DNA from: Limisphaerales bacterium
GTDB taxonomy: Bacteria > Verrucomicrobiota > Verrucomicrobiia > Limisphaerales > AAA164-E04
Assembly: GCA_024761205.1 (NCBI GenBank)
Contig: JAMASS010000022.1
Location: 1-64,000, forward strand
DNA length: 64,000 nucleotides
Direction of reading: 5' to 3'
A program made the position numbers and the translations under genes. Under the pieces are notes generated by a model. That model had not been told where the DNA came from. It did not search any database and worked only from the letters and a program-made list of their open reading frames with translations. Shown here one piece after another: positions 1-64,000 of this stretch (within the stretch, counting starts at the first letter, position 1; every line of letters begins with the position of its first letter).

Positions 1-13
1 CCCCCCCCCCCCC
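1..13. repeat. Poly-C run at the window edge
   Basis: Thirteen consecutive C residues open the window, directly before the first gene. A homopolymer exactly at the edge suggests a contig end or assembly artefact rather than biology. Confidence 0.8.
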
Positions 14-24
14 GAGTTTATCGC

Positions 25-765
25 TTGAAGACAGACCGCCCTCGGCGGACAGGCCAAGGGCTTAAGCTCACCCTCGCCGCCCTCCTGACCGCCCTCGCCC
101 TTCAACCCGCCGCCGTCGTTGCTCAGAGCATCATCGCCGTCAGCACCTTGGGACAGCCGCAGACGCATACCATGCGTCTTCGTGGTAGTGGTGAATCGAT
201 GGCGACACAGTTCACCGTCGGCCCGCCTCGCGAAGGCTTCACCGGCTGGAAGCTGGACAAGATCACCGGGGGTTTTGGTGATCCTGGAGGCTCACCCAGC
301 ACTTTTGGGATCAGTATTTTAAACGATGACTCCGGCGCCCCCGGCTCCCTCGATAGCCCGCTGGCGACCTTGACGGGGGATGCCCCATTGAGGAATGGAA
401 GGTATGACTTCCTGTCGCCCGCCGGCACTACGATTTCCCTGGAACCGGAGACGTCCTATTGGCTGACGTATACGCACGTAGGAGGAGGAAACTCTGATTT
501 TTACAGACTAGGCGTAACAAACCGGGCCAATGAGGACTCCGGGACTCTGCCGGGATGGTCGATTGGCGACACCCATTGGCAGAATCTGGATGGGAGTAGA
601 TGGCGAGAATTTAACCAAGGGGGCCTAAGCCTTCCTTACCGATTCGGCGTGTTTGTCACGCCGGTGCCGGAGCCCTCGGAGTATGCGCTCTTCTTTGCCT
701 TGGGCTTGGGCGCCTTCGCCCTTTGGCATCGCCGCCGCCTAGCAGGGCAGCGGACCGTCGCCTAG
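25..765 (+). CDS. PEP-CTERM exported protein with choice-of-anchor-like domain
   Basis: An exported protein of about 246 residues, probably sorted to the cell surface by an exosortase. A TTG start gives a complete Sec signal peptide: basic start, then LTLAALLTALALQPAAVVAQ. The middle (about residues 35-210) is Gly/Ser/Asp-rich with a YWLTYTHVGGG strand, resembling the choice-of-anchor R type seen in PEP-CTERM proteins. The C-terminus has the full tripartite tail: VPEP near residue 214, a hydrophobic helix (YALFFALGLGAFAL) and a basic WHRRR end. No exosortase gene lies in this window. The start is only 24 bases from the edge, so an upstream start cannot be excluded, but the signal peptide looks complete. 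The ligand or function is unknown. Confidence 0.85.
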   Translation: MKTDRPRRTGQGLKLTLAALLTALALQPAAVVAQSIIAVSTLGQPQTHTMRLRGSGESMATQFTVGPPREGFTGWKLDKITGGFGDPGGSPSTFGISILNDDSGAPGSLDSPLATLTGDAPLRNGRYDFLSPAGTTISLEPETSYWLTYTHVGGGNSDFYRLGVTNRANEDSGTLPGWSIGDTHWQNLDGSRWREFNQGGLSLPYRFGVFVTPVPEPSEYALFFALGLGAFALWHRRRLAGQRTVA

Positions 766-899
766 CGGTTTCCCCCCACTAAAGCATCATAAGCTCAGGG
801 AATCGCGGTAATGAAAGGCGGCGGCTACTGGGAATATCCCACCCGGAGCGACTCGCTTCCCGTTGCGGAGCTGCCCCCGGAGGACTGAATAGTGCGAAA

Positions 900-1975
900 T
901 CAGAATATGGGATTCCTCGCTTGAAGCGGAGACGATTCGGCGTTGGAAGAGCTGCTATGTCACGCTCGAACATGAAAACTTTAAGGGCTTGTTCGTTTAT
1001 TGGAAATTTGATGAGGGTTCTGATCAGTTAGCTAGTAGTGAGGTTAATAGTCCCACAATGGACGAGCATCTTGGGCAAGGTTGAAATATTTCCCGGTTGA
1101 CGGCGACGATTGGGCTGAATGGTTCGGTTGGTTGGGGAATGGATTATATAAGCTTCACGCTGGAAGAACCGTGGCTGCTTCCTGGGGGAGTGCTGCTCTG
1201 GGCCGTGACCGAGGTGCAACGGGATGGACTTATACTTGTGGTCCGCTTAGCCGTTAAAGCCCTGATTGAGTTGCGGCCCGAAGAGAGTCGTTAACAGATG
1301 AGTTTTCGGATACCGTAGGAACAACGGATAGCGGGGCGGTGATCATTCCCGTTCGTGGGGTCAATGATCCGCCAGTGGCTGAAGATGAACTTGCTGCGGC
1401 TTGGAATCCGAGGTGCTGCACGTGGAGGCTCCCGATGTCTGGTTAATGATCAGGATTTTGAGCTTGGCGATTCGTTGGTCGTCGAGCATGCGAGCACAAC
1501 GAGTTTGCATGGGGTGCGGATAGATTATGGGGGACAAATGGAAGTTTGATCATCCGATTCCACGAGTAATGAGACGACGGAGCCCGCTGATGAGAGGCGA
1601 ATGCTTCGGCTAACAGGGTGAGAGCCGAGTATGTTAGTGCATTGATTGCGATTGGATGGGCACCGGTGGAATTGCTGAAGGCGTGGTTGGGAGAGCGCAC
1701 TTTGATCCGGCGGATGCGTCTAAGGAATGGACAGTATGGGGCAGGCAAACAGATGCTGATGGGGGACGGGCTGTCCAATGAATGGGAGTATCTCGCGGAT
1801 ATCCTGCCGAGAGGTAAGGCGTCACGGTTTGAGATGACGATTGTATCCGACCCGGAGCAGCCCGACCGTTTGGGTATAGCGTTCTGGCCTTGTTTAAGGA
1901 TCGTATCTACCGAGTCGTATTACGAAGCACAGCAGTTTTTGTGAGGCATTGGTGCTGTTTGCTAGAGGCCTCAAT
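900..1975 (+). pseudogene. Decayed LamG/cadherin-like surface protein
   Basis: No open frame spans this stretch, but consecutive fragments in changing frames read like one large Verrucomicrobial surface protein. Around 960-1080 is a LamG-like piece (KGLFVYWKFDEGSDQ). Around 1350-1390 is VNDPPVAEDE, and at 1441-1490 VNDQDFELGDSLVV, both typical of tandem cadherin/VCBS-like repeats. Around 1765-1815 is DGLSNEWEYLADILP, and at 1895-1935 DRIYRVVLRST, which match the usual C-terminal end of such proteins. At least one shift sits in a G run near 1762 (GATGCTGATGGGGG), and many internal stops are present. The order of the pieces matches a single ancestral gene. It may have been longer at the 5' end. 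Confidence 0.75.
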
Positions 1976-2031
1976 CGGACAACAAATTCTCTTTTTTGTG
2001 CTCTACAATGTTGGTAGCAGGGTTCCCGTAG

Positions 2032-2577
2032 TTGAGCAAGTTACTGGGTGCGAAGAAGCACGCGATCTCTCCATCTCTCTTGAACTTGGTCAAAGCGCTA
2101 GGATCCGATGCCTCTGATGAGGGAATGCTTTGGAGGCTGGTGAGCATGGTCAAGCGCGTCGCCGACCGATGCTCCAGTGAAACCAAGTCGATTCGCATCA
2201 AGCTCGAGGTCGTTGGCGTGAGTTTGAACGAATCAGACAGCTTGTTGGATATCCGACACTATGTCGACCAGATTGAATCGAGGGGCGCTGCCGTGAACGA
2301 CGGTAAGGATGGTGTAGTCACGGGACAAAAGGGCGAAAAATCGTGTTTACTGATCTGCTTCCCCCGAGGAGTGTCCGCCCCTGTTGATGACCCAGAGCGC
2401 CCCTTTTCCGTTGGGTTTGTCTGGCTGAAACACATTTATGGTAAAAGCCATGCTGTGTTTGTTGCCGTAGATAACGTCCTATTTTCGGGATTCTCTCTGC
2501 ATGCGGAAGAACGCAGTTGCCAGGAGACAGTATGTCACGGGATCATTCGGGTAGGATTCTCGATTTCATTGGTTTGA
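2032..2577 (+). CDS. Hypothetical protein, unrecognised
   Basis: An open frame of 181 codons from a TTG start, following the decayed surface-protein gene. I do not recognise a family. The first half (to about residue 85) looks like a normal helical, charged protein. The rest has a hydrophobic stretch (KSCLLICFPRG) and several cysteines. No signal peptide or clear ribosome-binding site is visible. It may be a genuine small gene, or a chance open frame inside an eroding region. Its 3' end overlaps a small candidate reading frame in another frame. Confidence 0.35.
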   Translation: MSKLLGAKKHAISPSLLNLVKALGSDASDEGMLWRLVSMVKRVADRCSSETKSIRIKLEVVGVSLNESDSLLDIRHYVDQIESRGAAVNDGKDGVVTGQKGEKSCLLICFPRGVSAPVDDPERPFSVGFVWLKHIYGKSHAVFVAVDNVLFSGFSLHAEERSCQETVCHGIIRVGFSISLV

Positions 2578-2627
2578 CGGCTTTTATCTTGCTGCCTTGC
2601 AGCTGTGGAATCGTGAAGAAGAAGTGA
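2532..2627 (+). CDS. Possible 31-residue lipoprotein-like peptide
   Basis: ATG at 2532 is preceded by a good Shine-Dalgarno sequence (AGGAGA at 2522-2527). The product is short: SRDH..., a hydrophobic segment (FIGLTAFILLPC), then SCGIVKKK. The Cys after ILLP resembles a lipobox, though Pro before Cys is unusual. It overlaps the end of the longer hypothetical frame, so only one of the two is likely to be real. No homology claim is made. Confidence 0.3.
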   Translation: MSRDHSGRILDFIGLTAFILLPCSCGIVKKK

Positions 2628-2683
2628 GGTCGTGTGAGAACGAGACATTGCTGTGATTTCGGGAGTGTGGTAGTCGTCAGCGC

Positions 2684-3814
2684 ATGACGTTAGCGACGAT
2701 ACCGATTGAAACGACCGATCCGGTGAATAGTCGAATCCTCAAGGTTTCCGAGGATCGGATTCAAGGATTTCATCGCGATCCAATCGGGGCTATCAGCGAG
2801 GAGTCAGGTGTGGAGCGAGATGCGGTCGTGGAGCGACTTCAGGCCATGCTACACGGCGGGACGATTCGCCGGATACGCCAGACATTGTTGGCCACGAATT
2901 TGGCGCGAGGCGCGCTGGTTGCGTGGCAGGTGCCGCCCGAGCGATTGGATGAGGCCTTTGGCTACATGTTTGAGAAGGATCCGTTTTCTGGCCATGTGGT
3001 CACTCGATCGACTGACAATGTGACTCCTGGTTCCACGTACAAGCTATGGACGACCCTCAAGGTGCCCGAAGGGTATTCGATGGAAAGGCATTGTGCTTTT
3101 CTGGCTTCAAAGACCGGTGCTGAACATTTTCGACTAATGCCGGCAAAGCGGCTGTTCACCCTTGGTGTCGGGCATGTCCGGCGCCGCGGCCTGCCGCCGG
3201 GAAGCAAGTCGGGGTCGTTGGCTCAGGCGACAGAAGTGGCGCTCGTGAGTTTGACGGACCATGAGTGGAAAATCCTAACAGCATTGAAACGGGAGTGCGC
3301 GCCGGAGGAACTGGAAGGCGACCTTTGGGCGTTGCGGGCAGGCGAAGGCGGCGTCTCGGTTGATGAGTTTTGTGCGGTGGCGAAGAATCTTAATGAGCGC
3401 AAGGTCATCGGGCGATTCTCGACTTTTCTCGAGCACGTGAAGACGTTGAAGACGGGTGAGAAGGTGACTCGATTCAACGCACTGTTCCATTGGGCTGTGC
3501 CTGAGGGCATGGAATTGAAGGCGGGAATGGAGGTCGGGCGGCATCACATCATGACTCACGCCTATTGGCGAGAGGGCGGTCCGGAATTCCGCAATGTGAA
3601 TGTGATGGGGGTGGCGCATGGCACGGACAAAGCGCTGCTGCTCGAACATAAGGCGGCCATTGATTCGCACCTTCAGGCCGAGGGGATACCGGTTACCTAT
3701 ACGAATGTTTTCTGGGGCGGGCGGAGTGAGATCAAGCCTTCGGAGATTTCACCCTTTAGCTATCGCGAGTGGTGCGAGCAAATGGGGGTGGATCCCGATT
3801 CGATGAAGGCGTAA
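2684..3814 (+). CDS. Double-domain AsnC/siroheme-decarboxylase-like (AhbA/AhbB, NirDL) protein
   Basis: A 376-residue protein formed of two Lrp/AsnC-like halves, the arrangement of fused AhbA-AhbB or NirDL proteins. Each half starts with a winged-helix-like segment (about 10-65 and 205-265) followed by an RAM-like domain. The C-terminal half carries family motifs: GRFSTFLEH (about 250), RFNALFHWAVP (about 270) and the HHIMTHAYWREG...FRNVNVMGVAHG block (about 290-320). The N-terminal half is more divergent: the RRFG-like motif is reduced to RRIRQT. Known relatives decarboxylate siroheme in haem or haem d1 synthesis, usually as a pair. No nir or ahb gene is adjacent here, so the substrate is uncertain and a regulatory role is possible. 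Start ATG at 2684. Confidence 0.75.
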   Translation: MTLATIPIETTDPVNSRILKVSEDRIQGFHRDPIGAISEESGVERDAVVERLQAMLHGGTIRRIRQTLLATNLARGALVAWQVPPERLDEAFGYMFEKDPFSGHVVTRSTDNVTPGSTYKLWTTLKVPEGYSMERHCAFLASKTGAEHFRLMPAKRLFTLGVGHVRRRGLPPGSKSGSLAQATEVALVSLTDHEWKILTALKRECAPEELEGDLWALRAGEGGVSVDEFCAVAKNLNERKVIGRFSTFLEHVKTLKTGEKVTRFNALFHWAVPEGMELKAGMEVGRHHIMTHAYWREGGPEFRNVNVMGVAHGTDKALLLEHKAAIDSHLQAEGIPVTYTNVFWGGRSEIKPSEISPFSYREWCEQMGVDPDSMKA

Positions 3815-4405
3815 GTCTGCTCGTCATTCGGAGGACTCCGCCGGCTAGGACAGGCCTTCGTCAATGCACTGTTTTAACAAGGCCACTGTGTTCTTCTTTA
3901 ATGCCGGACGCCGGTCGCGCTTGGACAGCAGCGGCACCTCCAAATCTTTGCTCTCGTTGGCATTGCCGGCGATCACTGCTGGATTCTTGGATTGGCTGCT
4001 TCCAAGAATCACTCCGCGACGGCGATGCTGTAGTTGCCCTTCCTTTGCTTGGTTTTTTGAGCCATGGCGGCTACCGCAGGAACGATCGAGGATGGGCTGA
4101 TCTGTCGGCCGAAATCAATGGTTGGGTTGGGCGTCGCGGGTGGGAAATCGTCAATTAGGCCGCTCTTGAAATGGGGTTGAAAAGGCCACCACCGACTGCG
4201 TACGTATTATGGAGCCGTCATCGAATTGCGCGCAAAGGAGAAAGCGAATTTCCTGCTGTCAGCTTGTGTCCGAAGGACTTACTGCGCCTGCGGGGGTTCA
4301 GTGTCAGGCCCGTCAACCAGGCATCACTGGGAAGCCCGTCAAAGGCAGACCATCCCCCGTCAGTTTGTTGCCGAGCACTTGGTGGTGTGGAGGTGTGTTG
4401 TTTTG
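3815..4405. other. No intact gene; unidentified remnant possible
   Basis: About 590 bases without a convincing gene. On the minus strand short open pieces with normal-looking composition occur (for example AMAQKTKQRKGNYSIAVAE near 4060, and ALLKQCIDEGLS near 3870), separated by frame changes. They may be the remnant of a gene downstream of the decayed dehydrogenase, but I cannot name it. Confidence 0.4.
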
Positions 4406-5245
4406 TTAGATGAATGCCTTCAAAATCGCGTTGTTATCGAGGGCGTCATCGCCGACTTGGACGAGTCGGCTCGAGAATTGGTGATGCTCTGTGGAAAGTG
4501 GGAGTGTGGCCTGGTATCACTCACTGAGTTTGAGGATGAGTGCTATGTCTTTTAAGTGCTGATCCAGTTTGGTTTGGGCCGGAAAGTCGCGTTGCAACAT
4601 CCTGTCGCTTTTGTTGTCCATCACATGGGAGTAAGGAAGTGTCTTCTTTGAGAGTTTGAAGTGCGGTTGGCTGCGGGGATATCGAGTTTGAGCAAAACTG
4701 ATGGCTTCAGCCAGGACCGTGCGATGAAGGCCCAGAACCAAATTGAAGGCTAACTTCATGCGGGCGGCGGTGCTGTTGAGACTTAGGTGAAAGGTCCTCC
4801 GGGCAAAGGTGTCGAAGAACGGTCGGCACGTCTTCAGAGTGTTCGATTCTCCTCCGACGAGTACAAGGACGGGTTCGTTCTTAATTCGATGCTGTTGGCG
4901 ACGATTGTTGCATCAGGGTATTCACGCCTTGTTCCGTCAAAGCGGTTCTCAAGGCGACCATGGCATCCGGTTTGCCGGTGGAGGTGTTGATGACAACAAC
5001 ATGCCCCGGACGAAGAACCGATTGGCAGGCCTCCAACGATTCCCGCACCTGGTCGGTGGTTGTGACGGAATAGATGATTCAGTCGCTCTTGTCGGCGACC
5101 TCTTGCCGGTGCTGCTGTTGCGATGCCTCTGAGTCGGATCAGGGCGCTGGGGGTGAAGCCCGCCACCAAGGCACGAGCAGCCAATGCTTCCCCCCATGAG
5201 GCTTACGCTGATCAGCCCGAGCTTCGGTTTGCTTTCATGTTCCAT
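4406..5245 (-). pseudogene. Decayed 3-hydroxyisobutyrate dehydrogenase-like oxidoreductase
   Basis: Minus-strand fragments in different frames follow the order of a beta-hydroxyacid dehydrogenase. The start at 5245 gives KPKLGLISVSLMGGSIG, a damaged nucleotide-binding loop (normally GLMG). In the next frames come FTPSALIRL, SVTTTDQVRESL and VVINTST near 5000. The C-terminal helical domain follows: ARMKLAFNLVLGLHRTVLAEA near 4740, YSHVMDNKSDRMLQRDF near 4610, DQHLKDIALILKLSE near 4540, and finally DDALDNNAILKAFI at 4406-4450. At least three frameshifts and a stop separate the parts; the first is in the G run of ATGGGGGG. The gene is dead but recent enough to trace from start to stop. It would have used NAD(P) to oxidise a small hydroxyacid. 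Confidence 0.85.
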
Positions 5246-5730
5246 CGCCTGCCTGTCATCCTAGGGTGGGGCGGTGGCAACGCGCGCACGCAAAAAAGGG
5301 AAGGGGAGAGTTCGCGAATCCATTGCGTTTCTTTTTTGACGACAGGTTTTGGGTTTTTCAATGCTCAATCCGCCACGCGGATGAATTCAGAAGACATGCC
5401 AACGGAGATGACTCCGCGGATCTAGTTTGCAATATGGTCCGCCCAAGCGGGATGATGTTTCCCGAATGCCACTCATTATGTCCCGGCTATCAACTCTTTC
5501 TGCATATCACACGCAGCAGATAAGCGGCATCAAAGGCCCCATCCGCCGAGCTCTCAATAAATTACCTCCAACCAATTTTTCTCTCTTGCACGGATAAAAA
5601 TCTTGATTCAGTCTCCCTTTACGAAGCCCGAAAGAGAAGTCAAAGAACAAGCCGCTGGGAAGTAAGAATTTGGACGGTCTCGCTTCCGAGCTGACCAACG
5701 TACGAAAACTAAAGATCATTATTATCAATT
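5246..5730. other. Intergenic region, no gene seen
   Basis: About 485 bases between the decayed dehydrogenase and the redoxin/cytochrome gene. Short frames here have no recognisable content. It probably holds the promoter for the gene that starts at 5731, but I could not point to convincing -35 and -10 boxes. Confidence 0.5.
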
Positions 5731-7674
5731 ATGCAGTCAAGTGATTTTCGGAGTTTTAGATTTGTTGTCGGGATTGCGTGGGCGGTGGTTGGCGCGGATA
5801 GTGTTGGTGCAGAAGATCTGGAGGTGTCGATCGTCCGTGAAGGGGATGCTATTCGCGTCGATGTGCCTTCTGCCAAAGGCAAGCGACTGGTCCTCGAGGC
5901 ACAACAGTTTATCAATAATTCTCCCCATTGGAATCCTGTCCTGCGCCTCAATTCTCCAGAAAAGGCCCGGGCATACTACGATCCCGTCTGTCGAGTAAAG
6001 CCCAGTCGTTTCTATCGTTTGCGTGAGGCCCAAAACGGAGATATTCCCTGGGCCGATAACTTTAAGCTCATTGATGTGGATGGGATTGTCCATGAGCTCT
6101 ACTACCACTCACACATTCCGGCGATTATCCTTTTGGCGGTTGGTGAATCGCTCAGTTCTCTCGAACCGATGTTGCCGGAAATCCAAGACTTGAAGGCGAA
6201 TTACGGTGACGACGTCATGTTTTGGGCGATTCATTGCCAGCCGGATGCTGACCGAGACGCGTTAAAGGCGGAGGCTGACGCACTGGGAATCGATTTTCCC
6301 GTGCTCCTGGATCCGAGCCAGGTGGTCACGCGAAATCTAACGCCAAGCATCTTTCCGGAAGTTTTTGCGGTCCGTTCGTTAGATTGGACGTTGTTTTACA
6401 AGGGGGCGTTGAGCTCTGAGGTGAGCACTGGAGCGGGGAGTATTCGTAATCCGTATCTTCGCAACGCATTACTGCAACACTTTGCCAATGAACCGATCGA
6501 TGTGGAGCTTGCCGAAGGAACCGGAGATTCAGCGAATCTGCCCGATCTAGGTCCAATTTCTTATGCTGACGATATCGCGCCCATTCTTGCGAAACACTGC
6601 ACCCGTTGTCATAGCGAGGGGAACATAGGTCCGTTTGCGATAGATGGGTACGACGCCGTTCTTCAGAATTCCCTTCTCATAAAGCACCAAGTCATGTCGG
6701 GTGAAATGCCCCCGTGGCATGCCGATCCACGATACGGTCGTTTCATCAACGAAACGAAGTTGTCCGATGAGGAAAAAGCCTTGCTGATCGAGTGGATTAA
6801 CGGGGGAGCGGAACGGGGTGAAGGTGAAGATCCTCTGCTGACCGCATCGTTTCCGGCCCCGACCGAATGGGTGCTGGGTGATCCGGATTATGTCGTTGAG
6901 ATTCCGAGACAAGAAATTCCCGCTGACGGGGTGATTGACTATCGGTATCTGGTCGTCAAAAGTCCGGTGCCCGAAGACGCCTGGTTGAAAGCTGCGGTGG
7001 TCATTCCCGGTGATCCGGAAGTTGTTCATCACAGTCTCGTCTTTATGATCTCTGATCCGACGGATCTGTTTGCCGTTCAGTTCGGGCTGGCCGGTTTTTA
7101 TGCCGGCTATGTTCCCGGCTTGGATGCCGAGTTCTTTCCGGAAGGCACCGGCAAGTTCCTGCCGAAGGGTAGCGAATTTGTTTTCCAGCAGCATTACACT
7201 CCCAATGGGAAAACTACCAGTGATGTGACGAAGCTTGGGCTTTATTTGGCAGAGAAGAAACCTGAGAGGCAGTTGTTGACCACGGCGGCGTTTACTACCG
7301 ATATTAACATTCCGGCGAACCATCGGGAGTATCAGAGATCGGCCACAGCGGACATTCAGGAAGATAGTTGGCTTTTCGAGATGAGCCCTCATATGCACTA
7401 CCGGGGCAAGCGTTTTCAGTTTGAGGCCCACTACCCGGATGGAACGTCGGAGATCCTTCTGTCTACGCCTGATTATCATTTTGATTGGCAACGGATGTAT
7501 CGTTTGACCACACCCAAATTTCTGCCTCGGGGCACCCGCATTCGCGTCTCTGGAGTCTTTGACAATTCGCCTCAGAATCGTTGGAATCCAGATCCCAATC
7601 AACAGGTCGGCTTCGGCGAACAAAGCTGGGATGAGATGTTCATCGGTTATTTCAATTTCGCGGTGACGAATTAG
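5731..7674 (+). CDS. Redoxin / cytochrome c / copper type II monooxygenase-like fusion protein
   Basis: An exported protein of 647 residues. After a signal peptide (about 1-27) comes a module ending in PSRFYRLRE (about 30-98), shared with other proteins in this window. Residues about 105-245 form a thioredoxin-fold redoxin-like domain, but the usual peroxidatic Cys segment is replaced by VGESLSSLEPML, so it is probably not redox-active. A cytochrome c motif follows: C290-T-R-C293-H294, with a PPWHADP stretch after it. The last third resembles the peptidylglycine monooxygenase copper fold. It has a His pair at 433-434, His488, an HMH motif at 554-556 and Met636, matching the CuH and CuM ligand pattern. 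Such fusions are common in Planctomycetota and Verrucomicrobiota; the substrate is unknown. It stands alone, with about 480 bases upstream. Confidence 0.85.
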   Translation: MQSSDFRSFRFVVGIAWAVVGADSVGAEDLEVSIVREGDAIRVDVPSAKGKRLVLEAQQFINNSPHWNPVLRLNSPEKARAYYDPVCRVKPSRFYRLREAQNGDIPWADNFKLIDVDGIVHELYYHSHIPAIILLAVGESLSSLEPMLPEIQDLKANYGDDVMFWAIHCQPDADRDALKAEADALGIDFPVLLDPSQVVTRNLTPSIFPEVFAVRSLDWTLFYKGALSSEVSTGAGSIRNPYLRNALLQHFANEPIDVELAEGTGDSANLPDLGPISYADDIAPILAKHCTRCHSEGNIGPFAIDGYDAVLQNSLLIKHQVMSGEMPPWHADPRYGRFINETKLSDEEKALLIEWINGGAERGEGEDPLLTASFPAPTEWVLGDPDYVVEIPRQEIPADGVIDYRYLVVKSPVPEDAWLKAAVVIPGDPEVVHHSLVFMISDPTDLFAVQFGLAGFYAGYVPGLDAEFFPEGTGKFLPKGSEFVFQQHYTPNGKTTSDVTKLGLYLAEKKPERQLLTTAAFTTDINIPANHREYQRSATADIQEDSWLFEMSPHMHYRGKRFQFEAHYPDGTSEILLSTPDYHFDWQRMYRLTTPKFLPRGTRIRVSGVFDNSPQNRWNPDPNQQVGFGEQSWDEMFIGYFNFAVTN

Positions 7675-8229
7675 CAAAGCTCGGAGATCTCAGGCTGAAA
7701 CGGGTACGTTGTGCGAAGATTAGGGAACCGCTAAGCCAGTATAGTATCCGGCGTTCAGGCTCAAGGCGCAAAATTGGCGGCGCCTCGGAAGGCTGGCATG
7801 CAGAGTCCGGGGCGCTTGCAAGCCGTACGGCCTGTCGCGCCTCTCTTTCGTTGTTCGTCCTGTCAATGGCAAGCCCTTCGCCGAATGCTGTGCAACCGCT
7901 TCAAGTCTCGCCCCACCTTAAGCAGGCCCTGATCCTTCCAATCTGCGGTGGCAAAGTTTTTACTTGCGCGCGAGCTCTTTCGGGTTTACGGGTAACTCGG
8001 CTCTTGAGGAAAGCTAATAAGTCGTTTCTAACCTTTCTCGTGGAATGGTCCCATTCCATTGCAAATCTGGTTGGCAGCGATTTTAGACAATCCCCCTGAG
8101 TTGGGATTGCAGTTGTTGACGGATCAGGTTGCGAGTTTCCGCTGAATGGAATTTACCACCTTCGTTCGAACAGAGTCAAAAAGTCGTCCGGCCGTCTATT
8201 GATCGGTTAAGCATGGGATATTGTTGTAT
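7675..8229. other. Intergenic region, no gene seen
   Basis: About 555 bases without a supported gene. Short frames (for example 7851-8099) show no family signature. No tRNA or other structural RNA was recognised, although a non-coding RNA cannot be excluded by eye. Confidence 0.45.
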
Positions 8230-9465
8230 ATGGAATTATTCAAAGAATTGGATCTCGCTGACAACCTTCAGCGCGCAGTCGAAGCTTGTGGCTTCGAAAA
8301 ACCCACTCCCATTCAAAGGGAATCCATCCCTGCGATCTTAGCGGGCAAGGATATTTTGGCTTCTGCACAAACCGGCACTGGCAAAACAGCTTCGTTTGTC
8401 CTTCCCGCCATGCAAAAGATGCTATTGGTTCCGAGGCATGGCGGGAATGGGCCGAGGGTTCTGATACTCACGCCAACTCGGGAGTTGGCGGCTCAGGTTA
8501 ATGCCCATATTCGCGACTTAGGTCAATTTTGCAAATTCACCAACGGAAGTGTGATCGGAGGTATGGCCTACCCACCACAGATACGATTACTCCAAAAAAA
8601 GCTCGATATATTGGTGGCGACACCTGGTCGGCTGATGGATCACATGGAGAAGGGACGCGTCAACTATTCTAGTCTGGACATCTTCGTTTTGGACGAAGCC
8701 GATCGGATGTTAGACCTAGGCTTCATTGGGGACATTCGCAACATTGCCTCGAAACTGCCTAAAAAACGGCAAACCTTGCTGTTTTCGGCGACCTTGGAAG
8801 GCAAGGTGCTCACCATTGCTCACGATCTCTTGAAGGACCCCGTGACGATCCAACTCACATCGAACACAGTGAAACATGAGTTGATTCGGCAAAAGGTGTA
8901 CCATGCGGACAATCTCATCCACAAGCACCGCCTACTCGACAGCTGCTTGAAGCGCGACGAACTGACACAGGCTCTTGTTTTCACGGCGACCAAGAGAACG
9001 GCGGATCGATTGGCGAGCATGCTGTCGGCTCAAGGTCACGACTCCGCTCCGCTACACGGCGATTTATCGCAGGGCGCGCGCAAGAAAACGATGAACCGAA
9101 TGAAGCAAGGTAAGTTGCGTATCTTGGTGGCGACCGACGTGGCGGCACGTGGATTGGATATCAAGGGAATCAGTCATGTCATCAATTTCGATCTCCCAAA
9201 TGTGGCGGAAGATTACATTCACCGAATTGGCCGAACCGGGCGAGCGGGTGAAAATGGTACCGCCATCTCACTCGTGTCACCGGAAGACTGGGGCAAGTTG
9301 CGTGAGATCGAGCGTCTCACGGGCATGTTGGTTGAGCGGAGCGTCGTTCTCGGTTTGGAGCCGGAGAAAGCCAGCCCGGAATTTCAGCCTCAGAAGGCTC
9401 GCTCTTCCGCATTCCCACGTTTCGGTCGCCGAAAACGTCGATTCGGTTCTCGTCTTAGACGGTAG
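8230..9465 (+). CDS. DEAD-box ATP-dependent RNA helicase (RhlE-like)
   Basis: An RNA helicase of 411 residues that unwinds RNA duplexes with ATP. ATG at 8230 is preferred over two upstream TTG codons because MELFKELDL starts the usual domain. All core motifs are present in order: Q motif GFEKPTPIQ, Walker A AQTGTGKT, PTRELAAQ, TPGR, DEAD box (LDEADRMLDLGF), FSATL, then in the second RecA domain TATKRTADR, VATDVAARGLDI and HRIGRTGRAG. The C-terminal tail is short and basic (RRKRRFGSRLRR), suited to RNA binding. The RNase R gene begins 57 bases downstream on the same strand, so the two probably form an operon for turnover of structured RNA. Confidence 0.95.
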   Translation: MELFKELDLADNLQRAVEACGFEKPTPIQRESIPAILAGKDILASAQTGTGKTASFVLPAMQKMLLVPRHGGNGPRVLILTPTRELAAQVNAHIRDLGQFCKFTNGSVIGGMAYPPQIRLLQKKLDILVATPGRLMDHMEKGRVNYSSLDIFVLDEADRMLDLGFIGDIRNIASKLPKKRQTLLFSATLEGKVLTIAHDLLKDPVTIQLTSNTVKHELIRQKVYHADNLIHKHRLLDSCLKRDELTQALVFTATKRTADRLASMLSAQGHDSAPLHGDLSQGARKKTMNRMKQGKLRILVATDVAARGLDIKGISHVINFDLPNVAEDYIHRIGRTGRAGENGTAISLVSPEDWGKLREIERLTGMLVERSVVLGLEPEKASPEFQPQKARSSAFPRFGRRKRRFGSRLRR

Positions 9466-9522
9466 CCGCCGAGTAGAACGATAGCAGGGAATTCTCAGCG
9501 GTGTCTATCAAGGCGCTCTATC

Positions 9523-11670
9523 ATGGAAGACAAGATACTTAAGCTGCTGAACAGTAGGCACTACACTCCGGCAAACACCAGTAGAATCGCTCTTCAGCTC
9601 TCCCTCCCCAAAGGCAAACAATCTGCCCTCCTCGGTTGCCTGAAGCGTTTGGAGCGGTCCGGTGCAATCGCCCGCATCAAGGGGAATCGCTTCATCATTC
9701 CGGCCGAAGCGGATCTGATTCCCGGGCGCATCCAGATAACCCGCCAGGGCAAAGGCTTTCTCTCTCCCGACGATGAGAACCTGCCGGAGATTCTCATCCC
9801 ATCCAATGCGACGGGAACTGCGCTACACGAAGATCGGGTACTGGTTCGTCGAGACACACCGGCATCTTGCGAGAGGAAGGCGGGGGAGGGACTAGAAACC
9901 GGAACGGTTGTCCGCATATTGGAACGTCGGCGCACTCAGTTTATCGGTACGTTACAACGGGGTAGACAATTCCTCTATGTTATCCCTGACGATCCCAGAA
10001 TTCATTGTGACATCTATGTCCCGGTCCCACGTGATGTGAGCCGACCGGCGAGGACTGGTGATAAGGTTGTCGTTGAACTCCTTACTTGGGAATCAAAGCA
10101 TGCAAATCCAGAAGGGGAAGTGGTCGAGGTTCTGGGACCGCCAACCAAAGAGGGGGTGGACATGCTGTCTATTTTGCGTCAGTACGATCTTCCACTGCGA
10201 TTCCCACAGAGCGTGTTGAGGGAAGCTAGGCGGCTGGGCAATGAAGTCACGGCGACGGACCGAGAGGGCAGGGTGGATTGCCGAGGGCATGGGGTGATCA
10301 CGATCGACCCCGAGGATGCTAAAGACTTCGATGATGCATTCTTTCTCCGCCGGCTCGGTGGCAGTGAATGGAAGCTTTGGGTGCACATAGCCGATGTTTC
10401 CCACTATGTGCGCCCCGGATCGTATCTGGACAAGGAGGCGCAAAAAAGGGGGAACTCGACCTATCTGGTCGACCGTGTTATTCCGATGTTTCCCGAAGCC
10501 CTCAGCAACGAACTTTGTTCCCTCAAGCCAAATGTTGACCGTTTGACCAAGTGCGTCGAGTTTGTCCTTCGAGAAAACGGGGAAGTCATCCGTTCGAGGA
10601 CCTATTCGGCCACCATTCACTCAAAGCGACGTCTGGCATATGAGGAAGCCTTGGGGATCTTGCGAGAAAAACCTATCGACCGGATCGGCGAAATGCTTCA
10701 TCAAGCCAACAAATTGGCTCAAGCCATTCGCAAGCGGCGTTTTCGTGCGGGCTCCTTGGATCTGGACTTTCCGGAAAACAAAATTCACCTCAACGATGAC
10801 GGCACCGTCAATCGCGTCGAACTCGTCGAAAACGATATTTCGCACCAACTGATTGAGGAGTTTATGCTTTTGGCGAATGAGGCCATTGCTTCGCGCCTGA
10901 TGAGTCGACGCAGTCCAACGATTTACCGCATCCACGAACCCCCGGCGGAACGAAAACTGCGTGAGTATCGAGAGGAGGTGCTGTCACACAATATCCCTTG
11001 TGGCAATCTGCAGCAGCCAAGAGAAGTTCAAAAGCTCCTCAAACGACTGGCAACTGTACCTATCGGCAAGGCCCTGAAAATTGGGTTCCTCCGGTCGCTC
11101 ATGCGGGCGCGCTATGCCACCTCTCCCATTGGGCACTATGGGTTAGCGAAAGCGAAGTATACCCATTTTACATCACCCATTCGGCGGTATGCCGATTTGG
11201 TGGCTCACCGGAGTCTCTTCGAGAAACACAAGCCTGCGGATTTGAAAAAGGTTGCGGATCATATTTCGTTAACGGAGCGAAACTCTGCCGATGCAGAGCG
11301 CGACAGCAAGGAAGTCAAACTCTTTGCTTACCTCAGCGGTCAGATCAAGTCTGGGCAGTTGGAGTCGTATTCTGCGCTGGTCACCGAAGTTCGCAATTTC
11401 GGCTTCTTTGTTGATGTCGAATCGCTCGGGCTCGGAGGTCTGGTGCCCTTGTCCATCCTGGAAGACGATTTTTACGTCTTTAACACCACCACTCAAGAAA
11501 TCCGCGGTCGAACCAATCGCCGAGTGATCAGAATCGGTGACCTAGTTGATATTCAGGTGGCAAAGATTGACACCTTCAAAAAACAGATCGATTTTCGTCT
11601 CAGCCCAAGTAAGGACAGGAAGCAAATCCGGCCCAAGAAGAAATCGCGGCAATCAAGGCGACGGCGTTAG
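9523..11670 (+). CDS. rnr: Ribonuclease R
   Basis: A 3'-5' exoribonuclease of 715 residues, somewhat shorter than the Escherichia coli enzyme (about 810). In order: an N-terminal winged helix (about 1-65), cold-shock-like OB domains (about 65-225), the catalytic RNB domain and a C-terminal S1 domain (about 625-700). The metal-binding motif DPEDAKDFDDA lies at residues 262-272 (Asp262, Asp268, Asp270 and Asp271 intact). The RNB end carries ARYATSPIGHYGLA and YTHFTSPIRRYADL. The protein ends in a Lys/Arg tail (KKKSRQSRRRR) as is usual for RNase R. It follows the DEAD-box helicase by 57 bases, consistent with co-expression. RNase R degrades structured RNA and helps in rRNA quality control. Confidence 0.95.
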   Translation: MEDKILKLLNSRHYTPANTSRIALQLSLPKGKQSALLGCLKRLERSGAIARIKGNRFIIPAEADLIPGRIQITRQGKGFLSPDDENLPEILIPSNATGTALHEDRVLVRRDTPASCERKAGEGLETGTVVRILERRRTQFIGTLQRGRQFLYVIPDDPRIHCDIYVPVPRDVSRPARTGDKVVVELLTWESKHANPEGEVVEVLGPPTKEGVDMLSILRQYDLPLRFPQSVLREARRLGNEVTATDREGRVDCRGHGVITIDPEDAKDFDDAFFLRRLGGSEWKLWVHIADVSHYVRPGSYLDKEAQKRGNSTYLVDRVIPMFPEALSNELCSLKPNVDRLTKCVEFVLRENGEVIRSRTYSATIHSKRRLAYEEALGILREKPIDRIGEMLHQANKLAQAIRKRRFRAGSLDLDFPENKIHLNDDGTVNRVELVENDISHQLIEEFMLLANEAIASRLMSRRSPTIYRIHEPPAERKLREYREEVLSHNIPCGNLQQPREVQKLLKRLATVPIGKALKIGFLRSLMRARYATSPIGHYGLAKAKYTHFTSPIRRYADLVAHRSLFEKHKPADLKKVADHISLTERNSADAERDSKEVKLFAYLSGQIKSGQLESYSALVTEVRNFGFFVDVESLGLGGLVPLSILEDDFYVFNTTTQEIRGRTNRRVIRIGDLVDIQVAKIDTFKKQIDFRLSPSKDRKQIRPKKKSRQSRRRR

Positions 11671-11771
11671 AGAGACTGAGGTGGCCGTTGCCGTGCGCTG
11701 ATTCGCTGACAGTGAACAAGGCAAATCTATCAAAGGTTGTAGCTTGGAATTGGTCTCGGCAATCTCACAGC

Positions 11772-12711
11772 CTATGCCTGCAGCCGGGGAATCTGCTTGT
11801 CCAACGCCGCCGCCCGAGCCTGCCCCGCCGTCCGCTGCTTGGGTGTCAATCGCTTTTCAAGACTCTCAACGAGCATCTCCGCATATTCAAATCCCCGAGC
11901 CTTGCTTAACAAGTACCAAGCGTAACCCTCAACGTCATTCTGCGGCACGCCTACATCCTGACTATACATCGCGCCCAGGAAGAATTGCGCCTCGGGATGT
12001 CCTTGCTCGGCGGCTTTTCGATACCATTGGGCCGCCTTGGCCTTGGCGTCATCCTTCGGCATGTCGTCCCTACCACAATAATACCACACGCCAAGCTTGA
12101 ATTGCGCCGAGGCATTTCCTTGGTGGGCGGCTTTCCGATACCACTTGACCGCCTCGGCGTCATTCTTCGGCACACCCTCGCCAAAGTCATACATCCGGCC
12201 CAGGTTAAATTGCGCCTCGGGATGTCCTTGCTGGGCGGCTTTCTGATACCATTTGACTGCTTCGGTGTCATCCTTCGGCACGCCTTCGCCAAGGTCATAC
12301 ATCCGGCCCAGGTTAAATTGCGCCTCGGGATGACCTTGTTGGGCGGCTTTTCGAAACCATTTGACCGCCTTGGCCTTGGCGTCATCCTTCGGCACGCCCT
12401 CGCCAAAGTCATACATCTGGCCCAGGTTGAATTGTGCCCTGGCATGGCCTTGCTGGGCGGCTTTCCGATACCATTGGGCCGCCTCGGCGTCATCCTGCGC
12501 CACGCCTTGGCCACAGGCATACCTCACGCCAAGGTTAAATTGCGCTTTGGCATCCCCTTGCTCGGCGGCTTGGCGAAGCCACTTGACCGCCTCAACGTCA
12601 TTCTTCGGCATACCCTCGGCCCTTTTCATACCTCGCGCCTAGGTTGAATTGCGCCTTGGCATTCCCTCGCTCAGCGGCTTTCCGACGCCAATAAGTCCAA
12701 AGTGACTTCAT
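11772..12711 (-). pseudogene. Sel1-repeat protein gene with an N-terminal frameshift
   Basis: From 12629 down, an open frame of 285 codons encodes about six Sel1 repeats of 36-38 residues. The repeat core is KAAQQGHPEAQFNLGRMY; two repeats carry an extra AKA insert. The C-terminus is the usual degenerate cap (RLTPKQRTAGQARAAA). Upstream in another frame, from ATG at 12711, the sequence reads MKSLWTYWRRKAAERGNAK and AQFNLGARYEKG, a further half repeat. One extra C in AAGGGCCGAGGG (about 12615) separates the two. Removing it joins the frames, giving ARYEKGEGMPKNDVEA. So either the gene is frameshifted or the assembly has a one-base error. The visible start at 12629 would lie inside a repeat and is probably not used. 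Sel1 proteins serve as protein-protein scaffolds; the partner is unknown. No signal peptide is visible. Confidence 0.8.
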
Positions 12712-13017
12712 CTGCCGAATGTCGAGGATTTTTAATCTGTTTCACAGCTAAATAAATGGATGGACCGTTCCCGGAGCATCGGCCTCATGTCAAACTTGCG
12801 GCAGGGAGCGGATGCAAGCCATGGCAAAAGGAAAAAGGCGGCCTTGCTTCTCTGTTGCCCTGATTGGGGCGGCGGGTTCGGGGGGGAGGCGTCGGTGCTT
12901 ACATTGGGGGGGGGGTGGCGGGGTCTTCAACTCGGTTGGGGTTTGGCAGACAGGGGAGCCCGGCGGATTTTGGCGGTTTGGTCGGGGAAGCCGTGGTTGT
13001 GAGGCGTCGTCTGAGCG
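12712..13017. other. G-rich leader with a ten-G tract
   Basis: The approximately 300 bases between the divergent Sel1 and SNF2 genes hold both presumed promoters. From about 12860 the plus strand is extremely G-rich, including ten consecutive G at 12906-12915 followed by GGCGGGG and GGTTGGGG. This could fold as a G-quadruplex or vary in length. No open frame here is convincing. Confidence 0.6.
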
Positions 13018-16000
13018 GTGGAATTTATGGAAGGTGGGTGTATTCGGATGCTTGCGGAGGGAGAATCCATTTTTTTCTCGAAATCAGATTTGGACTTGCG
13101 AGATTGCGGGGTGTTTATGGGCGGGGTGAAGTTGTCGGAAAGGTTTTTGGCTGAAATCGCCGGTTGGGAGGCGATGAAGCAGGCGCGGGTCTTGTTGGCT
13201 GATGGCCGGATATTGAGCGGAGATTGGACGCCGCCGGTGCTAAGGGGGGTTGTGCAAACGGGGGAGGGCGGCTCGTTGCGTTCGGGTTTGGTGGTCAAGA
13301 GCAAGGTGGATATCGAGAATTTGTGCTCTTGTCGGCAGGCACGGCAGTGGGGGGCGATGTGCGCGCATTCCATCGGGGTCGGGTTGCGTGTTTTGCAGCG
13401 GGAAGGGCAGAAGGAAATGGAGGTGAGGGCGACGAGAGCGAATGACCGAGGGGGAACGCGAACCGTGAGCGCGGCGAGGGCAAGGGGACGGCTGCGGAGG
13501 CGGTTTGCGGCTAGTGATGATGATGTGACATTAAGACTATGGGCGGTCTTTCCGCCGAATTGGAAAGCGAGGTTGGCGCAGGGCAGGGTGACTCTCTATT
13601 TTGAAGGCGAGACGGCTGCGGGGCGGCGCCCGCTGAATGCGGTGCCGGTAGGGAATGAGTATCGGATTGGAGCCGAGGATGTCCGGTTGCTAGACCATCT
13701 TGAACTGTTGGCCGGGGGGCGGACGCCGGCAATGTGGCCCTTTGATTTGGCTTTGTTCGCCGAGTTGGTTTCCGTGATTGAAGGGCATCCGCGCTTGTCG
13801 GTCGGGCGGCAGGAGGCCCTCACGGTGAGTGCGCGACCTTGGGTGCCGGCTATGTCCGTCACGCTGGAGGATTCCGGAGAAGTGCGGTTGCAGGTGACAG
13901 AGTCGACTGCGGGTTTGGTGTGGGTTCCCGGAAAGAAATTTTATGTGGCTTCCGACTCGGGGATTCAGCTGATGGGATTGCCTTTGAGTTGTGCGGCGGT
14001 GCTGCAAGGCGAGGTGGTGCTCAATCGTTTTCAGGTGCCGGAGTTTCTGCGGGTCAGCGGCGTTTTTCTGGCGGGTGAGTCCAGCTGTCAGGCCAACTTC
14101 ACGTTAGATCAATTTGAGTTTGTTTCTTCGGTGCCGGCTTTTTCATTAGAATTGGCGGGTGGTTTGGCGCGGCTCCGCGCGCGGATTGGCTGCATCTATG
14201 GTTCTCGGGTGCTGACGCTTGGGTTGGGTGCCAAGGATGAGACGGTCTGGGTGCCGGCTCCTGAGTCGAAATGGCGTTACTTGGCGCGAGATCCGGTTGC
14301 CGAGCCCAAGGCGTTGAATCGGGTGCTTCGCTATGGGTTTCGGGGACCGGATGACGGGGGATGGTATGAGCTGCGAGGGCAGGATGCTGTGGTGGATTTT
14401 TTCGCGCGGGAGTACTCGAAGTTAACGCGTGATTGGGAGGTCCGGCTGGAGGAAGGGCTGCAAGGGAGCGCCGAGGAGCACTTGGAAACGGTGGTGCCGC
14501 GATTTGAGGTCCGGTCGTCGGGAATCGAATGGTTGGATTTTCGGGTGGCTTATGCCTCAGATGCCGGCACGCGGTTTAGTGAGGCGGAGATTCAGCAATG
14601 GCTTTTGTCAGGTCGAGCGCACCGTAGATTGAGTAATGGAAAGATCGCCATGCTGGATACGGAGGCGATGGAGGAGTTTAAGGAAGTATTGCGGGATTGT
14701 GCCCCGGAGCAGCGGGATGGCGGGTATCGGATTGCATCTGTTCAAGCGGGGTTTTTGGATGCTTCTATTCAGGAGTTGGGCTGGACTTTTTCCGGCAAGG
14801 TAAATTGGCGAGATCGGGTCGAGGCACTGTTGGGGGATCGGGTCGAGGTGCCTTATTTAGGTGCGCTGGATTCGGTTTTGCGGGATTATCAGAAGAAGGG
14901 TGTGGCGTGGCTTGATTTCCTGCGGCGTTCGGAATTTGGAGGGATTCTCGCTGATGAAATGGGGTTGGGGAAGACGCTACAGGTTTTGGCTATGTTGAGG
15001 GCGGTCCGAGGGTCGTTCGGGCCGGGTCACGAGGGCTGCGTCAAGGCGTTGGTCGTGTGCCCGACTAGTTTGGTCTTCAACTGGGTGAATGAGGTAAGGC
15101 GATTTGTTCCCGAGCTGCGAGTGTTGGCGTTGCAGGGGCAAGAAAGAAAAGGGCGGTTTCATGAAATTGATGGTCACGATCTCACGGTGACAAGCTACGC
15201 CTTGATTCGGCGGGATTTGGATCATTATCGAGAGCGGAAATTTAATTTTGTGGTCTTGGACGAAGCGCAGCATATCAAGAATCGGGAAACGCAGAATGCT
15301 AAGGCGGTGAAGGCGGTGAGGGGGAAGCATCGATTTGTGCTGACGGGAACGCCGATGGAGAATTCGGTGCTGGATTTGTGGTCGATTTTCGATTTCTTGC
15401 TGCCGGGTTACTTGGGAAGTGCGAATGATTTTCGAGATCGGTACGAGGTTCCGATCGTCAAGGAGAAGCGGCCGGAAGTGATGGAGCGATTGGGACGGCG
15501 TCTGCGTCCTTTTGTTTTGCGTCGGACTAAACGGGAAGTCGCTCCGGAGTTGCCCGAGAAGCTGGAGCAGACGGTGATCTGCCCTCTGAATACAGAACAG
15601 CGGGAGGTCTATGCCCAAGTGATGGATGTGAGTCGCCGTGAGGTGTTGTCGGGTTTGGATCAAGGAGGTGGAAAGCAACGGATGATGATCCTCAATGTGT
15701 TGGTGCGGCTCCGACAGATTTGTTGTGACTTGCGTTTGTTGCAGCTCCCGGAAACGCCCAAGGAATCGTCGGGAAAACTCGGCGTGTTTCAGGAATTACT
15801 CGAGCAGGTGCTTGATGGGAATCATCGCGTCTTGGTCTTTAGCCAGTTCGTCAGCATGCTGCATCTGATGCGTCAGCACTTGGGAGAGTGGGCGATTGAA
15901 TACTGCTATCTCGATGGCTCGACTCGGGATCGGGGGGCGGTGGTGGATCGATTTCAGAAGAGTTCGATTCCTGTGTTTCTGATCAGTTTGAAGGCTGGAG

Positions 16001-16275
16001 GTACGGGGCTGAATTTGACGGGAGCGGATACGGTGATCCATTTCGATCCGTGGTGGAATCCTGCGATTGAGGATCAAGCGACCGGGCGGGCGCATCGAAT
16101 CGGTCAAACGCGGGTGGTAACGAGCTATAAGCTGATTGCAGAGGATACGGTGGAGCAGAAGATATTGCAGTTGCAGGAACGAAAACGGGAGATGATTGAG
16201 GGGGCGTTGGGGGCGGAGAACCAATTTGTGGAGTCGTTGACGGTGGAGGATTTTCGGGAATTGTTTTCTGACTAA
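13018..16275 (+). CDS. SNF2-family helicase with SWIM zinc finger
   Basis: A 1085-residue (from GTG at 13018) DNA-dependent ATPase of the SNF2/Rad54-like superfamily II group. A SWIM zinc-binding motif lies at C103-x-C105-x8-C114-x-H116. The middle (about 150-610) is a poorly conserved bacterial SNF2-associated region. The ATPase core follows: Walker A in ADEMGLGKT (Lys652), DEAQ box at 748-751, LTGTPMEN, and in the second lobe VFSQFVSML, LKAGGTGLNL, FDPWWNPA and GRAHRIGQ. Such proteins remodel protein-DNA complexes, often in repair or transcription. Alternative starts exist at ATG 13027 or 13048; an in-frame stop at 13012 limits the 5' end. The codons are markedly G-rich compared with plus-strand genes after 38 kb. 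Confidence 0.93.
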   Translation: MEFMEGGCIRMLAEGESIFFSKSDLDLRDCGVFMGGVKLSERFLAEIAGWEAMKQARVLLADGRILSGDWTPPVLRGVVQTGEGGSLRSGLVVKSKVDIENLCSCRQARQWGAMCAHSIGVGLRVLQREGQKEMEVRATRANDRGGTRTVSAARARGRLRRRFAASDDDVTLRLWAVFPPNWKARLAQGRVTLYFEGETAAGRRPLNAVPVGNEYRIGAEDVRLLDHLELLAGGRTPAMWPFDLALFAELVSVIEGHPRLSVGRQEALTVSARPWVPAMSVTLEDSGEVRLQVTESTAGLVWVPGKKFYVASDSGIQLMGLPLSCAAVLQGEVVLNRFQVPEFLRVSGVFLAGESSCQANFTLDQFEFVSSVPAFSLELAGGLARLRARIGCIYGSRVLTLGLGAKDETVWVPAPESKWRYLARDPVAEPKALNRVLRYGFRGPDDGGWYELRGQDAVVDFFAREYSKLTRDWEVRLEEGLQGSAEEHLETVVPRFEVRSSGIEWLDFRVAYASDAGTRFSEAEIQQWLLSGRAHRRLSNGKIAMLDTEAMEEFKEVLRDCAPEQRDGGYRIASVQAGFLDASIQELGWTFSGKVNWRDRVEALLGDRVEVPYLGALDSVLRDYQKKGVAWLDFLRRSEFGGILADEMGLGKTLQVLAMLRAVRGSFGPGHEGCVKALVVCPTSLVFNWVNEVRRFVPELRVLALQGQERKGRFHEIDGHDLTVTSYALIRRDLDHYRERKFNFVVLDEAQHIKNRETQNAKAVKAVRGKHRFVLTGTPMENSVLDLWSIFDFLLPGYLGSANDFRDRYEVPIVKEKRPEVMERLGRRLRPFVLRRTKREVAPELPEKLEQTVICPLNTEQREVYAQVMDVSRREVLSGLDQGGGKQRMMILNVLVRLRQICCDLRLLQLPETPKESSGKLGVFQELLEQVLDGNHRVLVFSQFVSMLHLMRQHLGEWAIEYCYLDGSTRDRGAVVDRFQKSSIPVFLISLKAGGTGLNLTGADTVIHFDPWWNPAIEDQATGRAHRIGQTRVVTSYKLIAEDTVEQKILQLQERKREMIEGALGAENQFVESLTVEDFRELFSD

Positions 16276-16478
16276 GGCTTAAGGTTTAATTGGGCGGGGC
16301 GAGACACGTCGAGCCGCATTGAGGGTTAGGTCCAAGTTCAAGGTTCTAAGCATTGGGGATTCCGTCCTCTTTTGCTGAGCTGCAGAGGATGGCGGCTCGC
16401 CCTGTTTTTTGTGGCCTGCCCACAGCTGTTTTACGTTCGGGGCTTGAAATGATAGGTGATGGGCATAGGGTCCGGTGT

Positions 16479-18368
16479 ATGCTTTCTTACTGGTTGATTT
16501 CCGTTTTTGTATTTGCGCTTTCCTTGACTTCACTGACTGCGGTCGAGCGGCCGAATATCGTTTGGTTATCTGCGGAGGATATTGGTCCTCACTTGGGGTG
16601 CTTCGGTGATCCACATGCGATCACGCCGCATTTGGATCGTTTGGCGACGGAGGGGGTTCGGTATACGCGGACGTTCACGACGGCTGGAGTGTGCGCCCCG
16701 TGTCGGAGCGGGATTATTACCGGAATGTATCAGACGACGTTGGGGACGCAGCATATGCGGTGTCGGGCAAAGTTGCCGTCGTTTATCAAACCGTTTACGG
16801 TCTATTTGCGGGAGGCGGGTTATTATTGTTCGAACAATTCCAAGACGGATTATCAGTTTGAGCCCCCGGCGAACACTTGGGATGAGTCGAGTGATCGGGC
16901 ACATTGGCGACGAAGATCCGATCGGCTTCAGCCTTTCTTTTCCGTTTTCAATTTTGGCGGATGTCACGAAAGCGGTATTGCGAACGAAGGCAAATATCTC
17001 TCAGTCACTCAGGGATTGAAGGCGTCACAACGTCAAGATCCCCAAGCGTTATCGACATTTCCGCCCTATTATCCGGAGAGCCCGATTGCACGGGAGGATT
17101 GGAAGCGCAATTACGAATTGATCACGGCGATGGATGTGTGGGTGGGGGATATCATTCGGCAGTTGAAGGAGGACGGATTGTATGAGGATACCATTATCTT
17201 TTTTTGGTCGGATCACGGAGTAGGGCTGCCGCGGGCTAAGCGATGGCTGTATGATTCCGGGACGCACATCCCTTTGATCGTGCGAGTTCCCGAGCGTTGG
17301 CGTCTGCCGGGTCAAGGACGGCCCGGTGCGGCCACGGATCGTTTGGTGAGTTCGATTGATTTTGGTCCGACGGTGCTGAATCTTGCCGGGCTGAAGGTCC
17401 CTGAGCATGTGCAGGGGATTCCCTTTCTTGGAGGCTCGCTTCCGACGCCGCGAGCATTTGTTTATGGGGCGCGGGACCGAATGGACGAGCGGTATGACAT
17501 CATTCGGATGGTGCGTGACAAACGCTTCAAGTACATCCGGAACTACGAACCACTCAAGACGTTCTATCAGTACATGAATACCCCGGAGAAGGGTGCCACC
17601 ATGACCGAGCTTCGGCGGCGTCATGAGGCAGGGACGTTGCGTGTGACTGCGGACTATTTCTTTTCATCGACCAAACCGACTGAGGAGCTCTATGACACGC
17701 AGGCGGACCCTCACGAGCTCAAGAACTTGGCGAATGATTCCCGGTATGCGGTTCAGTTGATGACGATGCGTGAGGTTCACTTGACTTGGGTTAAGGAAAC
17801 GCGGGATCTTGGCTTGATTGCGGAGCCGTTGTTGGTTGAACGCGAAAAAGCCATTGGACACCGGTATGGGATTCTTCGCCAGGGCGATGAAGGCGCTTTG
17901 TCACAACGGGTGGCCCGCGTGGCTGCTTTGGCGTCTGGAGGAGTGAGCGGTCTCCATCAACTGATTGAAGCGCTGGAGGATACAGACGCGGCGGTTCGTT
18001 ATTGGGGGGCGGTTGGGGTCGCCAATTTGGGGCTGTCGGCTGCCTCTGCTGAATCTGTAGTTCGGAAAACGCTCAAAGATTTGGCTCCGGTTGTGAGGGT
18101 GGCAGCGGCGCATGCTTTGTGTCGACTGGATCAACCAAGGGACGCGCTGCCGGTGCTGACGAGAGTCCTCAAAGAGGGTGAGCAATGGGAACGGCTACAC
18201 GCCGCGATTGTGTTGGATGAGATCGACGAACAAGCGCGGCCGGTGATCGAGGCTATGCGAGCGGCTCTAACGCCGCGACGAGATTTGTATGCCGGTGGTA
18301 AGTATACGGTGCGAGTAATTAATCGTGCTTTGAACCAATTGGAGGGAACGAACCGGACGGTCCGTTAG
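16479..18368 (+). CDS. Sulfatase (N-sulfatase/arylsulfatase-like) with HEAT-like C-terminus
   Basis: A secreted sulfatase of 629 residues. ATG at 16479 gives a proper signal peptide (MLSYWLISVFVFALSL), so the longer frame from 16353 is not used. The metal-binding start PNIVWLSAEDIGPHLG is followed by the formylglycine motif C72-A-P-C-R76. The active site also includes FWSDHGVGLPRAKRWLYDSG and a C-terminal LYDTQADPHELKNLA signature. Residues about 470-620 form HEAT-like repeats (TDAAVRYWGAVGVANLG, VRVAAAHALCRL), an addition common in Verrucomicrobial sulfatases. Cys72 would need conversion by a formylglycine-generating enzyme, and none is visible here. Likely role: removal of sulfate from an extracellular polysaccharide or amino sugar. 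Confidence 0.93.
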   Translation: MLSYWLISVFVFALSLTSLTAVERPNIVWLSAEDIGPHLGCFGDPHAITPHLDRLATEGVRYTRTFTTAGVCAPCRSGIITGMYQTTLGTQHMRCRAKLPSFIKPFTVYLREAGYYCSNNSKTDYQFEPPANTWDESSDRAHWRRRSDRLQPFFSVFNFGGCHESGIANEGKYLSVTQGLKASQRQDPQALSTFPPYYPESPIAREDWKRNYELITAMDVWVGDIIRQLKEDGLYEDTIIFFWSDHGVGLPRAKRWLYDSGTHIPLIVRVPERWRLPGQGRPGAATDRLVSSIDFGPTVLNLAGLKVPEHVQGIPFLGGSLPTPRAFVYGARDRMDERYDIIRMVRDKRFKYIRNYEPLKTFYQYMNTPEKGATMTELRRRHEAGTLRVTADYFFSSTKPTEELYDTQADPHELKNLANDSRYAVQLMTMREVHLTWVKETRDLGLIAEPLLVEREKAIGHRYGILRQGDEGALSQRVARVAALASGGVSGLHQLIEALEDTDAAVRYWGAVGVANLGLSAASAESVVRKTLKDLAPVVRVAAAHALCRLDQPRDALPVLTRVLKEGEQWERLHAAIVLDEIDEQARPVIEAMRAALTPRRDLYAGGKYTVRVINRALNQLEGTNRTVR

Positions 18369-19114
18369 GGACGGACTTTGTTTTTTGAACAGAAGAAAGC
18401 GAAAAAAACAGGGTTGGGAAGTGATTATTTTTTCTGTGTTGGTGGCGGTCGGGCTTGCTGGAATGAAAGGGGATTAGTGATGAAGTTGGCGCGTTGAAGA
18501 TTTTCATCGAATATCTCCATTGGTTTGGAGGGCGTGATGTGGTCGACCTCGAGCTTGTTGAGGTGAGCGCTGGCTGAGAAAAAGAAAACAGTCGCTTTTT
18601 GAGAACCGAAGTGTAGCCCCATTCGCGTGCGCAGCATTTTGGGATCGAATGATGCTCGGATACGGGTGGATAAGGGTAGTGGGAGCTTTCAGGCGTCACG
18701 GCAGCGGATTTATGGAGAGGATACCGACGGTCCTTTGGACTCTGCTTTCGCCGGCGTTGCCGCCGGAACGCTTGCCCGTCTCCTTTCGCCATTCGTCTTC
18801 CCGTCACCCAAGGGACTCTTCCTTAAGAGCCGTCGAACCCTGTTTCAGCGAGCGGGATTCCCCCCTTGGCTCTTCCCGCAGGGGGATGGCTGTCGTCTGA
18901 AATCTTGGCGGACCCGCAATGCTCCCAGAATCAATCGCATGGATCTTCCACGTATCGCATTGATTGCCCAGCCGCGTGCGCCATGTCTCACCTTCCTCTT
19001 TTTGAACCGCGGGCTTATAGCCAGGCTCCAGACACTTTCCGCTTTTCTATTGAATACTTCCAAGTATGTTTGCGCTGGTAGAAGAGTGTGCTGGTTCATG
19101 GTTAGTTCCGATAC
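18369..19114. other. Intergenic region before lepA, possible gene remnant
   Basis: About 745 bases without an intact gene. On the minus strand at 18425-18637 a 70-codon frame (containing KLEVDHITPSKPMEIF) has protein-like composition and might be the end of a decayed gene, but no family could be named. The rest, including the lepA promoter region, showed no clear elements. Confidence 0.4.
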
Positions 19115-20905
19115 ATGGATATTACTCACATTAGAAATTTTAGCATTATCGCCCATATTGATCATGGGAAAACGACCCTTTCGGATCGGTTGCTGCACCG
19201 AACGGGGACGATTATGGACCGAGAGATGCAGGCCCAGCTTTTGGACTCGATGGACCTCGAGCGAGAGCGGGGGATCACCATCAAAGCGCATCCGGTGACG
19301 ATGTACTACGACGCCAAAAACGGGGAACGTTATGAGCTGAACCTCATCGACACTCCCGGGCATGTGGATTTTTCCTACGAAGTTTCTCGCAGTCTGAGTG
19401 CCTGTGAAGGCGCGCTGCTCATTGTCGATGCCGCTCAGGGCGTGGAGGCGCAGACGGTGGCCAATGTCCACCTGGCGATGAAACGGGACCTCCAGATTAT
19501 TCCGGTTATCAATAAAATCGATCTCCCGCACGCAAACGTCGAGCAAGTGCTCAAGCAGATTGAGGATATTCTGGCCATTCCGGGCGAAGAGACGATTTGC
19601 GCCAGTGCGAAGCAGGGGATTGGGATCGAAGAGATTCTTGAGGCCATCATCGAGCGGGTTCCGCCACCAAAGGGTGCTGTAGAGGATTCGCTCCAGGCGC
19701 TCTTGTTTGATTCCTACTATGACATCTACAAGGGAGTGGTTACCCACATCCGGGTTGTTAATGGTGAGTTGAAATCCGGCGTCCAAGCAAAGATGCTGCA
19801 CTCTGGGAAAAACGTCGAAATTAAGGAGGTCGGCAGCTTTAACCCCAAACCTTACGTCAGGGAAAGCCTCACGGCAGGAGAAACGGGCTATATCGCTGCG
19901 AGTATCAAAACACCCCTCGATATCAAAGTCGGTGACACTTTGACGGGCGCTCGCAATCCGGCTCCTGAATTGCCGGGGTTCCAAGAGGTTCATCCGATGG
20001 TTTTTAGTGGCATCTACCCAATCAACAATGCCGACTACGAGCGCCTGAAGACCAATTTGGCTAGGCTACAGCTCAATGATGCGGCATTCATTTATCAGGC
20101 TGAGAGCTCGGTGGCATTGGGATTCGGTTTTCGTTGCGGCTTTCTCGGTTTGCTCCATCTTGAGATCATTCAGGAACGATTGCGTCGCGAATTTAAAATA
20201 GACATCATCGCGACTTATCCAAGCGTCGTTTATCATGTAATCACCACGAACGGTGAAATGAAGGAGGTTGACAATCCTGTTTTTCTGCCGGTCTCCAACT
20301 ATATCGAGGAGATTCAGGAGCCCATGGTGAAAGCCTTTGTCATCTGTCCGAATGAATACATCGGGGACATGATGAATTTGGTTTCGGAAAAGCGCGGACT
20401 TTTGGAACACACGGAGACGCTTGACGATCGCAGGGTGATGTTGACCTGCCGTATTCCGCTCAATGAGATTCTGATTGATTTCCATGATCGTATCAAGAGC
20501 TTGACTCGGGGCTACGGTTCCATGGATTACGAGCACGACGGATATCAGAAATCGGATATGGTGCGATTAGAACTGCTAGTCAACGCAGAACCCGTCGACG
20601 CTTTTTCGTGCATCGTTCATCGGACGAAAGCGGAAAGCCGCGGCCGGGCGCTTGCTGCGAAACTCAAAGAAGTCATTCCACAGCAGCAGTATCAAATCGT
20701 GCTCCAAGCGGCTATCGGTGGTCGCATTATTGCCCGCGAAACGATCCGAGCGATGCGAAAGGATGTAACCGCGAAATGCTATGGCGGTGACATCACGCGA
20801 AAGCGCAAATTACTGGAGAAGCAAAAAGAAGGCAAGAAGCGCATGAAGTCCGTTGGCTCGGTGACCATTCCGCAAGAAGCCTTTGTCCAAGTGTTAAAAT
20901 CATGA
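19115..20905 (+). CDS. lepA: Elongation factor 4 (LepA), ribosome-associated GTPase
   Basis: A 596-residue translational GTPase, the normal length for LepA. G motifs: AHIDHGKTTL (G1, about 14-23), ERERGITI (G2), DTPGH (G3), NKID (G4) and a SAK-type G5 (CASAKQG). The EF-G-like domains II, III and V follow, with FRCGFLGLLHLEI in domain III, and the LepA-specific C-terminal domain ends in KKRMKSVGSVTIPQEAF. LepA acts on stalled or initiating ribosomes. The signal peptidase gene starts inside its stop (ATGA overlap), the lepA-lepB order known from many bacteria. Confidence 0.98.
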   Translation: MDITHIRNFSIIAHIDHGKTTLSDRLLHRTGTIMDREMQAQLLDSMDLERERGITIKAHPVTMYYDAKNGERYELNLIDTPGHVDFSYEVSRSLSACEGALLIVDAAQGVEAQTVANVHLAMKRDLQIIPVINKIDLPHANVEQVLKQIEDILAIPGEETICASAKQGIGIEEILEAIIERVPPPKGAVEDSLQALLFDSYYDIYKGVVTHIRVVNGELKSGVQAKMLHSGKNVEIKEVGSFNPKPYVRESLTAGETGYIAASIKTPLDIKVGDTLTGARNPAPELPGFQEVHPMVFSGIYPINNADYERLKTNLARLQLNDAAFIYQAESSVALGFGFRCGFLGLLHLEIIQERLRREFKIDIIATYPSVVYHVITTNGEMKEVDNPVFLPVSNYIEEIQEPMVKAFVICPNEYIGDMMNLVSEKRGLLEHTETLDDRRVMLTCRIPLNEILIDFHDRIKSLTRGYGSMDYEHDGYQKSDMVRLELLVNAEPVDAFSCIVHRTKAESRGRALAAKLKEVIPQQQYQIVLQAAIGGRIIARETIRAMRKDVTAKCYGGDITRKRKLLEKQKEGKKRMKSVGSVTIPQEAFVQVLKS

Positions 20906-22080
20906 TTCGATTTTGTTTTCGCTGGCTGATTTCGAGAAAGATTCGCATGGCCGTACAGATGCGGCATCAGGTGAACAAGTATCTGAATGCTCAACGGGAT
21001 TTGCTTTCGGAGGAAGCGATTCAGAACCTTAAGTCGGCTATTCAGAAAAGCACCACAATAATCCATCAAGGTACGATTCCGAAGGAAATCAAAAGCGGAA
21101 TGGGCGAGTTGGAAGAAGCCGCCAACAAATGGCTAAAACCGTATCGCAACGCCGGTATTCGTGAGAATGTGGAAGTGGGGATTGTTGCTGCGGCCGTGGT
21201 TTTGGGATTCAGGAGCTTTTTCTTTCAACCGATGGCCATTCCATCTGGGTCGGCTCAACCGACTTTCTATGGGATCATTCATGAGAATTTGCGGGGCAAG
21301 GCTGATGCAGTCATTCCATCGGGTCTAAATAAATGGTATCTTTCCTGGATCAAAGGGGAAAAATACTACGAAGTGACCGCGAAGAGTTCGGGACAACTGA
21401 GGATTATTGACCGAGAACCCAAACGCCTTTTTCCCATGCTGTCAAAACAGCGGTTCAAGATCGGCAACACAATCCACACCTTATGGTTTCCGCCGGATAG
21501 TCTTTGGACTCGAGCTGACCTGCGAGAAGGCATGGAGTTCAAAAAGGAACAGACCGTCATCAAGCTGAAGGTTACTAGTGGCGATCATCTGTTTATCAAT
21601 CGTTTCATCTACAACTTCCGGCGACCGGTTCGTGGCGAGACCATCGTCTTCAAATCAACCGGTGTCCCGGGCTTGACCCAACATACCCACTATATCAAAA
21701 GGCTTGTTGGCCTCGGCGGTGAAACGATTTCGATTGGCGATGATCGCCATGTTAGGATTAATGGCAAACCGCTGGATGCCTCTGATCCCGGTTTTGAATT
21801 TATCTACACCTTTAACGGTCCGCCGCAAGACAGCGTTTACTCGGGGCACGTTAACGGGGTCATCGGCCGGCAGTATACCAACGCGAATCTGGCAGCAGTT
21901 TTTCCGAATGAAAAAGCCGAATACTCGGTCCGGAAAAATCATTATTTCACCCTGGGCGACAATACGATGAACAGCCATGACAGTCGAAACTGGAAGGATT
22001 TCCCGCAAGAGAAAGTGATTGGAAAGTCATTCTTTGTTTTCTGGCCGATTACCGAACGTTTCGGTTGGCACGCTCGATAA
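20902..22080 (+). CDS. lepB: Signal peptidase I
   Basis: A membrane-bound serine protease of 392 residues that removes Sec signal peptides. It has a long N-terminal cytoplasmic extension (about 1-90), then one transmembrane helix (VGIVAAAVVLGFRSFFF, about 92-110). Box B has catalytic Ser117 in IPSGSAQPT; the residue after Ser is Ala where Met is usual. Catalytic Lys266 lies in HYIKRLVGLGGETI. Box E is GDNTMNSHDSRNW near 350. A large insert lies between the Ser and Lys boxes, as is common in this phylum. It overlaps lepA by four bases and is surely co-translated. The downstream region to 22275 is AT-rich, lies between convergent genes and shows no clear hairpin terminator. Confidence 0.95.
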   Translation: MIRFCFRWLISRKIRMAVQMRHQVNKYLNAQRDLLSEEAIQNLKSAIQKSTTIIHQGTIPKEIKSGMGELEEAANKWLKPYRNAGIRENVEVGIVAAAVVLGFRSFFFQPMAIPSGSAQPTFYGIIHENLRGKADAVIPSGLNKWYLSWIKGEKYYEVTAKSSGQLRIIDREPKRLFPMLSKQRFKIGNTIHTLWFPPDSLWTRADLREGMEFKKEQTVIKLKVTSGDHLFINRFIYNFRRPVRGETIVFKSTGVPGLTQHTHYIKRLVGLGGETISIGDDRHVRINGKPLDASDPGFEFIYTFNGPPQDSVYSGHVNGVIGRQYTNANLAAVFPNEKAEYSVRKNHYFTLGDNTMNSHDSRNWKDFPQEKVIGKSFFVFWPITERFGWHAR

Positions 22081-22274
22081 AAAACCACCAACTAGCAACA
22101 ATCAATAATAGGCGTCTTCCAATAGCCGTATATTTTTCGCACAATATCTATTATATTTAATTTTTGGATTCAACTTTCTCGGGTGAAAATTCGCTAGAAA
22201 CCTGTCACAGATTCCAGATTCGCACCCTGCTGGCGTTTCCCGGTGGCCCTCTACCCTTTTCTTGATCTTTTCGT

Positions 22275-23240
22275 TTAGCCTTGTGACCGATACTGCTTGA
22301 TCACGTCATCAATGATCCCCTCGAGATCGTTTTGTGGCGCATATCCGGTGAATCTCTTCAACTTGCTCAGATCCGGCACCCGTCGGTCCATGTCTTCAAA
22401 ACCCTCGCCATAGGCCTCTGCATAGGGAATGTGAATAATCTCAGAGCCACTCTCCGTTTTCTCCACGATGAGTTTGGCAAGGTGATTCATTGTGACCTCC
22501 TGGTTATTGCCAATATTAAATAGCTCGCCCGGACTTTCTTCATGATCCAGCAGACTGACGAGGGCGGTCACGGCGTCAGCGACGTGGCAGAAACAACGAG
22601 ATTGTTCGCCAGTACCGTAAACAGTAATCGACTGGCCAGCCAAAGCCTGCTGGACAAATCGTGGAATGACCATCCCATATTGTCCCGTCTGCCGGGGGCC
22701 GACGGTGTTAAAGAGTCGTACGAGCACCACGGGCAGGCGAATCTGGTGCCAATAGGCGAGCGCTAAAAACTCACCCAGAGCCTTAGCGGAGGCATACGCC
22801 CAGCGACGATATGAGGGAGGGCCGATGATACTATCGGAATCCTCCGAAAACGGGATACTCGTCGACTTTCCGTAAACTTCGGACGTTGACGTGAGCAACA
22901 CGGGCACTCGATAATGAGCGCAGGTATTGAAGACAACCGATGCACCATAGACGATCGTGCCTACCGTTTCGACCGGACGCTCAATAATGAGTTTAACGCC
23001 CACGGCGGAAGCCAAATGATAGACGCGATCAACGCCCTTAATGCACTCCTCGACGAGGCCCTTGTCAGTAACGCTCCCGCACACCAATCGAAATTGCGGA
23101 TGCTTCTCGAGGTGCTTAATGTTCTGATGCCCACCTGTAGAAAAGTTATCTAATGCGACGACGCTGTCTCCTCGGTCGAGTAGTCGCTCAGACAAATGGG
23201 AACCAATAAAACCGGCTCCTCCTGTAATTAGATATCTCAT
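22275..23240 (-). CDS. NAD-dependent nucleotide-sugar epimerase/dehydratase
   Basis: A short-chain dehydrogenase-type nucleotide-sugar enzyme of 321 residues. ATG at 23240 (MRYLITGGAGFIGSH) gives the nucleotide-binding fold right at the start, so the longer frame from 23324 is rejected. Motifs: GGAGFIG at 7-13, the catalytic YASAK (Tyr-x3-Lys) near 150, preceded by TSTSEVYG, then RLFNTVGPRQ. The C-terminal half binds the sugar nucleotide (GEQSRCFCHVADAV). The sequence is closest in style to UDP-glucuronate decarboxylase or GDP-mannose/UDP-glucose epimerase groups; the exact substrate cannot be read. The CotH-type gene lies upstream on the same strand with a 150-base gap. Confidence 0.85.
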   Translation of the reverse strand: MRYLITGGAGFIGSHLSERLLDRGDSVVALDNFSTGGHQNIKHLEKHPQFRLVCGSVTDKGLVEECIKGVDRVYHLASAVGVKLIIERPVETVGTIVYGASVVFNTCAHYRVPVLLTSTSEVYGKSTSIPFSEDSDSIIGPPSYRRWAYASAKALGEFLALAYWHQIRLPVVLVRLFNTVGPRQTGQYGMVIPRFVQQALAGQSITVYGTGEQSRCFCHVADAVTALVSLLDHEESPGELFNIGNNQEVTMNHLAKLIVEKTESGSEIIHIPYAEAYGEGFEDMDRRVPDLSKLKRFTGYAPQNDLEGIIDDVIKQYRSQG

Positions 23241-23388
23241 CGGTATTTTGGAGTTGCTTCGAACTTCTTGAAGAGAATGATCTTTCACGGACGCAGAAAG
23301 TAATGAAGCGTTGTTGAGACACAATCCCGAATCACGTCTACCTTTTCGACCTGCCCGGGGACATGTGGAGCAAGACCGATTTTCAAAC

Positions 23389-25296
23389 CTAATCGGATGC
23401 AGGAGGGTACAATCCGTCGGCTTTAAGTTGTTCCACTACAGCCAGTTCACGGTTTCGCAAGACGTGGTTCACGACCCACTCGACCCGCGATTCCCAATCG
23501 GCAACGGTATAAGGGCGCCCTCGACGGACCGCATCGCCCCATCGCGCCGATTGGGCTCGGATAGCTTTGTCGATTTGACTGACCCGAGCTTGAAACCGGG
23601 CAATGCACGGTGCCGTTGTCAGCGCACCGTCTCCGGTGAGATGTTGACGAGCGAGGGTCGCAAAGTGTTCACGATAACGCGGATGGCTCATCAGGTCTTG
23701 ATGCAACCACTGAGGATTGCTATATCGGAAACGATTCTGGTTCCGGCTGTGAAACGGTCCTGTTCGGTCGTTTTGGCTATCCGGCGTTCCCAATGTGTGT
23801 TCGGCGTCATGAACGAAAAATCGGAACCCTGCTTGGCCGTTCCGATTACGCAAGGCAAACCAATTGTTCGAACGTTCGTTGCCGAGAAAAGCGGAAAGGG
23901 GTCCGTCGGAATTTCCGGCATAAAAATGGATCAGCATGTAGTTGATGAGATTGTCGACGTCAACCAGAGCGGGCAATCCGCTCGTTCGCCTAAGATCCGG
24001 ACTGAGACCTACAAGGGAGGCATAGGTTTCATCGGTTGGGTTTTCTGCCAGAGCTCGCGCTTTTTCCCAGAGCTCGCGCCACACATCAGTATTACCATCG
24101 GTCGCTTCCAACTGATACCCATCAATAAAATTGCTGCATTTGAGCGTGTCAAAGTCTTCTCGGTTTCCCTGGAAATAAGTGGCACCATAGGCCGCTTCAG
24201 GACGCTCTTCCATCATGTAGATCCCCCAATAGTGGCCATTGAGAAAAAGGTGGTAGTAGCGGCTCCTCGTGTAGGGAGAACCCAAGTCACGTTGAGTATC
24301 ACGGCAGAATACCTCTCGCACGAAGGTGTTGTGCGTGCCGTGAAACGGATTGCTCTCTCGAGCCCACGAATAGTTCTGCGCCGTCCTGAGATCCACCTTG
24401 TCAAATCGATCCGCTCCCTCGTCTCCAAACAGTGGGTAATTGAGTTTGCCGGTCCCGTAAATCCTTCGGAAGAATAATCGGAACCCGTGCTTCTTAGAAT
24501 AGGGATTCCGAGTGAAACCGCCTCGGATTCTCAACCCTGCCCCCGCCTGGAATCCCCCGCTGCCAGCCGGGTTGATGAGTTCCACCGAGGTGTAGCGCTC
24601 CCAGCCTTTGCCGTGTCCCATAGGATTTGTGTAGATGCCGTAGCTGGGATCCGTGAGATGACCTTGGGGTGTGACAAGAGAGATCGTCGCTATTTGCTGA
24701 AACGCCTCCCGCCACTCTTCCAGGGTGAAGGCTCGGATAATTTCAGGATCCATCCCATAGTCCAAACGTTTTCCATTCACGGCCTGGTCCGGCCACCCAT
24801 CGGTGATCGCTCTTGCTCGATTTTGTTGCAGGATCTCGTCCAGGAAGAGATACGTTTGAGTGACGGGAATCGAGGCGAGTTGCCCCGGTGAATACGCCAC
24901 GGCGGTAATCCGGCTGGTGCGGTCAATCGGTATTGCCTTTTCGAAGCGCTGCCCGTTAGGCCCTCCCTCATCTTCGGATGACAAAGGGATGGAACCATTA
25001 GTCGTGAACCAAACGACTGCCTCAGGATCGTTGGATCGCAAGGATAACAACACCGTATCTTCGTAATAACCGTGGGGGACACTGAACGTCGGCTTTGCAG
25101 AACGGTTCTTTCTGTCTTCGTAGGTTGGGACCGATGGAACTTTGGGGTTTTGAGCGACCTGATGCGGCACATGCCATCCCCCGCCAAAAAGCTCTTCCTG
25201 ATGGCGCTGAAAATAAAGCCCGATGGCCACCAAACTCGCAATCCCGATGACCAGCAGTAGCAGCAAAATCGCCAATATCTTCGCGAATGTCTTCAT
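23389..25296 (-). CDS. CotH-type kinase-like exported protein with chitobiase-like domain
   Basis: A 635-residue membrane-anchored or exported protein. Residues 5-28 form a strong transmembrane or signal segment (ILAILLLLLVIGIASLVAIG). Residues about 65-150 resemble the chitobiase/hexosaminidase C-terminal Ig-like domain (VVWFTTNGSIPLSS). From about 195 on is a CotH domain: SVELINPAG, LRIRGGFTRNP, FRLFFRRIYG, FVREVFCRDTQRDLG, NGHYWGIYMMEERPE and FFVHDAEHTLG. CotH proteins are atypical protein kinases that phosphorylate secreted proteins in Bacillus; in this phylum the role is untested. It lies between the ThuA gene upstream (119-base gap) and the epimerase downstream, all on the minus strand. 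Confidence 0.85.
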   Translation of the reverse strand: MKTFAKILAILLLLLVIGIASLVAIGLYFQRHQEELFGGGWHVPHQVAQNPKVPSVPTYEDRKNRSAKPTFSVPHGYYEDTVLLSLRSNDPEAVVWFTTNGSIPLSSEDEGGPNGQRFEKAIPIDRTSRITAVAYSPGQLASIPVTQTYLFLDEILQQNRARAITDGWPDQAVNGKRLDYGMDPEIIRAFTLEEWREAFQQIATISLVTPQGHLTDPSYGIYTNPMGHGKGWERYTSVELINPAGSGGFQAGAGLRIRGGFTRNPYSKKHGFRLFFRRIYGTGKLNYPLFGDEGADRFDKVDLRTAQNYSWARESNPFHGTHNTFVREVFCRDTQRDLGSPYTRSRYYHLFLNGHYWGIYMMEERPEAAYGATYFQGNREDFDTLKCSNFIDGYQLEATDGNTDVWRELWEKARALAENPTDETYASLVGLSPDLRRTSGLPALVDVDNLINYMLIHFYAGNSDGPLSAFLGNERSNNWFALRNRNGQAGFRFFVHDAEHTLGTPDSQNDRTGPFHSRNQNRFRYSNPQWLHQDLMSHPRYREHFATLARQHLTGDGALTTAPCIARFQARVSQIDKAIRAQSARWGDAVRRGRPYTVADWESRVEWVVNHVLRNRELAVVEQLKADGLYPPASD

Positions 25297-25414
25297 GTGT
25301 TTCCTGCCCTATTGGAATGAGTCATCGGTCTCCATGTTCAAAACCAATCACTAACTCACGTTGTGAATTTAAAATCATGACCATCTCGCTCAATTCTTAC
25401 TGAAAGAGCAAACA

Positions 25415-26422
25415 TTAGTCCGCCTTCTGAGACCGAACGTTAACCCCAAGTCTACGGCTCTGATCTTTTGGGGCCTGTTTATGGGCACTGTCTGCCACTT
25501 TCTGAATACTGTCACCCAACCATCGAACGGTGTTGAGAATAATCTGTTGCACTTCTTTCTGTTTATAGACGGGGGACTGTTCGTGGCCCGGTCTAAAGTA
25601 AAACACCTTGCCCTTGCCCAATTCCCAGACCGCTCCACTCCGAAACCATTCACCGGCTTCCCATGTTTCTTTAAAGAGCACCGCATCCGGATCCGGAACA
25701 TGAAAAGGCTCGTTATACATCTCGGTTTGATGAACAGGGAAATGCAGCGGCAGCCCAGCCGCTATCGGATGATCGGGTAGCATCGTGTGGAGTGTTCCCG
25801 GTTTTCCATCCGGGCGGTAATCGGGAAAACAACAGTTGGGTAGATCTACTCGGACGTGTTGCACCACGCCTCGTCGCTTCCAGGCGTAGTAGGCGGGTGT
25901 TTGGATGGACTCATGTGCTGGTGGGAAACGCCCGGGTGGCGGAACGAAATCAAATCGAACCCGAGGAAAGTCCGGTGAATTGGGATATTTTCGGGCGGCA
26001 TCCATCCGCGTGCGTTCGTTCATCGCCTCCATGAAGGGCATCGCCCAGTGTGCCGAATGCAAAGCAATCATGGACAGCTTCCCTTCCTTAATGCGGCGAA
26101 CGATCTGTTTTGATTCATCAATTGACACCTCGCCATTCCTCGCATGGCCCCACCAGATAAGGACGTCACAGGCACCCAAAGTCGCTTTGTCAATTCCTTT
26201 CTCGGGATCGTCGAGGCGTTTGGAGACGACACTTAGGTCCGCGAACTGTTTGAGATAGTCAGCGATCTCATTTCCCAGGAAGTTGTCATACGCCTCGGCC
26301 TGCCGGGGTTGCTGCTCATCCCAGACCACCACTCGGATGGGGGCACCTTTGGTCTCCTGGCGAAGTGTGGATATGACGACAAATAAAACGAGAACCCAGC
26401 TGAGCAACTTGAATCGAGGCAT
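25415..26422 (-). CDS. ThuA-domain protein (trehalose-utilisation-like)
   Basis: An exported protein of 335 residues with a ThuA fold, a class-I-glutamine-amidotransferase-like domain often acting next to sugar dehydrogenases. ATG at 26422 gives a signal peptide (FKLLSWVLVLFVVISTL), so the longer frame from 26554 is not used. The domain starts IRVVVWDEQQP and includes DVLIWWGHARNG, MIALHSAHW, TEMYNEPFHVP, and FYFRPGHEQSPVY near the end. Known ThuA proteins help convert disaccharides to keto forms; here the partner is probably the PQQ-type sugar dehydrogenase that starts divergently 88 bases away. The tail after about 310 is polar. Confidence 0.88.
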   Translation of the reverse strand: MPRFKLLSWVLVLFVVISTLRQETKGAPIRVVVWDEQQPRQAEAYDNFLGNEIADYLKQFADLSVVSKRLDDPEKGIDKATLGACDVLIWWGHARNGEVSIDESKQIVRRIKEGKLSMIALHSAHWAMPFMEAMNERTRMDAARKYPNSPDFPRVRFDFVPPPGRFPPAHESIQTPAYYAWKRRGVVQHVRVDLPNCCFPDYRPDGKPGTLHTMLPDHPIAAGLPLHFPVHQTEMYNEPFHVPDPDAVLFKETWEAGEWFRSGAVWELGKGKVFYFRPGHEQSPVYKQKEVQQIILNTVRWLGDSIQKVADSAHKQAPKDQSRRLGVNVRSQKAD

Positions 26423-26510
26423 GATTAGAATGTTTGCCAGACTTTTCGTCGAAGTCCAACCTATCTGAGAAATTCTTGCGCCCCGGTTTTGCTGGGATAA
26501 TGTTAAACAC

Positions 26511-27734
26511 ATGAATCGATCATCACGGTTGGGTTTGATCCTAGGAGCCTCCATCTTAGGTCAAGTCATCCGAGTTTGGGGTATTGATCCCCTTCCCCAG
26601 TTGGAGCTTGAAGTTGCTTTTCCACGGCTGACCTTTGATCGGCCGGTTACCGCATGCAGCCCCCCGAGCGGAGATCAGCGCCTTTATCTGGTGGAACAGA
26701 AGGGAAGGATTTTGATCCTGCCCCAAGACAGGGAATTGGACACGGTCGATGTCTTTCTGGATATCACCGATCGTAAACCTTATGTGGAAAACGAAGAAGG
26801 CCTCCTAGGTCTTTGCTTTCATCCACAGTATCGATCAAACGGCAAGTTTTACGTTTATTACACCCAGCATCAGCCACGACGCAGTGTCCTGAGTCAGTTC
26901 CAACATTTGGCGACTGATGCCAACCGGGTGGACCCGGTGACCGAGCGTGTCTTGCTGGAAGTGCCGCAACCTTATGGCAACCACAATTCTGGCACCATCG
27001 CGTTCGGGCCGGACGGTCATCTATACATCGGTTTAGGCGATGGCGGCTCTGCCAACGATCCTCACGACAACGGGCAGAATCTGCGATCGCTGTTGGGTAA
27101 AATTTTGCGTGTCGATGTAAATCGCCGACCCGCAACGCAAAATTACGGCATTCCTTTGGACAATCCGTTCGTTGGTGCTGGCAGCGGCATCCGCCCGGAG
27201 ATCTGGGCCTTTGGATTTCGAAATCCGTGGTGCCTTTCGTTTGATCCCAAGAACGGTTCTCTTTGGATGGCGGATGTGGGACAGAACAAGTGGGAGGAGA
27301 TCAATCTGGTCGTTCGTGGTGGCAACTATGGCTGGAACACCTATGAAGGCTTCCACTTATTCAAAGAGCCGGCCTCGAAGGCCGTGAATACCATTTTTCC
27401 CGTTATGGAATACCCTCACTCGCCGCAGTTCAATGATCAAGCCGTTTTCCCACATAGCCCGGGACTCAGCATCACTGGGGGACATGTGTATCGTGGGGCC
27501 CGGTTGTCAGATTTTGATGGCGTTTATTTCTACGGCGATTTTGCCATGGGCACCCTTTGGGGCTTGCGTTTCCAGCATGGAAAGATTACCCACCTCGGTA
27601 CCGTCGCAGAAATGCCCCTTGACGCCAAACCTCGACGGAGCATCTCAGGTTTTGGTCGGGATGCTGACGGTGAAATTTACATCCTTTCCTTTGACGGGAG
27701 GGTCTATTCCTTGGAACCAGAAACCAAGGGATAG
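26511..27734 (+). CDS. PQQ-type soluble sugar dehydrogenase (glucose/sorbosone-like)
   Basis: A secreted six-bladed beta-propeller enzyme of 407 residues that oxidises sugars with PQQ. The signal peptide is about 1-24. Blades carry the family motifs: VEQKGRILIL, ENEEGLLGLCFHPQY, NHNSGTIAFGPDGHLYIGLGDGG (in two parts, about 155-180), KILRVDVNRR, WAFGFRNPWCLSFDP, DVGQNKWEEINLV and GGNYGWNTYEG. The His in the NHNSG segment is the catalytic-type His of this family. It ends with YILSFDGRVYSLEP. The gene diverges from the ThuA gene with an 88-base shared promoter region. A possible weak promoter with TTGCGC at 26476 and TAATGT at 26498 would put the start very close to the -10 box. Confidence 0.9.
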   Translation: MNRSSRLGLILGASILGQVIRVWGIDPLPQLELEVAFPRLTFDRPVTACSPPSGDQRLYLVEQKGRILILPQDRELDTVDVFLDITDRKPYVENEEGLLGLCFHPQYRSNGKFYVYYTQHQPRRSVLSQFQHLATDANRVDPVTERVLLEVPQPYGNHNSGTIAFGPDGHLYIGLGDGGSANDPHDNGQNLRSLLGKILRVDVNRRPATQNYGIPLDNPFVGAGSGIRPEIWAFGFRNPWCLSFDPKNGSLWMADVGQNKWEEINLVVRGGNYGWNTYEGFHLFKEPASKAVNTIFPVMEYPHSPQFNDQAVFPHSPGLSITGGHVYRGARLSDFDGVYFYGDFAMGTLWGLRFQHGKITHLGTVAEMPLDAKPRRSISGFGRDADGEIYILSFDGRVYSLEPETKG

Positions 27735-27881
27735 TCAGCGAGCTCTTAAAGGTCTAGGCGACCGGATCAGCTATGTTGTGTCCTGGGGTTTGATAACTTG
27801 AAAAGCGCCTTCATGCTCAAGAGCTTGTAAGCAAAGAAATCCTTCGCAATTCAACCTGAAATTTGGTAGGGTCTCTAAGTG

Positions 27882-28913
27882 ATGAATCCTCAATCTTTTG
27901 CCGACCTGACGGAGAAATGCTGCGGCAACTCCATGAATCGCCGCTCATTCCTGAAATCTACCGCCCTGCCCTTTGGAATTGCCACTCTCGGCGGAACTCC
28001 AAAGATCCAAATCATCGGCGAGGAAACTGTTTCTCCCTCAGCAGATTCGGAGTCCTTGGTCACATTCCTCTACAAAAGCCTCAGCGATTTGCAGCGAGAG
28101 ATGATCTGTATGTCATTCGACCACAAGAAGCGGTCTCAGGTGGAGAACAACTGGCACATCACCAAAGCGCGGGTTGGTGAACACTTCACCCCCGATCAAC
28201 AAGACCTAATTAAACAAATCTTCTTGAGCTTACACAGCCCGGAATATCGAGAAGCCGTTTTCGAGCAAGTCGCTTGGGATACGGACGAGGAAGGATTGGA
28301 AGATTGCTCGATTGCGCTCTTTGGAAAGCCGGGCGTCGGTAAGTTTGAATTTGTTTTAACCGGCCGGCATGTGACCCGGCGTTGTGATGGAGACAGCTTG
28401 GAGGGGTCCGCATTTGGCGGCCCGATCTTCTACGGCCATCAGGCGGGAAAATACTTCGACGAACCGGCCAATCACCCCGGCAATGCCTACTGGTATCAGG
28501 CCAAACGCGCCAACGAGGTCTTCCAAATGCTGGATGGAAAACAGCGAGATTTGGCCCTTCTGAATAAGCCAAGAAAAGAGGAGGGCACGAAAACGGTCAA
28601 GCTCACCGGAAGAACCTCGGACCTCCCGGGCATTCCCATTGAAGGACTGTCAGGCGATCAAAAGGAACATGTTCGCAAAGTGCTTGCTGATGTCTTGGCC
28701 CCGTTTCGAAAGAAAGATGCCACCGAAGCGTTAAACCTCATCGAGCCCGCTCAATTCGATCATCTCCACATGGCGTTCTACAAACATAACGATATAGGCA
28801 ACGACGGAGTCTGGGATGTATGGCAAATCGAGGGACCGTCCGCCCTGATTTTCTTCCGTGGCGAACCACATGTCCACGCCTACATCCACATCCGGAAGGA
28901 ACCCATCGCCTAG
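27882..28913 (+). CDS. DUF3500 exported protein
   Basis: A protein of 343 residues matching the DUF3500 family (function unknown). It carries a Tat-like signal (NRRSFLKSTALPFGIATLGG); either ATG 27882 or ATG 27933 could be the start, and the second would place the Tat motif right at the N-terminus. Family features: MCMSFDH-like block (ICMSFDHKKRSQVENNW), VFEQVAWDTDEEG, the central FVLTGRHVTRRCDG, FGGPIFYGHQ and the C-terminal FFRGEPHVHAYIHIRK. Family members often lie near sugar or oxidoreductase genes, as here downstream of the sugar dehydrogenase. The TAG stop at 28911 is followed in the same frame by a long coding region that belongs to another protein family. Confidence 0.85.
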   Translation: MNPQSFADLTEKCCGNSMNRRSFLKSTALPFGIATLGGTPKIQIIGEETVSPSADSESLVTFLYKSLSDLQREMICMSFDHKKRSQVENNWHITKARVGEHFTPDQQDLIKQIFLSLHSPEYREAVFEQVAWDTDEEGLEDCSIALFGKPGVGKFEFVLTGRHVTRRCDGDSLEGSAFGGPIFYGHQAGKYFDEPANHPGNAYWYQAKRANEVFQMLDGKQRDLALLNKPRKEEGTKTVKLTGRTSDLPGIPIEGLSGDQKEHVRKVLADVLAPFRKKDATEALNLIEPAQFDHLHMAFYKHNDIGNDGVWDVWQIEGPSALIFFRGEPHVHAYIHIRKEPIA

Positions 28914-30761
28914 GAAGCCTCAAATATCGAAACCGTAATCAATTTCGATCAGGCTGCGGGAAACGTTGGCAACTTTAACGGTAACAACGGCGCCCCGGAT
29001 GATAACATCCCGCAAATTCCGGGCTTCGAAGATAGCACCGAAGGGATTGTCGCCGAGTTCCTTACCTTCCTCGAATTGAGCGAAGGCTTCCATACCTTGG
29101 GTGTGAACAGCGACGACGGCTTCGTCGTCTCGACCGGCCCCTCACTGAAAGATCATGAGTCCGTCGTCTTGGGCTCGTACGAAGGGGCACGTGGCGCAGC
29201 GGATACCTTGTTCGATATCCTGGTTGAAGAGGACGGCATTTACCCGATCCGATTGCTCTGGTACCAAGGCGGCGGCGGCGCCAACGTCGAATTTTTCTCA
29301 GTAACCGACGATGGCGAAAAGGTCCTCATCAATGACCCCAGCCATGCCGAGGCCATCAAGGCCTACCGCACCGGCACCACGCGACCATTCATCAGCGCCT
29401 TCTCTCCTCAAGGAAGGACCCTGACGGATACCCTCGAATACACCGTGAACAACGCCGACATCAATGTCGTCGAGAGCTCGATTCAGCTAACTTTGGACGG
29501 AACAGATGTCACCCCTGAAGTCACCTCGAACGGCGGGGTTATCACGGTAAATTACACCAACCCCGATGGGTTTTTCCTTGCCGGAGATCATCTCGCGATT
29601 CTAACCTACGACGAATCGAGCGATCCTGTCGTCACCCGAACTTTCCGAAATGAGTTCAGCATAGCAAACGGACAAAGCACCGTCCTCCTCGACAACCCAT
29701 TCCTCTATTGGCGCCTGGGCGAAACTGAAGGAGACTCAGCGAACAACGAGATCAGTTCCGCCCATACCGGTGGTTACACCAACAACCCCGGACTAGGCGC
29801 CGAGCGCCTTGTCGTCGGGGATAGCTCTTCAGCGGTGCTGTTTGACGCATCGCAGCAGCACTGGATTGCGCTTGCTAACCACGCTGACATTAACGATCAA
29901 GCGGTGAACAGCGGATGGACCGAGAAAACGGTGGAATTCTGGTTTAAGGCACGAAATCTTCCGAATTCAGATCCAGTCCTCGAAGGCCAACCAATCTCGC
30001 AACGCCAAGTCATCTACGAACAAGGCGGAGCCACGCGCGGTGTCAACGTCTACCTCGTTGGCACGCAAGATGGACCGAATCCGACAGAAGCTGAACTCTG
30101 GTTCAATATCTTGAACCGAGCCGAGACCGCTTGGGGTGGAACCGTTCCGTTCAACGAAGATCAAGGCCTTTCGCCCAACGATGAAGCCATCGCCGTTGGC
30201 ACCGCGATTCAGGCCAACACCCTGTATCATGCCGTGTTAGTCTTTCAAGGGGACGCGGAAGACGGCGGACTTGAAGGCGGGATTACCGGCTATCTCAACG
30301 GAGAACCGTTTGGTGAAGCCACTGGGGCGCATATCTTGTTCGACCACACCGACGGTATCGCCATTGGCCGTCGCAACAGTGAGGTCTCGTTCCATGACAT
30401 GATCATTAACGCGGGTGGCGCGCCGGACATCTTCAACTCTTCCGAGCAATTCTACTACGACGGCTGGCTCGACGAGTTCGCCCTGTATAACGTCGCCTTG
30501 ACCGCCGAACAGGTGAAAGCGCACTACGACGCCGGCCTAGTCGAAGTACCCGCGGACATAGTTGAACCACCGACGCCGCCAATCAGCGGTGGTGGGATGA
30601 TCTTGATCATCCGAGACACGAGTGACATCATCAGCATCATCTACAGCGGCACGCTCAAGAGCGCTGCTACCATTGATGGTCCCTTCGAGGCTATTGCCGG
30701 CGCAATCTCACCGTTTATCGTGGCTTCGGATCAGGAATCTCGCTTCTACATCGCGGACTAA
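28914..30761 (+). pseudogene. 5'-truncated LamG surface protein, in frame behind the DUF3500 stop
   Basis: Coding sequence continues without break from the DUF3500 TAG, in the same frame (ETVINFDQAAGNVGNF), for 615 codons. No start codon exists before conserved domain sequence; the first possible TTG, 29076, lies inside the domain. The first about 190 codons are a PA14-like part (FHTLGVNSDDGF, YQGGGGANVEFFS). Then follow an Ig-like part, a LamG domain (about 260-535; FWFKARNLP, WLDEFALYNVALTAEQV) and the C-terminal module ending SRFYIAD. The N-terminus and signal peptide are missing, so this is either a truncated remnant or expressed only by TAG readthrough as a fusion. It ends with a strong terminator. 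Family members are large secreted surface proteins. Confidence 0.75.
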
Positions 30762-30785
30762 CCAGCCGTTAACACTTAACCCTCG

Positions 30786-30818
30786 AAAGGCCGGGCAAAT
30801 TCCCCGGCCTTTTATTTT
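30786..30818 (+). terminator. Rho-independent terminator
   Basis: A ten-base perfect stem (AAAGGCCGGG at 30786-30795 with CCCGGCCTTT at 30803-30812), seven-base loop and a T-rich tail (TTTTATTTTG). It lies 25 bases after the LamG stop and is the clearest terminator in the window. Confidence 0.92.
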
Positions 30819-30819
30819 G

Positions 30820-31289
30820 CCATGTGCCGGCAGACAGCTTAATCAAGGCTAAGATAAGCTCTGTTGGAGTTTCACTTCTCACAGGGTTAGCTGCTGAAGT
30901 GCTTCAACCAAAATGGCGAGGAATCAGTGCGCTCCAAATCCGAAGCCGCAGCGAAAAGGGATGCCCAGACATCAAGAGCACAGGTGGCAAACCATGCCCA
31001 CAGCCGGGGCTGCACTTTTGGGGTTATCCAGTGCCTTGGGACAGAGGGGGGAAGCCGGAGGCCTTGGGGAGGGCTTCCTCAATTCTCTCCCGCCATTCTT
31101 CCAATACTCCGGTTGCCCTAGGAGTAACGCCCGTCTGAGATGCGGACAGGGTTTGAGCCTCCGCTTGACGCTCAAGCGATCAACCTAATTCACTTCCACG
31201 GCTTCGCACCCACTCCATTGCCCGGCTGCTGCTTCTCGGAGGCCAACAGGCTGCCCTCCCAAACCGTACCGCCAGATGAAGAAACTCAT
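30820..31289. other. Degraded region, no gene assigned
   Basis: Between the terminator and the SNF2 remnant no open frame longer than about 100 codons has recognisable content. It probably contains the eroded 5' part of the helicase gene. Confidence 0.4.
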
Positions 31290-32258
31290 CGACTCAGATG
31301 AAGGCCTCTTGGGCGTCACTCCGGAAGAGCTATGAAAATGATCCTGAGATCCATCCACCTCGACGCGACATGCGGCTATCTCCGGAAATCACACCATGGT
31401 TAGAAAACCGACAACGCGCCGACGAAAGCAAGCACTCGCGCCATGCTTACGAACAAAAAGCGCAAAGTGGCGAATGGCTGGCCCACGAAACTACGATAAC
31501 CCTCTTTTGTCTCTGGACATTGTCACCCTAGACGAAGCCCAACGCATCAAAAATTAGAGAGCCAAAACAGCCCAAGCCCTCAAACGCCTCAAGAGTGGTA
31601 TTTCTACGACCTGGATGAACGAGGGCATCCCAAGGGATATCGCAACATCGATCGCCTTCACGAAAGAATCGCGCCCGACATGATCCGATGTCGCAAATCC
31701 GACGTTAAAACCGAACGGTCCGAGCGCGCGGATCACAACCGCCTTGTCGAAATGACCCAAGGTCAGTGGGATACCTATACAGAACACAAACTACTCCTGG
31801 CGAAGCCCTCAAGCGTCCCTAGTGCAAACAGGAAATCGAAATCCTCCAACTCAAGCTCGCGATAATGCGGATGATCTGCACGATCCAAACTACATTCTGG
31901 AACACCGGCAAAGTCCCGCAAAAGAAGCGCCGAGGCGAGATTAATGCCTTCAAAAACGATTTTGATTACCGACGGCGGTAGCACCGGACTCAATCTACAG
32001 GACGCCAGCATCGTTGTGAACTATGACCTCCCATGGATCCCTGCCAAGTTAGAGCAACGCAGCGCGCGCGCTTGGCGCAAGAATCAGCCCAACGCGGTCA
32101 CCGTCTACAAGTTTCATCCAACACCTTGGCTCACAAGCTCTCTCCGAAGCCAATCGACTCGGAGGAATCCGACCAAGCTAGAGATCATCGATCGAAGCAC
32201 CGCAGAAGTACTCAAGCGTCTGAAAGATGACGGTATCATCGCATCAACGCTCCGGTAA
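31290..32258 (+). pseudogene. Decayed SNF2-family helicase
   Basis: Fragments in several frames follow the order of an SNF2 ATPase. Around 31495-31600 reads YDNPLLSLDIVTLDEAQRIKN, with the DEAQ box, then a TAG in place of a Trp codon, and TAQALKRLKS. Around 31665-31790 reads IAPDMIRCRKSDVKTE and DHNRLVEMTQGQWDTYTEHK. Around 31835-31870 comes CKQEIEILQLKLAIMRMIC. From 31944 one open frame carries the second lobe: SKTILITDGGSTGLNLQ, VVNYDLPWIPAKLEQRSARA and WRKNQPNAVTVYKF, ending at 32258. The first Walker A lobe is missing or unrecognisable. It differs from the intact SNF2 gene at 13 kb (DLPWIPAKLEQR versus DPWWNPAIEDQ), so it is a second lineage rather than a recent copy. The 5' limit is approximate. 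Confidence 0.82.
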
Positions 32259-32743
32259 TTTCGCCCTCTGGTTCCTCAACCAACAAACGCTGGATGTTCA
32301 CTAGTAGACGTCCTGGAGGTTTTCCGGTCATTCGCGCAACCCGTCGTCCGCAGACAAAGTCTACTGAGCCGCTACGCCCACGTGACAATAAAATAGCGAC
32401 TACATCAATCTGCAAGAACTCACAGAGCTATTTTTCCCTTGTGCCCCGCCAAGATTTCCGACAATCCTTCAATCTGGAGGCTATCCGCAACGGCATTTAC
32501 TCATGTGTTTTGGCGTCGCGATACTCATCCTTCGAGGACGGGGCCTGTACGAGGCTCCGCAGGTAAAGATCGAATTCCACTCGAAACACTTTCCCGCACT
32601 CGAAGCCGATCACGCGGTGACTTGAGGCGGCGAATGAGAGTTCTGCTCGCGAAACGCCCTGTCTCGCCAGAGAATGAACAATCCGGGAGGCGAGCATCAA
32701 GCAACCGCCGCTCCGGCAAAGGCAAAATCCTGCAGACTGCCTC
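32259..32743. other. Degraded region, unassigned remnants
   Basis: About 485 bases without an intact gene. Short protein-like pieces in the plus direction (for example VDVLEVFRSFAQPVVRRQSL near 32300, and YINLQELTELFFP near 32400) are broken by stops and suggest another eroded gene that I cannot name. Confidence 0.35.
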
Positions 32744-34591
32744 CTATTCGGCCATATAAAAATGCGCCCCTGATTGTGGCGTAACGATAAATGGAGAGGT
32801 TACACGAGGAACCTTCGTGAATGGCCTATCGATGGTGGGCGTGCCCTTCAGCGTTCCCGTGTATTCGATAACCAAGGTTCCGTCAGCGCCCCGCCGAATC
32901 GATGTCACACCATTTTGCCCGTTAGGGACAATCGGCGGGGCCAGCGCCCCTGTTGGTAAGGAATACGCGTAGATCATCGCGTCCGCTCGATCAGAAACCC
33001 ACAAGGTCGTGCCATCCGACCAAAGCCCCGCAGGGCTAAGGTTTCCGGCCGAAAAGAGATCATTCATATCATTCACCACATCGCGGCTCTTCGCGGAAAA
33101 ATTGTACGCATAGAGCTTATTATCCTCCCAATCTCCCACCCAAAGTGTCGTCCCATTCGACCACAACCCGCGCACCCGTTGATTCCCAGTAGCTCCAAGA
33201 TCTCGAAAATCTTTCGCCTCATCGTGATTCCCGGTCGCAAGATTGTAGGCATAGATTCGAGCGTCCTGTGAATCCGCCACCCACATCGTTTCGCTGTCCG
33301 ACCACAATCCGGAGGGATGGCGATTCCCAGCACCAAACAAAGAATCAATCTCTTTGCCTGCATCGCGGGTCTTTGTCACTAAATCGTAAGCGAACAATCT
33401 GGCCGTGTGCCAGTCCGCAACCCACATTGTCGTACCATCAGACCACAAACCGGCCGGGTCAAAAGTTTGCTCACCAGCCAAGACGTTGAAATCAATATCG
33501 CTCTCCTTTACACGATCCTTCGATACCAAGTCGTAAGCATATAGCATCCGATCCTCATTGTCAGCCACCCACAACGTCGGGCCGTCCGACCAGATATCGC
33601 TTGGATGCACATTCCCGGCCGTTGCCAGCGTTCTGATGTCTTCCGCAGGTTTCCGGCGGCAATCACTTGAGGCAAAAGGTGATGCTGTGAGGACGGGTAA
33701 CTCGTATACAAAGACCTTTGAAACGCTACGGTCAGAGACCCACAACGTGTTCCCGTTCGACCAAATTCCGTTCGGGTTCAAATTTCCCGCCTCACGCAGT
33801 GATTGATAGTCAATGTCTCGGGCGCCGTCCCGAACGCCCGTGGCCAAGTCATAGGCAAAGAGTTTGCCATTCACCCACCCACCCCAAGGAGTCCAGCGTC
33901 CGGTGTCAGCCACCCACAATGTCGTGCCATTCGACCACAAATCGCGGGGCGTTATGTTGCCGGCCTCAGCCAAGGTCTCAATATCCCTTGCGGGAAGATA
34001 GCTCTTGGTTGCCAGATCGTAGGCGTAAATCTTGTCGTCGCCATCGTCGGCCACCCACACCGTCGTGCCATCGGACCAAACACCCGTCGGGCTTTTATTG
34101 CCCGCCGCTATCAAGGAGTCAAAGTCTTGGGCCGGAAGACGAGCCATCGTCGCCACTTCATAGGCGTAGATCTTGTCGTTAAACTCATCCGTGACCCACA
34201 TGGTCACTCCATCAGACCAAAGCCCTCGAGCACTTCGATTATTAGCCAGTCCGAGAGTGTTGTAATCCTTTTCCCTATCCCTCAAACTAGTCCCCAAATT
34301 GTAAGCGAAGAGTTTGGAAAACAACCAATCGACCACCCACATAGTGCTGCCATCGGACCAAAGCCCCACCGCATTGCCATTCCATTCGGCCCCAGCCAGG
34401 TAATAGGAGAAACGCAGTCGCGCAGTGTTCTCGCCGAGCGGTCTACCATCCCAAGCTTCGACATTGGCGATGTTCGAAGCTAGTTCAGCGGCCTGTGCGC
34501 GTTCGATCGGCAAGCGCAGGGTCACAGTCATCGCAATGAATAGAAGCAGCGATACTTTCTTATTAGAATACCTCAAAATCAATCTATCCAT
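32744..34591 (-). CDS. Secreted protein with ten WSDG repeats
   Basis: An exported protein of 615 residues. The signal peptide is about 1-34 (VSLLLFIAMTVTLRL). Then ten tandem repeats of about 50 residues follow, each with the core GLWSDGTTMWVAD, a spacer and KIYAYDLAT, then a linker such as ARDIETLAEAGN. The repeat suggests beta-propeller or solenoid blades. One repeat has a Trp/Gly-rich insert (GRWTPWGGWVNG). The protein ends in the module common to this window (TLVIEYTGTLK...SPFIV...FYMAE). Such WSDG repeats occur in large surface proteins of marine bacteria. It is probably a surface-exposed or secreted binding protein; the ligand is unknown. Confidence 0.85.
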   Translation of the reverse strand: MDRLILRYSNKKVSLLLFIAMTVTLRLPIERAQAAELASNIANVEAWDGRPLGENTARLRFSYYLAGAEWNGNAVGLWSDGSTMWVVDWLFSKLFAYNLGTSLRDREKDYNTLGLANNRSARGLWSDGVTMWVTDEFNDKIYAYEVATMARLPAQDFDSLIAAGNKSPTGVWSDGTTVWVADDGDDKIYAYDLATKSYLPARDIETLAEAGNITPRDLWSNGTTLWVADTGRWTPWGGWVNGKLFAYDLATGVRDGARDIDYQSLREAGNLNPNGIWSNGNTLWVSDRSVSKVFVYELPVLTASPFASSDCRRKPAEDIRTLATAGNVHPSDIWSDGPTLWVADNEDRMLYAYDLVSKDRVKESDIDFNVLAGEQTFDPAGLWSDGTTMWVADWHTARLFAYDLVTKTRDAGKEIDSLFGAGNRHPSGLWSDSETMWVADSQDARIYAYNLATGNHDEAKDFRDLGATGNQRVRGLWSNGTTLWVGDWEDNKLYAYNFSAKSRDVVNDMNDLFSAGNLSPAGLWSDGTTLWVSDRADAMIYAYSLPTGALAPPIVPNGQNGVTSIRRGADGTLVIEYTGTLKGTPTIDRPFTKVPRVTSPFIVTPQSGAHFYMAE

Positions 34592-34737
34592 TAGAATAAA
34601 ACAGTTTTCCCTTTCCTACCCTCAATCAACAACAAAACTTGCTGCGTCCCAATCTTACTCCGGAGCTCGGCCCAATTCTCAACCCAAGAACAAATCGCCC
34701 CCATCTAAGAGGTAGTTAGTCATCAGGGTATTTCAAT

Positions 34738-35784
34738 TTACTGAGCTTGGAAAACCCATTCCCAAAGGGCCTCATCCTGAAATCCAGTGAGCCCTACGAA
34801 TGGTGTGCTCAGACTCTCAAATTTCCGATCATTCTCAAACGCTCCAAGGATCTCGTCTGAAAGGTCCTCAAGAGGAATGCGATAAGCCTGAAGCAAGGCC
34901 GGAAACTCATCGGCCGCCAGACCCGCCATAATGTAACTGCCGGTCCGTGAGAAATGGGAGCGGTCATCACACTGATTACCGCAGACCGTGACAAACGTGG
35001 TCGCACTTTCTCCGTACCGTTTGTACAAGTCAGAACTCCGTTTGTTTAAATCAATGACTTGAACGCGTTCTTGGGCACTGAGCTCGAACATGCTCTCACG
35101 TCGCTTGGAGAGCTTGTTGATCAAGTTGCCGGCGTCGTCAAATATCCGGCGGGAGACTGGCGTGACCAGCATCGGTATCGCTCCGATCGCCCGGACCGAC
35201 GCCACGATCGCCCGAAGGTTGGTTTCGAAAACTTCTTCGGACAAACTATTGTCATCGTCAATGTGCCCAAATTGCATCATCACAACATGCGGCTTCACGA
35301 TTTCCACTTGCTTAATACTGTTGTTCTCAACAAAGCGCACCGTGTCGACACCCGGGCCCGCCTGATTCACAAAAACGACGTTCTCCTGAAAGAAGTCGCC
35401 CAATACTTGCCCCCAGCCATGAAACTGCTGCGATAGAAACGAAAGATCGGCAACAGTCGAGTCACCGATAATCACAATGCGGAGATCCGTCTCATTAATA
35501 TTGAAGTCCGGAACCAATTGCACGAAGCCATGAGAATCATTGGGGAATATCCAAGGGATAGAGTCCGAAGGCAGAAAAGTATCGCCGAACGGTTGCCAAG
35601 TGGACAGATCAGTCGAGAGGAGGCTCTTATAAGCACGCCCCGCCTCAACCGGAAACTTAAAGGAGACCCCGGACACGGCCTGAAACGTTGCCACCTGCGC
35701 CTTCCCTGTCCAACCACAACACAAAGCCAATCCGCAAAGCACCACAAATTTCCACTCTCCCCACTTTTGATTCAATTTCTGCAT
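34738..35784 (-). CDS. SGNH/GDSL esterase, rhamnogalacturonan acetylesterase-like
   Basis: A secreted SGNH hydrolase of 348 residues, third gene of the MBOAT operon. ATG at 35784 gives a signal peptide (FVVLCGLALCCGWTGKAQ); the longer frame from 35823 is less likely. Residues about 25-95 are the FYRL-type module (LSTDLSTWQPFG). The catalytic domain starts with block I LRIVIIGDSTVADLS (Ser nucleophile), Gly in HGWGQVL, block III MQFGHID (where GHND is usual), and block V DRSHFSRTGSYIMAGL (Asp and His). This set matches the CE12 rhamnogalacturonan acetylesterase group. Expected reaction: removal of acetyl from a polysaccharide. It starts 45 bases after the stop of the preceding SGNH gene. Its position beside an acyltransferase suggests editing or recycling of the same acyl groups. 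Confidence 0.85.
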   Translation of the reverse strand: MQKLNQKWGEWKFVVLCGLALCCGWTGKAQVATFQAVSGVSFKFPVEAGRAYKSLLSTDLSTWQPFGDTFLPSDSIPWIFPNDSHGFVQLVPDFNINETDLRIVIIGDSTVADLSFLSQQFHGWGQVLGDFFQENVVFVNQAGPGVDTVRFVENNSIKQVEIVKPHVVMMQFGHIDDDNSLSEEVFETNLRAIVASVRAIGAIPMLVTPVSRRIFDDAGNLINKLSKRRESMFELSAQERVQVIDLNKRSSDLYKRYGESATTFVTVCGNQCDDRSHFSRTGSYIMAGLAADEFPALLQAYRIPLEDLSDEILGAFENDRKFESLSTPFVGLTGFQDEALWEWVFQAQ

Positions 35785-35829
35785 AACATCGTTCGTAACA
35801 TTCTGCACCGCAAGCTCATCCAAAGAAAG

Positions 35830-36849
35830 TCACAACCCCAACGGTCCCTTGCCCCTGTCGACTTTATCATCCAAGATCAACTGCTCATATAACCGCTCCG
35901 TGAAAGCCCCTCTCGCCTCTGGCTTGAGATGCGTTTTCGTCGCGAATTGATCATCGGGCAGTGTCGGAGGCAGTCCACTTAGCGGTATCGCGCCCAAGAA
36001 CTTTTTGACCAATTCCGCAAGCACTTTTTGGTAGGTCCGCGAAAAATCTCCCTTCGGAAAGGACTCCGGCAGAGGGGTCAATCCAATGTAAAGTGCGGTT
36101 GTCGTGGGCACCGCATTCGCAAATACGAAAACGCCTCTTTCATGCGCTGCGGCGACACGGTAATCACTGCTCCCTTTCAAGTCGTCGGGTTTAAGAATCC
36201 TGGGATCCAAAACGGAACCGTTATGATTCTCCATGTAGCGATACATGTCCGTCGTAAAACCATACTTCTCACCAAACCGCCCATACAGCGGCCGCGGCAA
36301 CCGACCGATCAGCCTCCCCTCGACCAAGTGCACACCCAGCACCTTCCGAAGGTTTAATGCCTTATCCACACCATAAAAATGATCGTTCCCCGACAAATAG
36401 TGGTCGAGAGCAGCCAGGTGAGCGGGCGACGACGAATCTTTCCACACAAAGTCAGGGTGAACCAACATTACAACCTTGTGGGGAGGAGTCTCAGTTGCGG
36501 CCAAATGATTCTTTAGCAGGGTCGAGAAGGCTTCCAAATTCAGGTAACTCAATGTTCCCAGGTTCAACACCTCACCGCCCATTCGCTCAGCAAGCAACGG
36601 CGTATCGACATCCATCAAGCAGGACGAGTCCCCCAACAACAGTGCCGCCATCGGCGTTTCTTCCCGGCTTGCGTCGGCTTGCCGAATGATGACCGTCCGA
36701 TCGACATCCAACATAGGCCGAGGTGGAGGGAACATCCCCGCAGCCACCCCCAAGCGGACCAACCCACCCACCAACAAAGCCGCTACCAGTGGCAACCCGA
36801 CTGCCCGCAAGACCTCGGAAAACTGCAACTCATATTGGTGACTGTCCAT
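35830..36849 (-). CDS. Membrane-anchored SGNH-like (AlgJ/DltD-type) partner of MBOAT acyltransferase
   Basis: A protein of 339 residues with one N-terminal transmembrane segment (VGLPLVAALLVGGLVRLGVAAGM, written here as about residues 15-37). The extracytoplasmic part has an SGNH-like start (ALLLGDSSCLMDVDTPLLAE; Ser at about residue 74), a VMLVHPDFVWK strand and a C-terminal HLKPEARGAFTERL with the conserved His. This pattern matches AlgJ/AlgX/DltD-like proteins that transfer acyl groups outside the membrane, using the MBOAT protein as the channel. ATG at 36849 lies 13 bases after the MBOAT stop; the longer frame from 36918 would overlap it. The catalytic Asp-x-x-His pair is not fully evident, so the assignment rests on fold motif and context. 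Confidence 0.75.
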   Translation of the reverse strand: MDSHQYELQFSEVLRAVGLPLVAALLVGGLVRLGVAAGMFPPPRPMLDVDRTVIIRQADASREETPMAALLLGDSSCLMDVDTPLLAERMGGEVLNLGTLSYLNLEAFSTLLKNHLAATETPPHKVVMLVHPDFVWKDSSSPAHLAALDHYLSGNDHFYGVDKALNLRKVLGVHLVEGRLIGRLPRPLYGRFGEKYGFTTDMYRYMENHNGSVLDPRILKPDDLKGSSDYRVAAAHERGVFVFANAVPTTTALYIGLTPLPESFPKGDFSRTYQKVLAELVKKFLGAIPLSGLPPTLPDDQFATKTHLKPEARGAFTERLYEQLILDDKVDRGKGPLGL

Positions 36850-36862
36850 CGCCCGCTCCACT

Positions 36863-38248
36863 TCAAAACTGGAAATAGATAAAAGGGGTGCCCTTGGCCA
36901 CCCCAAAAACTGCGACACAATAGAGCATCACACTCTGCAGCGCATACCGCCAGACAGCCGGTAAACGAAGCGCCGGCATAAGATCCCCGCTCTTCTTCTG
37001 CCACAATTGCATCAGCACCAAAGGAACCAAAAATACCGACACATTAAGACCATAACTAGTGAACCAGTCCGGAAACTCCGGCAACCAGATATGGACGGTA
37101 TAATTTCGTATCTGCTCAAAAGACTGCGCCCGAAAAAGCATCCAACCATAAAAAACGACCGCCATCGTCACCATCCAACCCAAAAGCGCCCTCAGGGATC
37201 CTTCGGGCGAATAGTTCCGAAAAATTCCCAGCATCACGCCATGCCAGAGGCCCCAAAGAATGAAATTCCAGCCAGCTCCATGCCAAAGTCCAGCCAACAA
37301 CATCGTTAGGAGCAAGCTTAAAATGTTTCTGGCAGCTCCCCGCCGATTACCACCCAAGGGGATATACACGTAGTCCCGAAACCAGGTTGACAAACTAATA
37401 TGCCAGCGTCGCCAAAAATCACTCGGCGTTACCGCGAAGTACGGCAAATTAAAGTTGAGCATCAACTGAAAACCCAACATCGACGCCACGCCTCGGGCAA
37501 TGTCCGAATAGCCGGAAAAGTCACAATAGATTTGGACGCCAAAGGCCAGGGTTGCCAGCGCGATGACCGGCCCCTTGGCAGTCGGGTCCGTGTAGACCAT
37601 ATCCACAAGAGGCCCCATATTATCAGCGATCACGACCTTTTTAAACAACCCCCAAACGATCAACCAAACCCCCATCTCCGTGCCGCTGACGGTAATCCGT
37701 CGCGCTGACGTGAATTGCGGCAGTAAACTTGCCGCGCGCTCGATCGGCCCGGCCACGAGCTGAGGAAAAAAAGACACATACGCGAGAAAGGCAACAATAT
37801 CGCGCGTCGGTTTGACCCGACCGCGAAAGACATCAATGGTATAGCTAAGTCTCTGGAAGGTGTAAAATGAAATGCCCACCGGAAGAATCACATTCAGCAT
37901 GGGAACGTTCGCCTGGATTCCCAGAGCGCTGAGCCCCTGAAAGACGTTCTCCCAAAAGAAATCGAAATACTTGAAAAACCCCAAGACACCAAGATTGACC
38001 AGCAGGCTGAACGCTAACAACCGTCGCCGTTTCGCTCCCGTAGCGTTCTCCATGAGGGATCCGACAAAAAAATCCGCCACGCTGGGCAACAGGAGGAGCG
38101 ACAAGAACCGCCAGTCCCACCAACCGTAGAAAAAGTAACTAGCCGCAACAATCAAACGATTCCGATTTACCAAACTCCCTCGCACCAAGAAAAAGAGCAG
38201 CAGGAACCCCGTAAGAAACCAAAAGAACGCTGTGGAATTGAAATACAT
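36863..38248 (-). CDS. MBOAT-family membrane O-acyltransferase (AlgI-like)
   Basis: A polytopic membrane protein of 461 residues (ATG at 38248, MYFNSTAFFWFLTGF) with roughly ten membrane segments. Family hallmarks: SYFFYGWWDWRFL, FFKYFDFF, LPVGISFYTFQRLSYTIDV, FFPQLVAGPIERA, DFSGYSDIARG, FNLPYFAVTPSDFWRRWHIS and FRDYVYIPLGGNR. The active His region is LLAGLWHGAGWNFILWG. AlgI-like MBOATs move an acyl (usually acetyl) group from a cytoplasmic donor to an acceptor on the outside. It heads a three-gene operon with an AlgJ/DltD-like partner and an esterase. Divergent from the pseudopilin gene across about 325 bases. The acceptor polymer is unknown since no alginate or teichoic acid genes are nearby. 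Confidence 0.93.
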   Translation of the reverse strand: MYFNSTAFFWFLTGFLLLFFLVRGSLVNRNRLIVAASYFFYGWWDWRFLSLLLLPSVADFFVGSLMENATGAKRRRLLAFSLLVNLGVLGFFKYFDFFWENVFQGLSALGIQANVPMLNVILPVGISFYTFQRLSYTIDVFRGRVKPTRDIVAFLAYVSFFPQLVAGPIERAASLLPQFTSARRITVSGTEMGVWLIVWGLFKKVVIADNMGPLVDMVYTDPTAKGPVIALATLAFGVQIYCDFSGYSDIARGVASMLGFQLMLNFNLPYFAVTPSDFWRRWHISLSTWFRDYVYIPLGGNRRGAARNILSLLLTMLLAGLWHGAGWNFILWGLWHGVMLGIFRNYSPEGSLRALLGWMVTMAVVFYGWMLFRAQSFEQIRNYTVHIWLPEFPDWFTSYGLNVSVFLVPLVLMQLWQKKSGDLMPALRLPAVWRYALQSVMLYCVAVFGVAKGTPFIYFQF

Positions 38249-38532
38249 GAACTGTTCCTTATCCCAAAGCAACCGCCTTCGTCACGCTTGCCGCTCAAAG
38301 AACAAACGCCTGCTCACTCCCGGGAACATCGCACAGGATAGAGGATAAACCCAGAGGTGTCCATCCTATCCTTAAGCCGCTCCGGTGGGGCGAGAGTCTC
38401 TTGAGCCACCGTTCTCCACAGCACCGTGAAGGAGAACGGAACCCTAGTCACAAGCGACCGCCTGAACTAAGCACTTCCCTCATTTTGCCCGCTCCCTCAT
38501 CCCTGTGCCGCCAACCACACACTAACGGGCTA

Positions 38533-38560
38533 TTGACAAGCGCCCCCCATTAACTAACAT
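38533..38560 (+). promoter_or_regulatory. Candidate sigma-70-type promoter for the pseudopilin gene
   Basis: TTGACA at 38533-38538, a 16-base spacer and TAACAT at 38555-38560. This lies 14 bases before the GTG start at 38575, so the leader would be very short. The -35 box is a perfect consensus. Confidence 0.5.
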
Positions 38561-38574
38561 TTTTTCTCGGCACA

Positions 38575-39270
38575 GTGAAAACATTAGAAGCACAACACTC
38601 GCCGCACGTGCAGGGAAGACTTAAAGCGACAACTTTGGCATTCACGCTAATTGAGCTCTTGGTTGTCATTGCGATTATCGCAATCCTCGCCGGGATGCTC
38701 CTCCCCGCCCTCTCCAAGGCCAAGGAGAAAGCCAAGCAAACCCAATGCATCGGCAACCTCAAACAAGCCGGTCTAGCTGTGATACTTTACACCGATGATC
38801 ATGAAGGTTGGATGCAGATTATTGATCCTCTGAACAACAAATTCACCTGGGGTGAAATCATTAGTTCGAATCAGAGCTTGGGACGCTCTAAGATCTTCCT
38901 CTGCCCCTCCTATCCCCCTCGCGTTTTTACCAATTGGTTTCAGACCTACGGCATCTGGTCGGACCCCCCGGAGGAATTGCGCCGAGGTGAATACTTCGAA
39001 GATCTCAGCTTCAACAATATCCGAAATCCATCCGAGTTCACCCACCTGGCGGATACCACGAGCCAAGGTCGATTAGGTATCGGTGCCCAACAATTCCATT
39101 CCTTCCACAAACAAGAGGAAAAAGAAGAAGTCCATGCTCGCCACAACAACAAGGCAGACATTTGGTTTGCCGATGGCCATGTGGAGGGACTCACACCGAC
39201 CCGGCTCGAAGATTTGGGAATCGTCCCGCTCGTCGGACAAGACACGATTCCCGCTTACTTCGCACCATGA
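38575..39270 (+). CDS. Type II/IV pseudopilin-like protein (H-X9-DG family)
   Basis: A prepilin-type protein of 231 residues from a GTG start. The N-terminus has the prepilin cleavage/methylation motif ([19 protein letters not shown], about 22-40), followed by [18 protein letters not shown]. The C-terminal part ends in the H-X9-DG motif (His, nine residues, then FADGHVE, about 190-206), as in the very numerous PVC-type pseudopilins. Residues between form a globular domain. These proteins are thought to be secreted pseudopilins of a type II-like apparatus; no secretion genes accompany it here. It overlaps the next gene by four bases (ATGA), so the two are co-translated and probably work together. 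Confidence 0.9.
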
Positions 39271-39968
39271 ACAAAGCCAAACCTTGGCTTGCAGCCGGAC
39301 TGTTCCTGCTGGCAGCCCTCCTCTTCTTCCGACTCTATCTGAAATCGACCGAGGAAACGAGCGCGGCACTGGATTCACGACAGCGGGCGCTCCTGGCACT
39401 TGGAGAACATCTAGCACAGAAACAGTTTGGCAGTTGTGCCCTCGTCCTCTCCAATCCCTTCACCCAGAAACCAGGACAACCAAAGGAGATTCAAAAATTC
39501 GAGAACGCTGGCATCCGTGGCCTTGAGCAAGGTCTTCCGGATGCGACCCAAATCAAAATCGTCTTCCCAAAGATCAAACCCGAGTACCAGGAAAATCCAC
39601 CACTCGCAGTCATTCCTCAAAACATTAAAACGCCGCTCAGCTTCCTGATCGATGCCACATCCATTGACCAAATCGCCGCAAGTCATACGGACTGCCAGCT
39701 CTTGGTGAGCCTCATCGGTTTGCCCCTAGGTGTGGAAAAACTGAAAATTTGGCAACCGCAAAACCCGTTCCAATTCGCCCTCTTACTGCCCGACCTCCGG
39801 ATTATCGGCACAAAAGCCAAAGCAGTTGAAGCATTCAAGCACGGTAAAATCACAGCCGCTGTCGTCACAGAATCAGAATCCGACGAACCGCTCATTATCG
39901 ACGCTGAGAATGTTCAAGACATCCTCTCGTCACGTCCCAACCTCCTCGGATTTCGCCGCAGCCGCTAG
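39267..39968 (+). CDS. Single-pass membrane protein of unknown function, paired with pseudopilin
   Basis: A 233-residue protein starting at ATG 39267 inside the stop of the pseudopilin gene. One N-terminal transmembrane helix ([19 protein letters not shown], about 7-25) is followed by a globular domain with a mixed alpha-beta pattern ([45 protein letters not shown]). I do not recognise a family. A substrate-handling or assembly role in step with the pseudopilin is an inference from the overlap. The upstream frame from 39162 lies within the pseudopilin gene and is not used. Confidence 0.75.
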
Positions 39969-40177
39969 GATCACTCGAGCGTTTTCTTCCATGACACAGC
40001 TGAACGCTCAAGCAACGAATCGAACGCGAGTCTGAATGAGCGCCTGCACTAGGCCTCCCTAAATCGCAGCCCTCAGAAACCACGCCCCCCGAGACATGCC
40101 AACGGATAAGATAAGCGGCTGACCGCTTCGAGGCATCCGGGTTTTTCCAACAGTTCTTCAGCCGTCGGCCGCTCGAC

Positions 40178-41330
40178 TCAATCCCCGCCCGCCGGCACGA
40201 GCCGGAAGAACCACCTCTCACCCTCGTTAGGCAGACGCACCACGCCGTCGGAAACAGCCAACGGCATCCAAGGACCCTCCACCGAATCCGCCCATTGCAA
40301 CATGAACTCAAGCTCGGCCGGCGGCACAGGAATCGGCGGCGGCTCAATCGAACGGCCCGTCTGCCGGGTCGTAATAAATCACTTTGGGCTTAAAAAAGCC
40401 GTAAAAAAAGTAATCGAGCTGGGAAAGATCGAAACCCCGTGGCACCCGCAATGCCCGAATAGGATTGTCCTCAAGCTCCAACCCGAAGAGCCTTTTGAAG
40501 GCGATTACCACGAGAAACTGCAATGTCTCAGTGAGACTCCACGAAAGATTCAACGTCCTCAGACTCGCCAAGCCCTCGGGCAGCGTCAGACTCTCCAGGT
40601 AACTGTGCGAAAGATCCAGCTCCTCCAGACTCGTCAAGCCCTCGGGCAGCGTCAGACTCCTCAGAATGTTGCACGAAAGATCCAACTCCTCCAGATTCGT
40701 CAAGCCTTCGGGCAAGGTCAGGCTCCTCAGGTGATTGTACGAAAGCTCCAACTCCTCCAGATTCGTCATGTCTTCGGGCAGCGTCAGACTCCTCAGGCTG
40801 TTAACCGAAAGCTCCAACTCCTCCAAACTCGTCAAGCCTTCGGGCAGCATCAGGCTCCTCAGGTGATTGTACGAAAGATCCAACGACTCCAAACTCGTCA
40901 TGTCTTCGGGCAGCGTCAGGCTCCTCAGGTGATTGTACGAAAGATCCAACGACTCCAAACTCGTCATGTCTTCGGGCAGCGTCAGGCTCTCCAGGTTGTA
41001 ATTGTACGAAAGCTCCAACGACTCCAGACTCGTCAAGCCCTCGGGCAAGGTCAGGCTCCTCAGGCTGCGATTGCTCGTAAGACGCAACCTCTCCAAGCTC
41101 GTCAAACCTTCGGGCAGCGTCAGGCTCCTCAGGCTGCGGTTGTTCTGAAGATTCAACGTCCTCAGATTCGTCCAGCCTTTGCTGAGGGTGACGCTGGTTA
41201 ACCTTTGATCGGACAAATCTAGTTGCGTCGTGTCCTTGGGGTAGCGGAGGGTTTCGGAGCTTCCGTTTAACCGCACGAAGGTGACGGACACTCCGTCAGA
41301 TGGCTGAGTGCAGGCGTTTCGAGTTTTCAC
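40178..41330 (-). pseudogene. Leucine-rich-repeat protein gene with a 3' frameshift
   Basis: From a GTG at 41330, 328 codons encode ten leucine-rich repeats of 22-23 residues (core SLTLPEGLTSLEELDLSYN). The DNA repeats are 66-69 bases and nearly identical; two neighbouring copies around 40860-40990 match almost perfectly. The frame stops at 40344 with DPADGPFD, but one extra G in GACGGGCCG hides a continuation. The other frame reads GRSIEPPPIPVPPAELEFML and then QWADSVEGPWMPLAV, WFFRLVPAGGD, ending at 40178. That tail is the FYRL-type module common in this window. The gene also lacks a signal peptide, so the 5' end may be truncated too. The G-run shift could be an assembly error. Role: probably a surface protein. 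Confidence 0.8.
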
Positions 41331-41766
41331 CAGCGGGAAAGGTGGCTTTTGGGGAGCCTTGCGGCAAGATTTTTCGGGTGACGGCAGCCGCTTCTCGGAG
41401 CGTTCAGGGAAGTTTTAGCTCTTGCCTTGAGCGATCAGGGAATAGGGAAGCTCTTGTTAGATGACAGGAAACTCAGTCTGAGCGATGGGACGAGTTGACC
41501 GATTCGTAACGTGAGAATTAGATACTGTGATTTAAACGTGGATATGAAACCCTCCTCCGATGCCAGTGGCGAGGGTGAGATGGCGGAATGATGGCTTGAT
41601 TCCGACATCTGCTCATGCCTGCACCCGCTTGGGGTTCCCCGGGTGGGTGTTTCATTTCAGCGGTCGAAAGCCTCCTGGCGCTCGTCGTTGCCGTCCGTTG
41701 AAACGTTTTCGTCCGCAAGGCCAAAAATGATTGAGTGAAAATCGAATCGTGCTCAAGCTCAGGCAC
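41331..41766. other. Intergenic region, no gene seen
   Basis: About 435 bases between the LRR gene start and the large haem protein. No gene, RNA or clear terminator is visible. It should contain the promoters of the two divergent genes. Confidence 0.5.
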
Positions 41767-44700
41767 ATGAGTCCTTCACGAGTTTTTCGCACCGGTTTTG
41801 CGGTTTTTTTTACGGCAACCGGAATTCACGCCACCAATCTCCGGGTGGAGCGAGATGAGCTCCGACATCGCTTCTCAGTTTTTCGCGGCCGGCAATCGGG
41901 TCCTATCCTGACCCAGCATGCATCGCCCGCTGAGCGTCCGTATCTGCATCCGCTCGTTGCTCCGGGCGGTCAGGGAAGTCTCACGGGCGGTGGTTCTCAG
42001 AAAGGCGTTTTCTGGGCTTTTCCCGATTTGAATGGCCGGGATTACTTCCAGAATTCGGGTAGCGATTACTGGCGGCGGGCGGACGCCGACGTGATTCAGG
42101 CTGAGGGGGAATCAGTGGCTTGGCGAACGGTTTATGACCTCTTGGACGCCGAGGGCAAATCCGTTCTTCGGGAGACGTTGACGTGGACGCTGAGGGACGG
42201 CGGGGATCACTTTTTCCTTGGCGTCGAATGGAGCGGCGAAGCCAAAACTGACCTCACCATCGGCCAATCGGATTACGGCGGCCTCTTTGTCCGCACGGCT
42301 TGGGGGGAAGGTGTTTCCGGGGAAGCCGTCAATGCCGCCCGCCAACGTAATGGCGAAGCGGATGGTCAACGCGCCATGTGGATGGATGCCGGGCTTCAAT
42401 TGCCGGGACGCAATGAGCCGGCGCACATTGCTGTCTTCGATCATCCGACCAATCCGGGTTTCCCGCAACGCTGGCGTGTTGACGAGCAATTTGGCTTCGG
42501 ACCGGTTCGATCGCGATTGGGCAGCTGGGAGCTTGAGGTCGGAGAGGCGACCCTAGTCAAGCATCAGCTCTTCGTTTATACGGGGCCGCTGAACGACATC
42601 GAAGTCACTCAAGCTTGGAGCGACTTCAGCGGCCTCAGCGGCACGTGGGCTCTGTGGGGCATCGCTCAGCGCGAGGGACGCGAAGCCGAGTTTCTCACTC
42701 CGGAACGGGCGATTGAGGAGATGACGATTCAGGACGGATTTCAGGTGAACGCCTACGCAGCCGAACCGATGATTACGCAACCCATGGCGTTTTGCTGGGA
42801 TGATCGCGGACGGATGTGGATTGCAGAGAATCGCGACTATGAAAGCCGCGGCCGCGGCTTTGCAAATTCTGGCGACAGTCGGATTCTCATCCTTGAAGAC
42901 ACCGACCGGGACGGCCAAGCGGACCAACGGTCCATCTTTTCCGAAGGCATTCCCTTCCCCTCCGCCATGGCTGTCGGCTTTGACGGCCTCTGGCTGGGAG
43001 CACCACCCAATCTTCTCTTCCTGCCCGATCGTGATCACGACGACAAAGTCGATGAAGGCGCGATCAATATCCGACTCACCGGATGGGGCATCCGAGATCG
43101 GCATGAAACCCTTAACAGCTTTCACTGGGGCCCGGACGGATGGCTCTACGGCTGCCAAGGCTTCGCCACCCCATCAAAAGTCGGTAAGCCGGCCGGCAAG
43201 GGTAAACTCTACAGTCACCGCGATCCGTTTCCGAAAGACATTGAACTCGATGGCGAAGGTGTGGACATCAACGGCGGCGTCTTTCGTTACCATCCGCTCA
43301 AAGACCGATTTGAAGTTGTGGCTCACGGTTTTAGCAATCCATGGGGCATCGATTACGACGCCAAGGGCCAACTATTCATCAGCGCTTGTGTCATCCCCCA
43401 CTTGTGGCATGTAATTCCAGGGGGCATCTATCACCGCCAAGGCGGTCAACACTACAATCTCTATGTCTATAGCGACCTCCGCACCATTGTGGACCATCGG
43501 CATCGATCCGCCCATGGCGGCGCTCGCATCTACCTCTCCGACGCCTTTCCCGACGAGTATCAGGGTAAAATCTTCATGGCAAATATCCACGAACACGCCG
43601 TCCTCACCGATGTCCTGGAACCTGTGGGCTCGGGTTTCGTGGCGCATCATGGTGACGATTTCATGTTGGCGAACAATGCCCAATGGATTGGCTTCAGCGT
43701 AGAAATCGGCCCCGAAGGCGGCGTGTATGTGCTCGATTGGCACGATGCCGACATCTGCGGCAAGGACGTGCTCAACAAAGACACCGGGCGGGTGTTCCGC
43801 ATCACCCCCAAGCAGTCGCACGCTCAAAACTGGGACAACCGCTATGCCGATCTGTCAAAACTTCCAGACTCCGAACTGGTCGCACTGCAAACCAGCAAAA
43901 GCTCGTGGCACGCTCGCCGAGCGCGAGTCATTCTGCAAAACCGTGCCCACAAGCGAGAACTGGCTCCGGCAACACACAGCCAACTCTGGGACATCTTCTC
44001 CAATCACGAAAACAACGATTACCAGCTTCGCGCGCTCTGGAGCCTCCACGTCACTCAAGGTCTCAAAGAGTCTCAGCTTTTGGACATTCTCGACCACGAA
44101 GATCAGCACCTCCGCGCCTGGGCGATCCAGTTTTTGTGTGAAGACCAAGCGCCGTCATTTGAGGCGATTTCGAAGTTCGTTGATCTTGCAAACTCGGACA
44201 TCTCCCCGGTCGTTCGACTCTACTTGGCGTCCGCCCTTCAGCGAATGCCGCACGACGCTCGCTGGGCCATCGCCCAAGGCCTAGTTCAACATGTGGAAGA
44301 CAACACCGACCATAATCTCCCGAAGATGATTTGGTTCGCTGTCGAGCCTCTCGTCACGGCGGATCCGAAACGCGCCCTCACCTTGGCGGCAGAAAGCCGC
44401 TTGAATCTGGTACAACAATTCATCGCCCGCCGCATCGCCGATGCCGAGGCATATTCCACTTTGGTCACGGGAGTTGATGAAGCGAGTCCGCAAACGCAAG
44501 TCAGCCTTCTCCGGGGCTTTCTCCAAGGACTTGAGGGGCAAATCGCCGTTCAGGCGCCGAGCAACTGGGCGTCGCTGTATGCCAAGCTCCAAGGGAGCAA
44601 CCACGCAGAGACGCGTAATCTGGCCACAGAAATCGCCCAGCTCTTCGGTGATGTGGCCGCTGCCAAAACGATGTTGACCGACCTGACGAACTCCGGGGCA

Positions 44701-45549
44701 ACTCTCGAAAAGCGGCGACAAGCACTCCGCGGACTCGCCAGTCAAAAACGTTCCGAGCTCCGCCAACATCTCGTACCCCTGTTGGACGTTGACGAACTCC
44801 GAATCGATGTGATTCGGGCCATGACGACCTTTGATGACAACCGCTTCACCCGCACCCTTTTGGAGCGATATCCCAAGTTCAATGACGACGAAAAACTAGC
44901 AGCGTTGCAGACCCTTTCATCGCGTTCCCGAGCGGGTCAAAGCCTGACCTCGTCAATTCGCGACGGCTATATCCCCAAACGAGATGTCCCTGCCTACATC
45001 GCTCGCCAACTCCGACGAGTTGTCGGCAACGATTTCGTTGAAGTCTGGGGACCGATCGAACATCTGACTGCTGAGAAACAGGCAGCCTATGCAAAATATC
45101 GCACTCTCTTGTCCGATGCCGCAATCACACAAGCTGACGCTTCACAAGGTCGTGCGATCTTCAACCAAACGTGCGGGGTCTGCCATAAGATGTACGAAGA
45201 CGGCGGTATGATCGGCCCCGACATCACCGGCGCCGACCGCACCAACCTAGATTATGTCCTCGATAACATCCTGAATCCCAGCAACGAGATACAAGACGAT
45301 TACAAATTGGTGATGATCACCACCCACGACGGACGTTCATATGCTGGCAACATCGCTGCGGAGAACGATCGGCAGCTGACCCTCCGAACAATCGGTCAAA
45401 ACGTCATCCTCAATCAATCCGAAATCCAATCCCGAGAAGTCGCCCCCATTTCCATGATGCCCGAAGGCCTTCTCGAACAGCTTTCGGACCAAGAAGTGCT
45501 TAATCTCATGGCCTACCTCCGTACGACTCAACAGGTTCCGCTGCCTTAG
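41767..45549 (+). CDS. PVC-type haem-binding c-type cytochrome with propeller and HEAT domains
   Basis: A very large exported protein of 1260 residues. ATG at 41767 (MSPSRVFRTGFAVFFTATG) gives the signal peptide; the frame extends twelve codons further back. Residues about 60-290 resemble the DUF6807/PmoA-like domain (TLTWTLRDGGDHFFLGVEW). From about 330 to 690 is a beta-propeller of the PVC dehydrogenase type: GFQVNAYAAEP, WDDRGRMWIAENRDY, FHWGPDGWLYGCQG, HGFSNPWGIDYD, EGGVYVLDWHDADICG and DTGRVFRI. HEAT-like repeats follow (about 720-1090). A cytochrome c domain at the C-terminus has C-G-V-C-H at about 1136-1140, MIGPDITGADR and ISMMPEGLLEQLSDQEVLNLMAYL. Such proteins are thought to pass electrons from sugar or alcohol oxidation; the substrate is unknown. 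The gene is C-rich, unlike the 13-18 kb genes. Confidence 0.93.
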   Translation: MSPSRVFRTGFAVFFTATGIHATNLRVERDELRHRFSVFRGRQSGPILTQHASPAERPYLHPLVAPGGQGSLTGGGSQKGVFWAFPDLNGRDYFQNSGSDYWRRADADVIQAEGESVAWRTVYDLLDAEGKSVLRETLTWTLRDGGDHFFLGVEWSGEAKTDLTIGQSDYGGLFVRTAWGEGVSGEAVNAARQRNGEADGQRAMWMDAGLQLPGRNEPAHIAVFDHPTNPGFPQRWRVDEQFGFGPVRSRLGSWELEVGEATLVKHQLFVYTGPLNDIEVTQAWSDFSGLSGTWALWGIAQREGREAEFLTPERAIEEMTIQDGFQVNAYAAEPMITQPMAFCWDDRGRMWIAENRDYESRGRGFANSGDSRILILEDTDRDGQADQRSIFSEGIPFPSAMAVGFDGLWLGAPPNLLFLPDRDHDDKVDEGAINIRLTGWGIRDRHETLNSFHWGPDGWLYGCQGFATPSKVGKPAGKGKLYSHRDPFPKDIELDGEGVDINGGVFRYHPLKDRFEVVAHGFSNPWGIDYDAKGQLFISACVIPHLWHVIPGGIYHRQGGQHYNLYVYSDLRTIVDHRHRSAHGGARIYLSDAFPDEYQGKIFMANIHEHAVLTDVLEPVGSGFVAHHGDDFMLANNAQWIGFSVEIGPEGGVYVLDWHDADICGKDVLNKDTGRVFRITPKQSHAQNWDNRYADLSKLPDSELVALQTSKSSWHARRARVILQNRAHKRELAPATHSQLWDIFSNHENNDYQLRALWSLHVTQGLKESQLLDILDHEDQHLRAWAIQFLCEDQAPSFEAISKFVDLANSDISPVVRLYLASALQRMPHDARWAIAQGLVQHVEDNTDHNLPKMIWFAVEPLVTADPKRALTLAAESRLNLVQQFIARRIADAEAYSTLVTGVDEASPQTQVSLLRGFLQGLEGQIAVQAPSNWASLYAKLQGSNHAETRNLATEIAQLFGDVAAAKTMLTDLTNSGATLEKRRQALRGLASQKRSELRQHLVPLLDVDELRIDVIRAMTTFDDNRFTRTLLERYPKFNDDEKLAALQTLSSRSRAGQSLTSSIRDGYIPKRDVPAYIARQLRRVVGNDFVEVWGPIEHLTAEKQAAYAKYRTLLSDAAITQADASQGRAIFNQTCGVCHKMYEDGGMIGPDITGADRTNLDYVLDNILNPSNEIQDDYKLVMITTHDGRSYAGNIAAENDRQLTLRTIGQNVILNQSEIQSREVAPISMMPEGLLEQLSDQEVLNLMAYLRTTQQVPLP

Positions 45550-45563
45550 TTGCGACCACGGAG

Positions 45564-45583
45564 CGCGGGCATTTCTGTCCGCG
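45564..45583. repeat. Short GC-rich hairpin, REP-like
   Basis: CGCGGGCA and TGTCCGCG, separated by four bases, form an eight-base stem with one G-T pair. It lies 15 bases after the haem protein stop. There is no T-tract, so it may be a dispersed intergenic repeat rather than a terminator, though it could stabilise the transcript. Confidence 0.45.
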
Positions 45584-45639
45584 TTGGGCCGCCCATGCGA
45601 TGGCATACCTCCAAGTCATCAAGATCAATCAATCCGCAC

Positions 45640-46324
45640 AGCTACCTTTGACAACACGATCCTCGCTCTAGAGAAAACCGGCAAGCCACTGAATAATGTT
45701 AGTCCACCTTTCCTCACCATGCTCAGCAACATGAATTCGCCGGAATACCAAGAACTTGCCTCGGTGATACGACCGCTGCTGTCCGGCGTCTACGATCAAA
45801 TCTTCTTCAATGGCAAACTCTTCAAACACATGACCGCCGCGTATCAAAATCGTCGATCCAGCAACCTCAATCCCGAACAATTGCGCCTCGTCGAGCAAAC
45901 CTACGAAGGATTTATCCGCCGTCGCGTCCGACTGAATGCCTCCTCGCAAAAGGAGCGCATAGGAGCCATTAACCAAGAGCTGGCGAAACTATTACTAAAT
46001 TCGTTAACCGTGTCCAAGGCGGCGAGGCTACTTGGATTCTCCTCATGGACAAACGAGCTTGATGGGTTGCTCAAACCCTTGATCGCATCATACCAAGACC
46101 GCAGCCAAGGAACGGTCTCTGGAAGACTACGCGCTCGTCAGCACTCGCCAAAGCCATAGACTCCTGAATCGAGTTTGGTCCGCATCTGTGTGGCCCGGGT
46201 GAAGGAAGAGTTCGCCGACATGCAACTCCTGGCAAACCGCGAAACGGACGGCATCACAATTCAACCTTGGAACTATTGTTATTACATGGAGACCAAGTTC
46301 ATTGCGACCTCAATTAAACCGACT
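45640..46324 (+). pseudogene. dcp: Decayed peptidyl-dipeptidase (Dcp-like M3 peptidase), 5' fragment
   Basis: A truncated copy of an M3 oligopeptidase, recognisable to one side of the IS element. The open part (45584-46159) reads TFDNTILALEKTGKPLNNV, then NMNSPEYQELASVIRPLLS, NGKLFKHMTAAYQNR, NPEQLRLVEQTYEGFIRRRV and GAINQELAKL, all N-terminal Dcp features. After a frameshift, further downstream, come FADMQLLANRETDGITIQPW and NYCYYMETKFIATSIKP, ending at the insertion. The catalytic HEXXH part is absent. The remnant continues beyond the IS with YFEFNN, so the element landed inside the gene. The first codons and signal peptide are not identifiable. Confidence 0.85.
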
Positions 46325-46326
46325 TA

Positions 46327-47437
46327 AACAAGGCGACTTAAATTATACCGCATGATGGCGTACGATACGAGCACCCCGACACGAGATGAAAGCTGTGGCG
46401 AGAAAGCTTGAGATTACCGATGCCGATGTGATGCGCATCGCCATACAACAGGAAATCCAACGCTCGGACGAGTCGAGGTACGATCACCGGCTTCACGGCC
46501 TGTTGTTGGTGACCGGAGGGCAGAGTTGCCGCCAGGTCGCCCAATGGTTCGATGAGGATCCGCGAAGGGTGCAGCGCTGGGTCAGAACCTTTGAGGAGAG
46601 GGGGTTCGATGGGCTGCGCGACGGTGAAAGAACCGGTCGTCCACGCACGCTCAGGCCGGATCAATGGTCGTCGCCGGAGCGGGATCTGCGTTGCCGACCG
46701 GATGACTTCGGCTTGGCCGGGCACTTGTGGGACGGCGGGTTGCTCGCTGAACACTTGCGGCGTCATTACGATGTGGAATTGGGGGTGCGCCAGTGTCAGC
46801 GGTTGTTCAGGCAGATGGGGTTTCGATTTCGAAAGCCGCGGCCGCAGGTGGCGCAGGCCGATCCGCAACGTCTTGCCGCGTTTAAGAAAACTGCGCCGTC
46901 CGGCACGACGCGAGGACATTGAGCTGTGGAGTCAGGATGAATGCCATTTTCAACGACACGGTACTCGCTGTCGGGTCTGGGTTCCGCCCGAGGAAAAAGA
47001 TCCGGTCGTCGCCCACGCGCCAGTCCGTCGCCTGCTTTGGCGCTGTCAGTCTACGCAGCGGCAAGTTCGTTCACACGATCTCGCCGGTGTCCAACGCCGC
47101 CACCTTCGAGGCGTTCCTGAAGGTGCTGCTCCGACGCCGCTCGCGCAACCAGAAAATGGTCGTCATTCTCGACAACGCACGCTACCACCACGCCAAGCTG
47201 CTCAAACCACTGTTGAGAGCCCACCGAACGCATCTCACCCTGCTGTTTCTGCCGCCTTACAGCCCACAGCTCGCGCCGATCGAGAGGGTTTGGAAACTGA
47301 CGCGGCGGCTGGCGCCTCACAATCTCTACTTCGGCAGCCTGGAGGAGTTGTCGGCCGCTGTGGAGGTCTGCTTCGACCAATGGCGAAAACCAAGCCGTGT
47401 TCTGCAACGATTATGCGGCTACTTAAGTCGTTATGTT
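46327..47437 (+). mobile_element. IS630-like insertion sequence
   Basis: An element of about 1.1 kb. The left end (TAAACAAGGCGACTTAA near 46325) and the reverse complement of the right end (TAAACATAACGACTTAA near 47439) form an imperfect terminal inverted repeat that continues into CCGCAT. TA dinucleotides lie at both outer ends (46325-46326 and 47438-47439), as expected from IS630-type TA target duplication. The exact ends could be off by a few bases, because the dcp reading frame on both sides would fit a TA within a TAC codon. It carries one damaged transposase. Confidence 0.85.
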
Positions 47438-47440
47438 TAA
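46386..47440 (+). pseudogene. IS630-family DDE transposase in three frames
   Basis: Reading three frames in turn gives a complete transposase. Frame one (from ATG 46386) covers the helix-turn-helix (VARKLEITDADVMRIA, RRVQRWVRTFEERGFDGLRD) and ends at a TGA near 46920. The second frame carries the first catalytic Asp (ELWSQDECHF, WVPPEEKDPVV). The third (open to 47440) has SVACFGAVSLRSGKFV, then ILDNARYHHAK with the second Asp and LPPYSPQLAPIERVWK with the Glu. The first shift is at TTTAAGAAAACTG and needs +1; IS630 elements can use programmed frameshifting. The second, near 47030, is also +1 and is probably damage. So the element is likely inactive or needs outside transposase. All three acidic catalytic residues are present. 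Confidence 0.85.
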
Positions 47441-47594
47441 ATACTTTGAATTCAACAACATAATTCGAACCTAGTACTATAAGGCCAAGCGATTGTATGG
47501 CTACAAAATTGACGAAATCACCGGGCAGGTCCCACCTTCCATCCTAACGTCCGCATCTTCAAAGCAAACTCCCCAAGGAACAGCGCCTTGATCA
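47441..47594 (+). pseudogene. Decayed Dcp-like peptidase, fragment after the IS element
   Basis: Directly after the insertion the same gene continues: YFEFNNIIRT (47442 on), AKRLYGYKIDEITGQ, then after a frameshift TFHPNVRIFKANSPRNSALI, up to about 47594. In Dcp the corresponding segments are the KPYFEL and YHPDVRVFE blocks. The catalytic domain downstream is replaced by unrelated GC-rich DNA. Confidence 0.8.
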
Positions 47595-47622
47595 CCCCGC
47601 CGGGCCCCGGCGCCCGGCGGGG
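47595..47622. repeat. Perfect 11-bp GC hairpin at the end of the dcp remnant
   Basis: CCCCGCCGGGC and GCCCGGCGGGG, six bases apart, form a perfect stem. It starts exactly where homology to dcp ends and the composition becomes very GC-rich, so it may mark the end of another inserted or rearranged element. Confidence 0.6.
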
Positions 47623-47962
47623 CATTCCCCCCCTCAAGCGGGATTGGCAACGGCTTGGTCGAAGCGCTGGCCAAAGGGCCACAAGCGCGGGCCCTCCGCC
47701 CCCGCCACGACGGCCAAGCCGGACGCAAAAGCCGACGGCGGTTTGCCTGACGGGAGGCACAACGGCGGAGAGGTTGGAACGGCCATAGGGCAATCCCCAT
47801 GCTTCCCCAATCTCCCTGCCATCGGACAGTCTTTAATGGCGAGAAATCCAGATTAGTAATATAAGTCGCTTGGTGGCGGCTCCTTGCGTATCGCTATATA
47901 CGATATTGGCATTGAAACTTTCGATTCACGGTTGATTCGCTCTCTAGGTTAATGTTCTCGCC
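47623..47962. other. GC-rich island followed by intergenic DNA
   Basis: From 47623 to about 47800 the composition is far more GC-rich than its surroundings, with many GCCGG and GGCCGG words. Open frames exist in every direction because of the lack of A and T, but none has convincing protein content. It may be a non-autonomous repeat or foreign DNA. The last part (to 47962) is ordinary and probably contains the promoter of the next gene. Confidence 0.5.
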
Positions 47963-48670
47963 ATGAGAGAGACCACTATGAGCCCAGCAGATTTCAAGCG
48001 AATCCTGCTAAAAGTTTTCATCGGTTTCCTGAGTCTGACCGCTGCAATTGCCATTTCCTTTGTGCTGTCCGGTGAGTTCGGTGAATTCCAAATGAAAGTG
48101 CTGACAACGACGTTTACCATTTCGGCGGTTAGTATCTGTTCGATGTCCAGTGCCGCCCTAATCGAGATTCGGAGACAGCAGCTGCTAGGGATGGTCGGCA
48201 TCGGTACTGCCTGTGTTGCAGGAGGATTTGTGATTTTTGGATTGTGGAGCCGAATAACCGATCATGACTACTGGCGGACTACGGCGACGTTTATCACTCT
48301 CGGAACGGCTTTCGCTCACCTGTTCTTGCTCCTGTTGCCGGATCTTGCCAGGCCCTATCAATGGGTCTATTGGGCAGCACCTGTTCTAATTGGAACCCTG
48401 GCGTTGCAGATTCTTGCGGCCCTATGGGAGGTGGCCGATTCTGATTTTTTCATGCGGTTCATCTCGGTAAACGCCATTTTGGTTGCCTTGCTGACTTTGG
48501 TCGTGCCCGTCCTGATGAGGATCAGTAAGACCACGATGTCGGAGACTGAACTATTGGTGTTGAAAAAGCAGCAAGGGACGATCTACACTGACGGCAGTGG
48601 CGTTCGCTATCGTGTCGTTCGCGTTTCCGAGTTACCCGAGGATCATATTTCAGGATCCTTGACAAAGTAA
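47963..48670 (+). CDS. Polytopic membrane protein of unknown function
   Basis: A protein of 235 residues with about six membrane helices: VFIGFLSLTAAIAISFVLS, ISAVSICSMSSAALI, MVGIGTACVAGGFVIFGLW, FITLGTAFAHLFLLLL, WAAPVLIGTLALQILAAL and VNAILVALLTLVVPVLM. The C-terminal tail (about 195-235) is cytoplasmic or periplasmic and hydrophilic: MSETELLVLKKQQGTIYTD, then GVRYRVVRVSEL. ATG 47978 (MSPADFKR) is an alternative start. I do not recognise a family. It stands alone, flanked by the GC-rich island and an empty region. Confidence 0.8.
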   Translation: MRETTMSPADFKRILLKVFIGFLSLTAAIAISFVLSGEFGEFQMKVLTTTFTISAVSICSMSSAALIEIRRQQLLGMVGIGTACVAGGFVIFGLWSRITDHDYWRTTATFITLGTAFAHLFLLLLPDLARPYQWVYWAAPVLIGTLALQILAALWEVADSDFFMRFISVNAILVALLTLVVPVLMRISKTTMSETELLVLKKQQGTIYTDGSGVRYRVVRVSELPEDHISGSLTK

Positions 48671-49050
48671 CCGAATGGCTAGTTTCAGCTGAGCGATAGC
48701 GAATTCAGTGCCGTCTTTCGCAAGCTAGTTGAGACTCTCGATCACGCCGGCAACCGCCGGATCGATGTCTTCGTCAGTGGAAGAATCGGGCTTCTCCAGA
48801 GGAGGGCTTCCAAACCGTCCCCTAAAGCATTGGGCAAGGTTCGGGGGCATCTCGTCCAGGGTTCCGAAGCCGGTCGCTCAACTGCCTCGAATTGAGTGAT
48901 CCTTAAATGAGCGAATTCGCTGTCGAAGGGAAGTCCCAAGCAGTGCAGCCCTGTTCGACACTCTTCCTCCCCTCCCCCATGAGCGGACGGGAAAGCGCCT
49001 GTCCCAATAGACCAGGCGCCGAATCATGTCTTCAAACTCGAGCATGACCT
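48671..49050. other. Intergenic region, no gene seen
   Basis: About 380 bases. On the minus strand a piece with MLEFEDMIRRLVYWDRRFP near 49040 looks protein-like and could be a frameshifted continuation of the small gene that follows on the minus strand, but it is short. Confidence 0.4.
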
Positions 49051-49215
49051 TTATCTGTTTGAGGGCGACTTGGGTTTGAAAAATCCGATCTCAGGCGCAT
49101 CCTTACCCTGTTCGTTGATCCGCCAAGCCTCCACATCGGCAAGCAACACCACGGAGTAGGCCCTAGTTTTCCAAAAGGTGGTGAGCGCGTTGGAAAACTG
49201 AATCATCTTGACCAT
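49051..49215 (-). CDS. Small protein of 54 residues, unrecognised
   Basis: ATG at 49215 is preceded by a strong Shine-Dalgarno sequence (GGAGG, 8 bases upstream). The product has normal composition: MVKMIQFSNALTTFWKTRAY, SVVLLADVEAWRINEQGKD, then a polar end. Immediately after its TAA another protein-like piece follows in a different frame, so the gene may be a frameshifted longer gene. No family recognised. Confidence 0.45.
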   Translation of the reverse strand: MVKMIQFSNALTTFWKTRAYSVVLLADVEAWRINEQGKDAPEIGFFKPKSPSNR

Positions 49216-49360
49216 TTATTATCCTCCGTGGCTCAGCAGAAAAGGATAGATCGAGGCCCCTTCTACCGCCTTCGCATCTGGGACTCCCCACAATTAGCCG
49301 CATGGTGTCACTGATTAGAGCGGTCTTCCGACAATCAATGTTTGAGACTGACCAAACGGC

Positions 49361-52318
49361 CTATTTCCTCGCCTCAGGAACGATTTCCAGCTCTACGGTT
49401 TCCCCGTCGCGTTGAACCACTATCTTGACTGGTTCTCCGATTTTGACCGTATCAATCGCATAGGTGTAGTCGTAGATATTCGCGATCTTTTTGCCGACAA
49501 ATTCGACGATCACGTCCCCACCCTGAAGGCCGGCTCGGTCTGCTGGCCCCCCGCTGCTTACGCCTGACAGCTTGACCCCTTTCACCTCGGTTGCATAGTC
49601 AGGAATCGTACCGAGATATGCCCGCATCGAATCTCGACTTCCACCGCTATTCTTGGCGCGCTCGACTTTGACGTAGTCAGGCGCGGCCTGCTCAGTCACA
49701 AGATCCAAAACCAAGCGCTCGGCAAATTCGCTAATTCGGGTGAGCCCTTCGTAGTTCACCTTTTCCGCCGTGTCGGTCGGTCGATGATAGTCTTCATGGC
49801 TACCGGTAAAGAAGCTCAAGATCGGAATGCCCCGATTGTAGAACACAGTCGAGTCCGTCGGGAGATAGGGGTCTTCCTGCAGGGTAAGCCCGAAACCCGC
49901 TAAGACATTCTTGCGTTCAATCACTCCTGGCCAGACGCTCGAGGATCCGACTCCTTGAAGGACTAAGCGGTTCTCTTTGAGACGACCGACCATATCGAAA
50001 TTGAGATACGCCGTTGCTTGGCCAAGGGATGCCTGATGTTCTTCGGCGAACTTTGACGAACCAATGAGCCCGATCTCCTCCCCCGACCAAAGCGCGAAGA
50101 GGATTCCGCGGCGAAAGCGTTCCGGATTTTGCTCCCGTTTTGCGCTCAAACTCGCGGCCACCTCGAGAATAACGGATGAACCCGAAGCATTGTCGTCAGC
50201 TCCGTTGTGGATGGAGTCCTCTTCCCCTTTTCGCTGCAGTGAATTGGGGCCACCCGTCCCCAAGTGGTCGTAGTGGGCCCCCACAATGACATATTCACCC
50301 GAAACCTGTGGATTGCCCGGCGGGAGGTAAGCGACGATATTATGATCAGCGCCTTTAATGTGGCTGATCTGCGTACCCAGCGTTACCGTGAGGTCGGGGA
50401 TATCGAAACCGCCTTCAGCGTGTGGGGTTTCAGGATCGAGCCCCGTTTGCACGCCTTCGAGGCTTTTGTGTACCGGAGCCAACAAATAAGCCGCCACTTT
50501 GCTGCTAATCGATGCCGCAAAGATATCCGATCCAGCCAAACTGTTGTCAAAACTGTGATGAATGAGCTCCCCAGCGTTTGGCGAGTGTTTGGCCCGGCCA
50601 CAATGAGAATCCCCTTGGGCACCATGTTCTCGGGCGATCATCGCCTTGTAGCGAAGTCCGGCATAGCGATTCAACACTTGGCGACGCTCCGCCGAAACCT
50701 CTTCAGGGACATAGCGCAGCACCAGGACGATCTTGTTGGAAACATTGAGGTCGGCGTAAGAATCGTATCCTTCTCCGAGTTCTCCCGGAACCGAAAGTCC
50801 ATACCCGGCGAAAACAACGCCTCCAGAAAACTCACCGCTACTTGTGAACGATAAGGGGCGAAAATCCTTCTCGGCTTCAAAGCTCTTTTCAGAGGCAATA
50901 TGCCCCTTAGACTCAATCTTAAGCCGGTTTCCATCTTTGGCGGTTTCGATCCGTTTGGTGAATTCGAACTTGTGCAAAAAACTCGGTGGTAAGCCGATAC
51001 CGAGCAAACCCGCCTGTTTAAAGATTGCGGTGGCATACTTCGCGACGGCTTGAGTGCCGGCAGAACCGGTCTGTCTGCCCTTCAATTCATCTGACGCAAG
51101 ATATCCCACGTGAACCAGGTGATCGGCCTCTTGGATTTCAGAGCTCAATCCCGCAATCGGCGGCATCGAGAAGGGCGCCTTTCCAGTCTCCGTGATACCG
51201 CCCCTCGGATCCACCAACAAACGCCGGGGTGCCGCCTCCAATGCTGCTAGGGCAGCGGTGTGATCCCAACGACCGAGATAGAGCTGAGACTCCTTGCGCG
51301 GGTTTCGGTTTGAGGTCCAGCAAAGGGAACGGCCATCGGGAGAAAATACCGGTAGACCATCAAAGCCATCAGAGAAGCTGACGCGAACTGGTTCTCGGGC
51401 ACCTTCCCGGTCGACGATAAAAAGTTCGAAGTTCTCAAATCCGAGTTTGTTCGAGGTAAAGATGGCGTACTCACCAGACGGATGAAAATACGGCGCCCAA
51501 GCCATCGAATGGAAATCCGTTATCTGTTGAACATCCGATCCATCTGTCCGCATCGTGAATACGTTGGCGATCATCCCCGATTCATCGAATCGCCGCCAAA
51601 CGATCCGCTGCCCATCCGGAGTGAAAAAAGGGCCGCCATCATAACCCGGACTATAAGTCAGTCGACGCTGGTTAGTTCCGTCGGCATTCATGATGTAGAT
51701 CTCGCCATAGTAGGCTGGATCGACCTCGTAACGCTTTTGGTCTTCGGGCGACAAGGCCGACAACGGGTAAGCGTTTCGAAGTGAGCAGAAAACAATCTGT
51801 TTGCCATTCGGTGAGTAGGCTCCCTCAGCATCATAGCCCGGCGAACGGGTTAGCTGAGTTAACCGGGAGCCGTCGCGTTTCGCCGAAAAGATGTCCATTG
51901 TCTCGTCATAATCCCAGGAGTAGCGCCGCTCTTTGCCCGAGGCGCGGAACTCGAGTTCGACCTTCTGTTTGTCCACAGCCGCAGGATCATGATGAGTGGA
52001 GGCGAAGAGAACACGATCCGAGCCAGGTTGAAAATACGCGCAAGTCGTCTTACCGATGCCCGGAGACACGCGGTGGGAATCGCCCGACTCAAGATCGAGA
52101 ACGAATATCTGATAAAAGGGATTATCCGCGTCGCGTTCACTCTGGAAAATGAGTGATTTTCCGTCGACAGAGAAATAGCCTTCGCCGCTGCGTTTGCCGT
52201 TGTAAGTCAACTGCCGAACAGAAGATAGCGGTGTTTCATTCGCCAGTGCTTCAGTCGAAATAGTATGGGCAACCGCCATGGAAATCAACCAAATGGCAAG
52301 TCGCAAACCACGATTCAT
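49361..52318 (-). CDS. M28 family metallopeptidase with TolB-like propeller and PDZ domain
   Basis: A secreted peptidase of 985 residues. ATG at 52318 gives the signal peptide (LRLAIWLISMAVAHTI). Residues about 40-370 are TolB/WD40-like propeller repeats (SVDGKSLIFQSERD, YSPNGKQIVFCSLR, GRSLCWTSNRNP). A PA-like insert lies about 480-640. The M28 zinc peptidase spans about 670-850 with ligands in GAHYDHLG (about 681), GADDNASG (708), WSGEEIGL (744), FDMVGR and SHEDYHRPTD (842). A PDZ domain ends the protein (GVSSGGPADRAGLQGGDVIV). An oddity: residues about 566-579 read in a shifted frame (GDSHCGRAKHSP), then the right frame returns. The shifted-frame reading, KGILIVAGPN, is the expected sequence, so two compensating indels occurred. 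The catalytic domain itself is intact. Confidence 0.92.
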   Translation of the reverse strand: MNRGLRLAIWLISMAVAHTISTEALANETPLSSVRQLTYNGKRSGEGYFSVDGKSLIFQSERDADNPFYQIFVLDLESGDSHRVSPGIGKTTCAYFQPGSDRVLFASTHHDPAAVDKQKVELEFRASGKERRYSWDYDETMDIFSAKRDGSRLTQLTRSPGYDAEGAYSPNGKQIVFCSLRNAYPLSALSPEDQKRYEVDPAYYGEIYIMNADGTNQRRLTYSPGYDGGPFFTPDGQRIVWRRFDESGMIANVFTMRTDGSDVQQITDFHSMAWAPYFHPSGEYAIFTSNKLGFENFELFIVDREGAREPVRVSFSDGFDGLPVFSPDGRSLCWTSNRNPRKESQLYLGRWDHTAALAALEAAPRRLLVDPRGGITETGKAPFSMPPIAGLSSEIQEADHLVHVGYLASDELKGRQTGSAGTQAVAKYATAIFKQAGLLGIGLPPSFLHKFEFTKRIETAKDGNRLKIESKGHIASEKSFEAEKDFRPLSFTSSGEFSGGVVFAGYGLSVPGELGEGYDSYADLNVSNKIVLVLRYVPEEVSAERRQVLNRYAGLRYKAMIAREHGAQGDSHCGRAKHSPNAGELIHHSFDNSLAGSDIFAASISSKVAAYLLAPVHKSLEGVQTGLDPETPHAEGGFDIPDLTVTLGTQISHIKGADHNIVAYLPPGNPQVSGEYVIVGAHYDHLGTGGPNSLQRKGEEDSIHNGADDNASGSSVILEVAASLSAKREQNPERFRRGILFALWSGEEIGLIGSSKFAEEHQASLGQATAYLNFDMVGRLKENRLVLQGVGSSSVWPGVIERKNVLAGFGLTLQEDPYLPTDSTVFYNRGIPILSFFTGSHEDYHRPTDTAEKVNYEGLTRISEFAERLVLDLVTEQAAPDYVKVERAKNSGGSRDSMRAYLGTIPDYATEVKGVKLSGVSSGGPADRAGLQGGDVIVEFVGKKIANIYDYTYAIDTVKIGEPVKIVVQRDGETVELEIVPEARK

Positions 52319-52530
52319 AAAAGTAAGTCTCATCACCACGAGTTCGTTCGGTTAGATCAACGCGGTGCTCAAGTCTACGGCAGGCTGCCTGACCGTCAAC
52401 TCTCGCTAAGTGACACAAAAGGAGGGGCGTTGATTTCTCGTGCCTTTCAACCTTAAGGGAAATTGAAGTTTGAAAGCACCCATGCCAACTGCCTATGCTC
52501 AACAACATGATCCGAAGTGATTAAACCGAG

Positions 52531-52752
52531 ATGAATCCAGAGTTTAAAATCGAATCATGCACCTTTGCAGAAGCGGAACAACGTGAACGGGAAGAAAATT
52601 GGGCCATGAGTCCCGAAGAGCAGATTGCTTTATGCGAACATCTGAGACGAACTTACTATGGAGATCGAGTTAACGACCCACTTCAAAGAGTTTTTGACGC
52701 TGATGATCCGGCACCGCGTCGCTTTTATGATCATCGGCGGGTTCGCAGTTAA
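52531..52752 (+). CDS. Small protein preceding nucleotidyltransferase, antitoxin-like
   Basis: A 73-residue protein with a conserved start FAEAEQREREENWAMSPEEQ and a helical middle (IALCEHLRRTYYG). Small proteins of this type lie directly before a nucleotidyltransferase gene in Verrucomicrobial genomes, as here. The next frame starts 95 bases before its end. A toxin-antitoxin-like pair is possible, but no function has been shown for this exact arrangement that I can cite. The last 20 residues overlap the next gene and may not be conserved. Confidence 0.6.
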   Translation: MNPEFKIESCTFAEAEQREREENWAMSPEEQIALCEHLRRTYYGDRVNDPLQRVFDADDPAPRRFYDHRRVRS

Positions 52753-53130
52753 TTTTCACGGATTTCCCAAACTAACCCATGATATCGATCTTCTGGTTCA
52801 ACCAGAGGTAGGAAACTACGAGCGGTTGCGTGGAGCCTTGTTGGATTTCGGATTTCCTCAGAACTCTCTCCAAGGCTCCCCTGTTTACCAAGACAAAAAC
52901 AATTCTTAGATTTGGGATTGCTCCGAACCGAGTTGAAATCTTTTGCGAGATACCCGGCGTCCATTGGTCCGAATGTTGGCCGAATCGATCTCAAAGAGCA
53001 GTCGAGGGCATCCCTCTTAATGGATTGGGCTAAAGAACAAAGCAGCCTGTAACCGGGCAAAGGATCAAATCGACTTAAAAGAACTCCCTGAAGATCGGCG
53101 CCCTCCATCAAACTCGTTGTATTTAGGAAA
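52658..53130 (+). pseudogene. Decayed MNT-type nucleotidyltransferase
   Basis: The first 75 codons are a good nucleotidyltransferase start: FKEFLTLMIRHRVAFMIIGG, then FAVNFHGFPKLTHDIDLLV with the GG and DID catalytic pattern. After FGFPQNSLQGS the frame shifts (an extra base in GGCTCCCC). The other frame continues LFTKTKTILRFGIAPNRVEI and FCEIPGVHWSECW. Another frame then gives NKAACNRAKDQIDLKELPED near 53090, the expected C-terminal end of the family. Two or three shifts mean the gene is inactive unless assembly errors are involved. The family resembles DUF6036/AbiEii-like nucleotidyltransferases. Confidence 0.8.
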
Positions 53131-54031
53131 TTCTGATTTTATTCATACAGCTCGTTTGAGATCCCACCTCTACGCCCATCTGGCTTCATCGCATTCTATG
53201 ACGGGGCCGACGCATTTGGAAAGGGAATTACAATGTTCGTGACCTGACTCTTGCTTCGAGACAGGGAAACGACGAGGCGGTTTCCGCGTTGGACTCCCCT
53301 CCGAATTAGCGGATGTCCGTCCCCGGTCGCGCTATTGTCAGCGTGCGAAGAGACATTTTGCGGGCCATGGCCGAGCGCAATCGAAAACATCGCGCTCCAC
53401 TCCAATGACTATTATGATCTGGCCAACCGTGTGCTACCTGTAGGGAGTGATGCGACACCATAGAGGTGTGAAATGACTCAGAATCGGCGAATGATCAGGG
53501 GGCAGCTAGGAGGGATACACGGTATCAGTGACGCGGATTTCATCGATAGTCTGTTGGCAGTCAATCTTGAATTTTTTTGAATGAGAACTTTGTTGGAGTC
53601 AGAGCTTGAGGCATCATCCGAAGTTATCGTTTGCTCATGGACGAGGTTTGGATAGACGCCGCGTTCTCCAAGCGGCCCGTGATCGTTGCTCAGGGCCTCC
53701 CCGCAAAAGCTTTGATGATTAGAATACCGGTGACCTCTCCCGCCCATGAGGTCGCTGATCTGATCGTAATTAACCCCGAGAATTGATTCCTCCACAACAG
53801 CGTCACCGCAAGAGACCCTCACAAAACCTACCGCGTGAAGAGTCGGCGTTGTGACCTGACGCTGAAGGCTACGCAAGCAGGGCTTTCGAGAGAATGATCT
53901 GGTTGTTTGACGACCGTTTCGGTTTCGAGGAACGGCAGTGGTTAACCACCCGGAACGAGGAACTAGCGGTGAGAACGATTGTCACCTGACTAAGTTCAGG
54001 GGATTCTTTCCTTTGAAGATTTCCGCAAACG
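53131..54031. other. Degraded region, unassigned remnants
   Basis: About 900 bases without an intact gene. A minus-strand frame of 132 codons (53478-53876) and a short plus-strand piece (SAIENIALHSNDYYDLANRV near 53375) show some protein-like features, but neither gives a recognisable family. This is probably eroded coding sequence. Confidence 0.4.
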
Positions 54032-55324
54032 TTAGGCAAACAGCGCTTCGATGGGCTTGCCCTTGTGAGCGACGGTGAAGGGGCGGCCGGAATCCGACAT
54101 CACGACCTCGTCCTGAGGCAATCCCAAGGCGTGGGCAATGGTGGCGTTGAAATCAGGAATGGAAACTTCATCTTCAGTCACCTCCGCCCCCATCTCATCG
54201 GTCGCACCGTGCACGTACCCGCCCTTGATACCGCCTCCTGCCATGAGACAGCTGAAAGCTTTCGGATAGTGATCGCGACCGGTGTTTTGATTGATTTTGG
54301 GTGTCCGACCGAATTCCGTGGCCAGCACAACCAAGGTATCTTCCAACAACCCTCGTCCCTCAAGATCAGCTAGCAAAGTGCTCAACGCCCGATCCAATTC
54401 CGCTGCCTTGCCTGAAATGCGTTCAAAGTTGTTCTGATGCGTATCCCAGCCCCCTGAAGATACTTCGACAAACCGAACGTCCTTCTCAATCAACCGCCGA
54501 GCCAACAGACATCCCTGTCCAAAGGCGTTGTCTCCATAGGCGCTCTGAGTGGCCTTGGCTTCCTGGCTAATATCGAAAGCCTGGAGATCCTGACTGTTCA
54601 TGAGGCTGATGGCATCCCGATAGGCGTCGGTGTAGGCTCTCACCTTCCGTTGATCATAGCGCACTTTGAACAAGCCATCGAGCTGATTGACCAGTTGCAG
54701 GCGTTGCCGCATCTTGTTCATGGTGACGCCTCGAGGCAACCGGCTGTTCTGCAAACCGGCAGAGGGATCGCCGATCGGCAGAGGTGCGAATTTAGCCTCC
54801 ATGAACCCGGCTCCGGGATGTCGACTGTCACCCCCAATCGTTACGTAACCGGGCAGCGTTTGATTGAGCTTGCCGATAAATCGCATCGTCCACGCCCCGG
54901 TGGCGGGATGCCGAATCGTTCCTCGCTGGGTATATCCGGTCCTCATGAAGTAGCGCCCCCGTTCGTGTGCCCCTTGATTCGAACTTAGCGAGCGTATGAG
55001 TGAGACCTTGTCCACCTGCTTCGCTAGCCGAGCCATGTGTTCGCTGACCTGAATCCCCGCAACGATTGTGCCAATTGTTTCTACGGGGCCTCGAACCTCG
55101 GCATCACTCTTCGGATCCAAGGTGTCCAAATGGCTCATCCCTCCAGTCATGTAGAGATAGATGACCCGCTTCGCCGTTCCGGATCTTAACGGGATTGTGC
55201 TTCCCTCACTGCCTCGAGCCCGCAGGGTGGGAAGCCCGAGTCCAACGCCCAAAAATGATTTGGCTAGGTAACAAGCGAAGTCGCGTCGCGACAATTCGTC
55301 AAATTGGTTAATTAACTTCTTCAT
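54032..55324 (-). CDS. DUF1501 exported protein
   Basis: A 430-residue protein of the DUF1501 family, alkaline-phosphatase-like or sulfatase-like fold, function unknown. It starts with a Tat-type signal (ELSRRDFACYLAKSFLGVGL). Family motifs: AKRVIYLYMTGGMSHLDTLD, PKSDAEVRGPV, SLIRSLSSNQGAHERGRYF, GGWDTHQNNFERI, VVLATEFGRTPKINQ, GRDHYPKAFSCLMAGGGIKG and HALGLPQDEV. It follows the DUF1549/DUF1553 gene with a 15-base gap, the standard pairing in PVC bacteria. The two are thought to act together in the periplasm on an organic substrate with cytochrome help. Confidence 0.95.
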   Translation of the reverse strand: MKKLINQFDELSRRDFACYLAKSFLGVGLGLPTLRARGSEGSTIPLRSGTAKRVIYLYMTGGMSHLDTLDPKSDAEVRGPVETIGTIVAGIQVSEHMARLAKQVDKVSLIRSLSSNQGAHERGRYFMRTGYTQRGTIRHPATGAWTMRFIGKLNQTLPGYVTIGGDSRHPGAGFMEAKFAPLPIGDPSAGLQNSRLPRGVTMNKMRQRLQLVNQLDGLFKVRYDQRKVRAYTDAYRDAISLMNSQDLQAFDISQEAKATQSAYGDNAFGQGCLLARRLIEKDVRFVEVSSGGWDTHQNNFERISGKAAELDRALSTLLADLEGRGLLEDTLVVLATEFGRTPKINQNTGRDHYPKAFSCLMAGGGIKGGYVHGATDEMGAEVTEDEVSIPDFNATIAHALGLPQDEVVMSDSGRPFTVAHKGKPIEALFA

Positions 55325-55339
55325 GATCTCAGGTTTCGG

Positions 55340-57376
55340 TTATTGAACAAAGGCGAACTGCCGGGTATTCAGCAGCACCCACGCGAGGTCATCGGCAGCT
55401 GTATCGGGATCTTGTTCGAATCCGGGGAGCAACAATTTCCGCTCCTCCAGGTTTGGCAAGCGAGTGAGAATGCTTAAATAGATCGCATCCAACAATTCAG
55501 TCGTGTTTCGCGCTGATTCGCAAGTCATCTGAAACGCAGAGTTTGATCGGCGCAGTTGTGAATAAAACGGACCGTTGAGCAAGGTCAGGACTTGTGGGAC
55601 ATTGGCCTCGTCATTGGCATTCTCAATGGTCTCGCGATCCGACTGGCCAAATTGGTGGAGAAAATGGCGAGGCGGCGCCGGAGATTGAATCTCTGATGCG
55701 CGTACCAACTCGTCTGGAATACCCCGCCATCGGGGATCATTGCTCGCTAGGCGCCGGGTGCGGCTACGCTGTCGTCCGGAGGCCATGGTGTTCTCCAGAT
55801 GGCGCATCTCCTTGCTGAGCGCGGTCTGCTCTTGTCGTAATCGACGCACTTCGCTCGGATTCTGTTGGCGCTGCGCCGCCTGGATTCGTTTTTGGAGTTC
55901 CTGCGCCTTTTGCCGAAGCTTGCGTCGAACACCATCGGCCTCGGCGCGTTCCTCGGCAACCTCGAGTATCTTATCCGCGCTCATGCCGACCAGTTGCTTG
56001 GCTTGAGCGTAGCGTTGGTTCTGAGCGGGATTACCTCGCCGTTCGTCGATATCCTGAACGATTAAGCCGACAACCGAGTCCCATAGCTGCTCAGCAGACA
56101 TTCGCTTTAGCAATGGGCCCGGATAAAAGTAAGGACTCCCCTCCTCCCACTCTTCGGCGGAAACATTGCGCTGATAGGTTTGAGTGTTGTAGAGCACGCG
56201 CAGGTAGTCCCGTAGATTGAAGTCGAGATCGATGATCAGCTTGGTCAGGTAGTCCATGATCTGGGGGTGTGAGGCCGAATAACTGTCCGCCAAATCATCG
56301 ACTGGCTCAATCAGACCGACCCCCATGACGCGCTTCCAAAGACGATTGGCGATCACGGTGGCAAATCGAGGATTCTCAGCGGAGGTCAACCACGCAGCAT
56401 ACCCGTCACGAGGGCTCTCACCTTTGGCGAGCCTGATCTCATCGCCAAAGATGGCCATCGGTTCAACGACTGATTTGGGGCTGGCGTCATCATACTGATA
56501 GTCATCCGGAAGCCGTAGTTTCGACCGGGTTTCGTTGACGCGATAGCGGAGCGGTTGAATCATCCGTCGCGCCATTTGCCGCGTGTCGGGATCAATGCCA
56601 TCTGTGTTGACCCGGCGTCCAATTTTTCGATACTCCTTTACCACTTCCCGGTCCGTGGTTTTGACGCCGAAGATGTAGGCCGCTTGCTGGTAGTAATCGA
56701 GTTGTGTAAATTCGTCGTAGGGATGATCGTGACATTGGGCGCAGGCCAGCTGTGTGCCTAGAAATACTTGAAAGGTATTGGCCATATGGTCGAGCGGCAT
56801 TCCGGCATCACGAAGATAGTATCCCGCCGCTCCGTTGTCCCAAATGTAACCCTCAGCCTGGATCAGTTCGCGAACCATTTCGTCGTATGGCTTGTTTTCG
56901 CGAAGGGCATTCTTCACCCAGTCCAGATAGGGCTTGCCGGGAGCGTTTCGAAGCCGGGATTGGATGCGCAGCAGATCCGCCCAATAGTTGAACTCGCGAC
57001 TCACATAGCCTTCCGAATCGAGCAGTTGGTTGATGAGATCTCGTTGTTTGGTTGGCATGCTGGATCTCAGAAAAGTCCTCGCCTCTTCAAGATTGGGAAT
57101 CCGGCCGATGATATCGAGATACACTCTGCGGAGAAACACCGCATCGGGAGTTCGCGGATTTGCCGGCACGCCATGTTCAGCGAGGCCTGCCTGAATGAAC
57201 GCGTCAATACGTTCAACATGTGATTTGAGTTGCTGTTCGGTTAACGCGCCGGCGGTTTTGACTGAAGGAATGCTTTGTTGCTGTTCCCCGATTGGCTCGC
57301 CCACGACGAGATGGCCGGAAATCAAAGACCAAGCGACGAACCAGACTTTGTAGATGGTTTGGCTCTTTTTTATCAT
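55340..57376 (-). CDS. DUF1549/DUF1553 exported protein
   Basis: A 678-residue periplasmic protein with signal peptide (VWFVAWSLISGHLVVG). DUF1549 spans about 50-260: TPDAVFLRRVYLDIIGRIP, YVSREFNYWADLLR and TFQVFLGTQLACAQCHDHPY (about 210-225), which includes a CxxCH motif. DUF1553 follows (about 310-660): FATVIANRLWKRVMGVGLIE, YLRVLYNTQTYQRNVSAEEW and a C-terminal LAWVLLNTRQFAFVQ. Between them is a long charged coiled coil (about 475-555). Unlike many relatives it lacks the N-terminal cytochrome domain. It is the first gene of the pair with DUF1501. Confidence 0.95.
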   Translation of the reverse strand: MIKKSQTIYKVWFVAWSLISGHLVVGEPIGEQQQSIPSVKTAGALTEQQLKSHVERIDAFIQAGLAEHGVPANPRTPDAVFLRRVYLDIIGRIPNLEEARTFLRSSMPTKQRDLINQLLDSEGYVSREFNYWADLLRIQSRLRNAPGKPYLDWVKNALRENKPYDEMVRELIQAEGYIWDNGAAGYYLRDAGMPLDHMANTFQVFLGTQLACAQCHDHPYDEFTQLDYYQQAAYIFGVKTTDREVVKEYRKIGRRVNTDGIDPDTRQMARRMIQPLRYRVNETRSKLRLPDDYQYDDASPKSVVEPMAIFGDEIRLAKGESPRDGYAAWLTSAENPRFATVIANRLWKRVMGVGLIEPVDDLADSYSASHPQIMDYLTKLIIDLDFNLRDYLRVLYNTQTYQRNVSAEEWEEGSPYFYPGPLLKRMSAEQLWDSVVGLIVQDIDERRGNPAQNQRYAQAKQLVGMSADKILEVAEERAEADGVRRKLRQKAQELQKRIQAAQRQQNPSEVRRLRQEQTALSKEMRHLENTMASGRQRSRTRRLASNDPRWRGIPDELVRASEIQSPAPPRHFLHQFGQSDRETIENANDEANVPQVLTLLNGPFYSQLRRSNSAFQMTCESARNTTELLDAIYLSILTRLPNLEERKLLLPGFEQDPDTAADDLAWVLLNTRQFAFVQ

Positions 57377-57589
57377 GGTCCTGGGGATTTTAGTGACATT
57401 GGCGTTTCAATTCAAAGTAATTATCATGCTTTTTTCGGACCAAACGTAACCACCGGCATCGGAATATTTGACGGCTTTTGGCGGAATTTGCCTACAAAAA
57501 CTTAGCCGCTGGGGGATTTGGTGTGGTTCGAAAAAGAGCGCATTCGAGGCATTGGAAATCTTGAGCGTGGTGGCATCGTGGTCACTATG

Positions 57590-60228
57590 CGCGCCACGGC
57601 TCGATCCGCGTTTCGAGCAATCACGTTCCGGGTTTGATCCCCACGAGTCTGGGCATCTGCAATCTACCGCTACTGTCTGTGCGCGCTCCCCGGATGGAAC
57701 GGCCATCCAAAGTCGCTATTTGAACATCTGATTCAGGAATCACGGTGAGATTCGGCAGGCGAGAGGAGGGATAGCGCCCTGGTTTTGAAGATTTTTCCGA
57801 AAACACCAGCCTCACCCCTTGGCTGTTCACGGGGAGAATTCACCATATTTCTGATCCGCAGATCAAAGTTTGAGTCCACCGGGGCCGTGTCAAATACCAT
57901 CTCAAGAAAGCTCCAATAAGTAAGGCCCCGTCCGTGGTTTCAAATCGGGAGTTCCATGCTCTTGATGATATAATGCCAGCACTCCCAAGGGACGTCCATC
58001 GTAGTCTTTCATTTTGGGGACGAACCTATCAATCACTCGCCGGCCACCACTCCGTCCGATCGGTCCAAAGGGCATTCATAGACACGATGATCGAGGTTTT
58101 CCATAACCATAATGCAACCGTTGTTCACATCACCGTAAACGCTCACCACGCCATCTCAGGAACCAAGCAGTCCAAAACCCGGTCGACGCCGGCTTTGACC
58201 CATCCCTCATAATCTGCCGCAACCCGGTCTTGCTCCCCGAACTGAGGATAAGGCGGCTCCCCAAAGTAGCGACCCATCCACACCGTATGCAGTCCATTCA
58301 GCCCGGCAAGACAGATCATCTTGGATGAATCAATGCGAATAATTTCTTGCAACCAGGCATACTGTTCCTCACCCAGCAAACTCCGGGTCAGGTCGATGCG
58401 ATCGTAAAGCGTGTTGAGATGTCCCCACCCTTCGTCGTCCTCCCAAATCTTTGTGCCCTGACTCGATCGCCAAAGTCGAGAGTCCAACACAAGCAGACTG
58501 AAGTCTCGGTTGAGCATCTTCCAGCGCCGCCATTTCTTCGGGTTGGCGGTTGGTGAGACGGATTCATCACCGTTAATCAAATGCTGCACGATCTGGAAGT
58601 TGCGCCGCATGTAGTCGCGGTCTTGGCCCAACCCCTCGCGCCAGCGGATCGCCAATTGCTCGGGTCCCTTCACGTCATCCATACCGTAGTCCTGATCCCC
58701 TGGATTAATCACGTTCCAGTAACGCATTATCTGCCATCTCGACACCGGACCGCAAATCGTGTTGGTGATGACTTTGTAGACATCGTCCGTGCTGAGCGGA
58801 GATAACATCAACTTGAGATATCAGACGTCATCCTCCCAGAGCATGATTTGGAAGCCGTAATCCTCGAAGTGGCGGTAGGCATTTGGTGTCGGTTGATCGC
58901 GAAAATAGAAGGTGCCACCGCGGTTGGCGTCAGGGAGGTTGGCCCTTCCGGCGTTAATCGCGTGGCAACTGAGGCCACAAAGGCGGTAAGGAGCTTGGAG
59001 CCATGGCACAAGCGTCCGACATAGGCACCACTCGCTGGTACATCTCCGACAAAGCCCGTGTCCTGCCCACAAGCAGCCGTGCCCAAGCGTGGATCCGAAG
59101 TCATATTTTGGCCATCCTTCCAAACCGTGTAATAGAGCGTCTTTTCGGCGGGGCTGAACGGCAACACCGCCTCAATGACTGCCGTGTTTCTCCGAAACGA
59201 GTTAGTCATGATTGAAGACCTCCCGGCAACCGGGACCGCCGCCCAACCGCCGGATGGTTCAGTGCTATCGGCAGCTTCTTCTCCCGGATTTCGAAAAAGG
59301 GAAATAAACTATGCCTGCCATCCTTGAGCAATTTCCTTCAGCGTCGTGCCAATGGCATAGCAGCTGAGGCATTCGTTAAGCGCGGTGGACAACGGACGGT
59401 TCTTGCCGGGGTTCAACCGGAATCCAACAATCCACGTCCCATCACGCCGGCAAAACCATCAACCCGCGAACGGGTTACGTCGACCATAGACATGGAAATC
59501 GATTGATCCCCTCGCTCCAAAACGGCCCGAACGGATGTGGTTTCCGCTCCGATCTCCTGCACTTGGACGTGAAGTCGGGCGGTGTCCACTACTCCCAAGG
59601 CCAAGTGTCCTTGATTGCGATGCATGACGGCCCCCTTATTCTTCCAACGGCCTTCCCTCACAATCAGTCGACCGTCATCGGACCAAGCTGCGCTCAGGCG
59701 CTATCGCTGACTTCTTAGCTATCAAACAAGCATTTTGGATCCGAAGACGATTCCGGCCAAAGCATATCCGGGCTGATACATCTTCCAATCGGTTGAGTCA
59801 GTCTTGCGCTGCCGCTTGGAGAAAGCGTGACCTTTGAAATCGATCTCAATGCCATAGTCACCGTTCAATCGCAGTCACGTCGGTAAAGGCTCCCATGAGA
59901 CAAGGAAAGGTCATAATCGACATTCGTGACACCCCCATTTCGTCTGTGGGTTTTGTAGTGATTAGATAGGGAAACCCCGTTGAGCGTGCGCGGTCGCCGT
60001 AGTTCCGCAGCCGACGTCGCAACCTCTTCCCTTCAATCTTCCAATAGCCAGGATTTAGCGATCCCCAATAATCGCCGTGGTATCAGGAATTTTCCCGATC
60101 AAAGGAATCGATCACTCGATAGCCGTTTTCGGACGCAGGGTCCCTCTAGCGGCGCTATGATCGTCCAACAGCAGGGGCCCAATGGCCGTTGCGGTTGCAG
60201 CGATTTTACGAAACTCTCGCCTGGGCAT
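57590..60228 (-). pseudogene. Decayed PhoD-like phosphatase/phosphodiesterase
   Basis: A gene of about 2.6 kb, traceable from a Tat signal to its end in changing frames. ATG at 60228 gives MPRREFRKIAATATAIGPLL, then two stops appear after about 38 codons. Further pieces: GRWKNKGAVMHRNQGHLALG near 59640, GFAGVMGRGLLDSG near 59430, YYTVWKDGQNMTSDPR near 59130, DQPTPNAYRHFEDYGFQI near 58870. The longest intact piece (58143-58811) has WNVINPGDQDYGMDDVKG, LNRDFSLLVLDSRLWRS and LLGEEQYAWLQEIIR, the PhoD-like core. It then shifts to YGDVNNGCIMVMEN near 58100 and DGRSIRGARTDSSGRLQMP near 57700 at the C-terminus. Tat export fits PhoD enzymes, which need Ca and Fe. Frameshifts and stops are spread along the whole gene, so this is true decay, not one sequencing error. 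Confidence 0.85.
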
Positions 60229-60267
60229 CTGAAATCGACCAGCGTGGCCTGAGGACTCCATGAGCAA

Positions 60268-60636
60268 TCAAGCGCCGCCACGGCCGATGGATTTTTTCAG
60301 ATTATGGAGCTGACGGCCTTTTTCTTGTTTCTGTTTGGCGCTCGTCGCCGACTGAACCTCAGTTTCCAACCGTTGGATCATGGCTTCGATTTGGGCTGTG
60401 GTTCGGTCAGTCTCGGAACCAGACATTTTCATGGCGGCACCTTTGGCGATCAACTCTTCCTGTTTCTTGATGAGGTCGGCAAAACCCGCCTCGTCCAATG
60501 CGGCGACATCGGCATTCACAAAGCTCTCAAAAAGTTGTTTTTCAGCATCGGTGAGGGTGCTTTTGGGCCCTCCGCCGCAGCCCAATAGAACTACACAAAC
60601 GCACAATAAGCCCCACCTGGATAAGGATTTTGTCAT
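60268..60636 (-). CDS. Small lipoprotein of unknown function
   Basis: A 122-residue lipoprotein. ATG at 60636 is preferred to the TTG six bases upstream. The signal is TKSLSRWGLLCVCVVLLGCG with a clear lipobox LLGC, so the mature protein is anchored by its Cys. The rest is helical and charged (TDAEKQLFESFVNADVAALD, LIKKQEELIAKGAAMK, QIEAMIQRLETEVQSATSAK), probably a coiled coil. The decayed PhoD-like gene starts 40 bases downstream, so the lipoprotein may once have been its partner. Confidence 0.75.
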   Translation of the reverse strand: MTKSLSRWGLLCVCVVLLGCGGGPKSTLTDAEKQLFESFVNADVAALDEAGFADLIKKQEELIAKGAAMKMSGSETDRTTAQIEAMIQRLETEVQSATSAKQKQEKGRQLHNLKKSIGRGGA

Positions 60637-60770
60637 AAGCAAGAGTCTATACCCGGCTTTTCTCTGATTTCAAGGATTTCCTGAGCCGGTTTTCGAACGG
60701 GATGGTCGCACCCATTCGGAAATGGATATCCGTTAGTGAGCCAAATAGCCTTTCTCGCTCCGAATCAGCA

Positions 60771-61540
60771 ATGACGGCACCGCAACAACGCAGCGGTAAA
60801 AATCGGCGGGCGATCATAGTGGCTTTTTCTCCGACAATGGCGACCCCTTGTTTCATCGGCGGTGCTGGCTTGTTCGCTGCCGATAATCCGGAGCTCGTTG
60901 AGACTAGTCGACCTGTTTTCAAAATTCTTCATAAACACTGTTCTTCTGTAATGACGAAGATCGGAAAGGCGATTTTTCACTCACCTCCAGAGCGGAGATC
61001 AAGAAGGCCAATCAGAAGTTCTATCTCCTGGTTCGGAGAACGCCGGACGAGAATCAGTTAATCGCTGTTCTGGCTCCTGAGACAGAGATTCCGCACATGC
61101 CATCCAAAAAGCAGCTCAGCATTGAAGACATCCGCAGCCTCACCGCCTGGATTTGTTCCGGTCATGGCACTCTCCCTTTCGCCGAACGCCGAGCAGTTGA
61201 CCTCCGACTTCCGAAGCCAGATTGCCATCACTACCCTGCCTGCCGACGCTAAGACCGCTTCGATTATGCTCTCAAGGCACCGTGATCTGATTCGCTCTCT
61301 CGCCTGGCGGCTCGATGGTTCTGATTGGCTCGTTTCCGGTGGCTATCATCGGATTGTCTCCTGGGACCACTGCGCACAAACCCCTTCGGTTCCTGAAAAC
61401 CGACCTCGAAGTAACGGTCACCGCACTTGAATTTTCAGCAGATGGCAGTTTTTTCATTTGGAGAGAACACCGGTTCGTTGATATTCTGTTGGTCGGTTTG
61501 ACTAGTCATGGGAGCACCTGACGCCCCCTTACCCGTAACT
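60771..61540 (+). pseudogene. Decayed cytochrome c / WD40-repeat protein
   Basis: Fragments follow the usual order of the PVC cytochrome-WD40 proteins. ATG near 60771 gives a basic start and hydrophobic stretch ending GGAGLFAADNPE. Then VFKILHKHC, where the haem-binding motif should be, followed in another frame by KGDFSLTSRAEI. Next, FYLLVRRTPDENQLIAVLAP and MPSKKQLSIEDIRSLTAWI near 61100. Finally a WD40-like part: DLIRSLAWRLDGSDWLVSGG (61287 on) and VTALEFSADGSFF near 61430. Several shifts and stops separate them. The rest of the propeller is lost. A short stretch to 61737 shows nothing more. Confidence 0.78.
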
Positions 61541-61737
61541 CTGGTCCAATGATATAGCCACATTTCCCACCGAGCGAGCAACGGCTGGTAAAATGTTTGC
61601 GCACGACAATGTAGTCGCCATCAGGACTGAGGCCCAAGTTCATCCAATTCGGCGGAAGAGATCGGGGGGAACTAGCGAGAAGCACGCAGTAAATAGCATT
61701 GCCATCAGGTGGCAACCAAATGTGAGTCTTATGGGTT

Positions 61738-63585
61738 TCATTTCTCGGACAGGTTCGATTTCAACGGTGCCGTTACTTCGAAGACCCAATCTTGATGCAT
61801 CCACGACTTGAAGGCCGCTTTTTGTTCAGTCGTGGCGCTATCTGAGACGCTCACGGTCCATTTCCCGCGCGGGCGTTTGCCAAGGACAAGGGGAATGTGG
61901 CGAAGTTGATCCCGACGAAAGAGGGTTAAGGTGATCTCGGAGCCCGGCCCGAGTTTCTTCAGTTGCTTTGTCAAGGAGTCTGGCTCCAGTTTGCGAGCAT
62001 CGATCGCCACCAACTCGTCTCCAGCCATGACACCTGCGGCGTAGGCCGGTCCATCACTCAGGACATTGACGACATCATTGCCCTTTAGAGTAATTCCCAA
62101 GTAGGCTTCGTCGCCCGCCGTGGTTTCCTCATCGGATTCCGACTCGTCCTGCAAGTCGAGTTTTAGCCCGACCCTGGAGAGAGCTGCTTCCAGTTCCAAT
62201 GGCATCACGCCCTCAACGTAGTCTCCGAAAAACGTGTCACAGCTAACGCCGGCAATTTCCTCCACCACCGCTCGGACATCCGCCACTTGATACCCAGATT
62301 CCCCGAGCGGATACCGTTCGTAAAGCACTCTGAGGACATTGTCCAACGAATGCTGATCACTGGTGCTCTCACGGATGAATTGATCCAGCAGTAACGAAAC
62401 GAGTGCCCCCTTGGAATAGAAACTAATGGTCCGGTTCGGTGAATCGGGCGTTGGATGTGTAAATTTGATCCAAACATCAAAGGATGCGTCCGCGAGGCTC
62501 TGAACGCGACGTCCGGGAGTTCGGCGAAAGGCGTCGATCAGCTTTGATATTCGCTCCAAATACTCTTTCGGTTCAATGAGGCCCGCACGAGCCAATGAGA
62601 GATCGTCGTAGTAGCTCGTGGTGCCTTCCACAAGCCACAGCAACGGCGTGTAGTTTTCCTCCTGATATTCATAAGGACTTAAACCTGCCGGCCGAATTTG
62701 TTTGATGTTCCAAGTGTGAAAAAACTCATGAGAAACCAGACCAAGAAATTCTTTATAGAGCTTCGGATCCTCAAGGTGTTCGCGGGTCGTTTGCATAATC
62801 GTCGAGTTGAGATGCTCAGTACCGCCACGCAACCCGGGGCCGACATGGATGAGAAAGACGTAACGTTCGTAAGGAGGCTGGCCCCAAAGATCGATTTGAT
62901 CCTCAACGATCGCGGCAAAGTCAGCCATTAGTTCTGACGGATCATAGTCAGCCTTTCCCCAAACAATGATTTCATGCGGTCGATCGTGAACGCGAAATAA
63001 ATGCCTGCTCTGTTTCCCAATCTCAAGGGGAGAATCCACTAAAATATCGTAGCTATCCGCCAGCAGGACGCTTGGATTGGTCGGATCGGATTTCAGCCCT
63101 GTTCCAATAGACCAATCGCCAGGCGCCTCCACGTGAACACGTATCGGTTGATCTCGAAACGCCGGGGCATACAGGAAAACCGACGAACCCGAAAGAAAGG
63201 CATGCGTGTCATCCACATGCCGCGTCCGATCCACTAGCGAATTAGCATAGAGAGAATAGCTCGCGATTGCCCCGCTGCTGCCACCCAGCAAAATCGACCA
63301 AGTTGATTTATCGGTCTTGCGGGACTTTAACATTTTCCCATCCTCATCGGTTGCTCTGAAATTGTAAAGCGTACCCGCGGGATTGAGGACTTGATATTTT
63401 CCCGGCCGCCAAACCGGTAGTTTTAATTCGAGGATGTTACCGGTTAATCCGGAAAACCGGCAGCGGATTTCAACCGTCTGGGTTTGTGGCGCAGGGAGCG
63501 AAACCGTGTAGTCGATAGATACCTGAGCGATCGCCTGGAATATCCATAGCCAACTGAGTCCAAGTGTCACGTCAATGGCCCTCAT
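61738..63585 (-). CDS. M61 family peptidase with PDZ domain
   Basis: An exported zinc metallopeptidase of 615 residues. ATG at 63585 gives the signal peptide (VTLGLSWLWIFQAIAQ); the frame extends to 63669 but that start is less likely. The N-terminal beta domain (about 25-190) contains LPVWRPGKYQVLN. The catalytic part has GGTEHLNSTIM (about 253), the zinc motif SHEFFHTWNIKQIRPAG (HEFFH near 284) and EGTTSYYDDL, with all metal ligands present. A PDZ domain is at about 500-580 (DGPAYAAGVMAGDELVAIDA). M61 peptidases remove N-terminal glycine or alanine residues. The stop of a decayed isomerase gene lies 23 bases upstream on the same strand. Confidence 0.92.
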   Translation of the reverse strand: MRAIDVTLGLSWLWIFQAIAQVSIDYTVSLPAPQTQTVEIRCRFSGLTGNILELKLPVWRPGKYQVLNPAGTLYNFRATDEDGKMLKSRKTDKSTWSILLGGSSGAIASYSLYANSLVDRTRHVDDTHAFLSGSSVFLYAPAFRDQPIRVHVEAPGDWSIGTGLKSDPTNPSVLLADSYDILVDSPLEIGKQSRHLFRVHDRPHEIIVWGKADYDPSELMADFAAIVEDQIDLWGQPPYERYVFLIHVGPGLRGGTEHLNSTIMQTTREHLEDPKLYKEFLGLVSHEFFHTWNIKQIRPAGLSPYEYQEENYTPLLWLVEGTTSYYDDLSLARAGLIEPKEYLERISKLIDAFRRTPGRRVQSLADASFDVWIKFTHPTPDSPNRTISFYSKGALVSLLLDQFIRESTSDQHSLDNVLRVLYERYPLGESGYQVADVRAVVEEIAGVSCDTFFGDYVEGVMPLELEAALSRVGLKLDLQDESESDEETTAGDEAYLGITLKGNDVVNVLSDGPAYAAGVMAGDELVAIDARKLEPDSLTKQLKKLGPGSEITLTLFRRDQLRHIPLVLGKRPRGKWTVSVSDSATTEQKAAFKSWMHQDWVFEVTAPLKSNLSEK

Positions 63586-63608
63586 CAAATCGCCTTTTGA
63601 ATAGCCTG

Positions 63609-64000
63609 CTACCCTTTGGCACAAGCGTCGTAAAGATCCAAAATTTCCCAACCATCGATCATCATCCAACTTTCAAAACGGCCCTCTCTCAGCGCACTCA
63701 ATGACGCTGGAATGTCTACATGCCCTCTCCCCCGAACGCCAAGCGCTTAGAGGTTTCCCCGTCACGTAGAGTTCCATCATAATCAGTCAAATGGACATAG
63801 CCAATCTGATCTACACCTATCCATTCCGACATCTCGTGGGGGACGCCACACGAACCGTTCATTAGATCGAAGTGACTGGGATCGCAGAGCATTTTCAGCG
63901 GACTGGTGGCTGATCGTTCAAAAATCTCCTTCTAGATGGTCATCGGTGCTGAAAACGAACAGTGGTTCGATTTCGAAAGCTACCACCAATCCCAGCTCCT
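63609..64000 (-). pseudogene. Decayed sugar-phosphate isomerase/epimerase-like gene, runs off the window
   Basis: The C-terminal part of a TIM-barrel isomerase (xylose-isomerase-like) enters from beyond the window. Readable pieces are VVAFEIEPLFVFSTDDHLE near 63960, LKMLCDPSHFDLMNGSCG near 63870, YVHLTDYDGTLRDGETS near 63790 and DIPASLSALREGRFESWMMI near 63700, ending in DLYDACAKG at 63609. A shift near 63935 and a stop at GEGM (63720) break the frame; GEGH is expected there. So this is a pseudogene unless the assembly is wrong. Confidence 0.75.

Follow-up and report, generated by a model that had tools for sequence, protein, structure and literature searches.

The open reading frame (ORF) at positions 5731 to 7674 of the window, the stretch of 64,000 nucleotides that was analyzed, joins a redoxin fold to a c-type cytochrome and a copper monooxygenase-like part. 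The question raised by this locus is what a redoxin domain lacking its catalytic cysteine is doing in such a protein, and what the haem beside it does for the copper. The first-pass annotation had read the redoxin part as possibly structural, with electrons passing from haem to copper.

The ORF lies on the forward strand, is 647 amino acids in length, begins with ATG, and has no inner stop. All residue numbers that had been assigned to it (C290, C293, H294, H433, H434, H488, H554, H556, and M636) are correct. Its parts are listed in Table 1 and include three features beyond the earlier description, namely the candidate distal haem ligand M326, the N-terminal beta domain (about residues 31–98), labeled here the FYR domain, and the linker cysteine of relatives. 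Pfam matches to the query are weak, all of them below cut-off (Haem_bd, 2.4e-5; Cytochrome_CBB3, 0.002; Cu2_monoox_C, 0.041; AhpC-TSA, 0.12), and the protein has no match in NCBIfam. An AlphaFold2 model of residues 28–647, without metals and based on 36 aligned sequences, has a pLDDT of 90.3 and a pTM of 0.87; the fold search with this model bears little on the cytochrome and N-terminal parts. The nearest relatives are found in three genomes of the query's genus, are 73, 68, and 63% identical over about residues 28–646, and have open frames.

Table 1. Parts of the haem-copper protein encoded in the window, with related and neighboring frames. Positions are those of the window unless a locus is named.
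Feature	Position	Strand	Basis
Signal-peptide-like N-terminus, residues 1–27	5731..5811	+	Sequence; putative cleavage after VGA, by eye
N-terminal beta domain, residues 31–98, end RFYRLR	5821..6024	+	Family alignments; strands in predicted models
Redoxin-fold domain without catalytic Cys, residues 108–250	6052..6480	+	Family alignment; fold match to 2ywo, Z 19.8
L141 at former redoxin Cys site	6151–6153	+	Family alignment
Linker, residues 251–276, second-Cys region of Cys-type relatives; query reads EGTGDSANL	6481..6558	+	Alignment
c-type cytochrome domain, residues 277–372; CTRCH 290–294, Met326 in MPPWHAD	6559..6846	+	Pfam; alignment
PHM/DBH-like two-domain copper part, residues 373–647; H433 H434 H488 and H554 H556 M636	6847..7671	+	Model fold match; profile; alignment
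AsnC-like frame upstream	2684–3814	+	Sub-cut-off match to siroheme decarboxylase NirDL-like HTH
DEAD-box helicase downstream	8221–9465		
DEAD-box helicase, same genus	L005:2504–3748		
FG-GAP/UnbV_ASPIC-like frames	L008:2294–4156; L016:7871–9727		Pfam
FG-GAP/UnbV_ASPIC-like frames	L058:3370–4860; L066:1460–2956		Profile made from the L008 and L016 frames
Cys-less ORF of 1101 aa inside the clade, without recognizable RFYR domain	L088:1267–4569		

The redoxin part of the model is predicted with high confidence and matches the Thermus redoxin 2ywo with a Z score of 19.8. It has no catalytic cysteine, as had been described. The segment VGESLSSLEPML occupies residues 137–148, with L141 where Cys-type relatives carry the cysteine of an xxCP motif, and the query has four cysteines in all, C87, C169, and the haem-motif C290 and C293. 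A paralogue in the same genome (contig C7) is 34% identical, contains the motif TECPL, and has clear AhpC-TSA and Redoxin matches. The paralogue's site cysteine pairs with the first cysteine of ResA (CPHC variant), and the paralogue's two conserved cysteines each have a cysteine counterpart in 2cvb, 2ywi, and 3u5r. Copper loading by the redoxin part in the manner of SCO was considered and rejected, as, by eye, neither His nor Met is conserved next to the cysteine in the Cys-type consensus.

The comparison of redoxin active sites across the family, as the first-pass annotation had proposed, found both Cys-type and Cys-less members. The first set of 85 rows has 56 with the site cysteine, 28 without it, and one that is unreadable (L058, X). 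The enlarged set has 137 rows, query included, each an ORF spanning the redoxin to the copper part, with 13 partial ORFs and one place with inner stops (G249:C72) left out. In this set the site cysteine is kept in 78 rows, absent in 58, and unreadable in one. The query itself served as the search probe, in one search at E 1e-120 with at most three candidates scored per genome, so the ratio of 78:58 is not a prevalence. No conserved replacement for the site cysteine was seen by eye among the Cys-less rows of the family alignment.

Most Cys-type rows have a second cysteine, mostly in the form GCxI, located after the redoxin domain and ahead of the haem motif. Defined as any cysteine in the segment aligned to residues 252–287, this linker cysteine is present in 72 of the 78 rows with the site cysteine and in 2 of the 58 without it; the latter two (L006 and L007) show a different context, MDCG. 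Because the site and linker cysteines are present or absent jointly, what was lost is a two-cysteine system and not one cysteine. Six rows have the site cysteine without the linker cysteine (L101, L147, L014, L060, L155, and L162). The last four belong to the loss-bearing clade, in which L155 and L162 are grouped with two Cys-less rows, L064 and L171; this suggests that the linker cysteine can be lost first. Only three independent pairs for joint change are well supported, of which on average 1.9 agree, 0 oppose, and 1.1 show no difference, too few for significance. Eight stand-alone redoxin ORFs were also identified in the loci, with both cysteines in 8/8 by eye. Seven of them (L074, L075, L076, L077, L193, L194, and L195) adjoin a cytochrome+copper ORF, which is a split form of the fusion.

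A tree of the 137 rows was constructed using the cytochrome and copper parts only. All 58 Cys-less rows are found within one clade of 75 rows (SH-aLRT 99), the rest of which is made up of the unreadable row and 16 that bear the cysteine. Parsimony gives seven losses of the site cysteine, all inside this clade and none outside it, a count made on a quick tree that has 34 weak branches among its 134 inner ones. Of the 56.8 units of total tree length, 27.2 (48%) belong to this clade; by our own arithmetic, and supposing equal rates and independence, all seven losses would fall within it with a probability of about 0.006. The alternative that the Cys-less rows form one clade is rejected with a p-AU of 1.6e-5 (56 versus 20 rows, made up of 72 of the 75 clade rows and 4 outside rows). 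Judged from the sequences, the thiols seem to have been lost repeatedly within one clade, with the haem-copper residues conserved.

The redoxin/copper rate ratio is 1.46 for Cys-less rows, 1.34 for clade rows with the cysteine kept, and 1.29 outside the clade. The redoxin/cytochrome ratio for the same three groups is 1.54, 1.61, and 1.17, respectively; the rows used were 48 of 57, 15 of 16, and 60 of 62. The idea that the redoxin domain decayed once its cysteine was gone was considered and set aside: compared with Cys-bearing members of the same clade, the effect is small when scaled to the copper part and disappears when scaled to the cytochrome. Pairwise identity drops more. In the 85-row set, the mean for the redoxin domain is 0.35 among 25 Cys-less rows, 0.55 among 7 Cys-bearing clade rows, and 0.35 among 49 others, and by this drop some relaxation after the loss is likely. 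The constraint kept on the domain suggests a role of some kind. A structural role, as first proposed, is supported by the confident fold, the lack of a conserved residue replacing the cysteine, the loss of the second cysteine as well, and the small rise in rate.

The N-terminal beta domain is present in 74 of the 75 clade rows, two of which (L016 and L187) were assigned by hand; the exception is the Cys-less L088. The domain has no PDB match under E 0.001, and a 79-residue model has a pLDDT of 72. Cysteines occur in Cys-less relatives at query positions 38, 83, 87, and 231 of the family alignment. In 13 of 57 Cys-less rows, positions 38 and 231 are both cysteine, which may point to a disulfide between domains.

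The CxxCH motif (C290, C293, and H294) and M326, the candidate distal ligand, are each kept in 137/137 rows. All ten metal-site residues (CxxCH, Met, HHH, and HHM) are complete in 134 rows, including the query. The three exceptions are a gap at M636 in L017 and L184, and HPM in L174, with Pro for the second CuM His. The query genome contains two matches to PF01578 (cytochrome c assembly) and two to COX1, which make haem loading and a respiratory chain plausible. Electron flow from haem to copper agrees with the conservation of the residues at the haem and copper sites, and with the existence of cytochrome+copper relatives in which the match lacks a redoxin part. The first-pass interpretation is partly supported, namely for the structural redoxin part, and is extended to a lost two-cysteine system; its proposed electron flow is plausible.

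Model residues 358–620 match residues 62–325 of PHM (5wja_D) with a Z score of 21.8 and an rmsd of 2.4 over 246 residues, and the copper part matches DBH with a Z score of 21.7. A profile search with the family retrieves DBH (E 6e-8) and PHM (E about 2e-4), and the HH, HY, and HxH motifs line up. The query's copper part has the two-domain PHM/DBH fold by model fold match, and the ligand pattern HH...H / HxH...M by sequence, profile, and family alignment. M636 is placed at PHM 314 by arithmetic from the ends of the match range only. The query scores 13.8 bits against the Cu2_monoox_C cut-off of 23 and is for this reason termed PHM/DBH-like and not a member. In our reading of the profile alignment, S552 is found where PHM has R240, the residue that binds the peptide carboxylate; there is accordingly no sign of peptide amidation, which speaks against an amidating enzyme of the known kind. 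By fold and ligands, the copper part is probably a PHM/DBH-like center of an O2-using monooxygenase.

No operon partner of the window gene is evident in its neighborhood. The AsnC-like frame lies upstream of the gene, which is followed by a DEAD-box helicase; the helicase is likewise downstream in L005, and the L018 locus also has one. An FG-GAP/UnbV_ASPIC-like (CRTAC1-like) frame is located 3–40 bases downstream in four genomes of the query's family (G004–G007; loci L008/L052, L016/L062, L058, and L066) and is absent beside the query. Proteins of this kind are located 33–3050 bases away in L006, L007, L110, and L118. One conserved-neighbor cluster was lumped by Ig repeats. Seven acidobacterial loci (L019, L020, L023, L025, L027, L038, and L043) contain at least two cytochrome+copper ORFs each, with a match that has no redoxin part.

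The explanation favored here, which we consider fairly probable, is that of an exported PHM/DBH-like dicopper protein whose own c-haem is the point of electron entry and whose redoxin fold survives as a scaffold. With copper and haem loaded, the CuH-like H433/H434/H488 and the CuM-like H554/H556/M636 would do oxygen chemistry, most likely the hydroxylation of a substrate. PHM and DBH take electrons from ascorbate. The fused c-haem, held by CxxCH and probably Met326, would fill that role by taking single electrons from a periplasmic donor and passing them to the copper part. The redoxin fold would descend from a two-cysteine redoxin, with the site cysteine and a C-terminal or linker cysteine before the cytochrome. 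In Cys-type members, the pair of thiols preceding the haem may constitute a redox gate. This gate is mostly gone in the query's clade, where both thiols were lost and the fold would stay as a scaffold or docking surface. The match to acidobacterial relatives begins at the cytochrome, which suggests that the redoxin is an add-on. A bolder version, rather doubtful in our judgment, is that Verrucomicrobia have a family of PHM-type monooxygenases that are wired to haem and independent of ascorbate. In that version, a two-cysteine redoxin would once have acted next to the haem as a redox gate, and the one lineage to acquire an N-terminal beta domain would have discarded it about seven times; donor docking may then have passed to that domain.

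Electrons could also flow in reverse, with the copper part oxidizing a substrate and the c-haem feeding the respiratory chain, as in a dehydrogenase. The invariant haem (137/137) and the two COX1 matches would suit this arrangement, as would the seven neighboring window ORFs scanned (three without any match), none of which is of an electron-transfer family. PHM and DBH, both O2-using monooxygenases, are however by far the nearest fold matches of the copper part, and we regard reverse flow as unlikely. It is quite unlikely that the copper sites serve binding, storage, or sensing, as in an extracytoplasmic redox or metal sensor with secreted partners. The large secreted-type FG-GAP/UnbV_ASPIC frame 3–40 bases after the haem-copper frame in four genomes would fit such a sensor, but six catalytic-type ligands, including the CuM Met, are kept in 134/137 rows, and storage would not need them.

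Redoxin chemistry might instead be kept through a relocated thiol such as C87 or C169. A cysteine of the N-terminal domain is present in 51 of 55 rows without the site cysteine and in 3 of 16 with it (71 readable of 74). Its position varies, though (38 in 37 of 71 rows, 87 in 16, and 83 in 4), it needs only three changes on the tree, and it changes with the site cysteine in an average of 0.1 of three well-supported independent pairs, a comparison of low power. Four Cys-less rows have no cysteine in the N-terminal domain, and C169 is present in only 3 of 57. A relocated thiol (C87, C38, or C169) is therefore improbable and was dropped as the main reading. That the ORF is an artefact, a frameshift, or a pseudogene has a negligible chance of being true. 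A few relatives from draft genomes look frameshifted (L016 and L187), and nothing in the query supports this; its own frame is open, as are those of the 63–73% identical relatives in three genomes of the same genus. As the nearest relatives are also Cys-less with the frame kept, and 58 of 136 readable rows are Cys-less, the loss in the query is not a matter of chance or gene decay.

Among the matches listed in the open-licence literature, no description of the redoxin+cytochrome+copper architecture was found. The retrieved portions of one listed paper, on planctomycete-specific cytochrome c domains, contain no hit for monooxygenase, redoxin, or copper (PMC5615132). As far as sequence comparison indicates, each part is of a known kind, and the thiol-less haem-copper combination is not described among those matches. 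A bacterial relative of PHM and DBH that carries its own c-haem would reveal a different power source for such copper chemistry. The family also offers a natural series of both-thiol, one-thiol, and no-thiol forms on one scaffold, with haem and copper fixed, in which the role of the redoxin is directly testable.

The query shares its redoxin fold with 2cvb/2ywo, 2ywi, and 3u5r (Thermus, Geobacillus, and Sinorhizobium; Z 18.5–19.8). The Cys-type paralogue hits 3u5r (E 3e-23), and the CP cysteine and the C-terminal GCxI cysteine are both aligned there, while the query, unlike the thiol redoxins (2cvb/ResA-like), has neither the nucleophilic nor the GCxI cysteine. With PHM and DBH it has in common the two-domain fold and the HH...H / HxH...M pattern, and differs in carrying a c-type haem domain and a redoxin fold on the same chain; its copper part contains no cysteine. 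Acidobacterial cytochrome+copper proteins (e.g., L020–L024) share the cytochrome and copper parts at about 30–40% identity but have no fused redoxin or N-terminal beta domain. In cellobiose dehydrogenase with LPMO, a haem domain feeds a copper monooxygenase. The idea is common to that system and the query, whereas the folds are unrelated, the haem is b-type, and the proteins are separate.

Follow-up and report, generated by a model that had tools for sequence, protein, structure and literature searches.

The polymers that MBOAT-SGNH pairs decorate include alginate, cellulose, peptidoglycan and secondary wall polymers. In PatA the tyrosine of an FXYXXF motif is auto-acetylated from acetyl-CoA, and the acetyl group is then handed to PatB (PMC12148441). 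Such an acyl-tyrosine shuttle has been proposed for MBOAT-SGNH pairs generally and has been demonstrated, only recently, for PatA (PMC12148441). In SGNH proteins the side chain of the block III Asn stabilises the oxyanion, and placing Ala at this position abolished the activity of SaOatA (PMC9487903). The same Asn is absent or unused in the transferases PatB1 and XOAT1 and also in the SASA esterases (PMC9487903, PMC12148441), a sialate-esterase family that hydrolyses without it (PMC9487903). Replacement of the block II Gly by Ser or Asn marks PatB and pneumococcal OatA, and several superfamily O-acetyltransferases show an altered oxyanion hole or hydrophobic walls at block III or the active site (PMC9487903, PMC12148441). 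Among the papers searched, none joined MBOAT, SGNH and Verrucomicrobia, and there was nothing specific on MBOAT proteins with pilins or with Verrucomicrobia.

Gene order around the MBOAT gene

The window, a stretch of 64,000 nucleotides from a Limisphaerales bacterium, carries an MBOAT gene (gene 1), a gene for a membrane-anchored SGNH-like protein (gene 2, product SGNH2) and a gene for a secreted esterase-like protein (gene 3) in succession (Table 1). The preliminary description had placed these three genes with 13 bases between the first two and 45 bases between the second and third, and the window sequence bears out both the positions and the gaps. A gene for a propeller-repeat protein lies 146 bases downstream of gene 3 on the same strand, and upstream of gene 1 is a divergent pair, c2 and c3, whose reading frames overlap by 4 bases. 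Consensus scans for promoters and terminators returned sites no more numerous than in shuffled sequences, and operon status is therefore taken from spacing and strand alone. The operon has no synthase or acceptor genes as neighbours, and a Pfam scan of the larger ORFs in the window turned up a single NAD-dependent sugar epimerase/dehydratase (22275-23324) and did not detect any polysaccharide synthase.

Table 1. Features of the locus; positions are counted from the first nucleotide of the window
Feature	Position	Strand	Basis
Gene 1, MBOAT membrane O-acyltransferase, 461 aa	36863..38248	-	PF03062 E=1.7e-27; DltB 6bug, 8jem closest solved structures
C-terminal FIYFQF, FXYXXF acyl-shuttle motif with candidate acyl-Tyr	36866..36883	-	Sequence; 60/60 complete homologues
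Gene 2, SGNH2, membrane-anchored SGNH-like partner, 339 aa	35830..36849	-	Homologue alignments, AF2 model, hydropathy
Gene 3, secreted GDST/SGNH esterase-like protein, 348 aa, propeller-linked clade 'P'	34738..35784	-	Lipase_GDSL_2, YxiM 2o14, tree
Gene 3 block III, GHID for GHND (Ile at the oxyanion-hole Asn position)	35257..35268	-	Alignment of 40 homologues
Secreted propeller-repeat protein, 615 aa, travels with gene 3	32744..34591	-	Esterase-then-propeller order in six genomes
c2, divergently placed pilin-like protein	38575..39270	+	Prepilin N-terminus, DUF1559-type N-terminal match (Pfam/NCBIfam); conserved neighbour
c3, membrane-anchored protein, no Pfam family	39267..39968	+	40/196 genomes of the order; AF2 model and Foldseek

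Two further features of the surroundings can be recorded here. The propeller protein and a LamG protein (29076-30761) are otherwise unrelated, but both are secreted, and at the C-terminus each has the same type of module, roughly 55-70 residues long (YSGTL/YTGTL...PF...SPFIV...FY.A), which is perhaps a sorting or attachment tag. A leucine-rich-repeat protein whose SLTLPEGLTSLEEL repeats are nearly identical is encoded at 40344-41330, and the opposite strand there is open over 299 codons.

The MBOAT-SGNH2 pair and its companions

Gene 1 matches PF03062 at 97 bits against a cut-off of 27 in Pfam, and scores 150 bits with the NCBIfam DltB model TIGR04091, under that model's cut-off of 375. It is the sole intact MBOAT gene of this 4.9-Mb genome; a second match, on contig C65 (G000:C65:13463-13843), is a remnant broken by internal stops. 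All 60 complete MBOAT homologues end in F[IL]YFQF. With its Pfam domain, its C-terminal hexapeptide and an adjacent partner, gene 1 belongs with the SGNH-coupled bacterial MBOATs of AlgI/PatA type.

The partner is less easily classified. SGNH2 has a single N-terminal transmembrane helix by hydropathy, and gave no confident match to a Pfam or NCBIfam family. Both G73-D74-S75 and H307 are invariant among 23 aligned homologues and in a further alignment of 12, which supplies the block I GDS Ser and the block V His that characterise the SGNH superfamily. The block III Asn is absent, with HP in the block III region (the position being judged from sequence only), and residue 304, three before the His, is not Asp, the best conserved acid nearby being D299 (19/23). 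The AF2 model is only moderately confident (pLDDT 78.6). In the PDB, the sole coherent set of high-probability matches to it consists of SGNH hydrolases, platelet-activating factor acetylhydrolase among them (E about 0.01, probability 0.99). Comparison with the ALGX family, in the form of the ALGX proteins of the second locus type described below (type B), gave an hhalign probability of 2%, and the single short stretch that aligned sets THL of gene 2 opposite DTHW of ALGX; there is no match to the AlgX/AlgJ profile (PF16822), and the motif reads xTHL instead of DTHW. Because the motif and the fold match come without ALGX profile similarity, and with no Asp three residues before the His, we term gene 2 SGNH-like only, an assignment that relies on the motif together with a weak fold match and that is neither AlgJ- nor DltD-like. 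The AlgJ/DltD-like label of the preliminary description is accordingly withdrawn, and a plain AlgJ/DltD homologue is rejected, as no sequence relationship to AlgX, AlgJ or DltD was detected.

Homologues of gene 2 occur in 41 of the 196 genomes of the order and in 8/11 of the family. MBOAT lies directly upstream in 38 of the 39 loci with enough sequence, the window included; in the odd locus (L060) some 2.3 kb separates the two genes, and a further two gene 2 loci, which end at contig edges, were left out of the 39. This adjacency, together with the FXYXXF motif in every complete homologue, upholds the proposal made at the outset that an MBOAT and an SGNH partner form an acylation pair. Outside the class, a profile search across the phylum recovered full-length gene 2 from three genomes, where it is once more accompanied by MBOAT and c3 but not by gene 3.

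Across the order, in Limisphaerales-type MAGs of the Verrucomicrobiota, c2 and c3 are kept beside the MBOAT-SGNH2 pair, usually facing it, and c3 is within 8 kb of gene 2 in 24/41 loci. The pilin-like c2 is conserved over its whole length. The c3 product has one transmembrane helix, and its AF2 model (pLDDT 91.4) resembles type I periplasmic sugar-binding proteins (Foldseek E=3e-5, with TM-scores of only about 0.45), from which we infer that c3 may present or sense a glycan. A scan with a c3 bait over one genome per species (about 85,000 species) returned 21 loci, all Verrucomicrobiota MAGs by title, although the bait was a single nine-residue pattern from a 13-sequence subset of the alignment and tests absence elsewhere weakly. 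Genes 1 and 2 are thus solid new members of the MBOAT-SGNH kind, with a partner of unrecognised family and two constant companions.

Other copies of c3 stand beside an MBOAT that is more distantly related (about 42% identical) and is partnered by a true ALGX protein (PF16822, E=1e-36); these are the type B loci. In seven c3 loci (L115-L119, L139, L141) an esterase-like gene comes directly after c3, with MBOAT-ALGX adjacent in six, and at L144, on the same contig as L119, all five genes are colinear in the order MBOAT-ALGX-c2-c3-esterase. One locus (L122/L140) is without the esterase, and others end at contig edges. In the papers searched we found no description of an MBOAT-ALGX unit with c2, c3 and an Asn-less esterase-like gene.

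The third gene: linkage and active site

Gene 3 matches Lipase_GDSL_2 (E=2.8e-8) and YxiM (2o14, E=2e-10). Each of the four genomes of the genus has an esterase-like gene in third place, 38-82 bases after gene 2, but in the three members other than the window genome this gene is of another esterase subfamily and shares about 24-28% identity with gene 3. The closest relatives of gene 3 (48-58%) are instead in G007 and four g2 genomes, and because each of these precedes a propeller gene, the conserved unit is esterase plus propeller, which stands directly behind MBOAT-SGNH2 in the window genome only. In G007 and G004 this unit is away from MBOAT, and in the g2 genomes G003 and G005 it lies on the far side of c3-c2, upstream of c3 and a few kb from MBOAT. 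There is no esterase match within 8 kb at 35 of the 41 MBOAT-SGNH2 loci.

The preliminary description had made its three-gene system depend on the trio being conserved in relatives, and for the strict trio this fails: the orthologous trio is confined to the window genome, and most relatives are without the third gene. What survives is a looser tie between esterase-like genes and the MBOAT unit. Among the 70 esterase matches in the order, 11 are no more than 8 kb away from c3 or gene 2, for which chance would give about 0.3% per gene pair. Since independent arrangements recur, the link outlasts the loss of the strict trio, and our data support an esterase-like gene that is non-randomly linked to the MBOAT unit.

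These observations bear directly on one alternative, namely that gene 3 makes up, with the propeller gene, a self-contained surface or polysaccharide-utilisation pair, which landed behind MBOAT-SGNH2 by chance and has no function in common with it. The displaced positions of the unit in G007, G004, G003 and G005, and the restriction of the orthologous trio to the window genome, count in favour of this alternative. It does not sit well with the 11 linked cases, with the unit of G003 and G005, which, though displaced, is still within a few kb of c3-c2-MBOAT, or with the same position in the rest of the genus holding a different, also Asn-less, esterase-like gene, and we consider it distinctly unlikely.

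The active-site residues provide a second line of argument. In an alignment of 40 homologues gene 3 keeps the GDST of block I, the Gly-His of block III and a D-x-x-H-type block V. Block III reads GHND in the canonical CE12-like relatives of the order, 16/16 of which keep the Asn and none of which is linked to the MBOAT unit. It reads GHID or GHIE in clade P, to which gene 3 belongs, GQID in the same-genus clade at position three, and GMID, GHAD, GRVD, GWID, GWVD, GLID or GAVD in the c3-linked clade, so that the Asn is lost in all three linked clades. In several proteins of the c3-linked (MBOAT-ALGX) clade another residue (N, C, A, L or F) also takes the place of the block II Gly. In an unrooted tree the 16 Asn-bearing sequences are split from 23 Asn-less ones by a branch with support 100/99, and a single loss of the Asn is the simplest reading of these sequences, though not a proven one. 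Asn-less genes that are not linked to the MBOAT unit also exist, for example on C56 of the window genome and at L128 and L129.

An ordinary CE12 enzyme is rejected for gene 3 on account of the GHID sequence. The earlier reading as a CE12-like acetylesterase that edits acetyl groups finds partial support in the GDST, the D-x-x-H and the relation to YxiM, but the loss of the block III Asn makes the esterase call doubtful. On that reading, the extracellular polymer acylated by way of genes 1 and 2 would also be the substrate of gene 3, a secreted deacetylase trimming or recycling its acetyl groups. Kinship with the CE12-like GDST group and YxiM, an N-terminus that resembles an export signal, and the recurrence of an esterase-like gene in third place throughout the genus would all fit. 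However, the residue at the Asn position is Ile in gene 3 and mostly I, V or A in the linked clades, block II is altered in several MBOAT-ALGX-linked proteins, and the relatives that do keep the Asn are those without a link to the MBOAT unit, which together leave this possibility looking rather doubtful. To judge from the residues, the Asn-less pattern favours an altered chemistry, whether that of a transferase, an unusual esterase or a binding protein. As the clade has lost the oxyanion-hole Asn and kept the Ser and His, a second transferase or relay seems somewhat more likely for gene 3 than a hydrolase, notwithstanding that the loss could equally signify a dead or differently organised esterase.

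A proposed acylation unit and its relation to described systems

We propose, with about an even chance of being right, that genes 1 and 2 are an envelope MBOAT-SGNH acylation unit to which c2 and c3 belong, and that gene 3 is an accessory secreted enzyme that handles acyl groups. Gene order, conservation, motifs and clade structure are as observed above; the identity of the acyl group, the acceptor, the order of transfer and every enzymatic activity are what we infer. The MBOAT would take an acyl group from the cytoplasm, probably acetyl from acetyl-CoA, and load it onto the Tyr of its C-terminal FIYFQF; Ser75 of SGNH2 would receive it in the periplasm, and SGNH2 would then hand it on to an extracytoplasmic polymer, with or without gene 3 as an intermediary. 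The pilin-like c2 and the sugar-binding-protein-like c3 may serve to present the acceptor or to guide it. Gene 3 could act as a second transferase or relay, as AlgX does beside AlgI-AlgJ or, in the comparison system WssH-WssI-WssF (PMC4148444), as WssF does beside WssH-WssI. Membership of gene 3 in the unit is favoured by the separate arrangements in which esterase-like genes occur, at position three, upstream of c3 with the propeller gene, and directly after c3; against it, the clade of gene 3 pairs with a propeller gene and not with MBOAT in five other genomes. Because it is absent from most MBOAT-SGNH2 loci, gene 3 would not be needed for the basic acylation chemistry.

A bolder suggestion, which we regard as fairly improbable, sees in the Asn-less GDST proteins a new type of secreted O-acyltransferase or acyl relay. 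Together with c2, c3 and one or the other of two unrelated SGNH partners, they would form a machine for envelope acylation in the Verrucomicrobiota, with a glycan handled by a pilin-type fibre as its possible acceptor. The locus matters as a conserved pair in a little-studied order, with a partner outside any Pfam family and two constant companions, and the recurring Asn-less GDST proteins offer a clean test of an esterase fold that is shifting to transfer or losing activity.

Among described systems, alginate acetylation by AlgI-AlgJ-AlgX(-AlgF) is alike in outline, with an MBOAT, a membrane-anchored SGNH protein and a second secreted SGNH protein. It differs in that SGNH2 is not of the ALGX family, gene 3 is of GDST type and not AlgX, no AlgF or alginate synthase was found in the window, and c2 and c3 are extra. 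Peptidoglycan O-acetylation by PatA-PatB likewise combines an MBOAT that has a C-terminal acyl-Tyr motif with a separate SGNH partner, but SGNH2 has no DUF459/PatB match and lacks the block III Asn that PatB keeps. In the DltB-DltX-DltD system of D-alanylation, DltB provides the best solved-structure relatives of gene 1, although here the motif is fused to the MBOAT, whereas there it is on the DltX microprotein; gene 1 does not reach the DltB cut-off, and SGNH2 has no DltD match. The CE12 rhamnogalacturonan acetylesterases and YxiM resemble gene 3 in the GDST of block I, the Gly-His of block III and the D-x-x-H of block V, and differ from it at GHID and in its clade, which is separate from the canonical GHND relatives of the order. 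In the type B MBOAT-ALGX units, as in the window locus, the MBOAT has c2-c3 and an Asn-less esterase-like gene for neighbours; these units differ from that locus in their partner, a true ALGX member, and in the esterase, which comes after c3.
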